A DNA stretch of 64,000 nucleotides from [Eubacterium] siraeum (GTDB lineage: Bacteria > Bacillota > Clostridia > Oscillospirales > Ruminococcaceae), in the NCBI GenBank assembly GCA_025150425.1, contig CP102281.1, positions 2,604,001 to 2,668,000 on the forward strand, written 5' to 3'. Each line of letters opens with the position of its first letter. Positions within the stretch are counted from its first letter, which is position 1. The position numbers and the translations under genes were made by a program. The notes beneath the pieces are model-generated. The model did no database searches and was not told the DNA's origin. It saw only the letters and a list, made by a program, of their open reading frames with translations. Positions 1 to 64,000 of the stretch are shown piece after piece.

Positions 1-522
1 CTCTATAAAGAAATTGATGCCTACAAAGCCTACCAGAATAAATACGAATAAGTTTGTACCCTTTGCAAGTTCCGATATATAATCGAAGAAGAATACATAG
101 CTTCCGAGTACAAATATTCCTGTATTAACAACAGGTGCGACTACAGCCGATACTATAACGGCTGCTATCTGATTTTTCTTGCTTATCAGCTTATACACAA
201 AACCTGCGGCGGCACCTGCGAGTGCGCCCTTTAATATTACTGTAATTATCGTTCCGGGTATGTTTACCGCAAGGAACAGATTTGCGTCACCCGTTAGCAG
301 TACGGTCACACCGAAAACAAAGCCGAGCCATGCGCCCGAACCCCAGCCGTAAAGTGCAGAGCCTACTACGATAGGTATAAGCGTCAGCGTAATGCTGAAT
401 GTTCCGAAACGCAGTCCCATTGATATGAACTGCATAACCACAACTATAGCGGTCAGAAGACCAAGACCTATAATAGTGTTTGTGTTGATTTTGCCTTTTA
501 ATGTGTTGTTTGTGTTTGACAT
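1..522 (-). CDS. ECF transporter S component, probably pantothenate (partial)
   Basis: The first 174 codons of a membrane protein; its C-terminus lies beyond the window edge. The start is ATG at 522, with AAAGGAG a suitable distance upstream. The translation begins MSNTNNTLKGKINTNTI and continues with several hydrophobic helices. It resembles the small substrate-capture subunits of energy-coupling factor vitamin transporters, with a stretch reading SITLTLIPIVVGSALYG and then GAWLGFVFG. These subunits bind one vitamin and share an energising module encoded elsewhere. It follows coaX by about 140 bases on the same strand, which points to pantothenate (PanT type). The family is likely; the substrate is inferred only from the neighbour. 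Confidence 0.72.
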   Translation of the reverse strand, partial: MSNTNNTLKGKINTNTIIGLGLLTAIVVVMQFISMGLRFGTFSITLTLIPIVVGSALYGWGSGAWLGFVFGVTVLLTGDANLFLAVNIPGTIITVILKGALAGAAAGFVYKLISKKNQIAAVIVSAVVAPVVNTGIFVLGSYVFFFDYISELAKGTNLFVFILVGFVGINFFIE

Positions 523-661
523 AAAAATCTCCTTTGCTGAAGTCCTGTTGTCAGCAGGTACCTCGCAGGGTTGTATATTTTACATATCATCCGCCGTTCA
601 GAATATGTTCACAGCCGGTAACCGCAGAAATAGCATCTGTCGGTTCCGTCCACAATGCCGC

Positions 662-1435
662 TTACTTCTTCTGATTTTTCTTGTAGATAATATGCAGACC
701 CTCTAATACAAGATCGGGATCGACAATAAGCTCACGTCTGCAAAGCGGAGCTATAAGGCTTGCGTAGCCTCCTGTCGCAACTATTGTAGCCTTTTCCCCA
801 AGCTCCTCCTCATATCGCTCTATCATACCGTCTATCATGCAGGCGATACCGCCTATGACACCGGCACGCATACTGTCGGGGCTGTTTGTGCCTATCATTT
901 TTCCGACAGGCTCAGCGCCTATGAGAGGAAGAGATGCTGTTTTACCCGACAGAGCCTCGAATGATAATCTCGGACCGGGAGCTATCGCTCCGCCGAGCAT
1001 TGCTCCGCTCCTGTCGAGTGCAAATATCTTAAGGCAAGTGCCTACATCTATGAATATGCAGGGTGTGGGGTACTTGCTTTTCGCCGCTACGCCGCCGCAT
1101 ACAAGGTCGCTTCCGAGTACGGAAGGATCGTCTATCTTTATATTAAGTCCTGTTTTGATACCGGGTGAAACGATAATAGGCTTTACATTACAGAGCTTTT
1201 CTATTCCTTTTTCGAGTATGGGGGTTATCGGTGATACGACAGAGGAAATGATACAGCCGGTTATAGCCGCATTTTCAAAGCCGTAAAGGGATAATATATC
1301 CTTGAGCTTTATCGCATACTGATCTTCCATTCTTGAAACCTGTGTGTTGAGCCTTGATATAAAGCGCAGTTCACCGTTATTGTCAAAACCGCCGAATACA
1401 ATGTTAGTATTGCCGACATCTACTGCAAGTATCAT
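662..1435 (-). CDS. coaX: Type III pantothenate kinase
   Basis: Phosphorylates pantothenate in the first step of coenzyme A synthesis, in the cytoplasm. The 257-residue length is normal for CoaX. The N-terminal phosphate-binding motif DVGNTN (residues 5-10) and the later GGAIAPG segment mark the acetate/sugar-kinase fold. The Asp of the usual G-x-D-R motif is kept (GSDL), but the common D-x-GTATT motif reads DVGTCLK here, a departure from the family. The ATG overlaps the stop of the upstream yfhO-like gene by four bases (ATGA), so the two are translationally coupled. An ECF transporter gene follows, giving a CoA-precursor uptake and activation pair. Confidence 0.93.
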   Translation of the reverse strand: MILAVDVGNTNIVFGGFDNNGELRFISRLNTQVSRMEDQYAIKLKDILSLYGFENAAITGCIISSVVSPITPILEKGIEKLCNVKPIIVSPGIKTGLNIKIDDPSVLGSDLVCGGVAAKSKYPTPCIFIDVGTCLKIFALDRSGAMLGGAIAPGPRLSFEALSGKTASLPLIGAEPVGKMIGTNSPDSMRAGVIGGIACMIDGMIERYEEELGEKATIVATGGYASLIAPLCRRELIVDPDLVLEGLHIIYKKNQKK

Positions 1436-4194
1436 TCTTTGCCCTCCGATTCTTCGGATATATCGCTTTCTATTATAGCATCTGTTTTGTCTTTGTCAAT
1501 ATCCCCGTCAGTATTTACCGCCTTTGACAGCTTTACGGGTTTCTTTATCTTAAGATAAATCAGAATCATTCCGACAAATACCGCAATGCCGATAACCATC
1601 AGTATAAGCCCTGTGCCAAGTCCTGCGGCAAAGAATTTAAATTCGACAACGTGTTCGCCCTCAGACAGCTTTACTGTCATCAGTGCGTCATTCAGTGCGG
1701 TATCATAGTCCGTCTTTACACCGTCAACATATACCGTCCAGCCCTTTTCGGCAGGGATGGTGGTAAACAGTATATCACTGCTTTTTGCGTTTACCGTAAA
1801 GCGTATGTCGGTCTGACTTACCTTTTCGACCTTTGTTTCGGCATTCTTTTCGTGCATCTGAGCTATTGCCGCTGTTTCCGCTTCCTCATTGTATACGGCG
1901 AACTGCGGCTCTCTGAAATAAAGGTCGCTCTTTTTCAGCACGAGCTTTACCGTTACTTCCTCGCCCTTTTCAAACTTGCCGAGATCCTTTATATTATGAT
2001 TGTCGCTCTCAAAGCATATGCCCTTGTACGAGCCGTTTACATAAAGCGAAACCTCACGCTGATAGTCGGTCGGTATGAACATATAGATTTCTCCGCTCTT
2101 TGGCGCAGTTATCGTATATGTTACGCTTGCTTCGCCCGTTACATCCGTAAAACCTATATGCTGGTTTTCAAACGAGCCTTTTTTGCAGTTTTCGGCATAA
2201 GGCTCGCCGTCTGCGGAAAATACAGTGAAGAATTCTCTGTTTCCTCCGGTCATTGCGTTAAGCAGAGCGTTCTGATTTTCGAATACGTCATACTTCGACA
2301 GCTCAAGCTTGGACAGCTTGCTGTTTGCAAGATAGCCTATCGGCAGTGCGTCCTTGTTTTCAGTGACTTTTATATCGTCTGCTGATTTTATGTTGGCTGT
2401 GGATTCGCCTGCACAATCAAGGATATATTTAACGCCGAAAATATCGCAGGTCAGCGGAGTGTTGCCCGAGAACCTTGAATAGTGACCGTTTGACGTGAAG
2501 CCGAAGAATCCGAGCATATCAATAGCTCTTGCATTCAGCGTACTGCTTGAATGCGACAGACCGTACATATTTACAGCCATAGGATCGTTTATCGAGCGGA
2601 AGAAGTTTTTCTCTATCCTGTAGAAGCCGTCATCCTGCTCCTTTATCTCCTCCACCTTTTCACGAAGCGGAAGTATAACGCTAAGATAGCTGTCCCTTGT
2701 CGAGAAGGTAATATCCTTGTGCATTTTTGTCAGCGTATTTGTTGCATTGAAGCAAAGCTCCGCACATATCACTGCGGTTACAAGTATCACGCCTGTCTTT
2801 GACAGCTCGCTCTTTTTCATATAGTGCCTTGCCGCATATACGGTAATGCCTGCGACCGCCATGAATACTATGGCAGGAAGTGCAACGGTTATGCCGTCAA
2901 ACACCTCACGTCCGCTGCTGTCAAGCGTGGTTATGAAGGTATCCTGTGCCTCTGTGTATATTATGAGAGCAATATAACTTAGCGTAATTGCTCCGACCGT
3001 TCTCGCTCTGACCGCTTTAAGCTGTTCAAAGCAATGCGCCGCAAGAGCGACCATGATAAACGAAAGCATAAACGAGTAGCGGTAGGGAAGCCAGTTGGGC
3101 ATCTGTCCGCCGTGCCATATCATATCGACCGGACGGATATACATACTTACAACAAGCAAGCCTATAAGCGCACCTGCCGCAATTTTCTGCTTGAATTTAA
3201 ATGCTCCGGAGCAGAAAAATCCTGCCGCAAGCACAAGGGCCAGCGAACAGCAGAACAGCGCCGGCAGACCCTCCATCCTTACCGTATCGTAGGTATTGGG
3301 GAACAGCTTTCTTGCTATATCTATAAGGTTAAAATTATTAACAAGTGAATAATCCGGCTCGGTGAAGCTGAATTTGCCGTTCTGAAGCGAATTATATACA
3401 GGCAGTATCATAAATGCGCTCATCATAGCGGAAACTATTCCGCATATTCCGAAAAACGCACCTTTTGTAACAAATTTTTTTGCGATGTTAATTCCTGTGT
3501 TGCCGGCATATGTTTCAAGCGAAAAATAACGGCAGATAAAATACAGCACCGAGAAGATCGCCGCCATAAAGCCTATGTAGAAGTTTGACACGAACGCATA
3601 GACAAGCGAGCCTATGAGCAGTCTGAAGCGGTTTTCCTTTATAAGCGAATCTATACCCCAGCAGATAAGCGGAAGTGCGATAACGCAGTCAAGCCACATA
3701 GGGTCCATTGTCTGCACTATCATATATGCGCACAAGGCATACATCGGAGCGAATAAGGCCGCCGTTGTCTTTGACAGCTTCTGCGACTTATGTGCAAAAA
3801 GTGCAAAGGTAACGCCGCACGCACCGAACTTTGCGAGCATCATTGTAAGCAGGCCTTCGGTTATCATACTGCGTGGGAATATCCATACAAGTATATTGAA
3901 CGGGCTTGCCAGATAATAGCCGATTATACCCATAAACTCGCCCGACAGATTTCTGCTCCACGAGTACATAAGGCTCTCACCGTTGCCTATTACGTCATGC
4001 ACATAGTCGAAATAGAAAACATACTGTGCGTTAAGGTCAAGCGACAGCACCGACCTTTCGCCAAACGGATATATATCAAATGATATATAAGCTATACCCA
4101 TCAGTATAACAGGGATAAGAAACGCCGCAAACAGATAACCGTTCTTATAGCACAGGTGTCTGAATGACAGCATTTTTTCTCTGAAATTTGCCAT
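1432..4194 (-). CDS. YfhO-family polytopic membrane glycosyltransferase
   Basis: A 920-residue membrane protein. A first hydrophobic helix lies near residues 20-40, many more follow over the first 470 residues, a large extracytoplasmic region comes next, and a last helix near residue 870 precedes a charged acidic tail. The motif SLDLNAQYVFYFDY near residue 50 is typical of YfhO proteins. In Bacillus, YfhO works with the lipid-linked sugar synthase CsbB to decorate surface polymers such as lipoteichoic acid. A CsbB-like gene lies directly upstream and touches this one by a single base, so the same pairing is likely. The acceptor polymer cannot be told from sequence. Confidence 0.85.
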   Translation of the reverse strand: MANFREKMLSFRHLCYKNGYLFAAFLIPVILMGIAYISFDIYPFGERSVLSLDLNAQYVFYFDYVHDVIGNGESLMYSWSRNLSGEFMGIIGYYLASPFNILVWIFPRSMITEGLLTMMLAKFGACGVTFALFAHKSQKLSKTTAALFAPMYALCAYMIVQTMDPMWLDCVIALPLICWGIDSLIKENRFRLLIGSLVYAFVSNFYIGFMAAIFSVLYFICRYFSLETYAGNTGINIAKKFVTKGAFFGICGIVSAMMSAFMILPVYNSLQNGKFSFTEPDYSLVNNFNLIDIARKLFPNTYDTVRMEGLPALFCCSLALVLAAGFFCSGAFKFKQKIAAGALIGLLVVSMYIRPVDMIWHGGQMPNWLPYRYSFMLSFIMVALAAHCFEQLKAVRARTVGAITLSYIALIIYTEAQDTFITTLDSSGREVFDGITVALPAIVFMAVAGITVYAARHYMKKSELSKTGVILVTAVICAELCFNATNTLTKMHKDITFSTRDSYLSVILPLREKVEEIKEQDDGFYRIEKNFFRSINDPMAVNMYGLSHSSSTLNARAIDMLGFFGFTSNGHYSRFSGNTPLTCDIFGVKYILDCAGESTANIKSADDIKVTENKDALPIGYLANSKLSKLELSKYDVFENQNALLNAMTGGNREFFTVFSADGEPYAENCKKGSFENQHIGFTDVTGEASVTYTITAPKSGEIYMFIPTDYQREVSLYVNGSYKGICFESDNHNIKDLGKFEKGEEVTVKLVLKKSDLYFREPQFAVYNEEAETAAIAQMHEKNAETKVEKVSQTDIRFTVNAKSSDILFTTIPAEKGWTVYVDGVKTDYDTALNDALMTVKLSEGEHVVEFKFFAAGLGTGLILMVIGIAVFVGMILIYLKIKKPVKLSKAVNTDGDIDKDKTDAIIESDISEESEGKE

Positions 4195-5129
4195 TATTTA
4201 TTGTCCTCACGTCTTTGTCTGCGTCCTGATTCTTCACTGACTATATATCTCGGACGCTGCTTTATCTCCTCGTATATCTTGCTGAGATAATATCCCATAA
4301 TGCCGATACCGAGCATAAGTATACTGCCTATTATAAGCAGAAGAAGTATTACGGTCGAAAAGCCGTCTGCCGCCTTTCCTGTACAGAAGTTGACAAGGGT
4401 CTGTATAGCCAGTATCACGGCAAATATAAAGAACAGCACTCCCGACCAGGTGATTATCTGCATAGGTACGTTTGTAAAGCTGGTTATCGAGCTTATAGCG
4501 TATCTGAACAGCTTTCTGAACGACCACTTTGTCTTGCCTGCGTTTCTTGGTGCGACATCAAATTCGACACGCTCTGTCCTGAAGCCTACCCAGCTTGAAA
4601 GCGCACGGAAGAACGTCAGCCTTTCGGGCATTTCGTTGAGTGCGTTGACTACCTTGCGGTCCATCAGCTTATAATCGCTTGCGCCGTCAAGGTCTATAGC
4701 TGAGCTGTTCTTCATCATACGGTAGAAGGTCTTTGCAAAGAGCTTGTATATTATGCCCTCCTTGCCTCTTGACGCTTTGACCGCCTCTACGACCTCCGCA
4801 CCGTTTTTCCATGCGGCATACATCTTTTCAAGAAGCTCCGGCGGATGCTGTAAGTCGCAGTCAATCACCGCAACGCAATCGCCGTCTGCGGCTTTAAGTC
4901 CTGCAAAAACGGCTCCCTCTTTGCCGAAATTTCTCGAAAAATGAAGTCCTCTTATATGCTCGTCCGTTTCTCCGAGCTGTTTTATAAGCTCCCACGTTCC
5001 GTCCTTTGAGCCGTCGTCAACGAATATCAGCTCATAGTCGGACAGCGGCGCTAATATACCGCCGAGCCTTTCTGCGGCGGCAGGTATATTTTCCTGCTCG
5101 TTGAAGGCAGGTATAACTACTGAGATCAT
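4194..5129 (-). CDS. CsbB/GtrB-like polyprenyl-phosphate glycosyltransferase (GT2)
   Basis: Transfers a sugar from a nucleotide donor to undecaprenyl phosphate at the inner face of the membrane. Its 311 residues open with the GT2 signature VVIPAFNEQENI and contain VDDGSKDGTW and the metal-binding region IDCDLQHPPE. Two C-terminal membrane helices lie at about residues 230-252 and 263-288, followed by the usual short cytoplasmic tail (YLSKIYEEIKQRPRYIV). This is the CsbB/DPM1-like architecture. The yfhO-like partner lies immediately downstream, the order known from Bacillus csbB-yfhO. The sugar is unknown; GlcNAc is what the Bacillus pair uses. Confidence 0.9.
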   Translation of the reverse strand: MISVVIPAFNEQENIPAAAERLGGILAPLSDYELIFVDDGSKDGTWELIKQLGETDEHIRGLHFSRNFGKEGAVFAGLKAADGDCVAVIDCDLQHPPELLEKMYAAWKNGAEVVEAVKASRGKEGIIYKLFAKTFYRMMKNSSAIDLDGASDYKLMDRKVVNALNEMPERLTFFRALSSWVGFRTERVEFDVAPRNAGKTKWSFRKLFRYAISSITSFTNVPMQIITWSGVLFFIFAVILAIQTLVNFCTGKAADGFSTVILLLLIIGSILMLGIGIMGYYLSKIYEEIKQRPRYIVSEESGRRQRREDNK

Positions 5130-5130
5130 C

Positions 5131-5517
5131 TTATTCTCCGATTATGTTTATTTCTACCGTCTTTTCACGTTCACCGTCAAAATCCATATATATTATGTAC
5201 TGCGTAAGACCGAGTGAAATCTCGCCGTCACAGATAGCGGTAACTACCGAGCCGCCTGCAAGCTGGTGACAGATTGCCGCTCTGAGCGGTTCTTCGGCAA
5301 GGGTGGATACCTTTTCGTAATATTTGAGATAACCGTTCAGTGCTTCAATATCATTTGTTGCGGTGAACACCGACGCAGTGGTGTGCATTGAAGAAATTGA
5401 TATGATGCCGTTTCTGATATTGGCTCTGCGTACGCACTCCATTACATCCTCGGTAAGATCCATATAGCCTGTCTTTGAGGGAATGGTGATGGTGAATGTC
5501 TGTTTTACGTTATTCAT
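5131..5517 (-). CDS. yjbQ: YjbQ/UPF0047 family protein
   Basis: A small cytoplasmic protein of 128 residues from the chosen start (ATG at 5517, MNNVKQTF, with GAAAGGAT upstream). An upstream in-frame start at 5544 would add nine residues but lacks a ribosome site. Family markers are SMHTTASVF, a central His-containing helix (ICHQLAGGS) and the C-terminal motif SLGLTQYIIYMDFDGER. Some members have weak thiamine-phosphate synthase activity, but the physiological role is not settled. It sits between two membrane-protein genes in the same minus-strand run, one base from the glycosyltransferase, so it is probably only a passenger in that operon. Confidence 0.85.
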   Translation of the reverse strand: MNNVKQTFTITIPSKTGYMDLTEDVMECVRRANIRNGIISISSMHTTASVFTATNDIEALNGYLKYYEKVSTLAEEPLRAAICHQLAGGSVVTAICDGEISLGLTQYIIYMDFDGEREKTVEINIIGE

Positions 5518-5557
5518 AAGGCTTATCCTTTCATATTGCGGCACTGCCGCTTTTAAT

Positions 5558-6337
5558 TTAACGTTTTACGTTTGTATTTATTCTCACTCTGCCCGAAGGC
5601 GAGGTTACGGCTAAATCGTCATCCTCGGCGGCTCTGCCGTCGCTCATTGCCGCAAGGCCGTTTATATAGCAACGTGTTCCCTGCGAAATGACCGTGTCTG
5701 CGTCCTTTGCAAAATCAATATCCACGGTGCCTGTGGAATTGACAAGGCTTCCGCCCGAAAATTCGTCTATATACATATTTATTTTACCGCTGTCGCAGTC
5801 GATGCCGAGCGTTCCCGAGCAGGACAGCCTTTCTATATCGGCGCTTCCGCTCTTGCATTTTATATTCACCATATATCCGCTCACCGCACAGCAATGCAGG
5901 TCGGATGACGCAGTGTACAGATTAAGGCTTGAAAACGGCTTGTCGGGAAGCTGTATTTCAATCCTGTAGCTGAACTGCTCACGGGTGAACAGCGTTATCA
6001 CAAGGCTCGGCACCTGCTCGACTATAAGCCGTCCGCTGTCCTCGTAAATATCAACCTCCGTATCGCTGACATACGAAACGTGTATCAGCTCGTCCGAAGA
6101 ACGTGTTATATATACCGGAATATCCGTTGTTTCGACAGTAAGGTACTGCGTAAACGGGAAGCTCCCGCTCCCGTGCTTTACATTACTGCGGTAGTCCTTG
6201 TCGATTATCAGCGCAAACATAAGCATAGCGATAAGGCATATCGCTCCGCACAGGAAAAATATGCGGATAAGCACCTGAATCGCCGTCAGCTTCTGCACAC
6301 GGATATGGCGGAAGCGGATATGATCTTTCAGCTTCAT
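5558..6337 (-). CDS. Membrane-anchored protein with beta-repeat (DUF4097-like) ectodomain
   Basis: A 259-residue protein with a basic N-terminus (MKLKDHIRFRHIRVQK), one membrane helix at about residues 24-48, then an extracytoplasmic domain of short alternating strands (VDIYEDSGRLIVEQ, CKSGSADIERLSCSG, CDSGKINMYIDEF). That pattern recalls the DUF4097 putative-adhesin fold, in which repeated S-G-x-I-x motifs form a beta helix. No catalytic motif is visible. Its start overlaps the stop of the upstream small membrane protein (ATGA), so the two are coupled and may act together. The function is unknown; the fold assignment is tentative. Confidence 0.55.
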   Translation of the reverse strand: MKLKDHIRFRHIRVQKLTAIQVLIRIFFLCGAICLIAMLMFALIIDKDYRSNVKHGSGSFPFTQYLTVETTDIPVYITRSSDELIHVSYVSDTEVDIYEDSGRLIVEQVPSLVITLFTREQFSYRIEIQLPDKPFSSLNLYTASSDLHCCAVSGYMVNIKCKSGSADIERLSCSGTLGIDCDSGKINMYIDEFSGGSLVNSTGTVDIDFAKDADTVISQGTRCYINGLAAMSDGRAAEDDDLAVTSPSGRVRINTNVKR

Positions 6338-6663
6338 TCTTTAGTCTTTGAAAAAAGTCTGTAGACAAAAGATGCGGCAAAGGGGCATATTCTCGCTACG
6401 CTCAGAAGTATCAGCCCAAGCCCGAAGAAAAGGCTTGCCGCTCCGAAAAACAGCATCGTATATTCCGACAGGTCGGATACGAAAATACTGCCCTTTCCTA
6501 TTATGCGTATAAATGCGGACGGCAGTGTTATCATGCCGTTTGCGGTAAGTGCAAGCGCAAATACCATAAGGACAAGTATACCGGTAAATATCACCGCAGA
6601 TAAGGCTATAAGGCATACGGTCCTGGGAATGCGTGCAAATCTGCATACTGTTTTTGTCTGCAT
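6334..6663 (-). CDS. Small membrane protein, unknown function
   Basis: A 109-residue protein with two or three hydrophobic helices (about residues 14-38, 64-90 and a short one near the end). The start ATG at 6663 has AAGGAG at good spacing. It is the first gene of the minus-strand operon that runs through the YjbQ, glycosyltransferase, YfhO and CoaX genes. It overlaps the next gene by four bases. I do not recognise a family. The tight coupling to the DUF4097-like protein suggests a two-part membrane unit. Confidence 0.55.
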   Translation of the reverse strand: MQTKTVCRFARIPRTVCLIALSAVIFTGILVLMVFALALTANGMITLPSAFIRIIGKGSIFVSDLSEYTMLFFGAASLFFGLGLILLSVARICPFAASFVYRLFSKTKE

Positions 6664-6745
6664 AAAATCTCCTTATATCTATGTCTTATGGGCTGTGTTA
6701 CGCTTTTTTGCGCCTTATACCCCATTTTGTTTTACAATTACGATT

Positions 6746-6775
6746 ATTATAACATATTTAACTTGCCGTTGTCAA
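6746..6775 (-). promoter_or_regulatory. Promoter of the minus-strand surface-polymer/coaX operon
   Basis: Read on the minus strand, TTGACA (6770-6775) and TATAAT (6746-6751) are separated by 18 bases, a near-consensus vegetative promoter about 80 bases upstream of the first gene. The divergent spoIIA operon begins on the other side. Confidence 0.7.
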
Positions 6776-6878
6776 ATTAAAGTGCCGATCTCCGCCCTTG
6801 TTACGACACGTTTTTCACAAGCACAGGTATAAAATACAAGCTGTAAGCATAACGCAACAAGAAAAAGGGGGAGTTTTT

Positions 6879-7211
6879 ACGGGTGCCGGAGTTGAGATAA
6901 TAAAGCGGAACGGCGGAATAACCGCTGTCATAAGCGGAGAAATCGGGCATTTTGAAGCATCGGGAATAAGAATAAGAATCGACGCAGAGCTTGAGCGGCT
7001 TATGCCGTCTATGCTTATTCTGGACATGTCCGGCGTATCATTTATGGACAGCTCGGGTATAGGGCTTATACTCGGCAGGCAACGCATTATGGAATCGTTC
7101 GGCGGCGGTGTGGCGGTAAAGAATCCGTCGCCGTCGGTACGCAGGATAATACAGGTGGCAGGTTTGTCACGACTTATAATAAGCGGTAAAAATACGGAGG
7201 ATAAAAAATGA
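6879..7211 (+). CDS. spoIIAA: SpoIIAA, anti-sigma-F factor antagonist
   Basis: A STAS-domain protein that releases sigma F from SpoIIAB in the forespore. VISGEIGHFEA and the phosphorylated-serine motif FMDSSGIGLILGR match SpoIIAA; the Ser of MDSSG is the SpoIIAB kinase target. Homology begins at about VEIIKRNGG. The only strong ribosome site, AAGGGGGAG (6865-6873), lies five bases before an in-frame ACG (6879). The nearby GTG is out of frame and meets a stop. The next in-frame standard start is a TTG at 6798 with no ribosome site, which would add 27 unconserved residues. I therefore place the start at ACG, with caution. The gene overlaps spoIIAB by ATGA. Confidence 0.85.
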   Translation, partial: TGAGVEIIKRNGGITAVISGEIGHFEASGIRIRIDAELERLMPSMLILDMSGVSFMDSSGIGLILGRQRIMESFGGGVAVKNPSPSVRRIIQVAGLSRLIISGKNTEDKK

Positions 7212-7651
7212 AGTGCGAAAATTATGTTAAGCTGTCGTTCCCTGCCCTGTCACGAAACGAAAGCTATGCGAGGGCGGCTGTGGGGGCATTCGTTTCCCAG
7301 CTTGACCCGACAGTTGACGAGCTGGGGAGCGTCAAGGCGGCGGTTTCCGAGGCGGTGACGAACTGTGTGGTACACGCTTATTCGGAATGTGAAACGGTGG
7401 GCATCATAAATATAACCGCCCGTATAAAAGATGAAGAAGTATACATAAAGATAACCGACAAGGGCTGTGGCATAGAAGATGTAAAAAAGGCGATGGAACC
7501 ATTGTTTACAACAAAGCCGGAACTTGAGCGGAGCGGACTCGGCTTTGCGGTTATGGAAAGCTGTTGCGATAAGGTAAAGGTATCATCAAAGGTGGGAAAA
7601 GGCACAACGGTCACGCTCACGTTCCGATTTGAAAAAAGGGTGCTTAAATGA
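7208..7651 (+). CDS. spoIIAB: SpoIIAB, anti-sigma F factor / SpoIIAA kinase
   Basis: A 147-residue GHKL-type serine kinase that holds sigma F inactive and phosphorylates SpoIIAA. It shows the N box (SEAVTNCVVHAY), the G1 box (DKGCGIEDV) and the G2 box (ERSGLGFAVM) that bind ATP, in the order and spacing of SpoIIAB and RsbW proteins. The start codon overlaps the spoIIAA stop, and the gene's stop overlaps the sigF start, both as ATGA. This chain of coupled genes is the classical way the three products are kept in proportion. Confidence 0.95.
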   Translation: MKCENYVKLSFPALSRNESYARAAVGAFVSQLDPTVDELGSVKAAVSEAVTNCVVHAYSECETVGIINITARIKDEEVYIKITDKGCGIEDVKKAMEPLFTTKPELERSGLGFAVMESCCDKVKVSSKVGKGTTVTLTFRFEKRVLK

Positions 7652-8313
7652 GCGCCGACAAGGACAATTCGTTCATCACGGAGCATTTCGCACTGGTGCA
7701 TTCGATAGCAGGCAGATTCAGAAATCGGGGGATAGAATATGACGAACTGTTTTCGGCAGGCTGTGTCGGTCTTGTAAAGGCAGGCAACAATTTTGACGAA
7801 AGCAGGGGGCTGAAGTTTTCAACGTATGCGGTACCGGTCATCATGGGGGAAATAAAACAGCTTTTCCGTGACGGCGGTACGGTAAAGGTGAGCCGCAGTT
7901 TAAAAGAGTTGTCGCTGAAAATTTGCAGGCTCCGTGACGAACTTATCAAAAACGGCGAAGAACCTCATATTTCGGTGCTGGCGGAAAAACTCGGGATAAC
8001 GCCCGAAGAAGCATCGCTTGCGCTTGGGGCTTCGCTTCCGCCTGTTTCATTAAGCAGTTATGACGATGAGGAAAACGACGAGGGCAGTTTTGACCTGCCC
8101 GTTGAGCCTGAACAGCCGAAAGCGCTTGACAGAATGGCACTGCGACAGCTTGTTTCCCGTCTTGAGCCGCTTGACCGCAGGCTGATAATACTGCGTTACA
8201 GCGAGGAATGTACGCAGAGCAGAACGGCAGAAATACTGGGAATGACGCAGGTGCAGGTGTCACGCAGAGAGAAGAAGATACTGGAGGGATTGAGGAAGCA
8301 GTTATTGTGTTGA
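7648..8313 (+). CDS. sigF: Sporulation sigma factor F
   Basis: A 221-residue sigma-70 family factor that directs early forespore transcription. Region 2 is visible as ALVHSIAGRF, then DELFSAGCVGLVKA and GLKFSTYAVPVIMGEIKQLFRD, the highly conserved core-binding and -10 recognition helices. Region 3 is VSRSLKELS. Region 4 ends with the helix-turn-helix RTAEILGMTQVQVSRREKKIL that reads the -35 box. Placement directly after spoIIAB fixes the identity as sigma F, not the closely related sigma G. No spoVA or other sporulation gene follows; about 700 bases without a gene separate it from pdxS. Confidence 0.95.
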   Translation: MSADKDNSFITEHFALVHSIAGRFRNRGIEYDELFSAGCVGLVKAGNNFDESRGLKFSTYAVPVIMGEIKQLFRDGGTVKVSRSLKELSLKICRLRDELIKNGEEPHISVLAEKLGITPEEASLALGASLPPVSLSSYDDEENDEGSFDLPVEPEQPKALDRMALRQLVSRLEPLDRRLIILRYSEECTQSRTAEILGMTQVQVSRREKKILEGLRKQLLC

Positions 8314-8823
8314 TGCGGCAGGTTGCCGCTGACAATTCGCCGTTCTTTTTGCCTCTGCTTTGTCGAGATTACGTTATCGGCGGATATCTGTGACAGAACG
8401 ATCGGATATGCGCATAATCACCAAAACCGATTCGGGAGGGGCAAGCCTCTCCCGTAGCATTTGCCACCACTTGAACCTTCATTTCCGTTTATAATTATCA
8501 GATAGGTGCATAGATTCTTTCTTTTCTACACAATCACCAAAACCGATAAGTTCTGTAGGCTTTTTTCTCTGCATTTTGACGGCGATGTAAGATACTGTAA
8601 ATTTGTCGTTCGAAAGCGTTTGTGAAAAGTCAACAAAAAACGTATGTAAGGTTTATGTAAAAAGATTATAATAAACAAAAAATGTTGAAAACTCGGTTGA
8701 AACTGTTGAATTGCAACAGGGGCTGTCGGGATATACAATAGGTATTGTAATAATACTTGTATGTACTTGCACAATGGCAGTCTGCCAGACTTAAAGTTCG
8801 TGTTTAAAACGAACTGCAAATTT
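8314..8823. other. Gene-free stretch between sigF and the GC-rich repeat
   Basis: No coding potential is convincing. It holds a short palindrome with GGGAGGGGCAAGCCTCTCCC near 8433-8453 and two copies of AATCACCAAAACCGAT (about 8414 and 8526). An A/T-rich section has TATAAT at 8668-8673 that may be the pdxS promoter, though no good -35 box is clear. Three loose GTTGAA repeats lie at 8684-8711. Confidence 0.5.
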
Positions 8824-8920
8824 ATTATCCCTATCCCCAAACCCCTTCCCCTTGGGAAGGGGCTGAGTGTGGGGCTGCCGCCCTCACCCCGCTTGGGGCT
8901 ACGCCCCAAACCCCATTAAA
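8824..8920 (+). repeat. GC-rich interspersed repeat, copy 1 (core)
   Basis: The sequence starts TATCCCTATCCCCAAACCCC, has a CCTTCCCCTTGGGAAGGGG hairpin and ends GGGGCTACGCCCCAAACCCC. The same core occurs in the opposite orientation at 11038-11197 and 14169-14391. In this copy the terminal AGTCTGT/ACAGACT pair seen in the other two is not clean. Confidence 0.75.
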
Positions 8921-9008
8921 TAAACAAGAGATTATTATTTAGCAGTCTGGACAAATGCGCTTAGCAAAGTAAAACAATAATACCCGACAGGAAAGGAAGT
9001 TTTCAACT

Positions 9009-9884
9009 ATGTCAAACGAAAGATATGAACTTAACAAAAACCTCGCCCAGATGTTAAAGGGCGGTGTAATAATGGACGTTACAACGCCTGAGCAGGCGAG
9101 AATAGCACAGGAGGCAGGCGCTTGCGCAGTTATGGCGCTTGAGCGTATCCCTGCAGATATAAGAGCCGCAGGCGGTGTTGCAAGAATGAGCGACCCTGCT
9201 ATGATAAAGGGCATTCAGAACGCAGTTACAATTCCCGTTATGGCAAAGTGCCGTATCGGTCATTTTGCTGAGGCGCAGATACTTGAGGCTATCGAGATAG
9301 ATTATATAGACGAGAGCGAGGTTCTTTCTCCCGCCGATGACAAGTACCACATCGACAAGACAAAGTTCAACGTGCCTTTCGTATGCGGTGCAAAGGACTT
9401 AGGCGAGGCGCTCCGCCGTATCTCAGAGGGTGCTTCTATGATAAGAACCAAGGGAGAACCCGGTACAGGCGACGTTGTACAGGCTGTAAGGCATATGAGA
9501 ATGATGCAGCAGGAAATCCGCAGGCTGACATCTATGTCAAAGGACGAGCTTTACCAGGCCGCAAAGGATCTTCAGGTCGACTATGAGCTTGTAAAGTATG
9601 TTGCGGAAAACGACAAGCTCCCCGTTGTAAACTTCGCCGCAGGCGGTGTCGCAACTCCTGCCGATGCCGCTCTGATGATGCAGCTCGGCGCTGAGGGCGT
9701 ATTTGTAGGAAGCGGTATCTTCAAGTCGGGCAACCCCGCAAAGAGAGCCGCCGCTATCGTAAAGGCCGTTACAAACTACACTGACGCTAAGATGATCGCA
9801 GAGCTGTCGGAGGATCTCGGCGAGGCTATGGTCGGCATAAACGAACAGGAAATTGCTCTCCTCATGGCAGAACGAGGCAAATAA
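9009..9884 (+). CDS. pdxS: Pyridoxal 5'-phosphate synthase, PdxS subunit
   Basis: The synthase subunit of the DXP-independent vitamin B6 route. It combines ribose 5-phosphate, glyceraldehyde 3-phosphate and ammonia supplied by PdxT. The 291-residue length is typical. Highly conserved segments include [22 protein letters not shown], the AxMRIGH-like [22 protein letters not shown] (the active-site lysine follows in [16 protein letters not shown]) and [20 protein letters not shown] for phosphate binding. AGGAAG precedes the ATG. In most bacteria pdxT overlaps or directly follows; here a repeat array of more than 500 bases intervenes. Confidence 0.97.
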
Positions 9885-9885
9885 T

Positions 9886-10240
9886 GCGGCAATGTGCCGC
9901 CTCAAATTCCGACCTTTTTAAAGGTCGGTGCGTTGCTAACGCTATCGAAACGGTCGGGAATAAACGATATTTGGGCTTACTGCGATTTGCGGCGGGTCGC
10001 CGCTGACTGTTCCGACCTTTGCGGCAATGTGCCGCTTCAAATTCCGACCTTTTTAAAGGTCGGTGCGTTGCTAACGCTATCGAAACGGTCGGGAATAAAC
10101 GATATTTGGGCTTATTGCGATTTGCGGCGGGTCGCCGCTGACTATTCCGACCTTTGCGGCAATGTGCCGCTTCAAATTCCGACCTTTTTAAAGGTTGGGA
10201 CATAGCTAAGATTAGCAGAACGGTCGGGAATAAACGATAT
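9886..10240. repeat. Tandem repeat, 135-bp unit, about 2.6 copies
   Basis: The marker GCGGCAATGTGCCGC recurs at 9886, 10021 and 10156, giving an exact 135-base period. Each full unit holds three small palindromes: GCGGC-AATGT-GCCGC, CCGACCTTTTTAAAGGTCGG and GCGGCGGGTCGCCGC. The third copy is partial and diverges before ending at GGTCGGGAATAAACGATAT. The array begins two bases after the pdxS stop and separates pdxS from pdxT. The open frames within it are artefacts of the repeat. Confidence 0.93.
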
Positions 10241-10441
10241 ATGAAACAAAACTACAGCGTACATAATTCGCCCGGTTTATCCGGACATTCCGCTTTTTAA
10301 GTCTTCTATCTATACTAATATTTGTAGGGGAGGGGCTTGCCCCTCCCGAAATATAACACGGAATTTTGCTGTTTACTCAAATAATATGAAAAAACACAGA
10401 AAATCATATTATTTTATAACTCAGCCGAAAGGACACAACTA
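10241..10441. other. Spacer before pdxT
   Basis: No gene. It contains one short GC palindrome (GGGGAGGGGCTTGCCCCTCCC at 10326-10346) related to the one near 8433, then A/T-rich sequence. AAAGGACACAACTA precedes the pdxT ATG. No clear promoter was identified. Confidence 0.5.
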
Positions 10442-10999
10442 ATGACAGTAGCAGTTCTTGCGCTTCAGGGCGCATTTGCGGAACACGAAAAAATTCTCTC
10501 AAAGCTCGGTGCAGACAGCTTTGAGATACGTCAGAAAAAGGATCTTGACCGCAGCTTCGACCGCCTTATAATTCCCGGCGGTGAAAGCACGGTACAGGGA
10601 AAGCTGCTCCGTGAACTTGATCTTTTTGACGGCATAAAGAGCCGTATCGAAGGCGGTATGCCTGTCTACGGCACCTGTGCAGGTCTTATCCTGCTTGCAA
10701 AATCTATCTCAAACGACAGCGCACAGCACCTGCAGACAATGTCCATTGTTGCCAACCGCAACGCATACGGCAGACAACTCGGCAGCTTCCATACCGAAGC
10801 GCAGTTTGAGGGTATCGGAGAAATTCCTATGACGTTTATCCGTGCGCCGTATATCGACAAGGTTTATGACGATGTACAGGTTCTCTCGGAGGTGGACGGA
10901 AAAATAGTAGCCGCAAGACAGAAAAATCAGCTTGTGACAGCTTTCCACCCGGAGCTTGACGGCGATACAAGAGTGCATGAGTATTTTCTGAATATGTAA
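10442..10999 (+). CDS. pdxT: Pyridoxal 5'-phosphate synthase, PdxT glutaminase subunit
   Basis: Class I glutamine amidotransferase subunit that feeds ammonia to PdxS. Its 185 residues show LALQGAFAEHE, the PGGEST glutamine-binding motif, the nucleophile motif GTCAGLILLA and the His-Glu pair in AFHPEL. Length and motif order fit PdxT. The start ATG follows GAAAGGACACAACTA. It is on the same strand as pdxS, but the intervening repeats may allow hairpins to alter the ratio of the two products. Confidence 0.96.
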   Translation: MTVAVLALQGAFAEHEKILSKLGADSFEIRQKKDLDRSFDRLIIPGGESTVQGKLLRELDLFDGIKSRIEGGMPVYGTCAGLILLAKSISNDSAQHLQTMSIVANRNAYGRQLGSFHTEAQFEGIGEIPMTFIRAPYIDKVYDDVQVLSEVDGKIVAARQKNQLVTAFHPELDGDTRVHEYFLNM

Positions 11000-11010
11000 A
11001 GATATGTCGG

Positions 11011-11239
11011 ATCCGCTGTTTTTTAACGGCGGATTTCAGTCTGTCAAAAAACCTCCTGCTTATTTAAAAATGGGGTCGCAGGGGCGGAGCCCCTGACAGG
11101 GACTAGGGGCGGTAGCCCCAGTAATATAGCCCCTTCCCACGGGGAAGGGGTTTGGGGATAGGGATTGAGAACAAGCACTTTTTTGAAAAAACAGACTTTT
11201 TCTACAAGTTGAAATCCGCTGTTTTTTAAACGGCGGATT
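11011..11239. repeat. Small inverted-repeat element (copy 2) with duplicated terminator arms
   Basis: A 160-base element (11038-11197) runs from AGTCTGT to ACAGACT and contains the GC-rich core in the minus orientation. It is flanked by two near-identical copies of a terminator, ATCCGCTGTTTTTTAACGG at 11011 and the same with one extra A at 11214, each continuing CGGATT. The left copy is the natural pdxT terminator, so insertion appears to have been accompanied by duplication of about 25 bases. No protein is encoded, so any mobility would need a transposase in trans. Confidence 0.72.
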
Positions 11240-11382
11240 TTTTGTTTGCATCGCTCCGGTAACGCCTTGCTTGCCCCTCCTGTTATAACCTTATCACTCT
11301 TGCCGGCACCGCCAATTCCGCAAGCTCCCCAAACCCAACTCCATTCATTTTGCATATTTTTGAAAAATTTTTCAAAACCCCC

Positions 11383-11411
11383 TTGACAAATGCCGAAAGC
11401 AGTGATATAAT
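11383..11411 (+). promoter_or_regulatory. Promoter of cysK leader
   Basis: Consensus TTGACA (11383-11388) and TATAAT (11406-11411) lie exactly 17 bases apart. The cysK start is about 240 bases downstream, leaving a long leader that contains a small reading frame. Confidence 0.85.
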
Positions 11412-11471
11412 AAAGCCTACAAAGTCGATAGGCTTTTAGAGATTAAGCCGAACCGAAAACGAGGTAAGGAT

Positions 11472-11516
11472 ATGAACAAGGACATGACAAGATATATCAG
11501 CGGTTTCCGATGTTGA
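11472..11516 (+). CDS. Putative leader peptide upstream of cysK, ends Cys-stop
   Basis: A 14-residue open frame, MNKDMTRYISGFRC, followed by TGA. GAGGTAAGGA lies just before the ATG, a good ribosome site for such a short frame. Its last sense codon is the only Cys codon (TGT) and directly precedes the stop. The next gene makes cysteine, so translation of this peptide could report charged tRNA-Cys supply to the cysK leader. Only a weak hairpin (GATG...CATC, about 11509-11526) and TGTTG...CAACA further on are visible, with no clear attenuator terminator, so the mechanism is unknown. Confidence 0.6.
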   Translation: MNKDMTRYISGFRC

Positions 11517-11651
11517 TTTTAGCATCACCTTCAAAGTAAGACAGATATACTTTTGTTGTAAATGCAACACACAGTTTTATACCGACGGAATAACAAATGA
11601 AAATTAAACTTAACGTATAACAGATTATTAATCGAAAAGGAGAAAATTACA

Positions 11652-12581
11652 ATGAGAACATTTGACAAGATCACAGACCTTATAGGCGGCACACCCATAT
11701 TAAAGCTCAACAACTACATAGCTCTGAACGAGCTTCCCGCAAACATCTACGCAAAGCTCGAATACTTCAACCCCGCAGGAAGCGTAAAGGACAGAATCGC
11801 AAAGGCTATGATAGACGACGCCGAGGCTAAGGGCGCACTCAAGCCCGGCGCAGTTATAATCGAGCCTACAAGCGGTAACACAGGTATAGGACTTGCCGCT
11901 GTAGCCGCTTCAAAGGGCTACAGAATAATCCTCACAATGCCCGAAACTATGAGCGTTGAGCGCCGTAATCTGCTCAAGGCATACGGTGCGGAACTTGTAC
12001 TTACAGACGGTGCAAAGGGTATGAAGGGCGCAATCGCAAAGGCAGAGGAGCTTGCACAGCAGATTGAGGGCGGATTCATTCCCAGCCAGTTCACAAACAG
12101 CGCAAACCCCACCGCTCACTTCAATACAACCGGTCCTGAGATATGGGAAGATACAGACGGAAAGGTTGACATCTTTGTTGCCGGCGTAGGCACAGGCGGT
12201 ACGGTTTCAGGCGTAGGTAAGTACCTCAAGAGCAAGAACCCGAACGTAAAGGTAGTTGCAGTTGAACCCGCAGGCTCGCCCGTACTTTCAAAGGGTGTAG
12301 CAGGACCTCATAAGATACAGGGTATCGGCGCAGGCTTTGTTCCCGAAACGCTTGATACCAAGATTTATGACGAAATAATTGCAGTTGAGAACGAGGACGC
12401 ATTCACTACAGGCAGAACGCTTGCAAGAAAAGAGGGCTTACTTGTCGGCATCTCGTCCGGTGCGGCTGTATATGCGGCTACACAGCTTGCTAAGCACCCC
12501 GAGAATAAGGGCAAGAACATTGTTGTTCTTCTCCCCGATACAGGCGACCGTTACCTTTCAACACCTATGTTCGCTGAATAA
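11652..12581 (+). CDS. cysK: Cysteine synthase A (O-acetylserine sulfhydrylase)
   Basis: A PLP enzyme that makes cysteine from O-acetylserine and sulfide. The 309 residues include the PLP-lysine motif [11 protein letters not shown], the substrate loop [11 protein letters not shown], the phosphate-cup motif [10 protein letters not shown] and the C-terminal SSGAA, all in normal order for CysK. AAAAGGAG precedes the ATG. It stands alone, with its own strong promoter, a long leader carrying a Cys-ending peptide, and a terminator just after the gene. This layout suggests control by cysteine supply. Confidence 0.95.
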
Positions 12582-12618
12582 TTCAGAAATTTCTATACCC
12601 AATTTTATATAGCCATCG

Positions 12619-12648
12619 CAAAAGCTGTCTTGACGGACAGCTTTTTGC
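12619..12648 (+). terminator. Intrinsic terminator of cysK
   Basis: AAAGCTGTC-TTGAC-GGACAGCTTTTTGC forms a stem with a T run, about 40 bases past the stop. Confidence 0.85.
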
Positions 12649-12742
12649 ATTTTGTTTATAAGATAACTTCAAATAATTACTGAAAATCCGCATCACAACG
12701 TTATATTATAACCGTATTTTGCAAGTTATCAATTCTAAACTT

Positions 12743-12770
12743 GCACAAACGTGCTTGTGCTATAGCACAA
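12743..12770. promoter_or_regulatory. Candidate operator: GCACAA repeats including a 16-bp palindrome
   Basis: GCACAA at 12743-12748, its inverse TTGTGC at 12755-12760 and GCACAA again at 12765-12770. The last two form the perfect palindrome TTGTGCTATAGCACAA. It ends 16 bases before the -35 box. The same GCACAA hexamer occurs twice before the pucR-divergent ABC promoter (56484 and 56494). PucR is the natural candidate regulator, by inference only. Confidence 0.5.
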
Positions 12771-12786
12771 AACCCTGTAAAACCGG

Positions 12787-12815
12787 TTGACCTTACTGCT
12801 TTTCGGTAGTACAAT
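12787..12815 (+). promoter_or_regulatory. Promoter of the amidohydrolase gene
   Basis: TTGACC (12787-12792) and TACAAT (12810-12815), 17 bases apart. Transcription would start just before the leader hairpin at 12842. Confidence 0.75.
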
Positions 12816-12841
12816 ACAGGTAAAGAAAAAACAAGTACCGC

Positions 12842-12880
12842 AACGGCGCAGGACGATGAAAGTTCTGCGCCGTTTTGTTT
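12842..12880 (+). terminator. Leader terminator/attenuator shared with the 56.6-kb operon
   Basis: A 10-base-pair stem with AACGGCGCAG on one arm and CTGCGCCGTT on the other, around GACGATGAAAGTT, followed by TTGTTT. It lies between promoter and gene, so transcription must pass it. Nearly the same sequence, with another loop, occupies the equivalent place at 56583-56618. This suggests a common read-through control. No antiterminator structure was worked out. Confidence 0.72.
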
Positions 12881-12903
12881 ACAAAGGAAAGGATGACGTA
12901 CAA

Positions 12904-14166
12904 ATGTATGAATGCAGTTTAGACAGAATGAAGGATAAGATCTCCACTTTCAGCAAATTCGGTGATGCTGGCCACGGCGGTATCACACGTTACTCGCTCT
13001 CACCCGAGGCTATTATGGCCCGTAACGAGTTCATCAAGCGTATGAAAGCTATCGGCGCAGAGATCGAGATAGATGATGTTGCTAATATCTACGCAACGCT
13101 CCCCGGCACAGACCCCGACGCAAAGCGTATCGTAATGGCTTCCCACTGTGACTCGGTAAAAAACGGCGGTAACTATGACGGTATACTCGGCGTTATGTCG
13201 GCTATGGAGGTACTTGAAACAGTACACGAGAAGAACATCCCCCATAAGCATCCTCTCACCGCTATGATATGGACAAACGAGGAAGGCTCGCTGTATCCGC
13301 CTGCTATGATGTGTTCGGGTATCGTATGCTACGATTATCTGCCTGAAGATATCAGATGCAAGTTCAAGTATGAGGATATGATGAATTCAAAGAGCATCCT
13401 TGACAATACATCGACATTCGGTGAAGCGCTTGACAAGTCGGGCTTCAAGGGCGACAAGAAGTACCGCCTGTCACCCGACAGATATATGTATATGTTTGAA
13501 ACTCACATCGAGCAAGGTCCTATCCTTGAAGATGCAGGAAACGATATAGGCGTTGTTGACTGTGTACTGGGTATGTTCAACTACAGGCTGAAGTTCTACG
13601 GACAGACGACCCACGCAGGCACATTCCCGATGCCCAAGCGCCGTGACGCATTCTTTGCCGCATCGCAGGCTCTGTGCTATCTGCATGAGGAAATCGACAA
13701 GCTCGGCTACAGCGACCTTGTTTACACAACGGGCGAGGTTGTATGCCACCCTTGCGTACATACCTGCGTACCCGACTTCTTTGACTTCTCGTTCGACTCA
13801 CGTCACGAAGATCCCAAGGTACTTGAAAAGGTACTGGCTATCGTAAAATCCTGCGAGGAAAAAACGTGGGCAGGCTGTACCTGCAAGGTAGAAAAGGCTT
13901 GGAACCGTGATACTGTCTACTGGGATAAGAAGCTGGTAAGCTATGTAAAGACATCCGCAGAAGAATGCGGTATCAAGCACCAGTATATCCACTCAGGCGC
14001 AGGTCACGATGCACAGTTTGCCGCATATATGCTCCCGACAACTATGATATTCGTACAATCGAAGGACGGTCTTTCACACTGCGAGCCGGAATATTCAAGC
14101 CCGGAGCATTGCACTGAGGGCGCAACGGTTATGCTGAATGCTGTTCTCAAGGCAGATAATGATTAA
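12904..14166 (+). CDS. N-carbamoyl amino acid amidohydrolase (hydantoinase/carbamoylase family), probable beta-ureidopropionase
   Basis: An M20-type two-zinc hydrolase of 420 residues from ATG 12904 (MYECSLDRMKDK). Longer in-frame starts lie inside or before the leader terminator and are rejected. Motifs: ASHCDSVKNGGNYDG (zinc His/Asp and bridging Asp), TNEEGSLYPPAM (catalytic Glu pair), HIEQGPILE, GQTTHAGTFPM (dimer-domain substrate His) and SGAGHDAQ. The family removes a carbamoyl group from N-carbamoyl-beta-alanine, N-carbamoyl amino acids or allantoate. Its leader is shared with the importer-aminotransferase-hydantoinase cluster near 56-64 kb, which favours the pyrimidine step (PydC). Substrate choice is inferred. 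Confidence 0.88.
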   Translation: MYECSLDRMKDKISTFSKFGDAGHGGITRYSLSPEAIMARNEFIKRMKAIGAEIEIDDVANIYATLPGTDPDAKRIVMASHCDSVKNGGNYDGILGVMSAMEVLETVHEKNIPHKHPLTAMIWTNEEGSLYPPAMMCSGIVCYDYLPEDIRCKFKYEDMMNSKSILDNTSTFGEALDKSGFKGDKKYRLSPDRYMYMFETHIEQGPILEDAGNDIGVVDCVLGMFNYRLKFYGQTTHAGTFPMPKRRDAFFAASQALCYLHEEIDKLGYSDLVYTTGEVVCHPCVHTCVPDFFDFSFDSRHEDPKVLEKVLAIVKSCEEKTWAGCTCKVEKAWNRDTVYWDKKLVSYVKTSAEECGIKHQYIHSGAGHDAQFAAYMLPTTMIFVQSKDGLSHCEPEYSSPEHCTEGATVMLNAVLKADND

Positions 14167-14168
14167 GC

Positions 14169-14391
14169 AGTCTGTCGAAAAACCTATATAACTATTTAAA
14201 ATGGGGTTTGGGGCATAGCCCCAATGCGGGTTGTCAGTCGTTGGTGTCGCTGCGTCGTGCAGCGACTATGTGCGACTGACTGCAAGCGTCCTTGCTTGGT
14301 GAGGGCGGCAGCCCCACACTCAGCCCCTTTCCCGGGGAAAGGGGTTTGGGGATAGGGATTGCAAACGAGCACCTTTTTATAAAAACAGACT
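14169..14391 (-). repeat. Small inverted-repeat element, copy 3
   Basis: It begins AGTCTGT two bases after the amidohydrolase stop and ends ACAGACT, a 223-base element with the same core and orientation as the copy at 11038-11197. It has an additional internal palindromic section (GTCAGTCG ... CGACTGAC, about 14236-14280). It has no coding capacity. Confidence 0.75.
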
Positions 14392-14548
14392 TCTTCTGAT
14401 AGTTGTAAATTTGACAACCACTTCTTTTTTGGTATATTTCCTGACTGATTTTGCTTTATCTGATTTACTTTCACCCGCTTTTACTGCGGGTGATTTTTTT
14501 GCGCTCTGGGTTCATTACGGACAGTAATTAAAAATAGAATAATAAGGC

Positions 14549-14577
14549 TTGATTTTTTATTTAAACTATGGTACAAT
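14549..14577 (+). promoter_or_regulatory. Promoter of the SRP RNA gene
   Basis: TTGATT (14549-14554) and TACAAT (14572-14577), 17 bases apart, directly upstream of the RNA. Confidence 0.75.
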
Positions 14578-14590
14578 AGTACAGTATCAG

Positions 14591-14729
14591 AAATAGAACC
14601 CGTGATTATGGGTGTAAGCCCTGTGCAAGGGAGTCCTGTGAACCATGTCAGGCGGGGAACCGAGCAGCATTAAGCAGTTATGACCTGTGCCGCAGCAAGT
14701 TTACACTCATAATCACGGGTTCTATTTTT
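14591..14729 (+). ncRNA. ffs: Signal recognition particle RNA (small bacterial type)
   Basis: AAATAGAACCCGTGATTATG at the 5' side pairs with the complementary CATAATCACGGGTTCTATTT at the 3' side to close a long rod. The apical part carries the domain IV signature: ATGTCAGGCGGGGAACCGAGCAGCA has the symmetric and asymmetric internal loops that bind Ffh around a GGAA tetraloop. The closing stem plus its T run also acts as the terminator. The gene sits just before dnaX, as in Bacillus. Exact mature ends are estimates. Confidence 0.92.
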
Positions 14730-14781
14730 GCGTATCGTTTTATTTACCGATTATTATGTACTTTGTCACGGGAGGTTAGTT

Positions 14782-17013
14782 ATGCATCTTGCTCTTTATC
14801 GTAAGTATCGTTCTGCCACCTTTGACGAAGTAATTTCGCAGGAACATATAACCACCACGCTGAAAAATCAGATAAAGGCCGGCACTCCGGCTCACGCTTA
14901 TCTGTTCACAGGATCGAGAGGTACGGGTAAGACCACCTGTGCAAAGCTGATGGCAAAGGCGGTAAACTGCTTATCTCCCGTTGACGGCAACCCCTGCGGA
15001 GAATGTGAAAGCTGTAAGGCGATAGCCGCAGGCTGTCCGGATATAATCGAGATGGACGCAGCCTCAAACAACGGCGTTGACGATGTAAGGGCATTGCGTG
15101 ACGAGGTTATGTACGCTCCGACTGTCTGCCGTTATAAAGTTTATATAATAGACGAGGTGCATATGCTGTCCTCACAGGCATTCAACGCACTTCTGAAAAC
15201 CATAGAAGAACCGCCGCCGCACGTTATATTCATACTTGCGACTACCGAGATACACAAGGTGCCTGCGACTATCGCATCAAGATGTCAGCAGTTCCGCTTT
15301 TCAAGAATTGACGTAGAAGAAAGCACAAAGCGGCTGTGCGAGATAGCAAAAAAAGAAAACGTAAATATAACCGAGGATGCGGCAAGACTTATTTCAAGAT
15401 TGTCCGACGGCGGTATGAGAGATGCGGTTTCGCTGCTCGACCAGTGTATAAGCGTGAGCGCCGACATTGACGAGGAAACCGTAAGGACTACCGCAGGCAT
15501 CGCAGGAACGGAGCATCTGTTCACGCTTGCACAGTGCATACACGAGCAGAATGCGCCCGAGGCACTGAAAATTCTCGACGAGCTTCACAATCAGTCGAAG
15601 GATCTTATGCTTCTTCTTGACGAGCTGTTGTCGCATTTCAGAAATCTGTGCATACTGTCGGCAACGAACTCCGACTTTTCGCTTATCCCTGCAGGAAGCG
15701 GAACAAGAAACGATCTTGCAAGGCAGACAAAGGAGTTTACTCTCGGAGAAATAATGCGGTGTATGGATATACTGCAGGACTGCATTGCGAGAACTCCGAA
15801 AACGGCAAAGCGTAAGACTGTTGCCGAAATGTGCCTTATAAGGCTGTGTACGCCACGTCTTGACAGTGACACATCGGCATTGTCGTTAAGGCTTGAAAAG
15901 CTGGAGAACAGGCTCGACAAGCTGTGTGACGGCGAGATAAGCATTCAACCGAGAACCGCCGTGCAAACCGGCGAAAGCACAGAAAAGCATATATCGGCAC
16001 AATCCGCAAAGCCCGTAAGCGTAGCCGGCGACAGACCGCAGGATATTATTGCAGATACGCTGAACAGGATAGAAAATAAAATCACATCCGCCGATGATAA
16101 GCAGAAGGACGTGACAGCTCCGACCGCTCCGGTACAGCAGAGCGGTACAGAGCGGAATGCCGCAGACAGCAAGCCTGACTGGTTGTTTGAGGGTACCGGT
16201 GGTGCTGATGAAAACGCAAGTACAGGAAACGAAGATGCTCCTCCGTTTGACCTTGACGAACCGCAGGCAAGCGTTGCTCCGCCTGAGCCCGTTCCGCAGG
16301 AACAGGCAGGCAATACAAGCGGCAACGGCAACAAGCCTGATTGGCTGTTTGAGGGTACGGGCGGTGCTGATGAAAACGCAAGCACAGGAAACGAAGATGC
16401 TCCTCCGTTTGACCTTGACGAACCCCCGGCAAGCATTGCTCCGACAGAGCAGGAACAGGCAAGCAAGACAGGCGGCAACGGCGACAAGCCGGACTGGTTG
16501 TTTGAGGGTACGGGCGGCACAGACGATAACGCAAGTGCAGGAAACGAAGATGCTCCTCCGTTTGACCTTGACGAACCACAGGCAAGCATTGCTCCGACAG
16601 AGCAGGAACAGGCAGTAAAGACCGGGAATAATCTTCCCGAACAGCATAAAAATAATCTGTCGGCAGACAGTACGCAAAGTACCGGCAATGCCGATCCGCA
16701 GGTAACCGAGATACTCGACAGACTTCCCGTTATACTGCAGGCTATACTGGGACAGGTGCAAGTTACGCTCGGTCGGGATACGGTGAATATCAGCGGTTAT
16801 CAGAAATTCCAGTATGATTTCCTGACAACAGGCGACTCGAAGGAACGGCTTGAGAAAGCCGCCGAAGAGGTAGCAGGCAGAAGGCTTGTAATGACCTTTG
16901 ACAATAACGGCGATACAGCCGAAAGCAAGGATAAAAGCGACCCTGTTTCCGATTTCTTATCAAGAGCGGAAAAAATGGGCGTAAAAATAAAATACAAAAA
17001 ACCAAAAAATTAA
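14782..17013 (+). CDS. dnaX: DNA polymerase III subunit gamma/tau with repeat-bearing C-terminus
   Basis: Clamp-loader ATPase. The start is ATG 14782 (MHLALYRKYR) behind GGGAGG; an earlier in-frame TTG overlaps the SRP RNA. The 743-residue protein has Walker A GSRGTGKT (44-51), zinc cysteines at about 63, 72, 75 and 78, Walker B IIDEVHML and sensor/arginine-finger region ASRCQQFRF. Residues 464 to about 612 hold three copies of a 51-54-residue unit, KPDWLFEGTGG followed by NEDAPPFDLDEP, low in complexity and acidic. A tau-like C-terminal domain follows (ILDRLPVILQAIL to the end). It is followed by ebfC and recR, the conserved repair/replication order. The repeats are unusual; see the findings. 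Confidence 0.95.
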   Translation: MHLALYRKYRSATFDEVISQEHITTTLKNQIKAGTPAHAYLFTGSRGTGKTTCAKLMAKAVNCLSPVDGNPCGECESCKAIAAGCPDIIEMDAASNNGVDDVRALRDEVMYAPTVCRYKVYIIDEVHMLSSQAFNALLKTIEEPPPHVIFILATTEIHKVPATIASRCQQFRFSRIDVEESTKRLCEIAKKENVNITEDAARLISRLSDGGMRDAVSLLDQCISVSADIDEETVRTTAGIAGTEHLFTLAQCIHEQNAPEALKILDELHNQSKDLMLLLDELLSHFRNLCILSATNSDFSLIPAGSGTRNDLARQTKEFTLGEIMRCMDILQDCIARTPKTAKRKTVAEMCLIRLCTPRLDSDTSALSLRLEKLENRLDKLCDGEISIQPRTAVQTGESTEKHISAQSAKPVSVAGDRPQDIIADTLNRIENKITSADDKQKDVTAPTAPVQQSGTERNAADSKPDWLFEGTGGADENASTGNEDAPPFDLDEPQASVAPPEPVPQEQAGNTSGNGNKPDWLFEGTGGADENASTGNEDAPPFDLDEPPASIAPTEQEQASKTGGNGDKPDWLFEGTGGTDDNASAGNEDAPPFDLDEPQASIAPTEQEQAVKTGNNLPEQHKNNLSADSTQSTGNADPQVTEILDRLPVILQAILGQVQVTLGRDTVNISGYQKFQYDFLTTGDSKERLEKAAEEVAGRRLVMTFDNNGDTAESKDKSDPVSDFLSRAEKMGVKIKYKKPKN
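16171..16620 (+). repeat. Three in-frame repeats inside dnaX
   Basis: Units start at 16171, 16333 and 16486 (spacing 162 and 153 bases). Each encodes KPDWLFEGTGG, then a D/E-rich link to EDAPPFDLDEP and a short A/P/E/Q tail. DNA identity between copies is high, which points to recent duplication. Long frames on the other strand here are reflections of the repeat. Confidence 0.9.
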
Positions 17014-17048
17014 GTCGTTGACTTAAAGATACGAAAGGAAAAATCACA

Positions 17049-17399
17049 ATGAAAGCAAGATTACCCAAGGAATACCAGAACAGAGGCGCAAACAACATGA
17101 ACAGCATGATAAAGCAGGCTCAGAAGATGCAGGAAGACATCGAGCGTGTACAGGCTGAGCTTGAGGCAAGAGATTTCACGGCTTCTGCCGCAGGCGGTAT
17201 GATTGAAGTTACGATGAGCGGTGCAAAGGTACTCAAGGAGGTTAAGCTCAACCCCGAGGTAGTTGACAAGGACGCTATCGAGGATCTTCAGGACGTTATC
17301 GTAGCAGGCGTAAATGCCGTTATCACACAGATTGAAGAAGTAAGTGCCGCAGAGATGGAAAAGGTAACAGGCGGAGTTAACATTCCGGGACTTGTTTAA
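17049..17399 (+). CDS. ebfC: YbaB/EbfC nucleoid-associated protein
   Basis: A small DNA-binding dimer that shapes the nucleoid. The 116-residue protein has the family core MNSMIKQAQKMQEDIERVQAELE, then FTASAAGGMIEVTMSGAKVLKEVKLNPEVV and DVIVAGVNAVI. The annotated start at 17049 (MKARLPKEYQ) has AAAGGAA upstream and gives a 16-residue extension before the usual beginning near MNSMIKQAQ; both are possible. The gene lies between dnaX and recR, and its stop overlaps the recR start by one base. Confidence 0.93.
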   Translation: MKARLPKEYQNRGANNMNSMIKQAQKMQEDIERVQAELEARDFTASAAGGMIEVTMSGAKVLKEVKLNPEVVDKDAIEDLQDVIVAGVNAVITQIEEVSAAEMEKVTGGVNIPGLV

Positions 17400-17995
17400 T
17401 GGCTGAATATAATTCTCAGCCGCTTATAACGGCGGCGCAGGAATTCGCCAAGCTCCCCGGCATCGGTCTTAAAACGGCGCAGAGGCTGGCATATTATATA
17501 CTGAACGCCCCGGAGGAAGAAGTGGAGCAGTTTGCGTCCGGAATTCTACGGGCAAGACGCAGTATGAAGCTGTGCAGTGTATGTCAGAATATCTGCAATA
17601 CGGACAAGTGCGATATATGCTCGGACAGCCGCAGGAACCACAAGGTTATATGCGTTGTGGAAAGTCCCAAGGACGTTTCCGCCATAGAACGAAGCGGCGG
17701 CTTTGACGGAGTGTATCATGTGCTTCACGGGCTGTTGTCACCGATGAATTCGATAGGTCCTCAGCAGCTTAAAATAAAGGAGCTTATGGCAAGGCTGTCG
17801 GATACGGACGAGGTCATAATGGCTACAAGTCCGACTATCGAGGGAGAGGCTACGGCAACATATCTTTCAAGAATGATAAAGCAGCTGGGAGTAAAGGTGA
17901 CCCGTCTTGCGTATGGTCTGCCTGCGGGCGCATCGCTTGAATATGCGGACGATGTTACGCTCCAGAGGGCACTTGAAAACCGTAACGAAATATAA
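17399..17995 (+). CDS. recR: Recombination mediator RecR
   Basis: Helps load RecA at single-stranded gaps with RecF and RecO. The 198 residues show a helix-hairpin-helix (LPGIGLKTAQRLAYYIL), a four-Cys zinc finger (CSVCQNICNTDKCDIC), a Toprim domain (VICVVESPKDVSAIE ... VLHGLLSPM) and the C-terminal Walker-B-like segment. Length and order are standard. The ATG at 17399 shares its A with the ebfC stop. Confidence 0.96.
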   Translation: MAEYNSQPLITAAQEFAKLPGIGLKTAQRLAYYILNAPEEEVEQFASGILRARRSMKLCSVCQNICNTDKCDICSDSRRNHKVICVVESPKDVSAIERSGGFDGVYHVLHGLLSPMNSIGPQQLKIKELMARLSDTDEVIMATSPTIEGEATATYLSRMIKQLGVKVTRLAYGLPAGASLEYADDVTLQRALENRNEI

Positions 17996-18021
17996 TTTTC
18001 TTCGGGAAAGGAATATAATAA

Positions 18022-18822
18022 ATGACACAGGAACAGTTGAACACGATACAGGAACAGACAAAGAAAATAACCAACCCGAAACTGCTCGAAGTGATGAGGA
18101 CGCTTAAAAAGTGCGCTGAAGAGAAAACAAATCCCGAGCCGCAGTATCAGGTGGATTATATCGACAATCTGATGGAAGCAAGACTTCTTGCCCCTGTAAC
18201 CGTGACGGATATGTCGGGGGAGAACGAAAATCAGATGAAGGTACAGTTCTCGCACCTTACAAATCCTCAGAACGAGAAATATTTTATGGTGTTCACCGAT
18301 ATGGAAACAATGCAGAAGAACATCAACGATATAAGCAAGATCTGCGTAATCGCAGTTACATATAAGGATCTTTCCGCTATGCTGTCACAGCCGAAGTGTG
18401 CTATGAAGGGCTTTGTTATAAACCCCTTCACCGAGAACATTATCTGCGGTCCTCAGCAGGCAGAGGTCATAGCAAATTATATAAGGCAGAAAAAGTTCAA
18501 CAGCGGTGAGCTTACTGTCATAAACGAGGTTACGGGCGTGCCGGACACTGTTACCAAGCCTATAACGAGCTATTTTGACAGCCGTAAGGATATCAAGAAG
18601 GCATATATTATGAATATGCGCAAGGTAAATCAGCTCAACCGCCTTATAATCGTGGATTTCGAGGGTGAGGACGACAAATTCGACGACTTTACCAAGGACT
18701 TTACCGAAAAGGTACTGAAGGATATAAACGACGAAAAAGCGCCGTTTATGATAATGAACTTCAATCAGCCTGCCGCAAAACAGGCGACAAAAGAAAAAGT
18801 TCCGTTCTATGTAAAGGTTTAA
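18022..18822 (+). CDS. SseB-family protein
   Basis: A 266-residue soluble protein. Sequence from about residue 55, including KYFMVFTDMETMQKN and then GFVINPFTENIICGPQQAEVI, matches the N-terminal domain of SseB (enhanced serine sensitivity) proteins. A second alpha/beta part (RKDIKKAYIMNMRKVNQLNRLIIVDFEGEDD) resembles the SseB C-terminal domain. No active-site motif is evident and the molecular function of the family is unknown. GGGAAAGGAA precedes the ATG. It follows recR by 26 bases, so it is likely the last gene of the dnaX operon, and a terminator follows. Confidence 0.8.
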   Translation: MTQEQLNTIQEQTKKITNPKLLEVMRTLKKCAEEKTNPEPQYQVDYIDNLMEARLLAPVTVTDMSGENENQMKVQFSHLTNPQNEKYFMVFTDMETMQKNINDISKICVIAVTYKDLSAMLSQPKCAMKGFVINPFTENIICGPQQAEVIANYIRQKKFNSGELTVINEVTGVPDTVTKPITSYFDSRKDIKKAYIMNMRKVNQLNRLIIVDFEGEDDKFDDFTKDFTEKVLKDINDEKAPFMIMNFNQPAAKQATKEKVPFYVKV

Positions 18823-18856
18823 CGGATTTAAACGTTATGCAAAAAATGAACACAAA

Positions 18857-18881
18857 CAAAAGAGGCTTTTGCCTCTTTTTT
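18857..18881 (+). terminator. Terminator of the dnaX-recR-sseB operon
   Basis: AAAAGAGGC-TTTT-GCCTCTTTTTTG, a compact stem with a T run 35 bases after the sseB-like stop. Confidence 0.88.
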
Positions 18882-18991
18882 GTTTATTCTGCGGAAATTT
18901 TCTTTAATTTTTTGCATTTACTTGACGAAAAAGCGGTTATGATATATCATTATACTGTATAAATAGGTCTACGGACCGGACGGGAGAAATC

Positions 18992-19639
18992 ATGAAAAAC
19001 ATTATCTCTGCTTCAATGCTTGCGAGCGACCTTACAAATATAGAAAAAGAAATCCACCGTACCGAAAACGCACAGGTCGAGTGGCTTCATATAGATGTTA
19101 TGGACGGAGTTTTCGTTGACAATATAACCTACGGGAACAACGTGGTTGCCGCTATGCGTAAAGTGAGCGATATATATTTCGACACGCACCTTATGGTGAC
19201 CGATCCCACAAATCTTATACCGCTTTTCGCCCTTGCGGGCAGTAATATGCTTACTATCCATCTTGAAAGCAAAGGCAACACAACAGCAAACCTTAAGTAT
19301 ATAAAGAAAAGCGGTATGAACGCAGGACTTGCCATAAAGCCTGCTACAGACTGGAAAGAAGTAATACCTTATCTGCCGCTGTGCGATATGGTGCTTGTAA
19401 TGACCGTTGAACCCGGCTACGGCGGACAGGGATTTATTCCGCAGTGTGCCGACAAGGTGGCAATGCTCCGTAAATACTGCAACGAAAACGGATTTGACAA
19501 AATGAATATACAGGTTGACGGCGGTATCAACACGGCAACCGCCGCAACAGTTAAAGATGCCGGTGCAAACGTACTTGTAGCAGGAACATATCTGTTCAGG
19601 GCAGTGGATATGAAAGCGGCGGCAGACGCTATACGCTAA
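18992..19639 (+). CDS. rpe: Ribulose-phosphate 3-epimerase
   Basis: Interconverts ribulose 5-phosphate and xylulose 5-phosphate in the pentose phosphate pathway. The 215-residue TIM barrel shows SASMLASD, the metal ligand region HIDVMDGVFV, DTHLMV, MTVEPGYGGQGFIP and the phosphate-binding DGGINTATA and VAGTYLF. TTGACG with a TATCAT or TATACT box lies about 50-70 bases upstream. Its stop overlaps by four bases with the end of the convergent MecA-like gene. Confidence 0.95.
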   Translation: MKNIISASMLASDLTNIEKEIHRTENAQVEWLHIDVMDGVFVDNITYGNNVVAAMRKVSDIYFDTHLMVTDPTNLIPLFALAGSNMLTIHLESKGNTTANLKYIKKSGMNAGLAIKPATDWKEVIPYLPLCDMVLVMTVEPGYGGQGFIPQCADKVAMLRKYCNENGFDKMNIQVDGGINTATAATVKDAGANVLVAGTYLFRAVDMKAAADAIR

Positions 19640-20211
19640 AAGCAGTCGGGCAACAGCTCAGTTGCCTTGTCTGTAAGCAGAGTGTAATATTCCTCCGTGT
19701 CGCTCATACGGCTGAGATCCGTATATAACGGGAGGCGGTACTCCGACACGATGTGCCGTATAATTCCGATGCGGCTTTCGGAAGATTTGCTCTGCGGCAG
19801 ATGAATGGCAAGACGGTAATCTTTCCCGTCACGGTCTGCATATAAGGATACACGGTCTGCGACAGCCTTGAGTGCCTTACAAAGCCTTGCGAGAACGCAA
19901 AGCTCTCCCTCGCAGATGACCGCCGTAAGCGGCGGTCGGCAGGAAGTGTTTTTCCCGGACGGAGTGCCTTTAATGCAGGAGATATATAAGGTACAGCCTC
20001 CGTCGCTTTTTGGGAAAGCCTCGACAAGCAGACGTTCTCCGCAAAGCCCGAGATTGTGATCTTCGCTGAGGCAGGATATAAGTCTTGACAAGGCAAGTTC
20101 TGAGGTACGGGAATCGCCCGAAATATCTTCGCATTTAATGCGGTATCCGTCCATATCCGACGGATCAAGCGTAATTTTTACGGTATTTCCCGCAAGCTCA
20201 TCTATCTGCAT
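19636..20211 (-). CDS. MecA/NegA-like adaptor protein
   Basis: A 191-residue acidic protein from ATG 20211 (MQIDELAGNTVKITL), which has AGGAGG at ideal spacing. A start at 20286 would lack one. The N-terminal beta-hairpin with VKITLDPSDMDGYRIKCEDI, then LLVEAFPKSDGGCTLYISCIKG, and a C-terminal domain with SLYADRDGKDYRLAIHL and an ending rich in helices resemble MecA adaptors that deliver substrates to ClpC. Sequence similarity is weak, so this is tentative. It ends tail-to-tail with rpe and diverges from the Rnf-like operon 60 bases away. Confidence 0.55.
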   Translation of the reverse strand: MQIDELAGNTVKITLDPSDMDGYRIKCEDISGDSRTSELALSRLISCLSEDHNLGLCGERLLVEAFPKSDGGCTLYISCIKGTPSGKNTSCRPPLTAVICEGELCVLARLCKALKAVADRVSLYADRDGKDYRLAIHLPQSKSSESRIGIIRHIVSEYRLPLYTDLSRMSDTEEYYTLLTDKATELLPDCF

Positions 20212-20270
20212 GGGACACCTCCTGTTAAACCGGTTAAACAGCTTATAGTCTGAAAGGACAAAAAGATATA

Positions 20271-21587
20271 ATGAATACAACCACAAATGAAGCTCTTCTT
20301 AAGAAGATAGACGAAGCTCCTTTGCTGATGTCAAAGGAGGCGGCTAAGAAAAAACTGCGTAAGCCGAGAAGCATATACGGCGATCAGATACTTTTTATGC
20401 TGGCGATAACCGTCATTGCCACCTGCTTTTACGGTATGAGGGTAGTAACGGTGTGCGCCTGCTCGGTGCTTGCCTGCATACTGACCGATATGGTCGGCTG
20501 TTTCCTTTCAAAGAAGGAATACGGTGTAAAAGACCTGTCAACCATAGCCTACGGTATGGCTCTTGCTCTTATGCTCCCTGCAAGCGTTGAATATTATGTC
20601 GTGATAATCGGCGCAGTGCTTGCAATTACGGTAAAGCATATATTCGGCGGCAAGGACAACTATATATTCAATCCTGCGGCGGTTGCGATAGCGTTTCTTA
20701 TAATCTGCTATCCGACACAGGTGCTGATGTATCCCCAGCTTGACGCTCATCCGGAAATATTCGGAGATGCGGGAACGCTTGTAAGCGGAATCGAGAGCAG
20801 TTTTATAAAGAACGGCGCAATGCCGTCACTGACTCCGCTTGAGATACTTATGGGAAGGTTCCCTGGTCCTATGGGAACTACTCATATACTCGTGCTGATA
20901 GTAAGCGGTATCTGCCTTATCTGCAGAAGAAGCGTGTCGCTTTCCGCTACTGTGGGCGGAATAGCCGTAATGGGTGTGCTTTCCTATCTCACAAGCAGTG
21001 TAGAGCCTGCTATGGACGCTGTTATTTTCCGTTTTATAAGCGGATTTGTACTGTTCGGCTTTATATTCCTTGCGAGCGATCCGCAGACGCTTCCGTTTAC
21101 AAACGGCGGAAGGGTGCTGTACGGCATAGCGCTCGGCGTAATCACGGTTATATTCAGAAATTCCGCAAATATCGAGGGAATATTCGTGTTCTCTCTACTG
21201 ATAGTAAACGCTCTGTCGCTGTATCTTGACAAGCTGGCATTCGTAATAGGTGTACAGACAAAACAGCTTTTAAGATACCTTAGGCATAACCTCGGCTCGT
21301 TTGAGCGAATGACAAAGGACGCAAAGCAGGGTAAGACACCGGAGCTTTCGGATACGCAGGAAATTATGATTGAACCTGTTAATTATAATATGCCCCCTAT
21401 CGACAATAAGGTCACAAAGGTAAAACGTCATAAAAAGTCGGTAATGGAGAATATTTCCGACAAAATATCGGATTCGGTAAAGAAGAAGAAAGCATCGGCG
21501 AAATCCGCCGGCGAAAACGAAAAGGAAAAGGAGGCGCAGCATGGCTCAGGCAAAACAGATGAAGCCGGAAAAGACACGGAAAAGTGA
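20271..21587 (+). CDS. RnfD/NqrB-like membrane subunit (divergent)
   Basis: A 438-residue protein with a soluble N-terminus, about ten membrane helices and a basic cytoplasmic tail rich in Lys/Glu from about residue 350. The family is recognised from GVKDLSTIAYGMALALMLP, GGKDNYIFNPAAVAIAFL and LEILMGRFPGPMGTT. In RnfD and NqrB an FMN is attached to the Thr of an S-G-A-T-P-L motif. Here the aligned stretch reads PSLTPLE: the Thr before PL is kept but the G-A is not. The next genes are E- and A-type subunits, overlapping. No RnfB, RnfC or RnfG lies nearby. Confidence 0.82.
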   Translation: MNTTTNEALLKKIDEAPLLMSKEAAKKKLRKPRSIYGDQILFMLAITVIATCFYGMRVVTVCACSVLACILTDMVGCFLSKKEYGVKDLSTIAYGMALALMLPASVEYYVVIIGAVLAITVKHIFGGKDNYIFNPAAVAIAFLIICYPTQVLMYPQLDAHPEIFGDAGTLVSGIESSFIKNGAMPSLTPLEILMGRFPGPMGTTHILVLIVSGICLICRRSVSLSATVGGIAVMGVLSYLTSSVEPAMDAVIFRFISGFVLFGFIFLASDPQTLPFTNGGRVLYGIALGVITVIFRNSANIEGIFVFSLLIVNALSLYLDKLAFVIGVQTKQLLRYLRHNLGSFERMTKDAKQGKTPELSDTQEIMIEPVNYNMPPIDNKVTKVKRHKKSVMENISDKISDSVKKKKASAKSAGENEKEKEAQHGSGKTDEAGKDTEK

Positions 21588-22311
21588 CTTTAAATTCACC
21601 CGTGATCTTATAGACGGACTGGCAAAGCAGAATGTCGTGCTGATGACAGGCATTGTAAACGCACCTGTTATAATCGCCGCTACGACCTTCAAGAAGGGCG
21701 TGGTAATCGCTCTTGCTTTTGCGATAATATCGTTTCTGACGATAGTTACCTGTTCGTTTGTACCGAAAAAAATAGTTTATACCCTCAGAGTAATTATATA
21801 TGCGCTGGTAGGCTCGGTCTATTATATCCCGACCGTACTTCTTTTAGAGCAGATCTTTCCGCTTACGGTCGAGCTTATAGGCATCTATATGCCGCTTATA
21901 ATCACAAACGCTCTTATCTTCTCGAAAACGGAGAGCCGTTTCTATCTTGAGGACAAGCTGAAAATGATAATCGACGTAATTTTCTTCATAGCGGGCTTCG
22001 GCGCAGTGTGCGTCCTTACCGGAGGCTTCAGGGAACTGATATGCTTCGGCACGTTTGCCGGAATAAAGCTGTTTGATTTCAAGATTGCGGCCTTTGAATC
22101 ACCTTTCGGCGGATTTATACTTGTCGGAATAATGGCAGGTATGTTCAGGGCGCTTTACAACTATCTGCGTAACCGCAGAATAAGGCTTAACAGCGAGGAG
22201 CATAACAAGGCGGCGGCTCACACCTACCGTTCAAGCACCGAAAGCAAGCCTGCTGCACCACATCTGCTTCCCTCGCAGGACGACAACGTAAAGGAGCGCA
22301 GTGATGGATAA
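21541..22311 (+). CDS. RnfE/NqrD-like membrane subunit lacking the usual cysteines
   Basis: A 256-residue protein with about six membrane helices and a charged tail. DLIDGLAKQNVVLMTGIVNAPV, then MPLIITNALIFSKTES and SPFGGFILVGIMAGMFRAL align with RnfE. In typical RnfE/NqrD the segments read LGLCP and TNC, and those cysteines bind an iron-sulfur centre in the membrane. Here they read TGIVNAP and TNALIF, without Cys. It starts 47 bases before the end of the RnfD-like gene with AAAAGGAGG in front and overlaps the next gene by eight bases. Confidence 0.8.
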   Translation: MAQAKQMKPEKTRKSDFKFTRDLIDGLAKQNVVLMTGIVNAPVIIAATTFKKGVVIALAFAIISFLTIVTCSFVPKKIVYTLRVIIYALVGSVYYIPTVLLLEQIFPLTVELIGIYMPLIITNALIFSKTESRFYLEDKLKMIIDVIFFIAGFGAVCVLTGGFRELICFGTFAGIKLFDFKIAAFESPFGGFILVGIMAGMFRALYNYLRNRRIRLNSEEHNKAAAHTYRSSTESKPAAPHLLPSQDDNVKERSDG

Positions 22312-22900
22312 ATTAGCACTTTTTATCAATACGGCTATGCTCGCTATGTTTGTCGAGAATGCGATATTCTCCCGTGCGCTCGGCACAAGCGTGGCGTTCT
22401 ACGCATCAAGAAAAAAAGAAAGCATATTCGGACTGGGTCTCGGCATAACATACGTTATCGTGGTTTCAAGCTGTATCACGTTCTTTATAGACGGGTGGCT
22501 TGCCGACTGGCAGTATTTTTATGTTGTCATGCCGCTTATATACACGCTGACGGTGAGCATAGTATATACGGGCAGTCTGCTCCTCCTGTGGAGATTCCTG
22601 CCAAAGATATTCAGAAACATCAAGAAATACGTTCATCTTTCGGTGTTCAATGCGGCAGTGCTGGGAGCATTGTTCCTGAACACGACATATCACGCTGATT
22701 TCTTTTCGTATATGGGATTCGGTGTCGGAATAGCGGCAGGCTTCTTCATTGCGGTGTTCTTCCTTCATATCGCAAACGAAAGGCTCAATTCTCCGCTTAT
22801 TCCCGAGGCATTCAGAGGAATGCCGATAATGATGGTTTTTGTCGGCATTATGTCACTTGCATTCTATGCGCTGACAGGATATAACACGGGCGCTATCTGA
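22304..22900 (+). CDS. RnfA/NqrE-like membrane subunit lacking the usual cysteines
   Basis: A 198-residue protein with six membrane helices. The start ATG 22304 is preferred over GTG 22301 because AAGGAG lies seven bases upstream. Family features are FVENAIFSRALG, FGLGLGITYVIV and the ending EAFRGMPIMMVFVGIMSLAF. The two Cys positions of RnfA (NNFVLVKFLGLC and TNCAVLG) are replaced: here the motifs read SRALGTSV and FNAAVLG. With the same loss in the E-like protein, the membrane iron-sulfur centre of Rnf/Nqr cannot form in the usual way. Confidence 0.82.
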   Translation: MDKLALFINTAMLAMFVENAIFSRALGTSVAFYASRKKESIFGLGLGITYVIVVSSCITFFIDGWLADWQYFYVVMPLIYTLTVSIVYTGSLLLLWRFLPKIFRNIKKYVHLSVFNAAVLGALFLNTTYHADFFSYMGFGVGIAAGFFIAVFFLHIANERLNSPLIPEAFRGMPIMMVFVGIMSLAFYALTGYNTGAI

Positions 22901-22925
22901 TAATTTCTAAAATGGAGATACTGAT

Positions 22926-24206
22926 ATGAGCAGAAAAAAAGGATTCAAGGTAAAACGTTCAAGAAGAAATCTGTATAAAAAACGTAAAAGCACCGGCAGG
23001 AAGATATTTGACGGGGTTCTTTTCGTTGTAATACTGGGCGCATTTGTCTTTGTGGGATACTCGGTCGCTTCTCCGCTGATAAAGTTTTTCGGCGGAAACG
23101 GGGACAATTCCTCTGTGAGCGAGCCTGCGTGGACACCGCCCGAATCGCTCCCCGAAACATCGGACAGCAATTCGCAGGCGAACACTTCGGACAACACGTC
23201 AGGCAACTCAGGCGGCAGTAATACAACAAAGGATAACACCTCCTCAGCGCCAAGCGAGGTAACATCTGCTTTTGCGACGGTCGCTCCCGACTCCGCACTG
23301 AAAAGCGATGCCGCACTGAATAAGTTCCTTGCCTCAGCAAAGGACAGCGGTTATAACACAGTCGTATTTACGCTTAAAAACACTACGGGCGAGCTGTTAT
23401 ACAAATCATCGCTTAAGGCAGTAAAGGACAACACAGACGTAAATAAGGGCAGTCTGACGGCGGTTCAGGTAGTAAAGGCGTGCAAAGCGGCAGGAATCAC
23501 TCCCGTTGCGGCTATAACAACGCTTTACGACAGAAAGACACCGTATCTTTTCGACAATGCGGGATATATAATTACAGACGGAAACTGGAGCTGGCTGGAT
23601 GCTGCCGCCGATAACGGCGGTAAACCGTGGACTACTCCCTATTCCGCCGATGCGGTAAACTATTATGCGGATATATGCGGAGAGCTTGCAAAGGCAGGAT
23701 TTGCCGATATTGAACTTGAAAACACCGTCTTCCCGAACTTCCAGTCCTATGACTACTCGCTGTTGTCAAAGGAACTGCAGAATGCCAACAGAAGCGAAAA
23801 ATTAGCCGTTCTTGCGGCATCGTGCGCAAAGAAAGCAAAGGAAGGCAACGCAACCGCAACGGTTGAAATAAAGGCTGACGCACTGCTTACAATGTCGGCT
23901 ACGGCTTATGACGGTACGGCTGAAATATGGTCTGCGAAGGATAAGATGGGTGACAGCAGGGTACTTGTCACAATGGATATGTCGCTGCTTGGCACAAAGC
24001 TTCAGACCTCGGCAGACAAGACAGTAACGGTTGAAAAGGATAAGGTCAAGGCGATAAATCAGATATTCACGCTTGTAAAGAAGGCTGTCGGCGACAAGGA
24101 AATATCGGTCGGAATAACAGGCAGTGCAAATTTATCGGCAGATGAAATCAAAAATTGTAAAACAGCACTCGAAAAGCTCGGATTTACCGATATAAGATTC
24201 GAATAA
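22926..24206 (+). CDS. Membrane-anchored glycoside-hydrolase-like protein
   Basis: A 426-residue protein with a strongly basic N-terminus, one helix at about residues 35-57, a Ser/Asn/Thr-rich linker (about 65-112) and a TIM-barrel-like domain. The domain contains LASAKDSGYNTVVFTLKN, VVKACKAAGITPVAAITTLYD and a SWLDAAADNGGKPWTTPYSADAVNYYADICGELA stretch similar to putative glycoside hydrolases of the DUF4015/GHL13 type. Acidic residues suited to catalysis (DIELENTVFP) are present, but no family catalytic pair was proved. It follows the Rnf-like A gene by 25 bases. Confidence 0.65.
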   Translation: MSRKKGFKVKRSRRNLYKKRKSTGRKIFDGVLFVVILGAFVFVGYSVASPLIKFFGGNGDNSSVSEPAWTPPESLPETSDSNSQANTSDNTSGNSGGSNTTKDNTSSAPSEVTSAFATVAPDSALKSDAALNKFLASAKDSGYNTVVFTLKNTTGELLYKSSLKAVKDNTDVNKGSLTAVQVVKACKAAGITPVAAITTLYDRKTPYLFDNAGYIITDGNWSWLDAAADNGGKPWTTPYSADAVNYYADICGELAKAGFADIELENTVFPNFQSYDYSLLSKELQNANRSEKLAVLAASCAKKAKEGNATATVEIKADALLTMSATAYDGTAEIWSAKDKMGDSRVLVTMDMSLLGTKLQTSADKTVTVEKDKVKAINQIFTLVKKAVGDKEISVGITGSANLSADEIKNCKTALEKLGFTDIRFE

Positions 24207-24215
24207 ATGCACAAA

Positions 24216-24251
24216 AGTGCTTGCATTTGCGGCATTTTTAAGGTATAATTA
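24216..24251 (+). promoter_or_regulatory. Promoter of yajC
   Basis: TTGCAT and TATAAT, 17 bases apart, end about 50 bases before the yajC ATG. Confidence 0.7.
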
Positions 24252-24299
24252 GAGAATAACGTAAGAGCGAATATCGCACGGAAAAGAAAGGAATACAAA

Positions 24300-24656
24300 A
24301 TGACAGAATTATTGACATTATTATCAAGCGGACAGACAGCAACAACCACAGGACAGGGCGGAAACGATATAGTGAGCATTCTCACAATGCTTATCCCCCT
24401 TGCGCTTATGGTAGTTATATTCTACTTCCTTATCATAAGACCCGAAAAGAAGCGTGGCAAGAAGATGCAGGAAATGCTCAACAACCTTGAGGTTGCTGAC
24501 GAAGTAGTAACAACAGGCGGTATTGTCGGCAGAGTATTAAGAGTTACAGATGATACTGTACTTATCGAAACAGGCTCTGACAGAACAAAGATCCGTGTTT
24601 TAAAGAGCAGCATTGCTGAGAACAGAACTGTTCACGATGATACGGAATCAAAGTAA
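24300..24656 (+). CDS. yajC: Preprotein translocase accessory subunit YajC
   Basis: A small membrane protein that associates with SecDF and the translocon. The 118 residues have one membrane helix (about 28-49) followed directly by the family motif FLIIRPEKKRGKKMQEMLNNL and the SH3-like domain VADEVVTTGGIVGRVLRVTDDTVLIETG. GAAAGGAATACAAA precedes the ATG. It stands alone with a promoter and terminator; secD and secF, its common neighbours, are absent. Confidence 0.92.
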   Translation: MTELLTLLSSGQTATTTGQGGNDIVSILTMLIPLALMVVIFYFLIIRPEKKRGKKMQEMLNNLEVADEVVTTGGIVGRVLRVTDDTVLIETGSDRTKIRVLKSSIAENRTVHDDTESK

Positions 24657-24681
24657 GAGATTCTGAGATATTACAAAATAT

Positions 24682-24716
24682 ACACCCTCACGGCATCAGC
24701 TGTGAGGGTGTTTTTT
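24682..24716 (+). terminator. Terminator of yajC
   Basis: CACCCTCAC-GGCATCAGCT-GTGAGGGTGTTTTTT, a strong stem with a T run. Confidence 0.92.
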
Positions 24717-24723
24717 GCGAAAA

Positions 24724-24770
24724 AATCCATCGTACTTGCCCGAAGATTATCGAACAGTACGATGGATTTA
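24724..24770 (-). terminator. Terminator of the SLOG gene
   Basis: ATCCATCGTACT and AGTACGATGGAT form a perfect 12-base inverted repeat. Read on the minus strand it ends in a T run. It lies back to back with the yajC terminator. Confidence 0.85.
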
Positions 24771-24801
24771 ACTTATTGTACCGATATGCGACATTATGCG
24801 G

Positions 24802-25284
24802 TTACATATCGAACAGGTTTATCACTTCAATACCTTTGGCTTCAGCCATGCGTACCGTCTGACCTGTGCCGCTCCTGCTGTTGCTTTGGTCATAATATGC
24901 CACACAGCAGTCTGCAAGCTCTGTCAGGCGTGCATTACGCTGTTTCATACAGTCCTTGGTGTATTCACTGCCGATATACTCAATGCTGTCAGCCGCCATC
25001 ATTATCGCATAAAACTCCTGCTTATCGTTGTAGCTCCAGTTCTTTGTCTGCTCCTCGTTTGAGCAGGGGAGTACAAGGTGGAGTTTTATATCGAGTGCCT
25101 TGCGTTTTCTCAGATACAGCACCATATGAGCGCACATAGTGTCGAAGCCGAGAGCGCCGCCGCAGTAGAAGTCGGTAACGCCTCGCTTGACAAGTCCGCA
25201 TATTGTGCTGTCAAGCAGAGATTTAAGCGCATACATATCCGAGCTGTCAATTTTACGATGCCCTGTAAAGCAAACCGATGTCAT
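24802..25284 (-). CDS. SLOG (YpsA/DUF1273-like) nucleotide-binding protein
   Basis: A 160-residue Rossmann-like protein from ATG 25284, which has AGGAGG eight bases upstream; an in-frame TTG six bases earlier is less suitable. The motifs VCFTGHRKI at the start and FYCGGALGFDTMCAHMVL are the nucleotide/ligand loop of the SLOG superfamily, related to YpsA and to lysine-decarboxylase-like proteins. Conserved LPCSNEEQTKNW follows. Members are thought to bind nucleotide-derived ligands, and some act in stress or phage-defence settings. Nothing in the neighbourhood supports a defence role here. Confidence 0.75.
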   Translation of the reverse strand: MTSVCFTGHRKIDSSDMYALKSLLDSTICGLVKRGVTDFYCGGALGFDTMCAHMVLYLRKRKALDIKLHLVLPCSNEEQTKNWSYNDKQEFYAIMMAADSIEYIGSEYTKDCMKQRNARLTELADCCVAYYDQSNSRSGTGQTVRMAEAKGIEVINLFDM

Positions 25285-25311
25285 ACGCAAAGCCTCCTTT
25301 TAATTACGATA

Positions 25312-25352
25312 AAAAGAAAAATAAGCCGTATCTGCGTCTGACAAATACGGCT
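25312..25352 (-). terminator. Terminator of acpP
   Basis: On the minus strand AGCCGTAT-N13-ATACGGCT is followed by TATTTTTCTTTTT, about 25-60 bases past the acpP stop. Confidence 0.8.
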
Positions 25353-25375
25353 GATGTGCTAAAGCTAGATGTAAA

Positions 25376-25609
25376 TCAGTCTTCAACCTTTTCTTCGATG
25401 AACTTAACGATGTCACCGACAGTCTTGATCTTTTCAACCTGATCATCGGGGATCTCGATGTCGAACTCTTCTTCAAAGCTCATTACGAGGTCTACTACGT
25501 CAAGTGAATCAGCGCCGAGGTCGTCTGTGATGCTTGCAGCCTCAGTAACCTTGTCTTCTTCAACGTCGAGCTGGTCAACGATTATCTTTTTTACCTTATC
25601 AAATACCAT
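25376..25609 (-). CDS. acpP: Acyl carrier protein
   Basis: A 77-residue acidic four-helix carrier that holds the growing acyl chain. The phosphopantetheine serine is in [23 protein letters not shown] follows in helix III. ATG 25609 is preceded by GGAGG. It is separated from the fatty-acid operon by about 300 bases with its own promoter, so it can be expressed at higher level than the enzymes. Confidence 0.96.
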
Positions 25610-25655
25610 TTGAAATCTCCTCCGTGTTTTTAAAAAGAAATTTTCTTTCGTTAAT

Positions 25656-25684
25656 ATTATACGGCATTACGCCGAAATAATCAA
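25656..25684 (-). promoter_or_regulatory. Promoter of acpP, palindrome in the spacer
   Basis: On the minus strand TTGATT (25679-25684) and TATAAT (25656-25661) are 17 bases apart. The spacer contains CGGCGTAATGCCG, a palindrome around TAA that lies between the two boxes and could be an operator. No regulator was identified. Confidence 0.75.
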
Positions 25685-25916
25685 GTCGTATTTACAACAA
25701 ATACATTAAAAAAATGTCTAAATTTACAGGGTGTATTTCTACACTTTGCACAACTTTCAAAGGGTTATTGAAAGCTGTTGATTTACCGTCCGAAATTACG
25801 AATATGCCGTAGCATATTATGACCGCCGGTAACGTAGGTTACGCAAATCACAAGCCGTCAGAACGGCGAACAGTCAGCGGCGACTCGCCGCACGGCGAAT
25901 TTACCGTGACTTTCAG
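25685..25916. repeat. Spacer with palindromic GC repeats
   Basis: No gene. Short inverted repeats lie at about 25795-25910, including ATGCCGTAGCAT, CCGGTAACGTAGGTTACG and GCGGCGACTCGCCGC. The last is similar in style to the units between pdxS and pdxT. The part nearer acpP is A/T-rich. Confidence 0.5.
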
Positions 25917-26726
25917 TTACTCGGAAAACATACCGATTTTGCGGAATTTCTTGTAGCGGTTGTCAAGCAGGGTAGGAATATCTATCCTTGACAGCCTTTC
26001 GACCGCACTTATAAGATATTCAGATATATTGTCCGCTGTCTGTGCAGGGTCTGTATGAGCACCGCCTACAGGCTCGGCGATTATCTTATCGCACACGCCG
26101 AAATTGTACAGATCGTCTGCGGTGATCTTCATAAGATCTGCCGCTTCCTTTTCTCTTGAAGGATCCTTCCATAAAATAGAAGCAAAGCCTCTGGGAGAAA
26201 TTACGGAATATAAAGCGTGTTCAAGCATAGCAAGCTCATCGCATACGGCAAGTGCAAGTGCGCCGCCGCTTCCGCCTTCACCGAGAACTACCGATATAAC
26301 GGGGGTTTTCAGCGTCATAAACTCGGCAATATTCTTTGCTATAGCCTCGCCCTGACCTCTTTTTTCGGCTTCAACTCCGCAGAATGCGCCCGGTGTATCA
26401 ACAAAGCAGATAACGGGTCTGTGGAACTTCTCCGCCTGATATGCAAGCCTTAATGCCTTTCTGTAGCCCTCGGGATGAGGCATTGAGAAATTCGACTTCT
26501 TGTTTTCCTCAAGGTTTCTGCCCTTTACCTGTGCAATCACTGTGACGGGAGTGCTGTTAAGAGTAGCTATACCCGATAATATTGCGGCATCGTCACCGTA
26601 GTGGCGGTCGCCGTGAAGCTCGGTGAAGTGGTTGAATATAGCGGGAATATAGTCGTTTACGGTTGGACGATTCTTTTCTCTTATTATCTCAAGATGCTGT
26701 GTAGCAGTCATATTTGACATTATCAT
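25917..26726 (-). CDS. accA: Acetyl-CoA carboxylase carboxyltransferase subunit alpha
   Basis: With AccD transfers CO2 from carboxybiotin to acetyl-CoA. The start is placed at ATG 26726 because GAAAGGACGG ends a few bases before it; 26744 and 26720 are other in-frame choices. The 269 residues include the family stretch ELHGDRHYGDD, GRNLEENKKSNFSMPHPEGYRKALRL, DTPGAFCGVEAEKRGQGEAIA and LGEGGSGGALALAVCD, which form the crotonase-like oxyanion region. It is the last gene of the fab-acc operon. Confidence 0.95.
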   Translation of the reverse strand: MIMSNMTATQHLEIIREKNRPTVNDYIPAIFNHFTELHGDRHYGDDAAILSGIATLNSTPVTVIAQVKGRNLEENKKSNFSMPHPEGYRKALRLAYQAEKFHRPVICFVDTPGAFCGVEAEKRGQGEAIAKNIAEFMTLKTPVISVVLGEGGSGGALALAVCDELAMLEHALYSVISPRGFASILWKDPSREKEAADLMKITADDLYNFGVCDKIIAEPVGGAHTDPAQTADNISEYLISAVERLSRIDIPTLLDNRYKKFRKIGMFSE

Positions 26727-26736
26727 TACCGTCCTT

Positions 26737-27624
26737 TCAACCATGCTGCCAGTCAGCGCCGATTTTTTTATAGTTGTGCAGTCTTAATATATTCGACAGC
26801 GTTTTACGCATTGAGCGTCTGTCGGCTATCGCATCAACAAAACCGCTTTCAAGCAGGAATTCTGCCGTCTGGAAATCGTCGGGTAGCTTCTGCTTTATAG
26901 TGTCCTGTATAACACGTCTGCCCGCGAATCCTACAAGCACCTTAGGCTCGGCAAGGATTATATCGCCAAGACTTGCAAAGGACGCTGTAACACCGCCTGT
27001 TGTGGGGTCGGTAAGCACCGTGATATAAAGTCCGCCTGCATCGCTGTGACGTTTTACCGCACCGCTTGTCTTTGCCATCTGCATAAGGGAGATTATACCC
27101 TCCTGCATTCTCGCACCGCCCGACGCTGTGAAGAGTATAACGGGCAGCTTATGCTCTGTGGCATATTCAAACGCTCTTGTTATCTTTTCACCTACAACAC
27201 TGCCCATGCTCGCCATCATAAAATTGGAATCCATAATGCCGATGACCGCACGGTAGCCTCGTATAGTGCATTCGCCCGTCACTACTGCGTCCTTAAGTCC
27301 CGTGCTTTCCTGCATACCCTTTATCTTCTTCTCATAGTCGGGGAAGCCGATAGGATTCAGTGACACCATATTTTCGTCAAACGGCTTGAAGCTGTCCTTG
27401 TCAACCGTTATATCAAGACGCTCCTTAGCGGAAAGCCTTGCGTGATAATTGCAGACAGGGCAGGTTTTCTTACGCTTTTCAAACTCGTCCATATAGAACA
27501 CGTTCTGACAGCGGGGACATTTGAACAGCAGGTCCTTGGGTATTTCGGGAGCGGAGGAATCCGCCACGTCCTTCTGTTCCTCATTAAAACGGTCCTTGAC
27601 CATTTTAAACAGATCTTCTAACAA
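26737..27624 (-). CDS. accD: Acetyl-CoA carboxylase carboxyltransferase subunit beta
   Basis: Partner of AccA. The start is TTG 27624 (LLEDLFKMVKDRF), supported by AAAGGCGGTG just upstream; a downstream ATG at 27603 lacks a site. The 295-residue protein has the four-Cys zinc ribbon (CPRCQNVF ... CPVCNYH), then FDENMVSLNPIGFPDYEKK and the crotonase-like core with TASGGARMQEGIISLMQMAKT and DPTTGGVTASFASLGD. Ends adjacent to accA. Confidence 0.95.
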   Translation of the reverse strand: MLEDLFKMVKDRFNEEQKDVADSSAPEIPKDLLFKCPRCQNVFYMDEFEKRKKTCPVCNYHARLSAKERLDITVDKDSFKPFDENMVSLNPIGFPDYEKKIKGMQESTGLKDAVVTGECTIRGYRAVIGIMDSNFMMASMGSVVGEKITRAFEYATEHKLPVILFTASGGARMQEGIISLMQMAKTSGAVKRHSDAGGLYITVLTDPTTGGVTASFASLGDIILAEPKVLVGFAGRRVIQDTIKQKLPDDFQTAEFLLESGFVDAIADRRSMRKTLSNILRLHNYKKIGADWQHG

Positions 27625-27689
27625 TTAAAGCACCGCCTTTATTGCTCAAATCAAATAATAACATTATCTGTCGATAGATTCAAGGGTAT

Positions 27690-27785
27690 TAACCCATCCC
27701 CCTTGCCCCCTTCCCGGGAAGGGGGGAGATATGGGGGCTACCGCCCCTCAACCCTGTCGGGGGCTACGCCCCTGCGACCCTATTG
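27690..27785 (+). repeat. GC-rich interspersed repeat, copy 4 (diverged)
   Basis: The sequence contains CCCTTCCCGGGAAGGGG and GGGGGCTACCGCCCC, then GGGGGCTACGCCCC, like the core of copies near 8824, 11038 and 14169, but without the AGTCTGT/ACAGACT ends. It lies between accC and accD inside the operon, where it could fold in the transcript. Confidence 0.65.
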
Positions 27786-27818
27786 TAGATTATATTTTAT
27801 CTGCTTTGTAATGTTTTA

Positions 27819-29168
27819 TCAATAATTCGTCAGATCCTTGCGGTTAAGGAAGCCTATATCGAAATTACCGCTTTCGACATCCTCGTCACGCAGGAGATTA
27901 AGCTGAAAATCAATGTTGGTATTGATACCCTCTATGAGAAATTCGGAGAGGGCGACCTTCATCTTCTGGATAGCCTCTTTCCTGTCCTCGCCCTTTACAA
28001 GCACCTTTGCTATCATACTGTCATAGTAAGGGGGTATCTCGTAGCCCTGATATACCGCCGTATCAATACGCACGCCGAAACCGCCGGGCATATGGATCGA
28101 CTTTATCTTACCGGGGCAGGGGCGGAAGTTGTTCTTAGGCTCTTCCGCATTTATACGGCACTCGATAACGTGGCCGCTGAGCTTTATATCCTCCTGCTTA
28201 TACTGCAGGGGAAGTCCTGCGGCGATGTTTATCTGCGCCTTTACAAGATCCACGCCGGTCACCATTTCGGTTACGGGGTGTTCGACCTGTATTCTTGCGT
28301 TCATCTCCATAAAGTAGAAGTTTAAATCCTTGTCTACAAGGAATTCTACCGTTCCTGCGTTTGCATAGCCGCAAGCCTTTGCCGCTCTTACTGCCGCTTC
28401 TCCCATTCTCCGACGGAGATCCTCTGTCATAATGGGGCTGGGGCTTTCTTCAAGCACCTTCTGATTACGGCGCTGTAACGAGCAGTCACGCTCACCGAGA
28501 TAAATTACATTTCCGTGCTCGTCCGCAAGGAGCTGTATCTCGACGTGTCGGGGATTTACAATGAACTTCTCGATATATATATCATCGTTTGCAAAGAACT
28601 GTTTAGCCTCCTGCTTTGCGGCGGTCATTGCCGCTTCAAGCTCTTCGGGCTTTTCAACAAGTCTTATGCCTCGTCCGCCGCCGCCTGCGCTCGCCTTTAC
28701 CATTATCGGATAGCCGATCTTTGCGGCAATCTCCTGAGCCTCCTCAAGCGTCCCAACAACACCGTCGGAGCCGGGAACTACGGGAACGTCGTTTTCTATC
28801 ATCGTCTTCTTTGCGTTTGCCTTATCACCCATAGCATCCATAGCGTCAGCGCCGGGACCTATGAACTTTATTCCGCACTTGTCGCAAAGACGTACAAAGT
28901 GGCTGTTTTCGGAAAGAAAACCGAAGCCGGGATGAATTGCCTGTGCGCCCGTTATCTCGCAGGCGGCAAGCAGTGCCTTTGAATTAAGATAGCTGTCCTT
29001 TGACGGAGCAGGTCCTATACATACCGCCTCGTCAGCTATCTGTGCGTGGAGCGCAGTCTTGTCGGCTGTCGAATATACTGCGACAGTCTTTACTCCAAGC
29101 TCTCTGCACGCACGGATTATTCTTATAGCAATCTCGCCTCTGTTGGCGATCAGAATCTTATTGAACAT
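27819..29168 (-). CDS. accC: Biotin carboxylase
   Basis: ATP-dependent carboxylation of the biotin on AccB. The 449-residue length is typical. Motifs: [28 protein letters not shown], the ATP-grasp loop [67 protein letters not shown] and the arginine/catalytic region that follows. All are in the expected order. Confidence 0.97.
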
Positions 29169-29186
29169 ACAGCGTTTGCCTTCCGT

Positions 29187-29615
29187 TTACTTGATAGCAA
29201 AGGTGATCTCTGCGGATACCGCCTTTTCACCGTTTACTGTGGCAAGAGCCTTGCCGACACCGATAGGACCTTTGACCTTTATTATCTCGACTTCGAGCTT
29301 TAAAAGATCGCCGGGTACTACCTGTCTTCTGAACTTAGCGTCCTTGACACCGCCGAACAGACCTATCTTGCCCTTGTTTTCGGGGAGTGCAAGCATTGCC
29401 ACTGCGCCTGCCTGTGCAAGCATCTCAAGCATAAGTACGCCGGGTACTACGGGGTATCCGGGGAAGTGTCCCTTGAACCAGAACTCGTCATCTTTCATAT
29501 ACTTTGTGGCAACCACACGCTGACCGGGTTCCATTTCTTCGATAGTATCAATAAGCAGGAACGGATCTCTGTGAGGGATTATCTCCATTATCTGCTCTTT
29601 ATTCATAAGCGACAT
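29187..29615 (-). CDS. fabZ: 3-hydroxyacyl-ACP dehydratase
   Basis: Dehydrates 3-hydroxyacyl-ACP. The 142-residue hot-dog protein has IPHRDPFLLID, the active His in GHFPGYPVVPGVLMLEMLAQAG with the Glu nearby, and KFRRQVVPGDLLKLEV. It is one of nine genes of the fatty-acid operon; accB is directly upstream and accC downstream. Confidence 0.95.
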   Translation of the reverse strand: MSLMNKEQIMEIIPHRDPFLLIDTIEEMEPGQRVVATKYMKDDEFWFKGHFPGYPVVPGVLMLEMLAQAGAVAMLALPENKGKIGLFGGVKDAKFRRQVVPGDLLKLEVEIIKVKGPIGVGKALATVNGEKAVSAEITFAIK

Positions 29616-29628
29616 ATACAGTCCTCCG

Positions 29629-30105
29629 TTATTCTATTATGATGAGCGGCTGACCGAATTCAACAGCCTCTCCGTCCTTTACGGCAATAGACTTTACAGT
29701 GCCGGAAATATCCGCCTGTATCTCGTTCATTACCTTCATACTCTCAACGATGCATACTGTGTCGCCCTCGTTTACCTTATCGCCGACCTTTACAAATGGA
29801 GGCTTTGTGGGGGAGGGGGCAGAGTAGAATGTGCCGACAATGGGGCTTTTTATGCTCTTGCCTGTATCGGCAGGTGCCGCAGCAGGAGCCTGTGTCTGCG
29901 GTGCAGATGTCGGTACTGCGGGAGCAGCCGCCATAGCCATAGGAGGCATTGCGGGCATCACAGGGGGCGCAGGAGGGGGATTCTTCTGACCAAGCTCAAG
30001 CTCGAACTTGTCATTCTTTACATACATATAGGACAGACCGCTGTCCTTCATAATACCGATAAATTCCTTTACGGCATCGGTAAGCGAATTAGTTTCAAAC
30101 TGCAT
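29629..30105 (-). CDS. accB: Biotin carboxyl carrier protein of acetyl-CoA carboxylase
   Basis: Carries biotin between AccC and AccAD. The 158 residues contain an N-terminal helical part, a Pro/Ala/Met-rich linker (about 50-85) and a C-terminal biotinyl domain with [13 protein letters not shown], then the biotinylated lysine in [14 protein letters not shown] and GQPLIIIE. The linker is richer in Met and Pro than many homologues, but length is normal. Confidence 0.95.
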
Positions 30106-30123
30106 ATTATGTCAACCTTTCTC

Positions 30124-31359
30124 TTAGTCCTCTACGGGAGCAAATGCTATACAAGCGTTATGACCGCCGAAACCGAGCGAATTGCTGAGTGCGCCTGTTA
30201 TCTTCATATCTCTCGTGCCGTCAGCCGCATAGTCAAGATCGCATTCGGGATCTGCCACCTTAAGACCTAATGTGCGGTGTACCTTGCTGTTCTTTATCTG
30301 AAGGGCGCAGGCTACCGCTTCTACACCGCCTGCCGCACCTAATAGGTGACCTGTCATTGACTTTGTGGAGTTGATGACCATATTCTTTGCGTGTTCGCCG
30401 AATACCAGCTTTACAGCGGCTGTTTCGGTCTTATCGTTCATAGGTGTGGATGTGCCGTGTGCATTTACATAGTTGAAGGTTTCGGGCGCTCTGCCTGATT
30501 CCTTTACAGCGAACTCCATAGCCTTTGCGCCGCCCTTGCCCTCGGGGTCGGGGCTTGTTTCGTGGTAAGCATCGCAGGTCGCACCGTAGCCGATGACCTC
30601 AGCATAGATGTTTGCGCCTCTTGCCTTTGCGTGTTCGTATTCTTCAAGAATTACGATACCGCTTCCGTCGCCGAGAACGAAGCCGCTTCTCTCTGCGTCA
30701 AAGGGGATGCTTGCTCTGTCAACATCGGTCGACTTTGTTATAGCGTGCATATTGTTGAAGCCTGCATAGGCAAAGCCTATCGAGCATTTCTCTGTGCCGC
30801 CTGCTATGGCAACGTCCATATAGCCGTTCTTTATAGCGTGGAATGCCTCGCCTATAGCGTGTGTACCGCTGGCGCAGGCAGATACTGTGCAGTAGTTTAC
30901 GCCCTTGAAGCCTGTACGGATGGCAACCGTACCTGCCGCCATATTGCCTATCATCTTGGGGATAGTGAATACCGAAACTCTCTTGTTGCCCTTGTTGTGA
31001 TATGCGAGAAGCTCTTCCTGCGTTGTTTCCATACCGCCTATACCCGAGCCGATTATTACGCCGCATCTGTAAGGGTCGAGATCCTTGAAGTCGCTTCCTG
31101 CATCCTTTATAGCCTTGTCAGCCGCATATACGGCATACTGTGTGATTATATCTGTACGGCGAAGCTCTTTCTTGTCAAAAAGGCCGTCTGCGCTGAAATC
31201 CTTTACGGAAGCCTTTACGTTAAGCTCTTCGCTCTGGCCGGGGAACCACTGCTCTAATGTAAAGCCGTGCTTGCCCTCCATAAGACTGTTCCAGAATTCT
31301 TCCTTGGTGTTTCCTATGGGGCTTACTACGCCCACACCGGTAATTACAACTCTGCTCAT
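30124..31359 (-). CDS. fabF: 3-oxoacyl-ACP synthase II
   Basis: Condenses malonyl-ACP with acyl-ACP. The 411 residues carry VVITGVGVVSPIG, the active Cys in NYCTVSACASGTHAIGEA, the two His of the triad (NAHGTSTPMNDKTE and TKSMTGHLLGAAG) and NSLGFGGHNA near the end. The acyl-ACP condensing enzymes FabF and FabH are both in this operon. The gene is followed 18 bases later by accB. Confidence 0.96.
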   Translation of the reverse strand: MSRVVITGVGVVSPIGNTKEEFWNSLMEGKHGFTLEQWFPGQSEELNVKASVKDFSADGLFDKKELRRTDIITQYAVYAADKAIKDAGSDFKDLDPYRCGVIIGSGIGGMETTQEELLAYHNKGNKRVSVFTIPKMIGNMAAGTVAIRTGFKGVNYCTVSACASGTHAIGEAFHAIKNGYMDVAIAGGTEKCSIGFAYAGFNNMHAITKSTDVDRASIPFDAERSGFVLGDGSGIVILEEYEHAKARGANIYAEVIGYGATCDAYHETSPDPEGKGGAKAMEFAVKESGRAPETFNYVNAHGTSTPMNDKTETAAVKLVFGEHAKNMVINSTKSMTGHLLGAAGGVEAVACALQIKNSKVHRTLGLKVADPECDLDYAADGTRDMKITGALSNSLGFGGHNACIAFAPVED

Positions 31360-31387
31360 TTTTTGTATTTCCTTTCGTGGCTTGTCT

Positions 31388-32122
31388 TTACATTGATAAG
31401 CCGCCGCTTATCTCTATTACCTGACCTGTTACATAGCTTGCATCCTTTGAAGCAAGGAATGATACAACGCCTGCTATCTCTTCAACTTCGCCGCATCTGC
31501 CCATAGCTATCTGCTTTACCATTGCCGCTCTCAGCTCTTCTGAAAGAGCATCTGTCATTGCTGTGTGGATAAATCCGGGCGCTACTGCGTTACAGGTGAT
31601 GTTTCTCGGACCAAGCTCCTTTGCTGTGGTCTTTGTCATACCGATTATAGCCGCCTTTGTAGCGGAGTAGTTCATCTGACCGGGGTTGCCGTAAAGACCT
31701 GCTACGCTTGCAAGGTTGATAATTCTGCCGCTGCGCTGTTTCATCATAACAGAGCCTACGAGCTTTGTCATATTGAATACGCTTTTCTGGTTTACCGCAA
31801 CAACGAGGTCGTAGTTTTCTTCGCTCATTCTTACAAGCAGACCGTCACGGGTTATACCTGCGTTGTTAACGAGTACGTCAATACTGCCGAAATCGGCTTT
31901 TACGCTCTTTACGAATGCTTCACACTGATCGTACTTTGATACGTCAGCGATGTACTTTTCGCACTTTACACCTTCTGCTTTTATCTTGTCGATTATATCG
32001 TTGTTTTCAAAGCAGCTCTCGGCGATGTCGTTTAATGCGATGTCATATCCGTCCTTTGCAAGACGGAGAGCTATTGCCGCACCTATTCCTCTTGCAGAGC
32101 CTGTGATGATTGCAGTTGCCAT
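31388..32122 (-). CDS. fabG: 3-oxoacyl-ACP reductase
   Basis: NADPH-dependent short-chain dehydrogenase of 244 residues. Cofactor motif TGSARGIGAAIA, the NNAGITRD segment, the catalytic Ser (LASVAGLYG) and Tyr-Lys (YSATKAA) are seen, along with the C-terminal VTGQVIEISGGL. It lies between fabK and fabF, the usual position in Clostridia fab operons. Confidence 0.96.
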   Translation of the reverse strand: MATAIITGSARGIGAAIALRLAKDGYDIALNDIAESCFENNDIIDKIKAEGVKCEKYIADVSKYDQCEAFVKSVKADFGSIDVLVNNAGITRDGLLVRMSEENYDLVVAVNQKSVFNMTKLVGSVMMKQRSGRIINLASVAGLYGNPGQMNYSATKAAIIGMTKTTAKELGPRNITCNAVAPGFIHTAMTDALSEELRAAMVKQIAMGRCGEVEEIAGVVSFLASKDASYVTGQVIEISGGLSM

Positions 32123-32167
32123 TGATTTTCTCCTTTTTTTATCATTTTATTGTTTTATAGTTTTATC

Positions 32168-33094
32168 TTACTTGTTCAGCAGTTTTTCAGCCTCTGCGAA
32201 CATTTCTTCCACTATTTCCTTTGCAGGCTGTACCTTCTTTACCATACCTGCGATAGCGCCGCATAAGAACGAGCCTTCCTCAAGGTTGCCGTCCTGTACT
32301 GCCTTACGCAGTGAGCCGAGCGTTATCTGCTCGAATTCATCGGGTGTTATCGTTCCGTTCATCTCGCCGCTTGCGAGCTTCTTCGAGAACTTTGTCTTTA
32401 CGTTACGGCAGGGATGACCTGTCGTTCTGCCTGTTACTATACTGTCTGTATCCTTTGCGTCAACAACCAGCTGTTTATATGTAGGATGAATCTGGCACTC
32501 CTCTGCGGCAAGGAATCTTGTTCCTACCTGTACGCCCTCTGCGCCGAGCATAAAGCTGGCGGCAATTCCTCTGCCGTCTGCGATACCGCCTGCGGCGATA
32601 ACGGGGATGGATACAGCGTCAACTACCTGCGGAACAAGGCACATAGTGGTGTTTTCGCCTATGTGTCCGCCTGATTCTGTTCCCTCTGCGATTACTGCGG
32701 ACGCACCGCTTCTTTCCATTCTCTTTGCGAGTGCAACACTGGGTACTACGGGGATAACCTTGATACCTGCGTTGTTCCACGCCTCCATAAACTTGCCGGG
32801 GTTGCCCGCACCGGTCGTTATCATCGGAACCTTTTCGTCTATAACGAGCTGTGCAAGATCCTCTGCATTGGGGCTCATAAGCATTATATTAACGCCGAAG
32901 GGCTTATCTGTCAGCGACTTAGCTCTTCTTATCTGATCTCTCAGATAATCAATAGGAGCAGAACCGCCTGCGATTATACCTACTCCGCCTGCGTTTGAAA
33001 CAGCCGCCGCAAGTGTGCTTTCGGCTATCCATGCCATACCGCCCTGGAATATGGGGTACTTTATACCGAGTAATTTTGTGATCCTTGTTTCCAT
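32168..33094 (-). CDS. fabK: Enoyl-ACP reductase II (FabK, flavoprotein)
   Basis: Last reduction of each elongation cycle. The 308-residue FMN TIM barrel has ITKLLGIKYPIFQGGMAWIAE, then KPFGVNIMLMSP, AEGTESGGHIGEN and the phosphate-binding IPVIAAGGIADGRG, with GVQVGTRFLAAEE. No FabI is present nearby, so this is probably the only enoyl reductase in the operon. FabK enzymes are much less sensitive to triclosan than FabI. Confidence 0.95.
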   Translation of the reverse strand: METRITKLLGIKYPIFQGGMAWIAESTLAAAVSNAGGVGIIAGGSAPIDYLRDQIRRAKSLTDKPFGVNIMLMSPNAEDLAQLVIDEKVPMITTGAGNPGKFMEAWNNAGIKVIPVVPSVALAKRMERSGASAVIAEGTESGGHIGENTTMCLVPQVVDAVSIPVIAAGGIADGRGIAASFMLGAEGVQVGTRFLAAEECQIHPTYKQLVVDAKDTDSIVTGRTTGHPCRNVKTKFSKKLASGEMNGTITPDEFEQITLGSLRKAVQDGNLEEGSFLCGAIAGMVKKVQPAKEIVEEMFAEAEKLLNK

Positions 33095-33118
33095 TGTTTT
33101 TATCCTTTCAGCTGTGGA

Positions 33119-34117
33119 TTAATATTCGAAAATAGTTGCGCCGTAGGTAAGTCCTGCACCGAAGCCGACAAGGCATATCTTCATGCCGCGCTTAAGCCTG
33201 CCCTGGCGGTCAAGCTCCGCAAGGCACATAGGAATACACGAGCTTGATGTGTTGCCGTGTGTTTCAAGATTTGTGAATACCTTGTCAAGATCAACGTTCA
33301 TCTTCTTGAGTGCGGACTGGATTATTCTTATATTCGCCTGATGGGGAATAACAAGATCTATATCATCAAGAGATACACCGGAATGTTCGCATACATATTC
33401 TACCGCATTCGCCATAGCGTCAACGGCGAACTTGTATACCTCCTTTCCGTCCATCTGTAAATAACGCTCCTTGTTCGGAGTGTCTATTATATCCTTAAGG
33501 CAGTCGTCACCCTTGAAATAGGGGTTGTTCCTGTCGTAGAAATTCTTGCAGTAAAGGCTCTGGAGCATATCGCCCTCTGCGCCGGAGTGGCTGTAGTATT
33601 CCTTGCCCTCTCCTTTTTCGATAACTACCGCACCTGCGCCGTCACCGAAAAGTATGCAGCTTGCTCTGTCCGTATAGTCTATCTGACTTGTCAGACGTTC
33701 GCTGGCTACAATCAGCACCGTCTTGTAGGTATCGTTTGCAAGGAAGTTTCTTGCAATGTCAACCGCTGTTATAAAGCCTGTGCAGGCGGTATTTACGTCC
33801 ATGCAGGCACAGGGCTGTGCGCCGATCAGGTTTTGTACAAGGCAGGCTGTGTTAGGATAATAGAAGTCGGGCGAGCAGGTCGAAACAATGATGCAGTCTA
33901 TATCCTTCGCCGTCTTTCCTGCGCTTGCAAGTGCGGCCTTTGCCGCCTCGGCAGCCATTATGAAATTGGGCTTGTCGGGGCTCATACGTCTTTCACGGAT
34001 ACCAGTCCTTGTGGTTATCCATTCGTCTGTAGTATCAATGAACTTTGTGAACATTTCATTGGTGACTACGGTTTCGGGAGTGTATTCTCCCGTACCCAGT
34101 ATCGTTATACCGTTCAT
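33119..34117 (-). CDS. fabH: 3-oxoacyl-ACP synthase III
   Basis: Starts chains by joining acetyl-CoA (or a branched primer) to malonyl-ACP. The 332-residue protein begins MNGITILGTGEYTPETVV and shows TRTGIRERR, the active Cys in DVNTACTGFITAVDIA, the His of VIPHQANIRI and the Asn of THGNTSSSCIP. It is the first gene of the operon. GGATATG at the start is preceded by AAAAGGA. Confidence 0.96.
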   Translation of the reverse strand: MNGITILGTGEYTPETVVTNEMFTKFIDTTDEWITTRTGIRERRMSPDKPNFIMAAEAAKAALASAGKTAKDIDCIIVSTCSPDFYYPNTACLVQNLIGAQPCACMDVNTACTGFITAVDIARNFLANDTYKTVLIVASERLTSQIDYTDRASCILFGDGAGAVVIEKGEGKEYYSHSGAEGDMLQSLYCKNFYDRNNPYFKGDDCLKDIIDTPNKERYLQMDGKEVYKFAVDAMANAVEYVCEHSGVSLDDIDLVIPHQANIRIIQSALKKMNVDLDKVFTNLETHGNTSSSCIPMCLAELDRQGRLKRGMKICLVGFGAGLTYGATIFEY

Positions 34118-34209
34118 ATCCTTTTCCTTCCGTGCGGCGTTCCTGACTGCCGTATATTATATATTAATTGTTGATTTTATTCTCTTTTTGTTGTATAATA
34201 AATCAGTAA

Positions 34210-34299
34210 CTGCGGATTTTATCGTCCGCAGGGCATAGTTACCCCATAAGGCAAACGTGCTTATATTTCATTTTACTCTATTTCGGTACTGTTTGTCAA
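34210..34299 (-). promoter_or_regulatory. Promoter and leader hairpin of the fab-acc operon
   Basis: On the minus strand TTGACA (34294-34299) and TAAAAT (34270-34275) are 18 bases apart. Downstream in the leader CTGCGGA-N8-TCCGCAG (34210-34231) can form a hairpin but without a T run. The gap of 300 bases between fabH and fabD thus holds this promoter and presumably a divergent one for fabD. No FapR-type palindrome was recognised. Confidence 0.6.
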
Positions 34300-34417
34300 C
34301 AATTATTTGCATAATTGTATCGCAACAGAGTAAACAGTGACATTATATTTCAGAATTTCTGCAATATATGACAAATTATACCATTAAAATAATTAAACTA
34401 CAAGGAGAAACAGAAAA

Positions 34418-35356
34418 ATGGCAGATAAGACAAAAACCATATTCCTTTTTTCAGGACAAGGCTCGCAGTACAAAGATATGGGTAAGGAATTTTACGATAC
34501 CATACCCGAATGCAAAAAGGTAATCGAGCTTGGCAGTGATATTCTCGGCTTTGACCTTGCCGCTAAGATATTCGGCGGAGATGAAAAGGAGCTTTCACGC
34601 ACGATAATCTCACAGCCTGCTATACTCGCAATGTCGCTTATGGCGCTTGAAGCGGCTAAATCAAAGGGTATTGAGGCATCGGCTGTTGCGGGACACTCTC
34701 TCGGAGAATATGCGGCAATGGCGGCAAGCGGTATGCTGACATACGAGAACGCATTCAGAGCGATAAAGTACCGTAGCGAAGCTATGGACAAGGCGGCTCA
34801 GGCTAACCCCGGAGGAATGGCGGCTGTTCTCGGTCTTAAGGCTGATGTTATTGAGCAGACTTGTAAGGAGATTGAGGACGGCGGAGAATATGTTACTCCC
34901 GTAAACTACAATTCGCCTGTACAGACCGTTATCGCAGGTACTGCGGCAGGTATCGAAAAGGCTAAGGAAGCACTTTCGGCAAAGGGCGCAAAGCGTATAG
35001 TTCCTCTTGCCGTTTCCGCCGCCTTCCACTCAAGGCTCATGGCAGGCGCATCGGAGGAATTTGCGGTAAAGGTAAAGGATATCCCGTTCAATGCGCCCTC
35101 GATGAAGTTCTACTGCAACGTATACGGAAACGAACTTACAGACTTCTCGGATATGCCCGCTTATCTTGCAAAACATATCTGCTCACCCGTAAGATTTACA
35201 TCAGAGCTTGATGTCATCTCGAAGGACGGTTACGATACCTATATCGAACTTGGTCCGGGCAAGGTGCTGACCGGTCTTGTAAAGAAAACTCTTGACGGTG
35301 TTACGGCTGTAAACGTTGAAAACATTGATACGCTCGAAAAGGCGGCGGCTCTCTGA
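34418..35356 (+). CDS. fabD: Malonyl-CoA:ACP transacylase
   Basis: Loads malonyl groups onto ACP. The 312 residues include LFSGQGSQYKDMGKEFY, the active Ser in AGHSLGEYAAM with the Arg nearby, VSAAFHSRLM (His) and LGPGKVLTGLVKK. CAAGGAG precedes the ATG. It is divergent from the rest of the fatty-acid operon, instead heading PAP2-aroE-aroK. Its stop overlaps the next start by one base. Confidence 0.96.
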   Translation: MADKTKTIFLFSGQGSQYKDMGKEFYDTIPECKKVIELGSDILGFDLAAKIFGGDEKELSRTIISQPAILAMSLMALEAAKSKGIEASAVAGHSLGEYAAMAASGMLTYENAFRAIKYRSEAMDKAAQANPGGMAAVLGLKADVIEQTCKEIEDGGEYVTPVNYNSPVQTVIAGTAAGIEKAKEALSAKGAKRIVPLAVSAAFHSRLMAGASEEFAVKVKDIPFNAPSMKFYCNVYGNELTDFSDMPAYLAKHICSPVRFTSELDVISKDGYDTYIELGPGKVLTGLVKKTLDGVTAVNVENIDTLEKAAAL

Positions 35357-35931
35357 TGATTGAGAGTATAACGGCGCTTGACCTGTCGATACTCGACTTT
35401 ATCCGTAACACGCTTTCAAGTCCGGTTGCGGATATTATAATGAAGTGCCTCACATACAGCATAGAGTACGGTGCAATGGCTATCCTTGTGTTCATCGTTA
35501 TGATGTTTGTTAAGAAAATGCGTAAGACGGGCTTTGCGGTAATGGGAGCAACGCTCTCCGTACTGCTGTTCGGCGAGCTTATCCTGAAGCATATAGTCTG
35601 CCGCCCACGCCCGTTTGTCGTAAACAGTGCCATTGACATTATCATAAAAGCACCGTCGGGATTTTCGTTCCCGTCAAGCCACACGGCGACCTGCTTTGCT
35701 ATGGCGACGGCAATATATCTGTTTCATAAACGACTCGGCATTATCGCATATATCTATGCATCGCTGGTCGCATTTTCGAGAATGTACCTTTATGTACACT
35801 ATCCGTCGGATGTTTTCGGCGGAGTAATACTCGGTATATGCTGTGGCATAGGTGCGACAGCGCTTGTAAAGCTGATATGCAAAAAGACAGAAAATCAAAG
35901 AGAATCCGAAGCAGAACAAAAGGAGCAATAA
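35356..35931 (+). CDS. PAP2-family membrane phosphatase
   Basis: A 191-residue protein with five or six membrane helices. The three PAP2 signature motifs are present: KHIVCRPRPF, FSFPSSHTATCFA and SRMYLYVHYPSDVFGG, which hold the catalytic His and Asp. These enzymes remove phosphate from lipid phosphates such as undecaprenyl pyrophosphate, phosphatidate or PGP. The neighbour fabD hints at lipid metabolism, but recycling of the undecaprenyl carrier is equally possible. The tail is Lys/Glu-rich. Confidence 0.88.
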   Translation: MIESITALDLSILDFIRNTLSSPVADIIMKCLTYSIEYGAMAILVFIVMMFVKKMRKTGFAVMGATLSVLLFGELILKHIVCRPRPFVVNSAIDIIIKAPSGFSFPSSHTATCFAMATAIYLFHKRLGIIAYIYASLVAFSRMYLYVHYPSDVFGGVILGICCGIGATALVKLICKKTENQRESEAEQKEQ

Positions 35932-35933
35932 AT

Positions 35934-36779
35934 ATGACGGAAAACAAAAACGTATTCGGCATTCTGGGACACCCTCTCGGTCACACCCTTTCGCCTCAGA
36001 TACACACAAGACTTTTTGAAATATCAGGCGAGCAGGCGGAGTATAAAATTCTCGACACTCCCCCCGAAAAGCTGACAGACAGTTTTGAATATTTCAAAAG
36101 TCTGACAGGCTTCAACATTACAATTCCCTATAAGATAGATATAATAAAGATGTGCGATACGCTTGACGATACGGCCAAGCGTTACAACAGCGTAAACTGT
36201 ATAGCAAACGTAAACGGCGTTTCTACGGGATACAACACCGACTGCACAGGCTTTACAAAGGCTGTCGGCGCAATGGGTATGACCCTTACAAACAAAGTAT
36301 TACTGCTCGGCTGCGGCGGCGTGGGCAGAATGATGGCTATCGAAGCTGTCCGTGAGGGCGGCGAGCTTACTATAGCGGTAAGAGATGCCGACATTCCCGT
36401 TGCAAAGGCTTTATGCGAAGAAATAAAGCAGAATTATAACAGTGCAAAGGTCGAATTTTGCCTGCTGAGCGAAGTAAAGGGCGATTTTGACCTTATGGTA
36501 AACGCTACTCCCGTAGGTATGTATCCGAATACAGACGCAAGCCCGCTTACCGAGGAAGCACTGGGCAGAATAACGCTGAACGGCTTCTTTGACGCTATAT
36601 ACAACCCCCGTGAAACAAAGCTGATGAAGATGGCTTCCGACAAGGGCGTGAAGAAGGTCAGCGGCGGTATGCAGATGCTTGTATGGCAGGCGGCTGTGGC
36701 TCATACTATATGGAGCGGCGCAGAATACACAGCAGAGCAGGTGCAGGCTATCTCGGACGAAATGATGAGGCTTGTGTAA
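35934..36779 (+). CDS. aroE: Shikimate dehydrogenase
   Basis: Reduces 3-dehydroshikimate with NADPH in the aromatic amino acid route. The start is ATG 35934 (MTENKNVFGILGHPL) with AAAGGAG upstream; the longer frame within the PAP2 gene is rejected. The 281 residues show GHPLGHTLSPQIH for shikimate binding, the catalytic Lys in FNITIPYKIDII, NTDCTGF, the dinucleotide loop GCGGVGRMMA, NATPVGMYP and GGMQMLVWQ. The ATG of aroK overlaps its stop by one base. Confidence 0.95.
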   Translation: MTENKNVFGILGHPLGHTLSPQIHTRLFEISGEQAEYKILDTPPEKLTDSFEYFKSLTGFNITIPYKIDIIKMCDTLDDTAKRYNSVNCIANVNGVSTGYNTDCTGFTKAVGAMGMTLTNKVLLLGCGGVGRMMAIEAVREGGELTIAVRDADIPVAKALCEEIKQNYNSAKVEFCLLSEVKGDFDLMVNATPVGMYPNTDASPLTEEALGRITLNGFFDAIYNPRETKLMKMASDKGVKKVSGGMQMLVWQAAVAHTIWSGAEYTAEQVQAISDEMMRLV

Positions 36780-37303
36780 TGCGCCCCGTGTATCTATGCG
36801 GCTTTATGGGCTGCGGTAAAAGCCATATAGGAAGAATGCTCGCAAGAGAATGTACGGCTGTGTTCATCGACCTTGACAGATACATAGTCGATAATCAGAA
36901 AATGACTATCCCCGAAATATTCGCTCAGAAGGGCGAACCGTATTTCAGGGATCTTGAGGCGCAGTATATAAGAAACTTCAGAGGAAGAACGATTGTCGCC
37001 ACAGGCGGCGGAGCAATACTCCGTGACGAAACGGCAGAGTTTGCAAGGAAGCAGGGTGTTGTGATTTTTCTCAACGCAGGCTTTGACACCTGCTATGAAC
37101 GTATAAAGAACGATTCGAACCGTCCTCTTGTAGTGAACAACACGAAAGAACAGCTTAAGGCAATCTATGATTCAAGACTGCCCGTTTACAGAAAAAACAG
37201 CACCTTTGAAGTGAACGCAAACGCATCGGACAGAATAATCGCAGGCGAGATCATAAAGCTGGTCGAGCTTGACGCAAAAAGGCACAGGAAAACGAAAGGA
37301 TAA
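36779..37303 (+). CDS. aroK: Shikimate kinase
   Basis: Phosphorylates shikimate. The start ATG 36779 (MRPVYLCGFMGCGKS) overlaps the aroE stop. The 174-residue P-loop kinase has FMGCGKSHIG, FIDLDRYIVDNQKMTIPEIF with the substrate Asp, the FRDLE segment, the VATGGGAIL motif and the lid with NRPLV. The gene lies directly before an amidohydrolase that does not belong to this pathway. Confidence 0.94.
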   Translation: MRPVYLCGFMGCGKSHIGRMLARECTAVFIDLDRYIVDNQKMTIPEIFAQKGEPYFRDLEAQYIRNFRGRTIVATGGGAILRDETAEFARKQGVVIFLNAGFDTCYERIKNDSNRPLVVNNTKEQLKAIYDSRLPVYRKNSTFEVNANASDRIIAGEIIKLVELDAKRHRKTKG

Positions 37304-37305
37304 AT

Positions 37306-38478
37306 ATGTACATTTACAATGCGAACGTCATAACTATGGCGGAGAAAAACTACGAAAACGGATTTATCCTTATAGAAAACGATAAAATCAAGGCTGTCGG
37401 CGATATGTCGCAATTAAAGGACTTTTCGCCGTCCGACAGTGATATAGACGCAAAGGGCAGAACCGCATATCCCGGCTTTATAGACGCTCACACGCATATC
37501 GGTGCGTGGGAGGACGGGCTTGCGTTCGAGGGCGACGACGGAAACGAGGATACAGACCCCTCTACCCCGAACCTTCGTGCGATAGATATGATAAATCCGC
37601 TCGACCACTGCTTCGAAGAGGCGGCGCAGGCAGGCGTTACCTCGGTGGTATGCGGAATGGGAAGCGCAAACCCCATCGGCGGAACTTTTCTTGCTATGAA
37701 AACGGCAGGCTCAAAGAGGATAGACAAGAGGATAATAAAAAATCCCGTTGCGGTAAAATTTGCACTCGGAGAAAATCCCAAGAATGTATATAAGGATAAG
37801 GATACCGCTCCGGTCACCCGTATGGCTACCGCCGCCATAATCCGTGAACAGCTTTTCAAGGCAAGACGTTATCTTGACGATATGATAGACTATGAAAGCT
37901 CGGCCGGTACCGATGACGAGGGCGACCGCCCCGAATATGACGCAAAGTGCGAGGCGCTTATGCCGCTTTTAAAGCACGAGATACCCGCACATTTCCACGC
38001 CCACAGGGCAGACGATATATTCACGGCGATAAGACTTGCCAAGGAGTTTGACATAGATTATGTCATCATCCACGCAACAGAAGGTCACCTTATAGCCGAC
38101 GAGCTTCTTGAGGATAACACACGGACGATAGTAGGGCCTGTCATCAGCGAGCGCTGTAAGCCCGAGCTTCGTAATCATACGATAGAAACGGCAGGCATAC
38201 TGAATAAGGCAGGCGTGCCTATGTGCATATGCACCGACCACCCCGTTGTACCCGAGCAGTATCTGCCGCTCTCGGCAGGGCTTGCGGTAAGAGGCGGTCT
38301 TGACAGAGATGAAGCGCTGAAGGCGATTACGATATATCCTGCACAGATAACGGGAATTGCAGACAGGGTAGGCAGTATAGAAGTCGGCAAGGACGCAGAT
38401 ATAGTTATCTTTTCGGGCGATCCGTTATCCGTATGCGATACTCCGGATATGGTCATCGTAAACGGCACGGTAATATAA
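37306..38478 (+). CDS. Amidohydrolase family protein
   Basis: A 390-residue metal-dependent hydrolase. It begins MYIYNANVITMAEKNYENG, a beta-sandwich strand pattern, then the metal-binding PGFIDAHTHIG. Further ligand candidates are in AHFHAHRADD, IIHATEGH and CTDHPVVP, and the end (ADIVIFSGDPLSV) returns to the beta-sandwich. It is like other imidazolonepropionase-type enzymes, including deacetylases and cyclic-amide hydrolases; the substrate cannot be told. It follows aroK by two bases. Confidence 0.82.
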   Translation: MYIYNANVITMAEKNYENGFILIENDKIKAVGDMSQLKDFSPSDSDIDAKGRTAYPGFIDAHTHIGAWEDGLAFEGDDGNEDTDPSTPNLRAIDMINPLDHCFEEAAQAGVTSVVCGMGSANPIGGTFLAMKTAGSKRIDKRIIKNPVAVKFALGENPKNVYKDKDTAPVTRMATAAIIREQLFKARRYLDDMIDYESSAGTDDEGDRPEYDAKCEALMPLLKHEIPAHFHAHRADDIFTAIRLAKEFDIDYVIIHATEGHLIADELLEDNTRTIVGPVISERCKPELRNHTIETAGILNKAGVPMCICTDHPVVPEQYLPLSAGLAVRGGLDRDEALKAITIYPAQITGIADRVGSIEVGKDADIVIFSGDPLSVCDTPDMVIVNGTVI

Positions 38479-38528
38479 TTTTAATACAGACAGTAATATC
38501 AAAAGCAATATAAACGGAGGGAATATTC

Positions 38529-39371
38529 ATGCGTGAGATAAGCGTTGAGCTTGTTAAAAAGACAGTTGAAGAACTTTGCGTAAAGGCAAACCTTTATCTG
38601 CCCGACGGAATGAAAGAGAAGATAAATTCATGTATCGGCTGTGAAAAAAGTCCGCTGTCAAAGCAGGTGCTTGGCGATATTGTAAGGAATATCGACTGTG
38701 CGAAGGAGCTTGAAGTGCCGATATGTCAGGATACGGGAATGGCTGTGATATTCCTTGAAGTCGGACAGGACGTGCATTTCACGGGAGGAAATCTCACAGA
38801 TGCAATAAACGAGGGCGTTGCAAGCGGATATGTGAACGGCAAGCTGCGTTTATCGGTGGTCGAAGATCCGCTTGAGCGTAAGAACACAAACAACAATACC
38901 CCTGCCATAGTACATACAAGCATTGTACCGGGCGACAAGGTGCATATAATGGTAGCGCCGAAAGGCTTCGGCAGTGAGAATATGAGTGCGCTTAAAATGT
39001 TCACCCCCTCTGCAACAAGAGAGGATATAGTGAACTTTGTCGTTGAAACGGTATCAAAGGCAGGAAGCAATCCGTGTCCTCCTATAACGGTGGGCGTCGG
39101 TATCGGCGGCGACTTTGAGCTGTCTGCCATACTTGCAAAAAAGGCTCTTTGCAGGGATCTTAAAATAAGAAACCCCAAGCCGCTTTATGCGGATATGGAG
39201 AGCGAAATGCTCGAAAAGATAAACAAGCTCGGAATAGGCCCTCAGGGCTTCGGCGGTACTGTGACGGCGCTGTATGTAAACATCGAACAGCACCAGACGC
39301 ATATTGCAGGGCTTCCCGTTGCAGTGAATATAGGCTGTCACGTCACACGTCATGCCGAGGCTGAGCTGTAA
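38529..39371 (+). CDS. Fumarate hydratase class I, alpha subunit (no beta subunit adjacent)
   Basis: Iron-sulfur hydratase half, 280 residues, of the kind that pairs with a separate beta subunit. The cluster cysteines are in VPICQDTGMAV, NPCPPITVGVGIGG and NIGCHVTRHAEAEL. Other family features: DAINEGVASGY, APKGFGSENMSALKM and GIGPQGFGGTVTALYVNIE. Related pairs handle fumarate or tartrate. In most genomes the beta subunit gene follows at once. Here the next gene is a transglutaminase-like protein, so the beta half must be elsewhere or lost. AACGGAGGGAA precedes the ATG. Confidence 0.88.
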   Translation: MREISVELVKKTVEELCVKANLYLPDGMKEKINSCIGCEKSPLSKQVLGDIVRNIDCAKELEVPICQDTGMAVIFLEVGQDVHFTGGNLTDAINEGVASGYVNGKLRLSVVEDPLERKNTNNNTPAIVHTSIVPGDKVHIMVAPKGFGSENMSALKMFTPSATREDIVNFVVETVSKAGSNPCPPITVGVGIGGDFELSAILAKKALCRDLKIRNPKPLYADMESEMLEKINKLGIGPQGFGGTVTALYVNIEQHQTHIAGLPVAVNIGCHVTRHAEAEL

Positions 39372-40579
39372 TGGGCAAGGGTAAGGTCATAGGCACTGTA
39401 GCGGCGGCGGTCGTGATACCTGCCGCAACGGTCGTAGGTGCAATATACATACTGCCGCTGCTCGATATAACATCAAGCAACACGCTGTATTACTTCGGCA
39501 ATGATGCTTCTGTTGCCGCAGACGGCACAATATCGCTCGGCAAGGAGGAAGTGCTTGGCTACAGCTCGAAATACTCCGACACTATGACGGGATATTTCAA
39601 GGCACAGCTTGACGAGAACGAAACATATATCTACAATGCGTTTATGTACGCAAGCGAAAACGGCTACAGCGATATATTCCTGCCAGGAGATGTATTCGAC
39701 GGCAGTTATGACAAGTTGCAGGAGATTGAATATGTTATAACCTTTTTAAGCTGTGACAGTCCGTTTGTTGCACATAATTACACGACAAACAGCAAGCTGA
39801 CCGGAAACGTTGAACAGTTCGCAGGAAAAAACTATCATCATATACAGCTTGAAACGCTCGGAGAGGAATATACATCCCGCCGTGAAGCTGCCTATGAAAA
39901 GGCAAAATCGGTAATAGCGTCAATTCCGCAGGAGTGTAATACAGACAGAAAGAAAGCGCAGTATCTGTATAATTATGTTGCGGAGAACTCGGTATATGTT
40001 ACTGACGGCTACAGCACAAGAAACGTTCCGATAGCCGATCTGCTTATTGACGGCAAGGCGATATGTGACGGATATGCGGATACTGTCACTATGCTTTTCA
40101 ATATGGCAGGTATAGAAACAGCTTCGGCAAACGGCACAAATAACAGCAAAAACGAGGGACACACAGTAAATTTTGCGAAGCTGGACGGCGAATACTACTA
40201 CTTTGACGCAAGCGCAGACAGCATAATAAACGAAAAGGGCTTCAAGCCTGCCTTCTATTTCGGTATGTCGTGGGAGGAGACTTCCGACAGCTTTACATTT
40301 GCCGACGAATTTGCAAACAGATGTCCGAAAGCCGAAAAAAGCCTGCTGTCTGACAGCACAGACATAGTTATAAGCGACAATTCCGAAGAAACGGTCAAAA
40401 AGGCGGCAGAGCTTTTGAAATCTGGCGGAGAAACGGGCATAATCGTAAGGCTTGACGAAAGCATAACCGACGAAGAGCGTAAAAGCATAACAAACGATAC
40501 AGCGGAAAAAGTCGGAGAACCGCTTGCTTCTTTATCTGCGGCAAACAGGCTGTACGGCTTAAAAATCTATAAGGAATGA
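39371..40579 (+). CDS. Transglutaminase-like protein with N-terminal membrane anchor
   Basis: A 402-residue protein with one N-terminal helix (about 6-31), then an extracytoplasmic part. The transglutaminase/protease triad is seen as Cys in LIDGKAICDGYADTV, His in NEGHTVNFAKLDGEYYYFDAS and Asp in the same segment. Domains of this fold can be peptidases or crosslinkers. The C-terminal part (about 320-402) has a separate alpha/beta pattern with a repeated IIVRLDESIT. The start overlaps the fumarase alpha stop by one base, which is odd as no functional link is clear. Confidence 0.8.
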   Translation: MGKGKVIGTVAAAVVIPAATVVGAIYILPLLDITSSNTLYYFGNDASVAADGTISLGKEEVLGYSSKYSDTMTGYFKAQLDENETYIYNAFMYASENGYSDIFLPGDVFDGSYDKLQEIEYVITFLSCDSPFVAHNYTTNSKLTGNVEQFAGKNYHHIQLETLGEEYTSRREAAYEKAKSVIASIPQECNTDRKKAQYLYNYVAENSVYVTDGYSTRNVPIADLLIDGKAICDGYADTVTMLFNMAGIETASANGTNNSKNEGHTVNFAKLDGEYYYFDASADSIINEKGFKPAFYFGMSWEETSDSFTFADEFANRCPKAEKSLLSDSTDIVISDNSEETVKKAAELLKSGGETGIIVRLDESITDEERKSITNDTAEKVGEPLASLSAANRLYGLKIYKE

Positions 40580-40586
40580 TTTTTCG

Positions 40587-41093
40587 ATGGAACTGAATAT
40601 TGTACTTATCGAACCGCAGATACCGCAGAACACGGGTAATATAGCCCGTACCTGTGCGGTTACGGGGGCAAGACTGCATATAGTGAAGCCTATGGGCTTT
40701 CAGATAGACGATAAAAAGCTGAAGCACGCAGGGCTTGACTACTGGCATTATCTTGATATAACCTATTATGACGGGCTTGACGATTTCTTTGAGAGAAATA
40801 AGGACGGTGAATTCTTCTACTTCACCACAAAAGGCAGAAATACTTACTGCGATGCAGAGTATAAAGATAAAACTTATATAGTGTTCGGCAGAGAGGACAA
40901 GGGACTTCCCGAGGAACTGTTATTTCACAATAAACAGCACTGCGTAAGGATACCTATGGGCAGTAATATGAGAAGTCTTAATCTTTCCAACAGTGTGGCG
41001 ATAGGTGCATACGAGGTGCTGAGGCAATGGGGCTTCCCCGAGCTTCAGAACTACGGTTCGCTTACAAAATACGACTGGAGCAAAGCCGAATAA
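40587..41093 (+). CDS. trmL: tRNA (cytidine(34)-2'-O)-methyltransferase
   Basis: SPOUT-class methylase that modifies the wobble base of certain leucine tRNAs. The 168-residue protein shows IVLIEPQIPQNTGNIARTCAVTGA, HAGLDYWHYLD, the knot residues IVFGREDKGLPEEL and RIPMGSNMRSLNLSNSVAIGAYEVLRQ. Length fits TrmL/CspR. Follows the transglutaminase-like gene by eight bases. Confidence 0.93.
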   Translation: MELNIVLIEPQIPQNTGNIARTCAVTGARLHIVKPMGFQIDDKKLKHAGLDYWHYLDITYYDGLDDFFERNKDGEFFYFTTKGRNTYCDAEYKDKTYIVFGREDKGLPEELLFHNKQHCVRIPMGSNMRSLNLSNSVAIGAYEVLRQWGFPELQNYGSLTKYDWSKAE

Positions 41094-41122
41094 AGCAGAC
41101 AAACCGAAAGGAAAACAAAACG

Positions 41123-41992
41123 ATGAAAGTAAAACTTATCACCGACAGCGCAAGCGACATTACCCCCGAGGACGAAAAGAAATACGGCATTGACATTATG
41201 CCGTTCGACATTACACTTGGCGACGAAAGCCTTAGGGAACGTGTTGATTTTACCGCTCCCGAATTTCTTGAGATGATAGACAAGTCGGAATTTCTCCCCA
41301 AGACCTCACAGATAACTGAGATACGCTTTGCGGAAAAGTTTGAGCATTACTATAACGAGGGCTATGACGCTGTCATTATGGTGCTTATAAATTCGACAGG
41401 CTCAAAGACTTATGAAAACGCACTGCTTGCAAGGAAGAATCTGCTTGAGGAGCATCCCGAAATGGCAAAGATGCGTATTGAGATAATCGACAGCCACTGT
41501 TATTCTCTCGGCTACGGTTATCCTGTAATCGAAGCGGCAAAAAAGCTGATTGCAGGACAGAGCGTTGACAACGTTGTGGCATATCTTACCGATATGTTCA
41601 ATAACTGCGAGATCTACATAATCGGCTTCAATCTGCGCCATATGAAGAAGTCGGGAAGAATAAACGCCGCAGCGGCTTTCTTAGGCGAGCTTATGGGGCT
41701 TAAACCGCTCATTTCGCTTATAGACGGCGAAAGCGAGGTAGTAAAAAAGAGCCGTGGAGAAAAGAATGCAATAGCAGATGCAGTCCAGTATATTTCAGGC
41801 AGAGCCGTTCCCGAAACACCATGGGAAATACTGCGTACCAGTGTCACAGCACTTGAGGACGAATTTATAAAGCAGTACAGCGCAAAGGTCGGCAGACCTC
41901 CTGAAATGCAGAGCATAGCAGGTGCGGCTGTTGCCAGCAACACAGGTCCTTATATCATAGGCGTTATCATAAGAGGTAACGCAAGAAGATAA
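41123..41992 (+). CDS. DegV-family fatty-acid-binding protein
   Basis: A 289-residue protein from ATG 41123 (MKVKLITDSASDITPE), with AAAGGAAA upstream. N-terminal ITDSASDIT and PKTSQITEIRFAEKFEHYYNEG, then INSTGSKTYENALLA are DegV/FakB hallmarks: these proteins bind a fatty acid for phosphorylation by FakA kinase. The C-terminal domain includes GGLKPLISL-like GLKPLISLIDGE and the ending NTGPYIIGVIIRGN. No fakA is near. Confidence 0.92.
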   Translation: MKVKLITDSASDITPEDEKKYGIDIMPFDITLGDESLRERVDFTAPEFLEMIDKSEFLPKTSQITEIRFAEKFEHYYNEGYDAVIMVLINSTGSKTYENALLARKNLLEEHPEMAKMRIEIIDSHCYSLGYGYPVIEAAKKLIAGQSVDNVVAYLTDMFNNCEIYIIGFNLRHMKKSGRINAAAAFLGELMGLKPLISLIDGESEVVKKSRGEKNAIADAVQYISGRAVPETPWEILRTSVTALEDEFIKQYSAKVGRPPEMQSIAGAAVASNTGPYIIGVIIRGNARR

Positions 41993-42003
41993 AGATAACA
42001 GAA

Positions 42004-42045
42004 AATGCGGTCACGTTCCAAAGCGAATCGTGACCGCATTATTTA
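42004..42045. terminator. Bidirectional terminator between degV and the MATE gene
   Basis: AATGCGGTCACG and CGTGACCGCATT form a 12-base stem around a 13-base loop, with TATTTATT on one side and A-rich sequence on the other. It serves two convergent genes. Confidence 0.82.
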
Positions 42046-42046
42046 T

Positions 42047-43429
42047 TCAGCTTTCAGTATCGTTTTTTTCCGCTGTCGCAGATGATGACGGGAATTTGTT
42101 TTTAAGTATCTTCACAGAATGTAAGAATGCAGGGAATAGGAACAGATCGGCAAGCACCCATGCCGCAGGGCTGGCAAGACATACGGCGACATATCCGAAA
42201 GCGGGAACAAGTCCCAGTGCCACACCGCCTCTTGCTATCATCTCGAATACTCCGGCAAAAACGGCAAGCTGGCTGTTGCCAAGTCCCTGTATCGAAAAGC
42301 GGATAATGTTTACGAATGCAAGCGGAATGTAGAATGCCACGTTTATCAACAGAAACTGCTTTGCAAGGTCGAGTATCTCGGTCTGTGTGCCGTCTATAAA
42401 CAGCTTTGAAAATTCGCCGCCGAACGGTATTATCACGATAAGAGCGATTATCGCATAGGCTATGCCGAGCATCGAGCATTTCTTAACGCCGCTTTCAATA
42501 CGGTCGACCCTGCCAGCGCCTACGTTCTGACCGCAGTAGGTAGCCATTGTAGAACCCATTGCGTCAAACGGACAGCACAGGAACTGTGTTACCTTGCTTC
42601 CTGCGGTGACAGCCGCCATATAGGTTTCACCGAGCGAATTCACCGCCGACTGTAAAAGAATACTTCCGATAGCGGTAATGGAATACTGAAGTCCCATAGG
42701 CACGCCCATAGCGCAAAGTCTGCTCATTGAATAAGCATCGGGTTTTAAGTCCTTCCTCGATAAGTGCAGAATATCAAAGCGCTTTATCATATATACAAGG
42801 CAGGCGATACCGGATATAAGCTGTGCAAGGACGGTAGCCCAGCCTGCACCGGCTACGCCCATATCAAACACCAGAATGAACAGCAGATCAAGGCCGACAT
42901 TGAGTATGCTTGAAATAATCAGAATGACAACGGGCGACTTTGAATCACCGAGCGAACGGATAAATCCCGAAAGGATATTGTAGAGGAACGTTACGGGGAT
43001 GCCTAAGAAAATCACGAAGATATAGTCATACGCCTCTTTAAAAACCGTGTCGGGAGTATTCATCCATTGGAGGATATTTCCGCAAAGCAGGCAGGTCGCT
43101 GTTGTCATTACTGCGGCGAAGCCTATGCCAAGCCATATCGTATTGCCGACAAACTTACGCAGACCATCAAAATCCTTCTCTCCGAATTTCTGCGCAACGG
43201 GTATCGCAAAGCCTGCGCATACACCCATGCAGAAGCCGAGAACAAGGAAGTTCACCGAGCCTGTCGAGCCTACTCCTGCGAGTGCGTTTACACCGAGGAA
43301 CTGTCCGACGACTATTGTATCGACCATATTGTAAAACTGCTGAAAGAGAAGTCCTAACAGCATAGGGAGCATAAATCCGAGTATGAGCTTCATAGGTGAG
43401 CCTTTTGTAAGGTCTTTTACTGCTGACAT
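42047..43429 (-). CDS. MATE-family multidrug/metabolite exporter
   Basis: A 460-residue protein with about twelve membrane helices, the topology of MATE transporters. The start segment LTKGSPMKLILGFMLPMLLGLLFQQFYNMVDTIVVGQFLG, the middle GMGVPMGLQYSITAIGSILLQSAVN-like stretch, and AVTAGSKVTQFLCCPFDAMGSTMATYCGQNVGAG in the second half are the two homologous sixes of helices. These exporters use Na+ or H+ gradients. The substrate is not predictable. Confidence 0.92.
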   Translation of the reverse strand: MSAVKDLTKGSPMKLILGFMLPMLLGLLFQQFYNMVDTIVVGQFLGVNALAGVGSTGSVNFLVLGFCMGVCAGFAIPVAQKFGEKDFDGLRKFVGNTIWLGIGFAAVMTTATCLLCGNILQWMNTPDTVFKEAYDYIFVIFLGIPVTFLYNILSGFIRSLGDSKSPVVILIISSILNVGLDLLFILVFDMGVAGAGWATVLAQLISGIACLVYMIKRFDILHLSRKDLKPDAYSMSRLCAMGVPMGLQYSITAIGSILLQSAVNSLGETYMAAVTAGSKVTQFLCCPFDAMGSTMATYCGQNVGAGRVDRIESGVKKCSMLGIAYAIIALIVIIPFGGEFSKLFIDGTQTEILDLAKQFLLINVAFYIPLAFVNIIRFSIQGLGNSQLAVFAGVFEMIARGGVALGLVPAFGYVAVCLASPAAWVLADLFLFPAFLHSVKILKNKFPSSSATAEKNDTES

Positions 43430-43472
43430 ATAAACATTTTCCTCCTTTTACCGACTTTGTATTAGCGAGATT

Positions 43473-43642
43473 GTTTGCGTAACGGCGGGCGGCAGTGTGC
43501 CGCTCCATATTCCGCCTTTAATATACTTTCTGCTGTGTGAATCGTTTGCGTAACGGCGGGCGGCAATGTGCCGCTCCATATTCCGCCTTTAATATACTTT
43601 CTGCTGTGTAAATCGTTTGCGTAACGGCGGGAATAAAAGATA
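43473..43642. repeat. Tandem repeat, 71-bp unit, about 2.4 copies
   Basis: GTTTGCGTAACGGCGGG recurs at 43473, 43544 and 43615 (exact 71-base period). Each unit carries a small palindrome (GCGGCA(G/A)TGTGCCGC) and ATATTCCGCCTTTAATATAC. An inverted, diverged relative lies at 44483-44575 on the far side of the T-box leader. There are no spacers, so it is not a CRISPR. Confidence 0.9.
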
Positions 43643-43898
43643 GTGTGCCTTGTATGTTATAACTATAATTTTATGCGATACCGCCGCATCTCTGAATGTG
43701 ACTTCTTATTAATTTATTGCTAAGCAATTATACTATATTGCCCGTCCTGTTTCAATCGGTAAAATGCACAAGGTATTTTAAGCTATCAAGGCGGTTTAGT
43801 CTATTGTGCAACGCTGTATTGCTTTATTTCATATCGGGCTATTCAACATAGTAATATCGGAGGATTTGAAAAAATTTAAGGAAATTTCAAAAAAACAC
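43643..43898. other. Gene-free stretch before the T-box promoter
   Basis: A/T-rich. One palindrome, TTATTGCTAAGCAATTA at about 43714-43730, is visible. I see no gene or known RNA here. Confidence 0.5.
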
Positions 43899-43927
43899 TT
43901 GACAAACGGTTTTACAGCGGATATAAT
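43899..43927 (+). promoter_or_regulatory. Promoter of the T-box/trpB transcript
   Basis: TTGACA (43899-43904) and TATAAT (43922-43927), 17 bases apart. Confidence 0.85.
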
Positions 43928-43933
43928 GAACAC

Positions 43934-44214
43934 AGAATATGTTAAACCTATGAGTGAGAGTAGTAGCACCCGTCACTGTATGACAGAGAGTTGCCGGTCG
44001 GTGTAAAGGCAATGATACATACGCTTGTGAATGGACTCACGAGGGCAAACCGAGAATATCAGTTTATGATATTTTAGGGGCGACGGACACCTCCGTTACA
44101 GGTCGCACATATGATAGTATGTGTAGCGAGTGACCGTGTTTTATTATACGGTAATTTGGGTGGTACCGCAGGTAAACTATACTCCTGTCCCAATTGGGAC
44201 GGGAGTTTTTTGTT
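43934..44214 (+). promoter_or_regulatory. T-box leader, tryptophan type
   Basis: Stem I runs from about 43950, with the specifier UGG at 44032-44034 in GTGAATGGACTCAC, which pairs partly with the GAGTGAGAG region. The conserved T-box sequence GGGTGGTACCGC is at 44157-44170. A strong terminator, ACTCCTGTCCC-AATT-GGGACGGGAGTTTTTT, occupies 44181-44214. Uncharged tRNA-Trp would stabilise the antiterminator and let transcription reach trpB. UGG is the Trp codon, which agrees with the downstream gene. Identification is by motif; folding was not computed. Confidence 0.92.
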
Positions 44215-44594
44215 TTCCCAGACATTCAATCCCTACGTTGAAGCTATCATCATGGCATATGGCATGACAGCAGGGCATAGCCGACATAATGCGTTGCTGA
44301 ATAAGATACAGGCTGTCGGACAGTGGAATGTTCCACGAAGAACTTAAGCACTCCGCCAGAACAGCTTTCGGGAAGGCTAAACGGCACGGTAAAACACACA
44401 ATGTTTTGTTATCCTCGTTATGCGGATTATTTCATAACAACAAAACAAATCGTTCAAAACACACCATGTTTTATCCCCGCCGTTACGCTAACAGTCCCAT
44501 TAGCAGAAAGTAAATCAAAGGCGGAATATGGAGCGGCGCTTCGCCGCCGGAATATGAAGCGGCTCACAGCCGCCTCGTAGAAAGGAAAATTATT
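44215..44594. other. Long region between T-box terminator and trpB, with an inverted repeat relative
   Basis: About 380 bases. Part 44483-44575 is an inverted copy of the 71-bp family (CCGCCGTTACGCTAACAG ... AAAGGCGGAATATGGAGCGGC, then a second palindrome GCGGCGCTTCGCCGCC). The preceding 44215-44480 contains short open frames, but none with a ribosome site or recognised family. AAAGGAAAA precedes the trpB start. I therefore see a stretched leader with a repeat element in it. Confidence 0.6.
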
Positions 44595-45968
44595 ATGGCA
44601 AACAGAGAGATCCCGTACAAAATTTATCTTGAAGAAAACGAGCTTCCCCGTCAGTGGTACAACGTAAGAGCGGATATGAAGAACAAGCCTGCTCCGCTGT
44701 TAAACCCTGCAACACATCAGCCCTGTACGCTCGAGGAACTGAGCCACGTATTCTGTACAGAGCTTGCAAAGCAGGAGCTTGACGATACAACTCCCTACAT
44801 CGACATTCCCCAGGAGATAATCGACTTCTACAAGATGTACAGACCTGCTCCCTTAGTAAGAGCATATTGTCTTGAAAAGGCACTCGGTACACCTGCCAAG
44901 ATATACTACAAATTCGAGGGCAACAACACAAGCGGTTCACACAAGCTGAACAGTGCGATAGCTCAGGCTTATTACGCTAAGAAGCAGGGCTTGAAGGGTG
45001 TTACAACAGAAACAGGTGCAGGTCAGTGGGGCACAGCGCTTTCAATGGCTTGCGCATATCTCGGACTTGACTGCAAGGTATTTATGGTTAAATGCTCATA
45101 CGAGCAGAAGCCCTTCAGACGTGAGGTTATGAGAACCTACGGCGCAAACGTTACTCCCTCTCCCTCAATGGAAACAGAGGTAGGAAAGAAGATAAACGCT
45201 GAATTCCCCGGCACGACAGGCTCGCTCGGCTGTGCAATTTCCGAAGCCGTTGAATGTGCAACAACGCACGAGGGCTACAGATATGTTCTCGGCTCGGTGC
45301 TGTCGCAGGTACTTCTGCACCAGACGATCATCGGTCTTGAAACAAAGACAGCCTGCGAAAAGTACGGCATAAAGCCCGATATGATCATCGGCTGTGCAGG
45401 CGGCGGATCTAACCTCGGCGGTCTTATCTCTCCCTTTATGGGCGAAAAGCTCCGTGGCGAAGCCGACTATGAGTTCATCGCCGTTGAGCCTGCGTCCTGC
45501 CCCTCGCTCACCAGAGGCGTTTATGCTTACGACTTCTGCGACACAGGTGCTGTTTGCCCGCTCGCTAAGATGTACACGCTCGGCAGTACGTTCATTCCCT
45601 CCGCAAACCACGCAGGCGGTCTGCGCTACCACGGCATGAGCAGTGTTCTTTCACAGCTCTACCACGACGGATATATCACAGCACGCTCAGTTGAGCAGAC
45701 AAGCGTATTCGCCGCCGCCGAACAGTTTGCAAGAACAGAGGGTATCCTCCCCGCTCCCGAGAGCAGCCACGCAATCAGAGTTGCGATAGACGAGGCTATG
45801 AAGTGCAAGGAAACCGGCGAAGAAAAAACTATCCTCTTCGGCCTTACAGGCACAGGCTACTTTGATATGGTCGCATACCAGAAGTTCAACGATCACGAAA
45901 TGAGCGACTACATTCCCACAGACGAGGAACTTAAAGTCAGCATGGATCGTATGCCTAAGGTTGACTGA
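44595..45968 (+). CDS. trpB: Tryptophan synthase beta-like protein (TrpB2 type)
   Basis: A PLP enzyme of 457 residues, longer than the classic TrpB (about 400), with an N-terminal extension (MANREIPYKIYLEENELPRQWYNV) typical of the TrpB2 group. PLP lysine is in NNTSGSHKLNSAIAQAYY, followed by TETGAGQWGTALSMAC and the phosphate loop CAGGGSNLGGL. TrpB2 enzymes usually lack the TrpA-contact features and stand alone. No trpA is adjacent. The upstream Trp T-box supports a role in tryptophan formation or salvage from indole and serine. Confidence 0.93.
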   Translation: MANREIPYKIYLEENELPRQWYNVRADMKNKPAPLLNPATHQPCTLEELSHVFCTELAKQELDDTTPYIDIPQEIIDFYKMYRPAPLVRAYCLEKALGTPAKIYYKFEGNNTSGSHKLNSAIAQAYYAKKQGLKGVTTETGAGQWGTALSMACAYLGLDCKVFMVKCSYEQKPFRREVMRTYGANVTPSPSMETEVGKKINAEFPGTTGSLGCAISEAVECATTHEGYRYVLGSVLSQVLLHQTIIGLETKTACEKYGIKPDMIIGCAGGGSNLGGLISPFMGEKLRGEADYEFIAVEPASCPSLTRGVYAYDFCDTGAVCPLAKMYTLGSTFIPSANHAGGLRYHGMSSVLSQLYHDGYITARSVEQTSVFAAAEQFARTEGILPAPESSHAIRVAIDEAMKCKETGEEKTILFGLTGTGYFDMVAYQKFNDHEMSDYIPTDEELKVSMDRMPKVD

Positions 45969-46009
45969 GTGTATAATACTATTGTCCTTGATAAAAATTG
46001 ATATATGAA

Positions 46010-46047
46010 AATACCGCCGGGATGTGATGTTCCGGCGGTGTTTTTTA
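46010..46047 (+). terminator. Terminator of trpB
   Basis: ACCGCCGG-GATGTGATGTT-CCGGCGGTGTTTTTTATTT, a clear stem and T run 42 bases past the stop. Confidence 0.9.
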
Positions 46048-46138
46048 TTTGGTCGGTATTTTAGTCTTTCAGGGCGGTGATTGGGACGACGTATACGCCG
46101 TCGGAGCGCTTGTAGGCGGCGTTACGAGAGATTTTAAG

Positions 46139-46200
46139 TTTTCAACCCGTGAGATTTCGACTTTTCAACCCGTGAGATTTCGTGTTTTCATTACGAGAGT
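46139..46200. repeat. Short direct repeat, 23-bp period
   Basis: TTTTCAACCCGTGAGATTTCG occurs at 46139-46159 and 46162-46182, then a degenerate third copy beginning TTTTCATTACGAGAG near 46185. It lies in the 370-base gap between trpB and the ATPase gene, which holds no gene. A related CGTTACGAGAGATTTTAAG precedes it. Confidence 0.75.
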
Positions 46201-46289
46201 TTTTGTTTTTGCGATAAAAGCTGACTTTATATCAGTATGTCACGAAACGAGCGACTGCATTCCGGCGGATTGGGAGATGATATGAAAAT

Positions 46290-46322
46290 ACCGCCGGGGG
46301 TGATATTCCGGCGGTATTGTTT
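46290..46322 (-). terminator. Terminator of the DUF4143 ATPase gene
   Basis: On the minus strand ATACCGCCGG and CCGGCGGTAT surround AATATCACCC, followed by TTTTC. It lies 17 bases after the stop. Confidence 0.8.
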
Positions 46323-46338
46323 ATATAAGTTCAAACGC

Positions 46339-47592
46339 TCACATATCGAGGCTGTTGCTGTTCAGTAAAAAATCATACACACTTATAACAAGTATGCCGT
46401 CCTCGGTATAAGTCGGAGCGGGTAAATCCTTGACTACAATTATCTTCTTGAAAGAGTCGTCAATTCTCAAAAGCGAGTTCGATTCCTGTTCCATCTTTTC
46501 TCTGTCGGGTATCGAAAAAGCCGATTGAATATAATAACGTTTTGAGCCTTTATTGCAGACAAAATCAACCTCAAGCTGCTTTCTGACAGATTTTCCGTCA
46601 TTGTCTTTCCCGGTTGCTGTGATTATTCCGACATCTACATTGAAATTTCTTGCGATAAGCTCATTGTATATTATGTTCTCCATCGTATGATTTTCTTCTA
46701 ACTGGCGGAAATTGATGCAGGCGTTGCGAATACCCACATCACTGAAATAATATTTCTGAGGAGTATCTATATACTTTTTTCCTTTTATATCGTATCGAGT
46801 GGCACGACTGACGACATAAGCATCGCAGAGATAGTCAAGATAGCTTTTTATTGTGTTTGAGCTGATAACCTTATTCTTTTTGCTTTTAAACGTATCGGTG
46901 AGCTTTTTGGGGTTTGTCAGCGACCCTATAGCTGAAGCAAGGATATTTATTAGTTCTTCAAATTCATCTCTATGCTTTACACTGTGTCTGCTGATAATAT
47001 CATTTATATACGTTTCCTGAAAAAGCGATTTGAGTAATTCAATTTTCTGTTCGGCAGTCCGCAGTAATACTACAGGCGGAAGACCACCGTATAATACATA
47101 CTCGTTCCAACCGTCATACTTATTGCCGTCATACACTGACATAAATTCGGCAAACGAAAGCGGCTGTATATGAAGCTCGTCACCACGACCACGGAACTCG
47201 GTTATAATATCCTTCGATAAAAATCGTGCATTGCTACCCGTTACATAAACATCAACGTTCTTCATACGCATAAATCCGTTAAGCACAGATTCAAATTCGC
47301 CTAAAAGCTGTACCTCATCGAGCAGTATATAATACATACCGTCATCGGCAATCTGCTCCTTGACATACGGATACAGTATTTCAGGATCACGGTATTTCTT
47401 GTTCTCAAAGCTGTCAAACGGTATTTCAACGATATGATCATCAGCAACACCGCTTTCAGTCAGATGATTTTTGAAAAGCGTAAACAGAAGATAGGATTTT
47501 CCGCATCTGCGGATTCCTGTGATTACTTTTATAAGACCGTTATGTTTTTTGGTTATCAGTTTGTTCAGATAATAATCCCGTTTTATTTCCAT
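46339..47592 (-). CDS. AAA ATPase with DUF4143 domain
   Basis: A 417-residue protein. Walker A is VITGIRRCGKSYLLF (about residues 24-38), Walker B is YILLDEVQLLG, and a sensor-like VTGSNAR follows. The C-terminal half has the DUF4143 pattern GIRNACINFRQLEENHTMENIIYNEL and LEVDFVCNKG, which resembles a nuclease-like fold in this family (D...E..K-like residues). Members are common in gut bacteria as single accessory genes of unknown role. The upstream region carries paired 38-bp repeats. It has no partner gene. Confidence 0.87.
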   Translation of the reverse strand: MEIKRDYYLNKLITKKHNGLIKVITGIRRCGKSYLLFTLFKNHLTESGVADDHIVEIPFDSFENKKYRDPEILYPYVKEQIADDGMYYILLDEVQLLGEFESVLNGFMRMKNVDVYVTGSNARFLSKDIITEFRGRGDELHIQPLSFAEFMSVYDGNKYDGWNEYVLYGGLPPVVLLRTAEQKIELLKSLFQETYINDIISRHSVKHRDEFEELINILASAIGSLTNPKKLTDTFKSKKNKVISSNTIKSYLDYLCDAYVVSRATRYDIKGKKYIDTPQKYYFSDVGIRNACINFRQLEENHTMENIIYNELIARNFNVDVGIITATGKDNDGKSVRKQLEVDFVCNKGSKRYYIQSAFSIPDREKMEQESNSLLRIDDSFKKIIVVKDLPAPTYTEDGILVISVYDFLLNSNSLDM

Positions 47593-47616
47593 ACAAATTG
47601 TCCTCCTGTCTTTTCT

Positions 47617-47739
47617 ATTGAATATTTTTGCAACTTTTGCAGTAAATTTTCAATACTTTGATTATATTATAACCTCTTAGACGACATTTAGTCAATATCT
47701 TATTGAATTTTTTTGCAACTTCAGCACTAAATTTTCAAT
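47617..47739. promoter_or_regulatory. Paired 38-bp inverted-ended repeats around the ATPase promoter
   Basis: Copies at 47617-47654 and 47702-47739 agree at 34 of 38 positions by eye. Each begins ATTGAA and ends TTCAAT. Between them, on the minus strand, lie TTGACT (47690-47695) and TATAAT (47666-47671) 18 bases apart. The repeats thus bracket the promoter exactly, as paired operators might. Confidence 0.7.
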
Positions 47740-47746
47740 AGAAAGC

Positions 47747-47785
47747 AACACCGCCGGGAATCACCGCAAATGCTCTGCGGCGGTC
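47747..47785 (-). terminator. Terminator of rmuC
   Basis: On the minus strand ACCGCCGC and GCGGCGGT-type arms (ACCGCCG ... CGGCGGT) flank a loop and are followed by TTGCTTTC, just beyond the rmuC stop. Confidence 0.55.
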
Positions 47786-47789
47786 TTTC

Positions 47790-49097
47790 TTATTCTTCCG
47801 TGCCTATCTGCGCCGTACTATCCTCGCCAACGCTCATAAGCTGCTTGTTTATCGCTCTGGTTCTTACTCCGACAAGCGTTTCAAGATCGCTGTCGACCTG
47901 CTGTAAATGCTTCTTAGTCTTTGTCAGCACATCTTCAAAAGTTTCAAATTCTTTCTTTACACTGCTCAGTATCTTCCATACCTCACTGCCTCGCTTCTGT
48001 ACGGCAAGAGTACGGAAGCCCATATACAGCGAGTTCAGCAATGCGGACATTGTGGTAGGGCCTGCTATGCTCACCCCGTAGTTACGCTGTAGCTCCTCCA
48101 CCAGCCCGAGCTTTACGACCTCGGCATACAGTCCCTCGAACGGCAGGAACATTACCGCAAAGTTGGTCGTGTACGGAGGACAGATATATTTATCGTGAAT
48201 ATCCTTCGCACATTTCTTTATCGCTACAACAAGCGCCTTTGACGCTTCTTCGATCATTACCTTATCTCCGCTGTCATAAGCGTTGCAAAGGGCTGTGTAG
48301 GTGTCGCCGGGGAATTTTGAGTCAATCGGAAGATACACCGTGTCATCATTCTTGCCCGGCAGCTTTACCGCAAACTCAACGTGATTACGGCTGTCGGGAG
48401 CTACAGCGACCTCGGTATCATACTGTTCGGGAGCGAGAATATCCGCAAGAATCGCTCCCAGCTGCATCTCTCCGAGTATACCTCTGTTCTTTACGTTGGA
48501 CAGGACTTTTTTAAGGTCGCCTACCCCTGCGGCAAGGCTCTGCATTTCGCCCAGTCCGCTGTACACCTTGTTAAGCTGTTCGCTGACGGTCGCAAATGAA
48601 CGGCTTATCTTATCATCAAGCGTGGTCTGTAGCTTTTCTCCTACCATTCCACGCATTTCTTCAAGCTGATTTTTGGTATTCGCATTTATGTTTCCAAGCT
48701 GTACCGCCATTTCGTTACGCATATTCTGCATATCGGCGGCATTCCTCTGCTCAATGCTCTGAAGACGCTGTTCAAACTGCGACAGCAGTCTTGCTGTTCC
48801 GTCGGAGTTCAGCTTTTGTGTGTCGGTAAGCGTGTTTCCGAGATTTGTCACAAGGTTCACAAGCTCGGTTCTTAACACCGATTCGCCGCTTACACGGTTT
48901 GCCTGCGCCGTATCGAATTTTGCCGAAAGCTGTGCGGTACGCTCTGCAAGCATTTCAAGCTGTTTTGCGGTCTGCTCGTCCGTTATCTTGTTCACGCCGA
49001 TATTTTCGGCAAGCCTCTTCTGCGTAAGAAGCGTTATTACCGATATTATCACCGACACTACGCACGCAACAAGCGTTATTATAATAAGTATTTCCAT
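47790..49097 (-). CDS. rmuC: RmuC-family protein
   Basis: A 435-residue protein: an N-terminal membrane helix (about 3-24), a long coiled coil (about 30-180, with many Q/L/E heptads) and the C-terminal RmuC domain with SNVKNRGILGEMQLGAIL, then VEFAVKLPG, YLPIDSKFPGDTY and PTTMSALLNSLYMGFRTLAVQ. RmuC is linked to limiting inverted-repeat recombination and was proposed as a nuclease (D-x-K in PIDSKFP). TTGACC with TATAAT 17 bases apart lies just upstream (49130-49158). Confidence 0.92.
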   Translation of the reverse strand: MEILIIITLVACVVSVIISVITLLTQKRLAENIGVNKITDEQTAKQLEMLAERTAQLSAKFDTAQANRVSGESVLRTELVNLVTNLGNTLTDTQKLNSDGTARLLSQFEQRLQSIEQRNAADMQNMRNEMAVQLGNINANTKNQLEEMRGMVGEKLQTTLDDKISRSFATVSEQLNKVYSGLGEMQSLAAGVGDLKKVLSNVKNRGILGEMQLGAILADILAPEQYDTEVAVAPDSRNHVEFAVKLPGKNDDTVYLPIDSKFPGDTYTALCNAYDSGDKVMIEEASKALVVAIKKCAKDIHDKYICPPYTTNFAVMFLPFEGLYAEVVKLGLVEELQRNYGVSIAGPTTMSALLNSLYMGFRTLAVQKRGSEVWKILSSVKKEFETFEDVLTKTKKHLQQVDSDLETLVGVRTRAINKQLMSVGEDSTAQIGTEE

Positions 49098-49129
49098 ATT
49101 CCTTGCTCCTTTTAAAGTAATCTAATGAT

Positions 49130-49158
49130 ATTATAGTAGATTTTTCGCCTTAGGTCAA
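49130..49158 (-). promoter_or_regulatory. Promoter of rmuC
   Basis: On the minus strand TTGACC (49153-49158) and TATAAT (49130-49135), 17 bases apart. Confidence 0.75.
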
Positions 49159-49191
49159 TGCTTTAAAAGCAAGCTGTACGGTTTATAGGAC

Positions 49192-49222
49192 AGAAAAACG
49201 GTCACCCGAAGATGACCGTTCA
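49192..49222 (-). terminator. Terminator of the chemoreceptor gene
   Basis: On the minus strand AACGGTCA-TCTTCGGG-TGACCGTT is followed by TTTC, 48 bases past the stop. Confidence 0.8.
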
Positions 49223-49269
49223 GTAAGCGATATTCTATTCAGCTTGCAGAAAAAGTCCGCTCATAAGAC

Positions 49270-51171
49270 TCAGACGTGCAGCTTCTCGACCTGCTCGTTA
49301 AGCAGTCTTGCCTGTGCGGAAAGCTCCTCGCAGGAAGCGGCTGTTTCTTCTGCTGTTGCGGAATTTGTCGCAATGACACGGGAAATCTGATCTATTCCTG
49401 CGGTCACCTGACGAACAGCATTCGCCTGTTCTTCTGCGGCAACAGAAATATCCGCAACGAGCTTTGCGCTTTCCTGAGAAAGCTCCGTTACCTGACGAAG
49501 CGTTTCTGCGGTCTGCTTTGCTATATCCGAGCCGTTATCCACTGCCTCTATGGTAGAGGCTATCAGATTACGGGTGCTGTTTGCAAATTCTGCCGACTTG
49601 GACGCAAGATTCCGTACCTCGTCCGCTACGACCGCAAATCCCTTGCCTGCCTCGCCTGCCCTGGCGGCCTCGATAGCCGCATTGAGTGCGAGTATGTTGG
49701 TCTGGAATGCAATATCCTCAATGGACGTGATAACCTGCGAGATAGCCTCGGATTGCTTCTGTATCTTATCCATAGCTTCAAGCAGACGCTCCATATCCTC
49801 ACTCTGATGCATCATCTGCTGTGCACAGTTGTCGGAAAGTCCGCTTGCCCTGCCGGAATTCTCCGCAGTTTTGCTGATATGGTCGGATATTCCCGAAATT
49901 GTCGAAGACAGTTTATCTACCGCAGTTGCCTGATTTGTTGTACCCTCTGCCAGTATCTGCGAACCGTCAGCCATCTGCTGTGAGCCTGCCGTAACATTGC
50001 TTGCAGAAGAATTCATACTGAGAATAACGTTGCTCAGCGTTTCCTTTATACTGCGGAACGAGCGGTTTATCTCCTCAAAGCTGCCGACATATTCCATTGA
50101 AGGCTGTGCAGAAAAGTCGCCTGTACCCATCTGTGACAACACTCGTGAAATATCGTCAACATAGCTGCTCAGCGTGTGCTTTGCTTCAGTAAGATTTTCG
50201 GCAATATCACCCATTTCATCGCCGCTGAATCTGAAAGCGGAATCCGGAGCGTTAAGCTTGCCTGAGCGGAGCTGTCCGCAGATATTTACGACTTCCGCTA
50301 CAGGCTTACGCACCAGCTTCTTCATTACTCTGAACAACAGCACCGCTATACCGCTGCATACAATAATAAGCACTCCCAGCGAAACCAGTATAGACTTTAT
50401 CAGCTCTCCGTCCGCCTCGGCTGTGGTATAGCCTGCAAAATAAGCACCTACCACCTCGCCGCTGTAATCGACCATCGGCGTATAGTTGACATAATAGTTC
50501 GTACCGCCGATAACCGTTTTTCCGATATATATATTATTGCCCTGTACCTGCTGCCAGATACCGCCGTCCATCTGAGTTCCTATGTTTCGTTCACCGGAGG
50601 AATTTATCAGCGTAGTATTGTAACGTGTGTCGCCGCAGAACAGCGTAAGCTCTGCACCGGTCTTTGCCTTGACGGAATCGACATATTCCGAGCCGTTCAG
50701 ATCTATGCAGACAACCAGTGCGCCGTTCTCTACCTTAAGCCCGTATACCGTATACAGCTTATCGCCGTCAGCCATAATGCCCTTTATTTCACCGTTCGTA
50801 ATGCGCTCTACAGCGCTTTTGCCGAGCGGAAAGCCCTCACTGCTCCATGCCACAGCCCCGCCGTTTATATAAGCCGCATAGCTGTTGGCATTAGGCTTGT
50901 TGGTAGTCCAGAAGCTGTCATAGTCCGTATTGCTTGTCTGACTGTCAGAGCTTGCAACGAACAGCTCAGCCACGTCGCCCATTTCGTCTATGTCGCCCTC
51001 GACCTCAGCGGCAAGTACGTTTATACCTGTTGCCGTTTCGTCCTCCTGTATGGTTCTGACAAATGACATAAACACGATTATCGTGACAAGCGCCATGGAT
51101 ATTGCGGCCATAACGGCGGCAATACACGAAATAACCGTTATTTTTGTTCCGATTCTCATTGATCTTTTCAC
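49270..51171 (-). CDS. Methyl-accepting chemotaxis protein with Cache sensor
   Basis: A transmembrane chemoreceptor. The start is uncertain. ATG at 51183 abuts GAAAGG with no spacer; I prefer GTG 51171, 11 bases after AAAGGA; ATG 51159 is also in frame. From 51171 it has about 633 residues. A first helix near 10-35 and a second near 270-290 flank a Cache-type ligand domain ([41 protein letters not shown]). Then come a HAMP domain and the signalling coiled coil with the hairpin [32 protein letters not shown]. No che gene or flagellar gene lies in the window. Confidence 0.9.
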
Positions 51172-51233
51172 TGTAAAAAGCATCCTTTCATATATAATAT
51201 TAGCCCTGCGTAAGTCCGCAGACCGTACTTATA

Positions 51234-52562
51234 TCACGCAACACCGAAGCCGAGAATTTCGACATATGTCATCTTATCCTCGCCGTTCTGTGTAACAGGC
51301 TTTATGCTGACCTTATGCGCTCCCTCCGCACCTGAATATGCAAGAGTTGCAACGGGATTGTTCCAGCCGTCGCTTGCGCTTGTGGCTATAGTCGTATACT
51401 TCTCGCCGTCAACGGTAAATTCAAGGGAGCCGTAGACCTTGCTGTTTGCACACTTATAGACAAGCATAAGATTCTTACCCGTGAATTCAAATTCCATAGG
51501 CTCACATTCTGACGGTTTGCCCTTGTAGCTCCAGCCGTCAGGGAAGCTCGTCAGTGTTTCCTTTTCAGTGTCAAACGTACCTGTCGACGATATTTTCAGC
51601 TTGTCGGAAGAATGAGTTCTGTCGATGAATGTCATATCAGCAAATCTGTCGGAATATACCCATGTATCCGGCAGGGGAGAGATCGTTACATCTCCCATTG
51701 TCTTTATCTTCTCGGTCGCCTTGTCAAACATATTCATAATAAGGTCGGCTGTCATCTTGTGACCCCACTCGTTCGGGTGGGATTCGTCGTCGGAATAATC
51801 CTCCCACTTCATTCTGCCCGTTTCAAACTCGTGGGAAAGTACGTTGTTCAGCGACACCATAGGCAGACCGTAAGCCTTTCCGACCTGTGACATATATTCC
51901 TCGCAGGTGTGTCCGCTCTTTATAACGGTGAAATACAGCGCAACGGCAGGCTGATTTTCCTGCGAGAGAATTTTTCTTACCATTGCGTCATAGCTGTCCT
52001 TGTATATCTGATCGTTTCCGTCATTTACCGCAAACTCAACAAACACCATATCCGGCTTATGATCAAGCACATCACGCTGAAGACGGATGTTTCCGAGTAC
52101 GCTCGGCGTTCCGCTGAGTCCTGCGTTTACATAGTTTATCTTTGTATCGGGATATTTTTCGCAAAGGCGGTCATACGTCAGCTTTGCCCAGCACTTTTCA
52201 GGTCCTGCCGTAAGACCCTCGGTGATGCTTCCGCCGATGAAGGCTATAGTTACCTCCTGCTTGCTTTCGAGCTTTCCGATAAACTTCGACATTCTTTCAA
52301 GGTTTCCGAGATCCATAAGCGACCTTTCGACCATATTGTCATATATCTGCTCCTCGGTGAGCTTGCTTTCATCTATGCTGCTTGTTTCAGATGATGTATC
52401 CGAACTGCTGCCGGTCGATTCCGATACAGATGATGTTGTCTGTGTATCGGACGAGCTGTCCGATGATACGGCAGAACCGCCGCTTGCGCTGTTATCCGCA
52501 CAGCCTGCAAGCATTGACGCACACAGCACCGCACACAGTGTTATCTTGATTTTTTTATTCAT
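51234..52562 (-). CDS. SGNH/GDSL-type secreted lipoprotein hydrolase
   Basis: A 442-residue lipoprotein: signal MNKKIKITLCAVLCASMLAGC with lipobox LAGC, a Ser/Thr/Asp linker (about 25-65), then an SGNH domain with IAFIGGSITEGLTAG (Ser), NYVNAGLSGTPSV (Gly), FVEFAVNDGND (Asn) and DESHPNEWGHKM (Asp-His). The C-terminal ~130 residues form a beta-rich domain (FEFTGKNLMLVYKCANSKVYGSLEFTVDG) that may bind carbohydrate. Such enzymes often deacetylate polysaccharides. The chemoreceptor gene lies 60 bases downstream on the same strand. Confidence 0.88.
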   Translation of the reverse strand: MNKKIKITLCAVLCASMLAGCADNSASGGSAVSSDSSSDTQTTSSVSESTGSSSDTSSETSSIDESKLTEEQIYDNMVERSLMDLGNLERMSKFIGKLESKQEVTIAFIGGSITEGLTAGPEKCWAKLTYDRLCEKYPDTKINYVNAGLSGTPSVLGNIRLQRDVLDHKPDMVFVEFAVNDGNDQIYKDSYDAMVRKILSQENQPAVALYFTVIKSGHTCEEYMSQVGKAYGLPMVSLNNVLSHEFETGRMKWEDYSDDESHPNEWGHKMTADLIMNMFDKATEKIKTMGDVTISPLPDTWVYSDRFADMTFIDRTHSSDKLKISSTGTFDTEKETLTSFPDGWSYKGKPSECEPMEFEFTGKNLMLVYKCANSKVYGSLEFTVDGEKYTTIATSASDGWNNPVATLAYSGAEGAHKVSIKPVTQNGEDKMTYVEILGFGVA

Positions 52563-52685
52563 ATTTACCTCCGTCAGAAAAGTGTGTTTATACCATTATA
52601 CAATAATCCCGACCGGTAATCAACAGTTTTTCACCAAACGAGCAATTTCACCAAAATCCGACTGTAATAATATACTATATAAACC

Positions 52686-52704
52686 GACCGCCTTACAAAC
52701 GGTC
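52686..52704. promoter_or_regulatory. Inverted repeat before mazF
   Basis: GACCG-N9-CGGTC lies about 95 bases upstream of the MazF start and just before TGTATAATT, which could be its -10 box. It may be an operator. No -35 box of good spacing was found. Confidence 0.35.
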
Positions 52705-52796
52705 AGTTGCTGTATAATTCCGTGCAGACGGTTAAAAATAACCGTGTACATCAGATACGTTCAAAGCATCGCATACGAACAGAAAGGAAGAAAACC

Positions 52797-53150
52797 ATGT
52801 TTGTAAAAAGAGGAGAGATATACTACGCAGATCTTAGCCCCGTGGTCGGAAGTGAGCAGGGTGGTATGCGTCCCGTACTTATAGTCCAGAACGATGTCGG
52901 AAACCGCCACAGCCCTACCGTTATCGCCGCCGCAATAACAAGTCAGAAGGATAAATCACGGCTTCCGACCCACATTTCGATAAATGCCGACCGTTGCGGT
53001 CTTGCGAAGGATTCGATAGTCCTGCTCGAACAGGTAAGAACGCTTGATAAGCAAAGACTCAAGGAACGTATGGGCGAGCTTGACGAGGGAGCAATGAACA
53101 AGGTCGATAATGCGCTGTCGGTCAGCTTCGGGCTTTCGGGAAACAATTAA
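52797..53150 (+). CDS. MazF/PemK-family endoribonuclease toxin, orphan
   Basis: A 117-residue protein from ATG 52797 (MFVKRGEIYYADLSPV) with AGAAAGGAAG upstream. The pattern RGEIYYADLSPVVGSEQGGMRPVLIVQND, then PTVIAAAITSQ, HISI and DSIVLLEQVRTLDKQRL is that of EndoA/MazF mRNA interferases; the conserved Arg of GGMRPV and Thr-Ser of ITSQ suit the active site. The usual antitoxin (MazE/EndoAI) should lie just upstream, but the 230 bases there hold no credible frame. In Bacillus, antitoxin lies before it, so this copy is either orphan or controlled from afar. Confidence 0.92.
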   Translation: MFVKRGEIYYADLSPVVGSEQGGMRPVLIVQNDVGNRHSPTVIAAAITSQKDKSRLPTHISINADRCGLAKDSIVLLEQVRTLDKQRLKERMGELDEGAMNKVDNALSVSFGLSGNN

Positions 53151-53275
53151 AGAATATTACCTTAACATTATGTAACGCCGTTACACAGCATCTCATATTT
53201 CGGACTATGTAAAGGTTATCATTAACAGCCGCTTTAGCTAAAGCTACAAAATTCAAGCCGTTTTCGGTTTTCCGG

Positions 53276-53304
53276 TTGTAAAATTGTCGTTATAATGGTA
53301 CAAT
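53276..53304 (+). promoter_or_regulatory. Promoter of the PPi-phosphofructokinase gene
   Basis: TTGTAA (53276-53281) and TACAAT (53299-53304), 17 bases apart, 50 bases before the ATG. Confidence 0.65.
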
Positions 53305-53354
53305 AATCACCGGAAATCTTGCGGTAATGCAAAAGACGAAACGGAGAAAAGATA

Positions 53355-54557
53355 ATGAATATAGCTATTGCACAGTCGGGCGGTCCTACGGCGGCGATAA
53401 ATTCATCGCTTTGCGGAGTTTTTGACGAGGCGGAAAAGTACAACGAGATCGACAGAATATACGGCTCGCTGAACGGCATAGAGGGTATACTGAACGATAA
53501 CCTTATCGACCTCAAGGAAGTGCTTATCACAGAAAACGACAAGCAGTTACTGAAGCGCACTCCCTCGACGGTGCTTGGCTCGTGCCGTTTCAAGCTGAAA
53601 AACAGCAGTGACGATGACAGCGACTACAAGCGTATCACGCAGACCTTCGCAAAGTATGATATAAAGGCCTTTTTCTATATCGGCGGTAACGATTCGATGG
53701 ATACCGTAATGAAGCTGGATGCTTATTTCAGAGAAAACCACATTGATATAAAGGTTGTCGGCGTGCCGAAAACGATAGACAACGATTTACCGCTTACCGA
53801 CCATACTCCCGGTTTCGGCTCTGCGGCAAAATATGTTGCGACAACATTACAGGAAATAATCCGTGACAGCCGTGTATACTCCATTCCGTCTGTTACGATA
53901 GTAGAAATAATGGGACGTGACGCAGGCTGGCTCACGGCATCGTCCTGTGTACTGCGTGCAAACGGAGAGCCTGCTCCACACCTTATCTACCTTCCCGAAA
54001 GCGACTTTTCACAGGAGCGTTACCTTGAGGACGTGAAAAGAATATCCGAAAGATACAAGGCTGTTATCGTAGCCGTTTCGGAGGGCATAGACTGCCTTGC
54101 GAGCCGCTCGGAAGCCACCGACGCATTCGGTCATAAATATCTGTCGGGTGTCGGAAAATATCTTGAAGAGCTTACCCGTGACCATATGGGCTGCAAGGTG
54201 CGTTCGATAGAGCTTAATGTAATGCAGAGATGCGGCTCGCATATAGCCTCTCTCACCGACCTTGACGAAGCGTGGAGAATAGGTGCGGCGGCTGTGAACG
54301 AGGCACTGAAATACGGCGGCAGCGGCATAATGATGGGATTCAGACGGATCAGCAACAATCCTTACCGTGTCGGCATCGTTCCGCTTGACGTAAGAGAATG
54401 TGCAAACAAGGCTAAATATTTCCCGAAGGAATGGATAACCCCCGAGGGAAACAACGTTACGATAGACGCACTGAATTACTTCCTGCCTCTTATACAGGGC
54501 GAGCCGAAGATAGATTACCGAAACGGCATACCCGTGCATTTCAGGCTTGACCAGTAG
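53355..54557 (+). CDS. Pyrophosphate-dependent 6-phosphofructokinase
   Basis: Phosphorylates fructose 6-phosphate using pyrophosphate. The 400 residues begin IAIAQSGGPTAAINSS. The motif IGGNDSMDT (Asp where ATP enzymes have Gly) and PKTIDNDLPLTDHTPGFGSAA (Lys in place of the usual Gly) are the marks of PPi use. EIMGRDAGWLTA and KVRSIELNVMQRCGSH follow. GAAACGGAGAAAAG precedes the ATG. It is monocistronic with a terminator. Many anaerobes use this reversible enzyme in place of or beside the ATP form. Confidence 0.94.
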   Translation: MNIAIAQSGGPTAAINSSLCGVFDEAEKYNEIDRIYGSLNGIEGILNDNLIDLKEVLITENDKQLLKRTPSTVLGSCRFKLKNSSDDDSDYKRITQTFAKYDIKAFFYIGGNDSMDTVMKLDAYFRENHIDIKVVGVPKTIDNDLPLTDHTPGFGSAAKYVATTLQEIIRDSRVYSIPSVTIVEIMGRDAGWLTASSCVLRANGEPAPHLIYLPESDFSQERYLEDVKRISERYKAVIVAVSEGIDCLASRSEATDAFGHKYLSGVGKYLEELTRDHMGCKVRSIELNVMQRCGSHIASLTDLDEAWRIGAAAVNEALKYGGSGIMMGFRRISNNPYRVGIVPLDVRECANKAKYFPKEWITPEGNNVTIDALNYFLPLIQGEPKIDYRNGIPVHFRLDQ

Positions 54558-54573
54558 AAGATATAAAACAAAA

Positions 54574-54608
54574 CAGGCATCGGTCATAAGCGGCCGATGC
54601 CCGTTTTT
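54574..54608 (+). terminator. Terminator of the phosphofructokinase gene
   Basis: GGCATCGG-TCATAAGCGG-CCGATGCCCGTTTTT, a stem with a T run. Confidence 0.85.
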
Positions 54609-54619
54609 CATTTTTCCAC

Positions 54620-55036
54620 TCAATCAAACTTCGTTATCTGCGGATTCCTGCAGTGCTGTAATAAATACAGCACCTCATCGCTCTTTACAAAATAAGACTT
54701 TGAATAGGTATCATCGACATAGAAGTCGAGCAGGAACTTATCCTCCCATTCGTGCAGGGATACCTTGAGCTTTTCCTTTATCTCGTCATACTTATCGCCG
54801 AATAAAGCTCTCAGCCCTTTTCCTCTGCGTAAAAAGCCGTAAACGAACATTGCTCCTCGAAAGCACGGTAAAAGCTGCGAGTAGATCGGAGAGTCACGGC
54901 GGAACTCGATAACTACCTTCTGCTCTGTAAGGCCTCCGGGTGCGTCCCTGTCCTCAGGGAGTACAGTTCTGAACTTTTCGGGCGGCATTATCGTGCCAAG
55001 CTCGATGAATTCTGCATTTTCATAGGGTGCTGTCAT
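54620..55036 (-). CDS. Hypothetical protein, 138 residues
   Basis: A soluble charged protein (MTAPYENAEFIELGTIMPPEK, then FRRDSPIYSQLLPCFRGAMFVYGFL and ALFGDKYDEIKEKLKVSLHEWEDKFLLDFYVDD). I recognise no family. GGAAGGATATATT lies before the ATG at 55036. It is convergent with the phosphofructokinase gene and is read in the same direction as the PucR regulator, 112 bases downstream of it. Codon use resembles its neighbours. Confidence 0.6.
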   Translation of the reverse strand: MTAPYENAEFIELGTIMPPEKFRTVLPEDRDAPGGLTEQKVVIEFRRDSPIYSQLLPCFRGAMFVYGFLRRGKGLRALFGDKYDEIKEKLKVSLHEWEDKFLLDFYVDDTYSKSYFVKSDEVLYLLQHCRNPQITKFD

Positions 55037-55147
55037 AATATATCCTTCCTTTCGTCCTCATATAAAACTATCGGTGTCTTTATTATATATGCGTCATCCG
55101 GCTACTTCAATGAGCCGCCGCACAATATACTTAAACTACGGCACAGC

Positions 55148-56302
55148 TTATAAAAACTCCTTTATAAAAAATGAAAGCATAAGCCTTAGCTTGTCCTCAT
55201 AATTCAGCTCACAGCCCAGTATCTCCTTTATCCTTCTCAGCTTGTAGTTTACTGTATTGCGGTGAACGAATGTTATCCTTGCGACCTCCTGCACACTGCT
55301 GTCATTTTCAAGATAGCACTTGAGCGTTTCCATATAATCCGTACCGTTTGCGCTGTCGAATTCTTCAAGCGTACCCAGCGTTTCGTCATATATCTCGTGC
55401 AGTACCGATGTATCTTTTATATGTACAAGCAGCTTGTATATGCCCATATCGCTGTAGGCTACACAGTTTTCGCCGTGCAGGGTAGCCACCTTGAGCGCCA
55501 TTACCGCCTTGCGGTAACCGTCGGATATTGCGGTGTACCCTTGCTTTGACGGGCTTATGCCGCAGGTGAGCGTCGCTCCCTCCCCGCCTGAATTGAAAAT
55601 GGTATCAAATGTCGAAAGAATCTTCCGTACATCCTCTTCTTTACAGTCGGGGCATACTGTCACAAGATTTTTATCCTGAAAGAAAAAGCTGAATTGCCTT
55701 CCGCTTGTATTCAGCACCTTTTGCATGGCGCTTGTGGCGGCTTTTTTCAACTCATCGTCACTAAGCTCGGTTTTGGAAAAGCCGCATACGCCTACGCAAT
55801 AGTCGGATGACGGGAAATAACTGCGCCGTTCAAGCGTCGATTTATATCCCGCCTCGTTCTCCGGCGAAAATATAAGGTTTCTGAGGGCGGTGGCAAGCGC
55901 CGTTTCTATCTCCTCGCCGGTTACTATCCTGTGGCAGAAGTCGTAGGTTATATCTATCAGCTTTACCTCCCACGGTACACTAAACAACGGCAGGGAATTA
56001 ATATCGCAGCAGTCTTTTACGCTTTGCGGTATACTTTTTATATATTTACCTGTGTTGATAACAAGCGCACTGCAACGTTTTTCTATCAGCTCCTCGACAA
56101 ACTTCAGCAGGTGACCTTCATCGTTTATTCCGACCCCTGTCATAAAGACCATTTCGTTTCCGTGAAGAAAAGGTGACACATCAGCGTTTTCAACCAGATG
56201 CACCCAGCGGACGTAGTTCCCCAGTCCCTCTTTTCCCGCAACAAGCTTCATAACGTAATTTGCCTGTGCATTTGCACATAGCTTTGATACTGTAATCGAC
56301 AT
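55148..56302 (-). CDS. PucR-family transcriptional regulator
   Basis: A 384-residue regulator from ATG 56302 (MSITVSKLCANAQ), which has AGAGGTGAG in front; the longer frame lacks one. The N-terminal PucR domain (LVAGKEGLGNYVRWVHLVENADVSPFLHGNEMVFMTG), a GGDEF-like middle region and the C-terminal helix-turn-helix (VARITFVHRNTVNYKLRRIKEILG) match PucR/CdaR regulators, which control purine, allantoin or other nitrogen catabolism. It diverges from the ABC importer operon at 56529, so it is the likely regulator. Its own promoter is at 56398-56426. Confidence 0.93.
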   Translation of the reverse strand: MSITVSKLCANAQANYVMKLVAGKEGLGNYVRWVHLVENADVSPFLHGNEMVFMTGVGINDEGHLLKFVEELIEKRCSALVINTGKYIKSIPQSVKDCCDINSLPLFSVPWEVKLIDITYDFCHRIVTGEEIETALATALRNLIFSPENEAGYKSTLERRSYFPSSDYCVGVCGFSKTELSDDELKKAATSAMQKVLNTSGRQFSFFFQDKNLVTVCPDCKEEDVRKILSTFDTIFNSGGEGATLTCGISPSKQGYTAISDGYRKAVMALKVATLHGENCVAYSDMGIYKLLVHIKDTSVLHEIYDETLGTLEEFDSANGTDYMETLKCYLENDSSVQEVARITFVHRNTVNYKLRRIKEILGCELNYEDKLRLMLSFFIKEFL

Positions 56303-56397
56303 ATTCTCACCTCTCTTTCTTTTAAGATAGCAAAAACCGCCAAAGCTCCCTTGTTTCCCGACAGCTCCGGCGGTGTTCATCTCGTTTATTGATATAG

Positions 56398-56426
56398 AGT
56401 ATAGCACGGTTTTGCATAATTGTCAA
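56398..56426 (-). promoter_or_regulatory. Promoter of pucR
   Basis: On the minus strand TTGACA (56421-56426) and TATACT (56398-56403), 17 bases apart, about 95 bases before the ATG. Confidence 0.8.
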
Positions 56427-56483
56427 GAGAATATTGCAAAATTCAACTACAGCACAAACAAAACGTCTTTCTTTAGGCTCTCT

Positions 56484-56499
56484 GCACAATTCAGCACAA
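56484..56499. promoter_or_regulatory. Candidate operator: two GCACAA direct repeats
   Basis: GCACAA at 56484-56489 and 56494-56499, ten bases apart (one helical turn) and ending six bases before the -35 box. The same hexamer is found at the amidohydrolase promoter near 12.7 kb, where the last copy ends 16 bases before the -35, again one turn different. Confidence 0.5.
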
Positions 56500-56505
56500 A
56501 TGCTA

Positions 56506-56534
56506 TTGCAATGCGATTTTAAGCGTGATATAAT
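56506..56534 (+). promoter_or_regulatory. Promoter of the ABC importer operon
   Basis: TTGCAA (56506-56511) and TATAAT (56529-56534), 17 bases apart. Confidence 0.75.
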
Positions 56535-56582
56535 GCAGTTAAACCGAAAGGAAACAGTGAAATAAAACAAAAAGAAACTTGC

Positions 56583-56618
56583 AACGGCGCAGAAAGTGAT
56601 TTCTGCGCCGTTTTGTTT
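56583..56618 (+). terminator. Leader terminator/attenuator, second copy
   Basis: AACGGCGCAGAAA-GTGA-TTTCTGCGCCGTTTTGTTT. A 13-base stem with a GTGA loop, then a T-rich stretch, located between the promoter and the first gene. The outer arms are the same as at 12842-12880; only the inner part differs. Confidence 0.72.
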
Positions 56619-56672
56619 TGCAGGAATAAAAAGATAAGACTTGCAAAACGGGAAAGAAAGGAGTGCTTAGAA

Positions 56673-57455
56673 ATGAGTGAAAAGGTAAATGCACCGGAGA
56701 TTTCGGTAAAGAACGTCAGTATGGTGTTCTCGGACAGCAAAGGAAATCCGGTACAGGCACTTAAGAATGTAAGCATTGATATTCAGAAAGGTGAGTTCAT
56801 ATCGCTTCTCGGCCCTTCAGGCTGCGGTAAGTCTACACTTCTTCGTATAGTATCGGATCTGCTGACCCCCACCTCAGGCGAGGTTACGGTCTGCGGTAAG
56901 ACACCGAGAGAAACAAGACTTGAGCAGAAGTTCGGTATCGTGTTCCAGAACCCCGTGCTTCTCGACTGGAGAACGGTAAGAAAGAACATAAGACTTCCGC
57001 TTGAGATGATGAAGGTTCCGAAAGAGGAACAGGCGAGCCGTATCGAACAGGTACTGGAGCTTGTCGGACTCAAGGAATTCGGAAACAGCTACCCCGGACA
57101 GCTTTCGGGCGGTATGCAGCAGAGAGTAGGCATAGCAAGAGCGCTTGCGATACAGCCCGACATACTGCTGATGGACGAACCGTTCTCGGCACTTGACGAG
57201 TTCACAAGAGAAAAGCTCAACGACGATGTACTTTCAATATGGAGAAAGACAAACAAGACGGTGCTTTTCGTAACACACAACATATCCGAGTCGGTATATA
57301 TGTCCGACAGGATCTGCGTTTTATCACCGCATCCCGGCAGACTTTCGGCAATAGTTGATGTAAATCTTCCCAGACCGAGAGTTCCGGATATGAGAGGTAC
57401 TCCCGAATTTGCCGCTCTTGTAGAGAAGGTAAGAAACAGCTTCGAGGGTATATAA
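56673..57455 (+). CDS. ABC transporter ATP-binding protein (nitrate/taurine/pyrimidine-type importer)
   Basis: Drives substrate uptake. The start is ATG 56673 (MSEKVNAPEISVKNVSMVF) with AAAGGAG upstream. The 260-residue protein has Walker A LLGPSGCGKSTLL, Q loop FGIVFQNPVLLDW, signature LSGGMQQRVGIARALA, Walker B ILLMDEPFSALDE and H loop VLFVTHNISESVYMSDRI. Its closest type is the TauB/SsuB/ThiZ group that works with NMT1-like binding proteins. Two permeases and the binding protein follow. Confidence 0.94.
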   Translation: MSEKVNAPEISVKNVSMVFSDSKGNPVQALKNVSIDIQKGEFISLLGPSGCGKSTLLRIVSDLLTPTSGEVTVCGKTPRETRLEQKFGIVFQNPVLLDWRTVRKNIRLPLEMMKVPKEEQASRIEQVLELVGLKEFGNSYPGQLSGGMQQRVGIARALAIQPDILLMDEPFSALDEFTREKLNDDVLSIWRKTNKTVLFVTHNISESVYMSDRICVLSPHPGRLSAIVDVNLPRPRVPDMRGTPEFAALVEKVRNSFEGI

Positions 57456-57476
57456 AGCCGAAAGGAGCGTTAAGAA

Positions 57477-58298
57477 ATGATAAAAAGGATAACTTCCTCC
57501 AAAGGCATAGTAACTGCCGTATGGGTGCTGGGTCTTGTAGTGATATGGGAGATATGCGCATTTATAGTAGGAGCGACACAGCGTACACCCGTAAACGTAC
57601 TTCCGCATCTGTACCGGATAATCGGCTCGTTCTTTGATACAAAGTCGATAACCGGTTCGGGCGATACGATAGCAACACTGGTTTTTTCCAGTGCCGCAGA
57701 AACGCTTTCAAGAGCGCTTATCGGTTTTATAATCGGTATGGTGCTGGGCTACATACTGGCTTTGCTGATGCACCTGTCGCACATAGTGGAAAAGATAGCG
57801 TTCCCGTATCTTATGATAATCCAGATGATACCTATTCTCGGTATGGCGCCTATTGTACTTTCAATAACGGGCGATATATCAAGCGCACGAATCATAATCG
57901 CCGCAATTCTCACATTCTACCCCGTTTCGACAAATACGCTGGCAGGCTTCAAGTCGGTCGGACGTGAAAGACACGAGCTGATGAGATCCTACGGTGCAAG
58001 CAAGTTTCAGCTTTACACAAAGATGCTTATCCCGTCGGCAATGTCCTACTTCTTCACGGGTCTTAAAATCTCGGCACCTATGGCGATAACAGCATCTATC
58101 CTTGTAGATACGCTTCAGGGCGGCAACGGTCTTGGCTGTATGCTCTCCCAGTCGCTGAAAGGCTCGATGACAAGATTCGTATTCTGGGATATAGTAATAT
58201 TCAGCGCAGTTATAGGCGTGCTGAGCTTCTATCTTATGGGCGTTATCGAAAGAGCGATAACACCGGCGAAAAGAAAGGCAAAGAAAAAAGCACAGTAA
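57477..58298 (+). CDS. ABC transporter permease, first of two
   Basis: A 273-residue inner-membrane protein with six helices. The TauC-like pattern FLRALIGFIIGMVLGYILALLM-like segment and the coupling helix (ELMRSYGASKFQLYTKMLIPSAMSYFFTGLKI) are visible. It is 21 bases downstream of the ATPase gene and lies before a second, related permease. Two unlike permeases suggest a heterodimer. Confidence 0.92.
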   Translation: MIKRITSSKGIVTAVWVLGLVVIWEICAFIVGATQRTPVNVLPHLYRIIGSFFDTKSITGSGDTIATLVFSSAAETLSRALIGFIIGMVLGYILALLMHLSHIVEKIAFPYLMIIQMIPILGMAPIVLSITGDISSARIIIAAILTFYPVSTNTLAGFKSVGRERHELMRSYGASKFQLYTKMLIPSAMSYFFTGLKISAPMAITASILVDTLQGGNGLGCMLSQSLKGSMTRFVFWDIVIFSAVIGVLSFYLMGVIERAITPAKRKAKKKAQ

Positions 58299-58316
58299 GG
58301 AAAGGACTGATCGCAC

Positions 58317-59120
58317 TTGAAAGGCAAGGTAATCAAAAACATCATAACAACAGTCGGCCTGCCCGTACTGTTCGGAGCATTGATATTCACACTGTGGCAG
58401 ACAAAGGTTCTGCACGCACTGTTCAAAACGGATGAGATAATCCTTCCGCTCCCGACAAGAATAGGCTCAATCATAGGCGATAACTTTACAAATATGTTAC
58501 CGCAGATAGCGTCAACTCTTATAGTGGCGCTCGGAGGACTTGTACTCGGCTCGATACTCGGTTACTTCATCGGCGTTGCCGGTGCGGTATTCAAGAAGTG
58601 GGGCATGGGTGGTCTGACCATAGTATCCGCATTCAACGCAATCCCGCTCGTAGCACTCGCTCCGGTTATCAACAACTGGACAAGGGATCTGTCGGGCGTG
58701 GTAGATATAAGAAGTACGGTGGCTAAGATAATCACCGTTACGATATTCTGCACAGCTTCAATGAGCGTAAACGCATACAGAGGTCTGACGGAGGTGAAAC
58801 CGTTCTCGGAGGATCTGTTTGCATCATACGGTTCAAGCAAGCTGAAAATGTTCTTCAAGCTGAGGCTCCCGAACTCACTGCCCTATGTATTCACGGCTTT
58901 AAGAGTAAGCGTTCCGTCCTGTATAATCGGTGCGGTAGTATGCGAATACTTCGCAGAGCAGGTAATCGGTGTCGGCAGACAGATAAGAGAGAACATAGTC
59001 AAGGGTCAGTTCCCGACAGCGTGGGCATATATAACGATAGCCTGCGTAATGGGCATACTGATGTACATCATACTCCTCACAGTTGAGGCAATCGTGCTGA
59101 AAAACCGCCGTGCAAGATAA
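58317..59120 (+). CDS. ABC transporter permease, second of two
   Basis: A 267-residue protein with six helices and the coupling helix DLFASYGSSKLKMFFKLRLPNSLPYVFTALR. The start codon is TTG (58317, LKGKVIKNIITTVG), with GGAAAGGACTG upstream; no better ATG exists. It is paralogous to the first permease. Then a 225-base gap without a gene precedes the binding-protein gene. Confidence 0.92.
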   Translation: MKGKVIKNIITTVGLPVLFGALIFTLWQTKVLHALFKTDEIILPLPTRIGSIIGDNFTNMLPQIASTLIVALGGLVLGSILGYFIGVAGAVFKKWGMGGLTIVSAFNAIPLVALAPVINNWTRDLSGVVDIRSTVAKIITVTIFCTASMSVNAYRGLTEVKPFSEDLFASYGSSKLKMFFKLRLPNSLPYVFTALRVSVPSCIIGAVVCEYFAEQVIGVGRQIRENIVKGQFPTAWAYITIACVMGILMYIILLTVEAIVLKNRRAR

Positions 59121-59345
59121 GCAAAAGAGCGGTTTCAGATATAAGGCGTATCGGCACTATCATTCAACGCCCATCCGATGCCATAATTTCCGTATTACTT
59201 CGTTGCTTTTTCTTGACATACAAAACAGTATGCCTACAAAAAAGCGCCTCGTTCTACGAAAATTCGGCTATCGCCTGAACGTTTCAGATAGCACCGACAC
59301 ACCTAAACTAAAACCAGTTTTAAAGACGAGAAAGGATGAAACATT

Positions 59346-60494
59346 ATGAAAAACAAAAGAGTGTTAGCGGCATTACTCGCAGCAAGCTGTCTTGCTACAT
59401 CGTTCACCGCTTGTTCCGGTGACAGCTCATCAAGCAGCACTGCAGAAAGCTCAGCCGCATCGGCAGACGCTTCTTCAAGCGCCGCAGAGGGTTCTTCGGA
59501 AAGCACAGGTCTTATGAGCGATGAAGAAATCATCAAGAAGGCTTCAAGCGAAAACAAGGTCGGCAACTGGGGTCTCGGCAACGAGTACGAAATTCAGGCT
59601 CTGCTTTCAAAGTACGGTCTGCCCACAGATTATATCACAATGGACTTCACAATGGATCAGATAGATAAGGATACTATTACGCTGGCATCGGCAATGACAT
59701 TCAACGAGCTTGGTCTTATCAAGAACAACTATGACGGCGGTTATAACTACGGCGATGAGATCGGTGTCATCGATATGAACGATGAGGGTGTTGCGATGCT
59801 CGAGGATAACCTGTTCTGCACAAAGGAATTCGCAAAGAACAACCCCAATACAGTAAAGGCATTCGTTGCCGCATCAATGAAGGGCTGGACATATGCGTGC
59901 GAGCATCCCGATGAAGCCGCAGAAATCGTATTCAAGTACGGCTCATCGGTATCGGCTGACCACCAGAAGTATATGGCTTCAGAGGTTGCAAAGCTTGTAA
60001 CGACAGATACAAAGGGCAATGCGGTTTCCGCTTCGGATGTAGGTAAGATGGACGAAGACGCTATGCAGCAGACACTTGACCTTGCTAAGCAGTACATCAA
60101 GCTTGATGACGCTACAGCGGCAGACAAGCTCGCTAAGCTTACACTTGATGACATCCGTTCTTCCGACTATCTGACATATGACGGCGGAGCAGTTGAGAAG
60201 TCTGACCTCAAGGTTCAGCTTAAATGGTTACCACAGGCTCAGTTCATGGGCTATTATGTAGCACTTGACAAGGGCTACTACAAAGATAACGGCCTTAACG
60301 TAGAGATCGTAAGCGGCGGCGGTGACGTTTCTGAAACAGTTGCAGTAAGCAACGGTACTGTTGACTTCGGTGTAACGTGGGTTTCTAACCTTATCAACGC
60401 CAACGCAGGCGGTATGGAGCTTCTCGAAGTAGCTCAGGTATATCAGAGATCAGGTCTTGTTCTTTGCTACAAGAAGAGCCAGTTTACAAAGTAA
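59346..60494 (+). CDS. ABC substrate-binding lipoprotein, NMT1/THI5-like, circularly permuted
   Basis: A 382-residue lipoprotein: signal to the Cys at 23 (FTAC), Ser/Ala/Glu linker (24-56), then two domain parts in reversed order. Residues 71-275 (KVGNWGLGNEYEIQALL, LASAMTFNELGLI, VIDMNDEGVAMLEDNLF, GWTYACEHPDEAAEIV) match what is normally the second half of this family. Residues 288-378 (LKVQLKWLPQAQFMGYYVALDKGYYKDNGLNVEIV, FGVTWVSNLI, VAQVYQRSGLVLCYKKS) match the normal first half. The last residues would join the first in a standard protein. GAAAGGATGAAACATT precedes the ATG. Confidence 0.93.
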   Translation: MKNKRVLAALLAASCLATSFTACSGDSSSSSTAESSAASADASSSAAEGSSESTGLMSDEEIIKKASSENKVGNWGLGNEYEIQALLSKYGLPTDYITMDFTMDQIDKDTITLASAMTFNELGLIKNNYDGGYNYGDEIGVIDMNDEGVAMLEDNLFCTKEFAKNNPNTVKAFVAASMKGWTYACEHPDEAAEIVFKYGSSVSADHQKYMASEVAKLVTTDTKGNAVSASDVGKMDEDAMQQTLDLAKQYIKLDDATAADKLAKLTLDDIRSSDYLTYDGGAVEKSDLKVQLKWLPQAQFMGYYVALDKGYYKDNGLNVEIVSGGGDVSETVAVSNGTVDFGVTWVSNLINANAGGMELLEVAQVYQRSGLVLCYKKSQFTK

Positions 60495-60536
60495 TTCACG
60501 GTTTCGGATTACTCCGGAAGCTGAAAGGCGGTATAT

Positions 60537-60995
60537 ATGAGCGAAAAGAAAATACTTGTAAGCGGTTGCCTTTTCGGCTGGCATTGCCGCTATGATGACG
60601 GCGATACGCCGTGTCTGCACCCACAGTTCCTTAAATGGAAAGAGGAGGGCAGACTGATACCGGTATGTCCCGAAGTGTTCGGCGGTCTTCCGACCCCACG
60701 TCCCGATTGTCAGCGTACAGGCGATAAGGTGATGAGCTGCGCAGGCGGCGACTGCACCGAGCAGTACACAAAAGGCGCAAACGAGGCGTTAAGACTTGCA
60801 AAGGAAAACGATGTTGCTCTTTGCATAATGAAAGAAGACAGCCCCTCCTGCGGAAGCACCCACATATATGACGGTACCTTCACGGATACGATCATCGAGG
60901 GACAGGGGCTTGCGGTAGAATATCTCAGAAACGCAGGCTACAAGGTATTCAGCGAGAATATGATTGAAGAAGTCATAAAGGCACTCGCAAAGTAA
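60537..60995 (+). CDS. DUF523 family protein
   Basis: A 152-residue protein with the family sequence VSGCLFGWHCRYDD, then PVCPEVFGGLPTPRPDCQ and CIMKEDSPSCGSTHIYDG; the conserved cysteines suggest metal or redox chemistry. The family role is unknown. It is encoded between the binding protein and the dehydrogenase on the same strand, an unusual but steady-looking position in this operon. AAAGGCGG precedes the ATG. Confidence 0.88.
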   Translation: MSEKKILVSGCLFGWHCRYDDGDTPCLHPQFLKWKEEGRLIPVCPEVFGGLPTPRPDCQRTGDKVMSCAGGDCTEQYTKGANEALRLAKENDVALCIMKEDSPSCGSTHIYDGTFTDTIIEGQGLAVEYLRNAGYKVFSENMIEEVIKALAK

Positions 60996-61026
60996 ACACT
61001 ACAGCAATTTATACAGTGAGTTCAGT

Positions 61027-61123
61027 ATCGCACGAGCAGTTAAATACCGTTCGTGCGATCGGGAAAGACGTCAGGGCGGACGTATCACGGCACAGCGGTC
61101 GTTTCGCTCCGACGTTTTTCCCG
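61027..61123 (+). other. Two adjacent hairpins in the operon, structured intergenic RNA
   Basis: ATCGCACGA-N15-TCGTGCGAT (61027-61059), followed immediately by a 13-base stem CGGGAAAGACGTC/GACGTTTTTCCCG (61060-61123, one G-T pair) with a smaller AGCG/CGCT arm inside. No T run follows at once. This could be a processing or stability element between the importer genes and the enzymes. I recognise no riboswitch. Confidence 0.6.
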
Positions 61124-61170
61124 ATAAAAATACAAACTTTATCAAGAGCAGAAGGAAAGAGGGTATAACA

Positions 61171-62310
61171 GTGGTATTCAGATCACCACCAACGATTATT
61201 TACGGCAAGGGTACAGTTACCTCAGTCGGAGAGCAGGCGGCCCGCTTCGGAAAAAGGGCGGTGCTTGTCTGCGGAAAAGGCTCGCTTAGAAAAAGCGGAG
61301 TGCTTGATATTATAGTATCAAGCCTCGAAAAAGCAGGCGTTTCCTGTGCGGTATACGACCGTGTAGGCTCAGACCCGACCACATCGGATGTTGACAAGGG
61401 TGCGGCTTTTGCAAAGGAAAACGGCTGTGATGTAATAGTAGCGGCAGGCGGAGGAAGTCCTCTTGATGCGGCAAAGGGAATCGGAATGCTGCTCACAAAC
61501 GGCGGCAAGGTGACCGATTACGAAAAGACCGCTCCCGAAAAGGAGTCGCTCCCCATTATCGCAATACCGACCACAGCCGGCACAGGCAGTGAAGCGACAA
61601 GATACTCGGTAATCACAGATACCGACAGAAACATAAAGATGCTGTTATCGACAGACGGAATCATTCCGAAGGTAGCAATTCTTGACTTTGCGATAACAAA
61701 ATCATTGCCGCCGTTTATGACAGCGGCAACCGGAATGGATGCTCTGACCCACGCAATAGAGAGCTACATAAACGTCAACGCATCGCCTATGACAAAGATG
61801 TATTCGCTTGAAGCGATAAGGCTGATTTCAAAGAGCTTAATCCCGGCTGTCCTTGACGGCAGGAACGAGCAGGCAAGAGAGGATATGCTCCTTGCCGCCT
61901 TATATGCCGGAATCGCAATATGCAGTACGCCGACAGCGCTTGTTCACTCAATGTCAAGACCGCTCGGAGCGTGGTTCCATATTCCGCACGGTCTCGCAAA
62001 CGCAATGCTTCTAAGTACGGTTATGGAATATAACCGCCCGTCCTGCCCCGAAAAATTCCGTGACATCGCAATAGCGATGGGTGAGAATGTCGAGGGCTTG
62101 TCGGTAAGAGAGGCAAGTATAGCGGCAGTTGAAGCTATCGCCGCAATAGCGGACGAAACAGGACTTCCGAAGCTGCTTTCTTCACAGGGAGTAACAGAGG
62201 ACAAGATACCGACTCTTGCAAAGGACGCATTCGCCGCAGGAAGTACGGCTAACAACCCCAGAGTTCCCACAGTAGAAGAAATCGAAACGATATATAAAAG
62301 TATTTTCTGA
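61171..62310 (+). CDS. Iron-containing alcohol dehydrogenase, candidate malonate-semialdehyde reductase
   Basis: A 379-residue group III dehydrogenase. The start is GTG 61171 (MVFRSPPTIIYGKG) with GGAAAGAGGG upstream. NAD motif GGGSPLDAAKGIG, PTTAGTGSEATRYSVITD, and metal ligands in DALTHAIESYIN (Asp and His) and HSMSRPLGAWFHIPHGLANAM (His residues) are seen. In this cluster it could reduce the aldehyde formed from beta-alanine to 3-hydroxypropionate. That role is inferred from neighbours; other aldehydes are possible. Confidence 0.9.
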   Translation: MVFRSPPTIIYGKGTVTSVGEQAARFGKRAVLVCGKGSLRKSGVLDIIVSSLEKAGVSCAVYDRVGSDPTTSDVDKGAAFAKENGCDVIVAAGGGSPLDAAKGIGMLLTNGGKVTDYEKTAPEKESLPIIAIPTTAGTGSEATRYSVITDTDRNIKMLLSTDGIIPKVAILDFAITKSLPPFMTAATGMDALTHAIESYINVNASPMTKMYSLEAIRLISKSLIPAVLDGRNEQAREDMLLAALYAGIAICSTPTALVHSMSRPLGAWFHIPHGLANAMLLSTVMEYNRPSCPEKFRDIAIAMGENVEGLSVREASIAAVEAIAAIADETGLPKLLSSQGVTEDKIPTLAKDAFAAGSTANNPRVPTVEEIETIYKSIF

Positions 62311-62331
62311 TAAAAGAAAGGAAGAAACAGT

Positions 62332-63669
62332 ATGAGATACGGATTCAAAAACGCAGAAGAGGTAAAGGAAACCTCCCTTAAGTACAACCTTCATTCGTGG
62401 AGCGTTCAGGGCAAGCTGAACCCCGCAGTAGTAGAAAAGGCAGAGGGTATTTATTACTATACCGCAGACGGCAAGAAGATGGCTGATATGTCAAGCCAGC
62501 TTGTAAACCTGAATGTCGGCTACGGCAACAAGGATATTATCGACGCTATCAAGGAGCAGGCAGAAAAGCTCGCATACATCAGCCCGGCTTACGCTATCGA
62601 CTGCCGTTCAAAGCTCGCAGAGATGGTCGTAAAGGCAGCTCCGAAGAATATGGGCAAGGTATTCTTCACCTTAGGCGGCGCAGACGCTAACGAGAATGCA
62701 ATAAAGATTGCAAAGCTGGTTACAGGCAGATACAAGATATTCTCAAGATACCGTGCATATCACGGAAGCTCATTCGGCGCAGGTAACCTGACAGGCGAGC
62801 CCAGAAGATACACACTTGAACCCGGTATCCCCGGCTTCGTAAAGTTTACAGATCCTTATCTGTATCACGCTCCGTTCCCCTTTGAGAGCGAAGAACAGGC
62901 TACAGAGTATTATCTCGGACAGCTCCGTGACCAGATTATATACGAAAATCCCGATGCGGTTGCCGCTATCGTAATGGAATCGGTAACAGGCTCAAACGGT
63001 ATCATCATCCCGCCCAAAGGCTACTTACAGGGTGTACGCAAGATATGCGACGAGTTCGGCATTATGATGGTCTGCGACGAGGTAATGGCAGGCTGGGGCA
63101 GAACAGGCGAATACTTCGCTTGTGAAAACTGGGGCATCGAGCCTGATATGATAACCTTCGCAAAGGGCGTTACCTGCGGATACGCTCCTCTCGGCGGCGT
63201 AATCGTAAGCAAGAAGATTGCTGAGTTCTTCGATACACACAAACTCGACTGCGGTCTTACATATTCAGCTCATCCTCTGGGCTGTGCCGCAGGTGTTGCG
63301 TGCCTTAACTTCTATGAAAAAGAACACATTATGGATAAGGTAAAGGAGCGTGGCAAGCAGTTAGGCGCACTCCTTGAGGATATAAAGGCAAAGCACAAGA
63401 GCGTGGGTGATGTGCGTTATATCGGCCTGTTCTCCTGCGTAGAGCTTACAAAGGATAAGGCAACGCACGAGCCTCTCGTTCCTTTCGGCAAGGACCCTGA
63501 GGGCATTATGGGCAAGATAGTCGGAATGTTAAAGGCTAAGGGCTTCAACACATATTCACACGAGGCTTGCATTTTCGTTTGCCCGCCTCTCATTATCACA
63601 GAAGAAGAGCTTGCAGAGAATATGGCAATACTGGACGAAGTTCTGACAGAAGTAGACAAGATGGTCTGA
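62332..63669 (+). CDS. Class III aminotransferase, candidate beta-alanine aminotransferase
   Basis: A 445-residue PLP enzyme. PLP features: GGADANENAIKIAK, YRAYHGSSFGAG, the Asp of VCDEVMAGWGRTG and the Schiff-base Lys in DMITFAKGVTCGYAPLGG. The fold is of the omega-amino acid/4-aminobutyrate type. With a hydantoinase and carbamoylase it probably transfers the amino group of beta-alanine (pyrimidine route) to an oxo acid. AAAGGAAGAAAC precedes the ATG, 21 bases after the dehydrogenase. Confidence 0.92.
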   Translation: MRYGFKNAEEVKETSLKYNLHSWSVQGKLNPAVVEKAEGIYYYTADGKKMADMSSQLVNLNVGYGNKDIIDAIKEQAEKLAYISPAYAIDCRSKLAEMVVKAAPKNMGKVFFTLGGADANENAIKIAKLVTGRYKIFSRYRAYHGSSFGAGNLTGEPRRYTLEPGIPGFVKFTDPYLYHAPFPFESEEQATEYYLGQLRDQIIYENPDAVAAIVMESVTGSNGIIIPPKGYLQGVRKICDEFGIMMVCDEVMAGWGRTGEYFACENWGIEPDMITFAKGVTCGYAPLGGVIVSKKIAEFFDTHKLDCGLTYSAHPLGCAAGVACLNFYEKEHIMDKVKERGKQLGALLEDIKAKHKSVGDVRYIGLFSCVELTKDKATHEPLVPFGKDPEGIMGKIVGMLKAKGFNTYSHEACIFVCPPLIITEEELAENMAILDEVLTEVDKMV

Positions 63670-63704
63670 TAAGCAACAGTTATTACGGGAAAGGACGGTA
63701 AGTT

Positions 63705-64000
63705 ATGGATCTCATAATCAAAAACGGTACGATAGTTTCACCAACGGCTACATTCAAAGCCGATGTGTGCGTGGATAACGGCAAGATAGTTGCAATAACG
63801 GCAGATGCCGGCACAGATGCCGACAAGGTGGTAGACGCAAGCGGCAAGATGGTGCTCCCCGGTGCCATTGACGCACATACCCACCTTGCAATGCCCTTCG
63901 GCGGCACAATTTCATCCGATGACTACTACGCAGGCACAAGAGCAGCCGCCTGCGGCGGTACGACAACGGTATTCGACTTCATTTTACAGGATTTCGGTGA
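63705..64000 (+). CDS. Hydantoinase/dihydropyrimidinase (partial)
   Basis: The first 98 codons of a cyclic amidohydrolase; the gene continues past the window. ATG 63705 has AAAGGACGG upstream. The beginning MDLIIKNGTIVSPTATFKADVCVDNGKIVAI and the metal motif MVLPGAIDAHTHLAMPFGGTISSDDYYAGTRAAACGGTTTVFDF match D-hydantoinase and dihydropyrimidinase. It would open the dihydropyrimidine ring. The carboxylated lysine and later ligands lie outside the window. Confidence 0.93.
   Translation, partial: MDLIIKNGTIVSPTATFKADVCVDNGKIVAITADAGTDADKVVDASGKMVLPGAIDAHTHLAMPFGGTISSDDYYAGTRAAACGGTTTVFDFILQDFG

Follow-up and report, generated by a model that had tools for sequence, protein, structure and literature searches.

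A putative single-hexaloop ANTAR-type attenuator tying pyrimidine catabolism to nitrogen shortage in [Eubacterium] siraeum

The leaders of the two pyrimidine-degradation loci in the window (the whole 64,000-nt stretch of contig CP102281.1 that was analysed) are most readily understood as ANTAR-type attenuators cut down to one hexaloop, so that pyrimidine catabolism would need both a PucR inducer and nitrogen shortage; we hold this reading with reasonable though not high confidence. In both leaders, the start of the terminator 5′ arm can refold into a small hairpin with the loop AAYGRN and a C-G closing pair. An ANTAR protein is the presumed binder of this hairpin, nitrogen limitation the presumed signal, and PucR the candidate regulator acting on GCACAA sites upstream. 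The arrangement points to a pared-down form of a known protein-controlled RNA switch that would couple pyrimidine use to nitrogen shortage. The preliminary description of this DNA had placed both loci in a single pyrimidine/hydantoin regulon. Treating them as one regulon is sound, but the hairpin is not restricted to pyrimidine genes, as amtB has the same leader type; moreover, that description held no antiterminator alternative, which the hexaloop fold supplies.

Genes of the reductive pyrimidine pathway

The genes and control elements of the two loci are collected in Table 1. PydA, PydB and PydC are all encoded, with profile matches above cut-off; the dihydropyrimidine dehydrogenase gene (PreA/PydA, NF006183 above cut-off) was found 3′ of PydB, beyond the end of the window, and the importer operon has the order importer-TudS-pydE-pydD-pydB-pydA. 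The PydD and PydE candidates belong to the expected families and stand in the appropriate gene context, their substrate specificities being predicted. The whole reductive pyrimidine pathway is encoded across the two loci, as had been proposed at the outset. In several other members of the genus (G013, G029 and G011), pydC has the orientation of the permease gene and was located about 8-9 kb 3′ of it, and this, together with the jointly encoded pathway, makes it sound to treat both loci as one regulon. The gene stands apart with its own control region in the present genome (G000) and in G031, and on a different contig from the importer genes in G025 and G024; in relatives it adjoins a preA- or Fe-ADH-like coding sequence, as read directly.

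A reductive pyrimidine degradation (Pyd) cluster was described in Clostridium chromiireducens (PMC7332683). The genes reported here are alike in comprising a PydA-like PreA, PydB, PydC and probable PydD and PydE, but pydC lies 44 kb off under a separate copy of the control region, and the operon additionally encodes a TudS-family protein and an ABC importer whose binding protein is permuted. The solute-binding protein is permuted in that its residues 289-354 correspond to 4nmy positions 9-73, and its residues 140-212 to positions 181-256; by eye, the binding proteins of the relatives G013, G057 and G033 seem to be arranged alike. A strong hairpin (61057-61122) separating the TudS gene from the Fe-ADH gene holds two A-N2-G hexaloops 3 nt apart; it is kept in G031 and G025 and changed in G024, with the hexaloops kept just partly. 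One PreA (L003, 3148-4632) carries about 94 additional N-terminal residues outside the family match.

Table 1. Genes and control elements of the pydC and importer loci (positions in the window)
Feature	Positions	Strand	Remarks
TGCAAG-N14-CTTGCA inverted repeat, candidate nitrogen DNA operator	12720-12745	.	5′ of pydC
GCACAA half-site upstream of pydC	12743-12748	+	kept in G031 and G025
Perfect palindrome TTGTGCTATAGCACAA (TTGTGC-TATA-GCACAA), candidate PucR-type operator	12755-12770	.	final GCACAA copy 12765-12770, ending 16 bases before the -35 box
pydC promoter TTGACC-17-TACAAT, sigma-70-type	12787-12815	+	kept in L004 and L005
pydC hexaloop hairpin GC-AACGGC-GC, ANTAR P2-like	12840-12849	+	2-bp stem, then C.A mismatch
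pydC intrinsic terminator	12842-12881	+	stem 12842-12874 plus U-rich tail; excludes the hexaloop hairpin
pydC, M20 amidohydrolase, N-carbamoyl-amino-acid (probable ureidopropionase)	12904-14166	+	NF006771 and TIGR01879 above cut-off; ATG at 12904
PucR-family regulator, divergent from importer operon	55148-56302	-	PF07905, PF13556; ATG at 56302
Terminator-like hairpin, pucR leader, no AAYGRN loop	56336-56374	-	same position, changed sequence in G025 and G024
Degenerate TGCA-N18-TGCA form of candidate nitrogen operator	56413-56438	.	overlaps pucR -35 region
GCACAA half-site	56452-56457	+	kept in G031, G025 and G024
GCACAATTCAGCACAA direct repeat, importer promoter	56484-56499	+	copies 56484-56489 and 56494-56499, ending 16 and 6 bases before the -35 box
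Importer operon promoter TTGCAA-17-TATAAT, sigma-70-type	56506-56534	+	
Importer hexaloop hairpin UUGC-AACGGC-GCAG, ANTAR P2-like	56579-56592	+	4-bp stem
Importer intrinsic terminator	56583-56620	+	stem 56583-56612 plus U-rich tail
ABC importer ATPase	56673-57455	+	ATG at 56673
Two ABC importer permeases	57477-58298, 58317-59120	+	PF00528
Solute-binding lipoprotein, circularly permuted NMT1/ThiY-like	59346-60494	+	
2-thiouracil desulfurase (TudS) family protein	60537-60995	+	PF04463
Iron-containing alcohol dehydrogenase, probable malonic semialdehyde reductase (PydE)	61171-62310	+	PF00465; role by context
Class III aminotransferase, probable beta-alanine aminotransferase (PydD)	62332-63669	+	PF00202; role by context
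Dihydropyrimidinase (PydB), start	63705-64000	+	runs past window end; TIGR02033 above cut-off

A hexaloop hairpin inside the leader terminators

Each terminator lies 3′ of its promoter and 5′ of the first gene. Both hairpins share identical 10-nt outer arms (AACGGCGCAG and CTGCGCCGTT) followed by TTGTTT, which bears out the preliminary description of a common hairpin between promoter and first gene. The genome search it had called for returned exactly these two pyrimidine loci in the 2.69-Mb genome, the reversed control giving no matches; within the window the arm pattern was found twice against 0.00 expected, and chance recurrence was ruled out on both counts. The order promoter-terminator-start was observed for 3 of the 136 terminator-like hairpins of a 464-kb genome sample, two of the three being the pydC and importer leaders, in a scan that required an ungapped stem and missed the amtB leader. 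Across the genus, the terminators of importer-operon leaders differed considerably in sequence, and the arms as such are therefore not the conserved feature; at L021, the pydC and importer leaders are both present with different arms. The identity of the arms seems to reflect largely the loop and stem letters common to both leaders. The arm pattern also matched in genomes G009, G035, G077, G092 and G119; as leaders, the G092 match was rejected as a gene-end terminator between convergent genes, the G119 match as lying within a coding sequence, and the G009 and G035 matches for want of leader context. A leader peptide was discarded because L004 no longer has the ATG found in the pydC loop. PyrR-like or T-box control was likewise dropped, since an Rfam scan gave no family matching the leaders and the only T-box was at 43941. 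Near position 1367 of L149 (minus strand), a promoter-terminator-start leader without a hexaloop precedes the gene of a 171-aa protein.

The hexaloop hairpin overlaps the 5′ arm of the intrinsic terminator, and the two folds are mutually exclusive. ANTAR targets have a stem of at least 3 bp below the loop; it measures 4 bp in the importer leader and 3 bp in amtB, and just 2 bp before the mismatch in pydC of this genome and of G025. The amtB leader of this genome reads AGC-AACGGA-GCU, followed by a terminator and TTTTGTTTT; the corresponding hairpin is GAC-AAUGGC-GUC in G063 and AAGC-AACGAA-GCUU in Clostridium neonatale. Of the 26 amtB loci inspected across the genus and order, 20 carry the hexaloop, whereas a 400-kb genome sample gave a background rate of 0.027 hairpins of this type per 200 nt. 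One further locus had the loop GAAGGC and five had no element within 420 nt upstream, three of these five lying directly 3′ of an apparent glutamine synthetase gene.

Alignment of 29 amtB, importer and pydC leaders revealed that loop positions A1, A2 and G4 and the closing C-G pair were invariant, partly by choice, the rows having been selected for carrying the loop. In the stem, 91.4% of cells were paired compared with 70.0 in shuffles (0/500 as high), and the covariation score was 0.658 compared with 0.238 in shuffles (0/500) and at most 0.167 in slid registers; stem covariation is less affected by row choice, though the stem was also sought when picking rows. The second stem pair was GC in 20 leaders and AU in 9, without exception. 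A scan of 80 pydC-gene neighbourhoods found further hexaloop leaders: one 5′ of the aminotransferase and Fe-ADH genes (pydD-pydE) at L080, one each 5′ of the importer and of pydC at L021, and one 5′ of a pucR-family gene in C. neonatale (L047, 4350).

Broader searches were less productive. The short motif TATAAT-N-RCAAYGRNGY outperformed its control for amtB alone. A covariance model of promoter plus hairpin was dominated by the promoter and mostly retrieved ordinary promoters, none of its 18 strongest new matches carrying the hexaloop in a leader; it also missed the importer leader because of the longer importer spacer. A brute scan for dual hexaloops returned mainly coding or repeat noise. 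No hexaloop hairpin was found in the leader of the gltB cluster, which adjoins the ANTAR gene.

ANTAR targets carry a second hexaloop hairpin (P1) 2-25 nt upstream. The segment separating P2 from the -10 box was searched for one in 26 leaders, and none contained an A-N2-G hexaloop with 3 bp. In the amtB leaders, the hexaloop hairpin starts 7-11 nt past the -10 box, i.e. at the extreme 5′ end of the RNA, which leaves no room for P1. In genome G096 (L209), three tandem hexaloop-plus-terminator units precede one amtB.

DNA elements upstream of the promoters

The GCACAA copies were found at the spacings from the -35 boxes that the preliminary description had given, and the PucR gene it had noticed is indeed divergent from the importer operon. 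The 56484 copy is kept in G031 and G025, and the 56494 copy is not kept in G031, G025 or G024. The pydC palindrome is the only exact match in the genome with no mismatch allowed. GCACAA/TTGTGC half-sites numbered 37 in pyrimidine promoters compared with 1.5 in shuffles, and 5 in amtB promoters compared with 1.6; a palindrome of at least 10/12 was present in 12 of 17 pyrimidine promoter regions, and the amtB promoters contained no TTGTGC-N4-GCACAA palindrome. This enrichment fits a pathway regulator such as PucR, and TTGTGC-N4-GCACAA is a second, pyrimidine-specific layer and probably the operator of PucR. The divergent protein resembles PucR-family regulators of purine/nitrogen catabolism in having PucR and C-terminal HTH domains and in being encoded divergently from a catabolic operon. 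To our knowledge, the candidate site is not the published PucR box of B. subtilis.

The repeat TGCAAG-N14-CTTGCA occurs at four perfect sites in the whole genome, 5′ of pydC, amtB, the gltB cluster and an aminotransferase-like gene (identified by eye); the three sites outside the window are at G000:C1:238709, 2250802 and 2319555. It is likely to be a nitrogen operator acting on DNA. The pydC control region would accordingly hold two candidate nitrogen elements and one candidate pathway element, and that of the importer a leader, a candidate pathway element and a degenerate candidate nitrogen operator.

The ANTAR model and competing explanations

In ANTAR targets, A1 and G4 are needed in both loops; EutV needs the closing C-G with an A-U below it in the eutP P1 stem, P1 is obligatory for EutV, and ANTAR proteins prevent termination where the hairpin overlaps the terminator (PMC3369931). 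Characterised targets have two hexaloops. The EutV-RNA structure has the dimer contacting a single hexaloop, and the minimal motif was redefined accordingly (PMC8934654). The leaders described here share with EutV/eut, NasR/nasF and AmiR/amiE the A1/G4 hexaloop, the C-G closure and a stem of about 3-5 bp over the terminator (PMC3369931, PMC8934654). Also shared are the position in a leader, the link to nitrogen genes, ammonium transporters among them, and an ANTAR protein encoded by the same genome. The present leaders differ in having the terminator-overlapping P2 alone, with no recruiting P1, and, in amtB, in placing the hairpin at the 5′ terminus of the RNA. That a single hexaloop is gripped per dimer (PMC8934654) makes a one-hexaloop switch plausible, though unproven.

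The sole ANTAR protein of the genome, P0003 (PF03861, 62.3 bits, cut-off 27.3), is encoded within a split glutamate-synthase cluster (glutamate-synthase-like gene, gltB). It aligns with the ANTAR proteins AmiR, EutV, NasR and Rv1626; by eye, the EutV positions K143, M172 and R175 are kept, R142, R168, N173 and R177 differ and K147 is R, and Rv1626 likewise differs from EutV at some of these positions. Among 14 more genomes with the leader, an ANTAR gene was present in 12; the remaining two are 68-72% complete. Across 37 genomes, amtB was present in 21 of 25 with an ANTAR gene and in none of 12 without, a comparison confounded by shared ancestry and completeness.

According to the proposed mechanism, transcription would start about 5-45 nt upstream, and by default the nascent RNA would fold into the strong terminator and transcription would end ahead of the first gene. 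Under nitrogen shortage, activated P0003 would bind the AAYGRN hairpin closed by C-G; as the loop and its 3′ strand form the beginning of the terminator 5′ arm, the bound hairpin would block the terminator and the genes would be transcribed. amtB would be under the same leader element, and its hexaloop makes the leader layer look like nitrogen control. Initiation would be governed separately, by PucR with a pyrimidine-derived inducer at the TTGTGC-N4-GCACAA site specific to pyrimidine promoters, and TGCAAG-N14-CTTGCA would link pydC to other nitrogen genes. Both layers would keep the split-off pydC in step with the remaining pathway.

The leaders could instead be nitrogen-responsive attenuators whose hexaloop is bound by a non-ANTAR factor, either another RNA-binding protein or a small molecule. 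With such a binder, the absence of P1 from 26 of 26 leaders would be accounted for, the co-occurrence of ANTAR genes and leaders could then stem from a nitrogen lifestyle common to both, and the two low-completeness leader-bearing genomes show no ANTAR gene. The A1/G4 loop with C-G closure is, however, the ANTAR signature (PMC3369931), the genome's one ANTAR protein adjoins glutamate synthase genes, and the leaders match no Rfam family, so that we regard a non-ANTAR binder as unlikely, though deserving some weight. The model of the preliminary description, in which PucR or a pyrimidine ligand reads both hairpin and GCACAA as pathway signals, draws on the uniqueness of the arms to two loci in the genome, the GCACAA enrichment in pyd promoters and the divergent PucR. 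It appears improbable, given that amtB has the leader type here and across the order without the GCACAA palindrome and that the two leaders of L021 differ in their arms. The hairpins might also be ordinary unregulated terminators that end small RNAs or short upstream transcripts and are alike by descent, in keeping with the plain GGCGC-armed gene-end terminators of relatives (G092); we consider this very improbable, because a second, mutually exclusive hairpin covaries, the promoter-hexaloop-terminator order is kept before orthologous genes over the whole order, and such leaders are rare in the genome.

Extending the ANTAR model beyond this genome, we lean slightly towards the view that Clostridia widely use a minimal one-hexaloop ANTAR switch, at or near the 5′ extremity of the mRNA and lacking the P1 regarded as obligatory, to gate ammonium uptake and pyrimidine catabolism by nitrogen, combined with pathway-specific control of initiation. 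Why two hexaloops are needed was left open by the structural work in which one was gripped at a time (PMC8934654), and natural one-hexaloop leaders, conserved over an order and in Clostridium, make that question directly testable. Because the dual-hairpin search models of two published ANTAR-target surveys would miss single-hexaloop leaders, current counts may understate the ANTAR regulon of gut Clostridia; lists of known ANTAR targets may already include some clostridial amt leaders. For gut biology, the prediction is that pyrimidine breakdown would be switched on by nitrogen shortage together with an inducer.

Hexaloop leaders were also seen before other genes. At L031 (5640) and L034 (5645), promoter, hexaloop and terminator precede the gene of a 335-aa protein, which at L031 is followed by a second M20 amidohydrolase-like gene, 3′ of pydC and an Fe-ADH gene. 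In a Lachnospiraceae genome (L015, 5198), a hexaloop leader lies before a gene pair that by eye is opine/sarcosine oxidase-like and probably represents another nitrogen source.

Follow-up and report, generated by a model that had tools for sequence, protein, structure and literature searches.

A circularly permuted substrate-binding lipoprotein of the NMT1/THI5 family in a pyrimidine degradation operon

Can a substrate-binding protein of the NMT1/THI5 family carry its two halves in swapped order, and if so, how did it arise and what does it bind? The question is raised by the gene at 59346-60494 of the window, by which we mean the whole 64,000-nucleotide stretch of [Eubacterium] siraeum DNA that was analyzed. 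A sequence-only reading had proposed that the product is a circular permutant. We conclude that it is very probably a lipid-anchored type II ABC binding protein, a circularly permuted product of the NMT1/THI5 family, and that it captures a pyrimidine for a co-encoded importer.

The two halves of the protein are swapped

PF09084 (NMT1) matches the 382-amino-acid product in two stretches, at 115 bits against a gathering cut-off of 20.5. When residues 60-275 were scanned alone, residues 71-191 aligned to profile positions 95-216 (E = 6e-14); when residues 281-382 were scanned alone, residues 298-379 aligned to profile positions 2-83 (E = 1e-18). The matches are not collinear: profile positions 95-216 come before 2-83, as the sequence-only reading had claimed, and we found no known family to which both parts align in the normal order. 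Proteins from four other loci (L091, L092, L045, and L107) also match the profile in two stretches, with profile positions 2-80 at the C-terminal end. Similarly, when phmmer was used to compare the protein to its best two solved relatives (4nmy and 3ix1), residues 288-367 aligned to their start and residues 129-212 to a later part. Judging by profiles, models, and trees, both halves share homology with a single normal-order family, and the protein retains the fold. We filed the product as a permuted branch of NMT1/THI5, and not as a canonical member. The gene and its parts, all on the + strand, are as follows:

59346..60494, +: circularly permuted NMT1/THI5-type substrate-binding lipoprotein, 382 amino acids (profile matches, same-order relatives, predicted model)
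59346..59414, +: signal peptide and lipobox-like FTA|C, with C23 (sequence)
59415..59513, +: Ser/Ala-rich linker (sequence)
59514..59555, +: new N-terminal helix, residues 57-70, MSDEEIIKKASSEN, in place of a loop in normal-order relatives (model helix H3-12 and family conservation)
59556..60170, +: the normally later half, residues 71-275, with NMT1 profile positions 95-216 and the C-terminal helices (profile, model, alignment)
60171..60203, +: linker at the old C-to-N junction (alignment with normal-order homologs, such as the one in L147 that stops at DTSYWKEATGK)
60204..60491, +: the normally first half, residues 287-382, with NMT1 profile positions 2-83; its last element is the first hinge strand, GLVLCYKK (profile, model, alignment)

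From type II topology, residues 71-275 would comprise the second lobe, the return strand of the hinge, and the first lobe's C-terminal part. The signal peptide, the lipobox-like motif, and the linker are all present in the sequence ahead of the moved half, where a new lipoprotein signal and Ser-rich linker had been reported. At the new N-terminal helix, the family conserves the motif E-x-I-I-K-x-A-A-x-x-G-K-V-G-N-W.

The swapped order is conserved across genomes

We scanned a collection of 84,980 species genomes, which yielded 200 confirmed relatives, and we kept the best 80 (at least 65% identical in the best segment). A script placed both halves on every long open reading frame (ORF) of the fetched loci. 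This gave 93 permuted ORFs, including one in each of the best 80 of the 200 collection relatives. Chance can be excluded because all 93 share the swapped order, and the mapping script found no third half or extra copy of either half in any of them. After dropping duplicates and adding a few later loci, 88 different permuted sequences remained. The normal-order ORFs described below came solely from separate genome-search loci and not from the 80 collection-scan loci.

The carriers among the best 80 of the 200 relatives belong to Clostridia (Bacillota) and Spirochaetota. They include isolates (Ruminococcus bromii, Defluviitalea phaphyphila, Eubacterium oxidoreducens, Lacrimispora algidixylanolytica, and Anaerocolumna), and the records labeled as Spirochaetota are Treponema, Spirochaeta, and Sphaerochaetaceae MAGs. 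In the genomes that we sampled, the gene is patchy: it is present in 12 of 60 from the genus, 7 of 391 from the class, 2 of 399 from the phylum, and 9 of 150 from the family of genome G209. No phage match to the permuted protein was found. Plasmid matches were all below 60% identity, and among those listed, any that span most of the query match it as two segments.

The permuted gene is under strong purifying selection: dN/dS against relatives is 0.02 to 0.10, with synonymous sites near saturation beyond the closest relative. These results bear on whether a misassembly or frame artifact joined the halves of two neighboring normal genes, which would look identical in a local view of one genome. 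However, the source genome is a single contig and is 99.99% complete, it contains no second close copy of the gene, and the low dN/dS also argues against an artifact. The swapped order in 80 independent genome loci, isolates among them, refutes this explanation. We reject it and give it almost no credence.

Normal-order homologs and the junctions

Full-length normal-order homologs are present in other Bacillota (L147/L018, L148/L019, L149, L150, and L157 to L160), and a more distant normal-order set is found in L151, L153, and L154. Three of the homologs that are close to the window protein are at

L147:6776-7807
L148:7459-8526
L159:1444-2607

We measured identity to the window protein half by half for six of the closer homologs (L147, L148, L150, L157, L158, and L159). 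The early half is 50-58% identical and the late half is 45-48% identical. For the distant homolog in L151, the two halves are 39% and 41% identical. The normal-order binding proteins from pyrimidine operons are about 50% identical to the permuted protein and share its KW.PQ.QF.GYY, GG.D, GNE[YF]E, and VAMLEDxxF motifs. Unlike the permuted protein, they have the canonical order of halves and an intact loop between the hinge strand and the second lobe.

Across the cut site, the normal homologs in L018 and L147 read ...LLVSKKSSNINSVADLKGKKVASWFGGNEYE..., and in the alignment the L147 protein reads ...AQVFQKSAMLLVSKKSSNINSVADLKGKKVASWFGGNEYE... and terminates at ...DTSYWKEATGK. Permuted proteins typically end with ...AQVYQRSGLVLVYKK and a few more residues, and after the new helix they start with GKVGNWGLGNEYE. 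Their old ends meet at a junction such as ...DTSYWEAA, a short linker, and SIQLKWLPQAQ. The alignment with L147 thus indicates that the old ends are joined by a short linker and that the new ends lie in the loop that follows the first hinge strand. It had been claimed that the C-terminal end leads straight into the beginning. The swapped order holds, but the direct join does not: about 12-13 loop residues of the normal homologs are gone at the cut, and a new helix of about 12 residues is inserted ahead of KVGNWG.

Genome G454 has both forms, each with its own importer genes: a permuted protein in a Pyd cluster (L152) and a distant normal-order protein with TudS (L151).

Origin of the permutation

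On trees of the early half, of the late half, and of both combined, the permuted state is a single change. Support for the permuted clade is only moderate (bootstrap 43, SH-aLRT 89); it is stronger for the close normal group (96/86). Because the NMT1/THI5 family at large is in the normal order, we take the permutation to be the derived state. We also considered whether the two pieces might come from different NMT1 paralogs by domain shuffling rather than from one permuted gene. For another permuted binding protein, TpMglB-2, the authors allowed for a different gene as the source of the permuted part (PMC4990184). However, both halves of our protein are closest to the same normal-order homologs, at similar identities, and the separate half-trees put the permuted proteins in the same position. 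Shuffling is therefore improbable, and we favor the permutation of a single gene.

Circular permutations usually arise by tandem duplication followed by trimming of the outer halves. This origin, which the sequence-only reading had put forward, is plausible here and fits the linker. We found no duplication intermediate in the source genome or among the permuted ORFs of the fetched loci. Members labeled as Spirochaetes are scattered inside clostridial branches, which suggests lateral transfer. As for the 225-bp gap upstream of the gene, we considered and rejected a remnant or a mobile element there; the gap is single-copy in the source genome.

Predicted structure and the hinge

An AlphaFold model of the permuted protein, built from 59 permuted sequences, is confident (pLDDT 94.2, pTM 0.92), as is a model of a normal-order homolog (pLDDT 93.3, pTM 0.86). 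The permuted model begins with the strands and helices of the later half, continues with a run of C-terminal helices, and ends with strand-helix-helix-strand-helix-strand-helix-strand-strand. This order is a rotation of that in the normal homolog's model. The protein has what is expected of a type II ABC substrate-binding protein: two predicted lobes of alternating helices and strands (alpha/beta), a secretion signal, and a co-encoded importer. Both lobes had been described as intact, which agrees with the bilobed model.

Foldseek, which depends on the order of the elements, was run on the normal model as a control and matched it to 4nmy, 3ix1, THI5, TauA, and SsuA (E = 6e-25 to about 1e-14). 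With the permuted model, it gave no match to any of these five at E ≤ 0.001. Instead, the top hits were OpuAC chains, at E = 1e-6 with TM of 0.4-0.5, rmsd above 10, and 11% identity.

Type II binding proteins have two strands that pass from one lobe to the other. By alignment and element order, the cut immediately follows GLVLCYKK, which is the first of these hinge strands (315-320 in the model). Since the cut is at the first lobe crossover, a single covalent hinge segment should link two lobes that are each contiguous. Specifically, the chain would first form lobe two, make its only crossing via the second strand (NLFCTKEF, strand 99-103), and then build the whole of lobe one. Each lobe would be a continuous chain, with one covalent hinge segment instead of two and with the lipid anchor on the opposite lobe (lobe two), while the pocket and the clamshell motion would be kept. 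We infer the single hinge, the contiguous lobes, and the shift of the anchor from the element order and type II topology, and the lobe boundaries are drawn on the same basis.

Genome context points to a pyrimidine ligand

The gene is part of an operon that encodes an importer and enzymes for pyrimidine degradation, beside a divergent regulator:

55148..56407, -: PucR-family regulator, divergent (PF07905, PF13556)
56613..57455, +: ABC transporter ATPase, SaoA/nitrate/taurine type (PF00005, E = 1e-36)
57477..58298, +: ABC permease 1 (PF00528)
58317..59120, +: ABC permease 2 (PF00528)
60537..60995, +: 2-thiouracil desulfidase TudS (DUF523), directly after the binding protein (PF04463, E = 9e-40)
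61171..62310, +: Fe-alcohol dehydrogenase, a candidate malonic semialdehyde reductase with a putative PydE role (PF00465/PF25137)
62332..63669, +: class-III aminotransferase, a candidate beta-alanine aminotransferase with a putative PydD role (PF00202, E = 9e-85)
63705..63998, +, continuing at L146:1206-2567: start of dihydropyrimidinase, PydB (TIGR02033 on the N-terminal part; L146 ORFs)
L146:2648-4132, after PydB: PydA (PreA NF006183, E = 4e-178)

The importer operon is intact, as had been supposed, with the ATPase and two permeases upstream and the Pyd genes downstream. PydA and PydB lie in one cluster, as in reductive pyrimidine degradation operons. PydA has DHO_dh, N-terminal Fer4_20, and C-terminal Fer4 domains and no match to an FAD or NAD(P)H domain, and it looks like the ferredoxin-dependent PydAc type. 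Clostridial Pyd clusters with PydAc have been described, and they share PydA (DHO_dh plus Fer4), PydB, the aminotransferase, and the dehydrogenase with this operon (PMC7332683). That paper does not discuss an importer or binding protein: the words "transporter" and "NMT1" are absent from its text.

About 46 kb from the other pyrimidine degradation genes is a candidate beta-ureidopropionase/hydantoinase-carbamoylase (ORF 12787-14166, with TIGR01879 above its cut-off at 12925-14151), which may complete the pathway. The pyrimidine operon is followed by flagellar genes (FlgN, FlgK, flagellin-like, and FliD, along with DUF6470; L146:5469-12541).

Most of this context is conserved. Among the 80 permuted loci (the best of 200), dihydropyrimidinase is found in 78, PydA in 74, each permease in 79, and the ATPase in 77. 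The aminotransferase (61 loci) and the PucR regulator (55) are less common. Across all of these genes, the losses are partly due to contig ends. The normal-order homologs in L147 and L148 lie in the same kind of cluster (ABC, PucR, PydB, PydA, and aminotransferase), and an aminotransferase adjoins the homolog in L159. TudS occurs in just 4 of the 80 permuted loci, yet it is close to the normal-order homologs in L147, L148, L150, L151, L153, and L154, hinting at salvage of thiopyrimidines via the same importer.

This gene context makes uracil or a related compound, taken up via the co-encoded importer, the most likely ligand. The earlier lead of a pyrimidine precursor is sharpened to a reductive pyrimidine (uracil) degradation operon. 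The protein would capture a pyrimidine (uracil, thymine, dihydrouracil, or a thio-analog) and pass it to the ABC importer, and the imported compound would feed the degradation enzymes of the same operon.

Alternatively, the protein might bind another ligand, such as a thiamine precursor, beta-alanine, or N-carbamoyl-beta-alanine, and merely lie beside pyrimidine genes. The nearest solved relatives of the normal-order homolog (4nmy and 3ix1) do bind thiamin or formylaminopyrimidine. But the linkage to PydB and PydA is near-universal across two phyla and in several gene orders, TudS is a neighbor, and positions 50000-64000 of the window contain no TPP riboswitch or other Rfam match. We consider another ligand to be unlikely, although less so than the other alternatives. 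A role outside transport, as a sensor or a THI5-type suicide enzyme, is very improbable: the THI5 family does include an enzyme of the same fold, but this protein has a signal peptide and lipobox, and the ATPase and two permeases are directly upstream in nearly all loci. Overall, the swapped protein appears to be fully functional, and capture of a pyrimidine for import is the role that we favor.

Comparison to other binding proteins

Natural permutation is already known from two other groups of binding proteins. First, TpMglB-2 (Tp0684) of Treponema pallidum is a naturally permuted ABC ligand-binding lipoprotein, was proposed as type Ic, and has relatives in treponemes and Gram-positive bacteria; its structure was solved, it binds glucose, and its conformation changes as in normal binding proteins (PMC4990184). 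It differs from our protein in its type I fold and its ligand, and its permuted part is just 13% identical to the normal-order counterpart. Also, its permutation adds a fourth crossover (PMC4990184), while the NMT1 protein should lose the covalent continuity of one. Type Ic denotes a type I sugar-binding fold with a permuted first lobe, but our protein belongs to the NMT1 family by profile and to type II.

The lipid tether has been offered as an explanation for TpMglB-2. By a simple pattern, 81 of our 88 permuted orthologs have a lipobox, and two of the other seven resemble lipobox variants (L045, NGC; L105, YGC). The remaining five, from Spirochaetota-labeled loci (L077, L091, L100, and L114) and a clostridial MAG (L089), have no evident lipobox. 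Because of these five, the permuted proteins are not always lipid-anchored, and a tether-driven explanation is weakened.

Second, the glycine-betaine binding proteins OpuAC and ProX, which are type II, are reported to be circular permutants of one another (PMC2395249), and OpuAC from L. lactis is described with two connecting hinge segments (PMC2861598). Although OpuAC is the top PDB match of the permuted model, sequence homology is not apparent at about 11% identity with rmsd above 10, and it belongs to another subfamily with another ligand.

Within the family, the thiamin-binding 4nmy from C. difficile, the FAMP-binding 3ix1, and yeast THI5 share the fold, and each half of the permuted protein aligns to them. 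However, they are in the normal order, have thiamin or pyrimidine-precursor ligands, and match the normal-order homolog at full length. Our search of an open-access library turned up no report of a permuted NMT1/THI5 protein.

Implications

Tentatively, these proteins may be natural one-hinge "Venus flytraps" that make up a large family, with contiguous lobes, a second hinge strand that is held only non-covalently, and the anchor on the opposite lobe. Opening and docking to the importer would be altered, and anaerobes may have adapted their pyrimidine scavenging in this way. Among natural circular permutations, this one is unusually clean. The natural pairs of permuted and normal proteins, which are about 50% identical with matching motifs and equivalent operons, make the effects of re-wiring on stability, opening, and transport testable. 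As the Foldseek result for the permuted model illustrates, collinear fold searches miss such proteins.

The importer is likely a uracil importer of gut anaerobes, in a pathway that is relevant to the metabolism of fluoropyrimidine drugs; PreTA and HydA from Anaerostipes hadrus convert 5-fluorouracil (PMC11036815). More broadly, the permuted family is widespread in gut and anaerobic bacteria, and its gene context ties it to importing and degrading uracil-like compounds.
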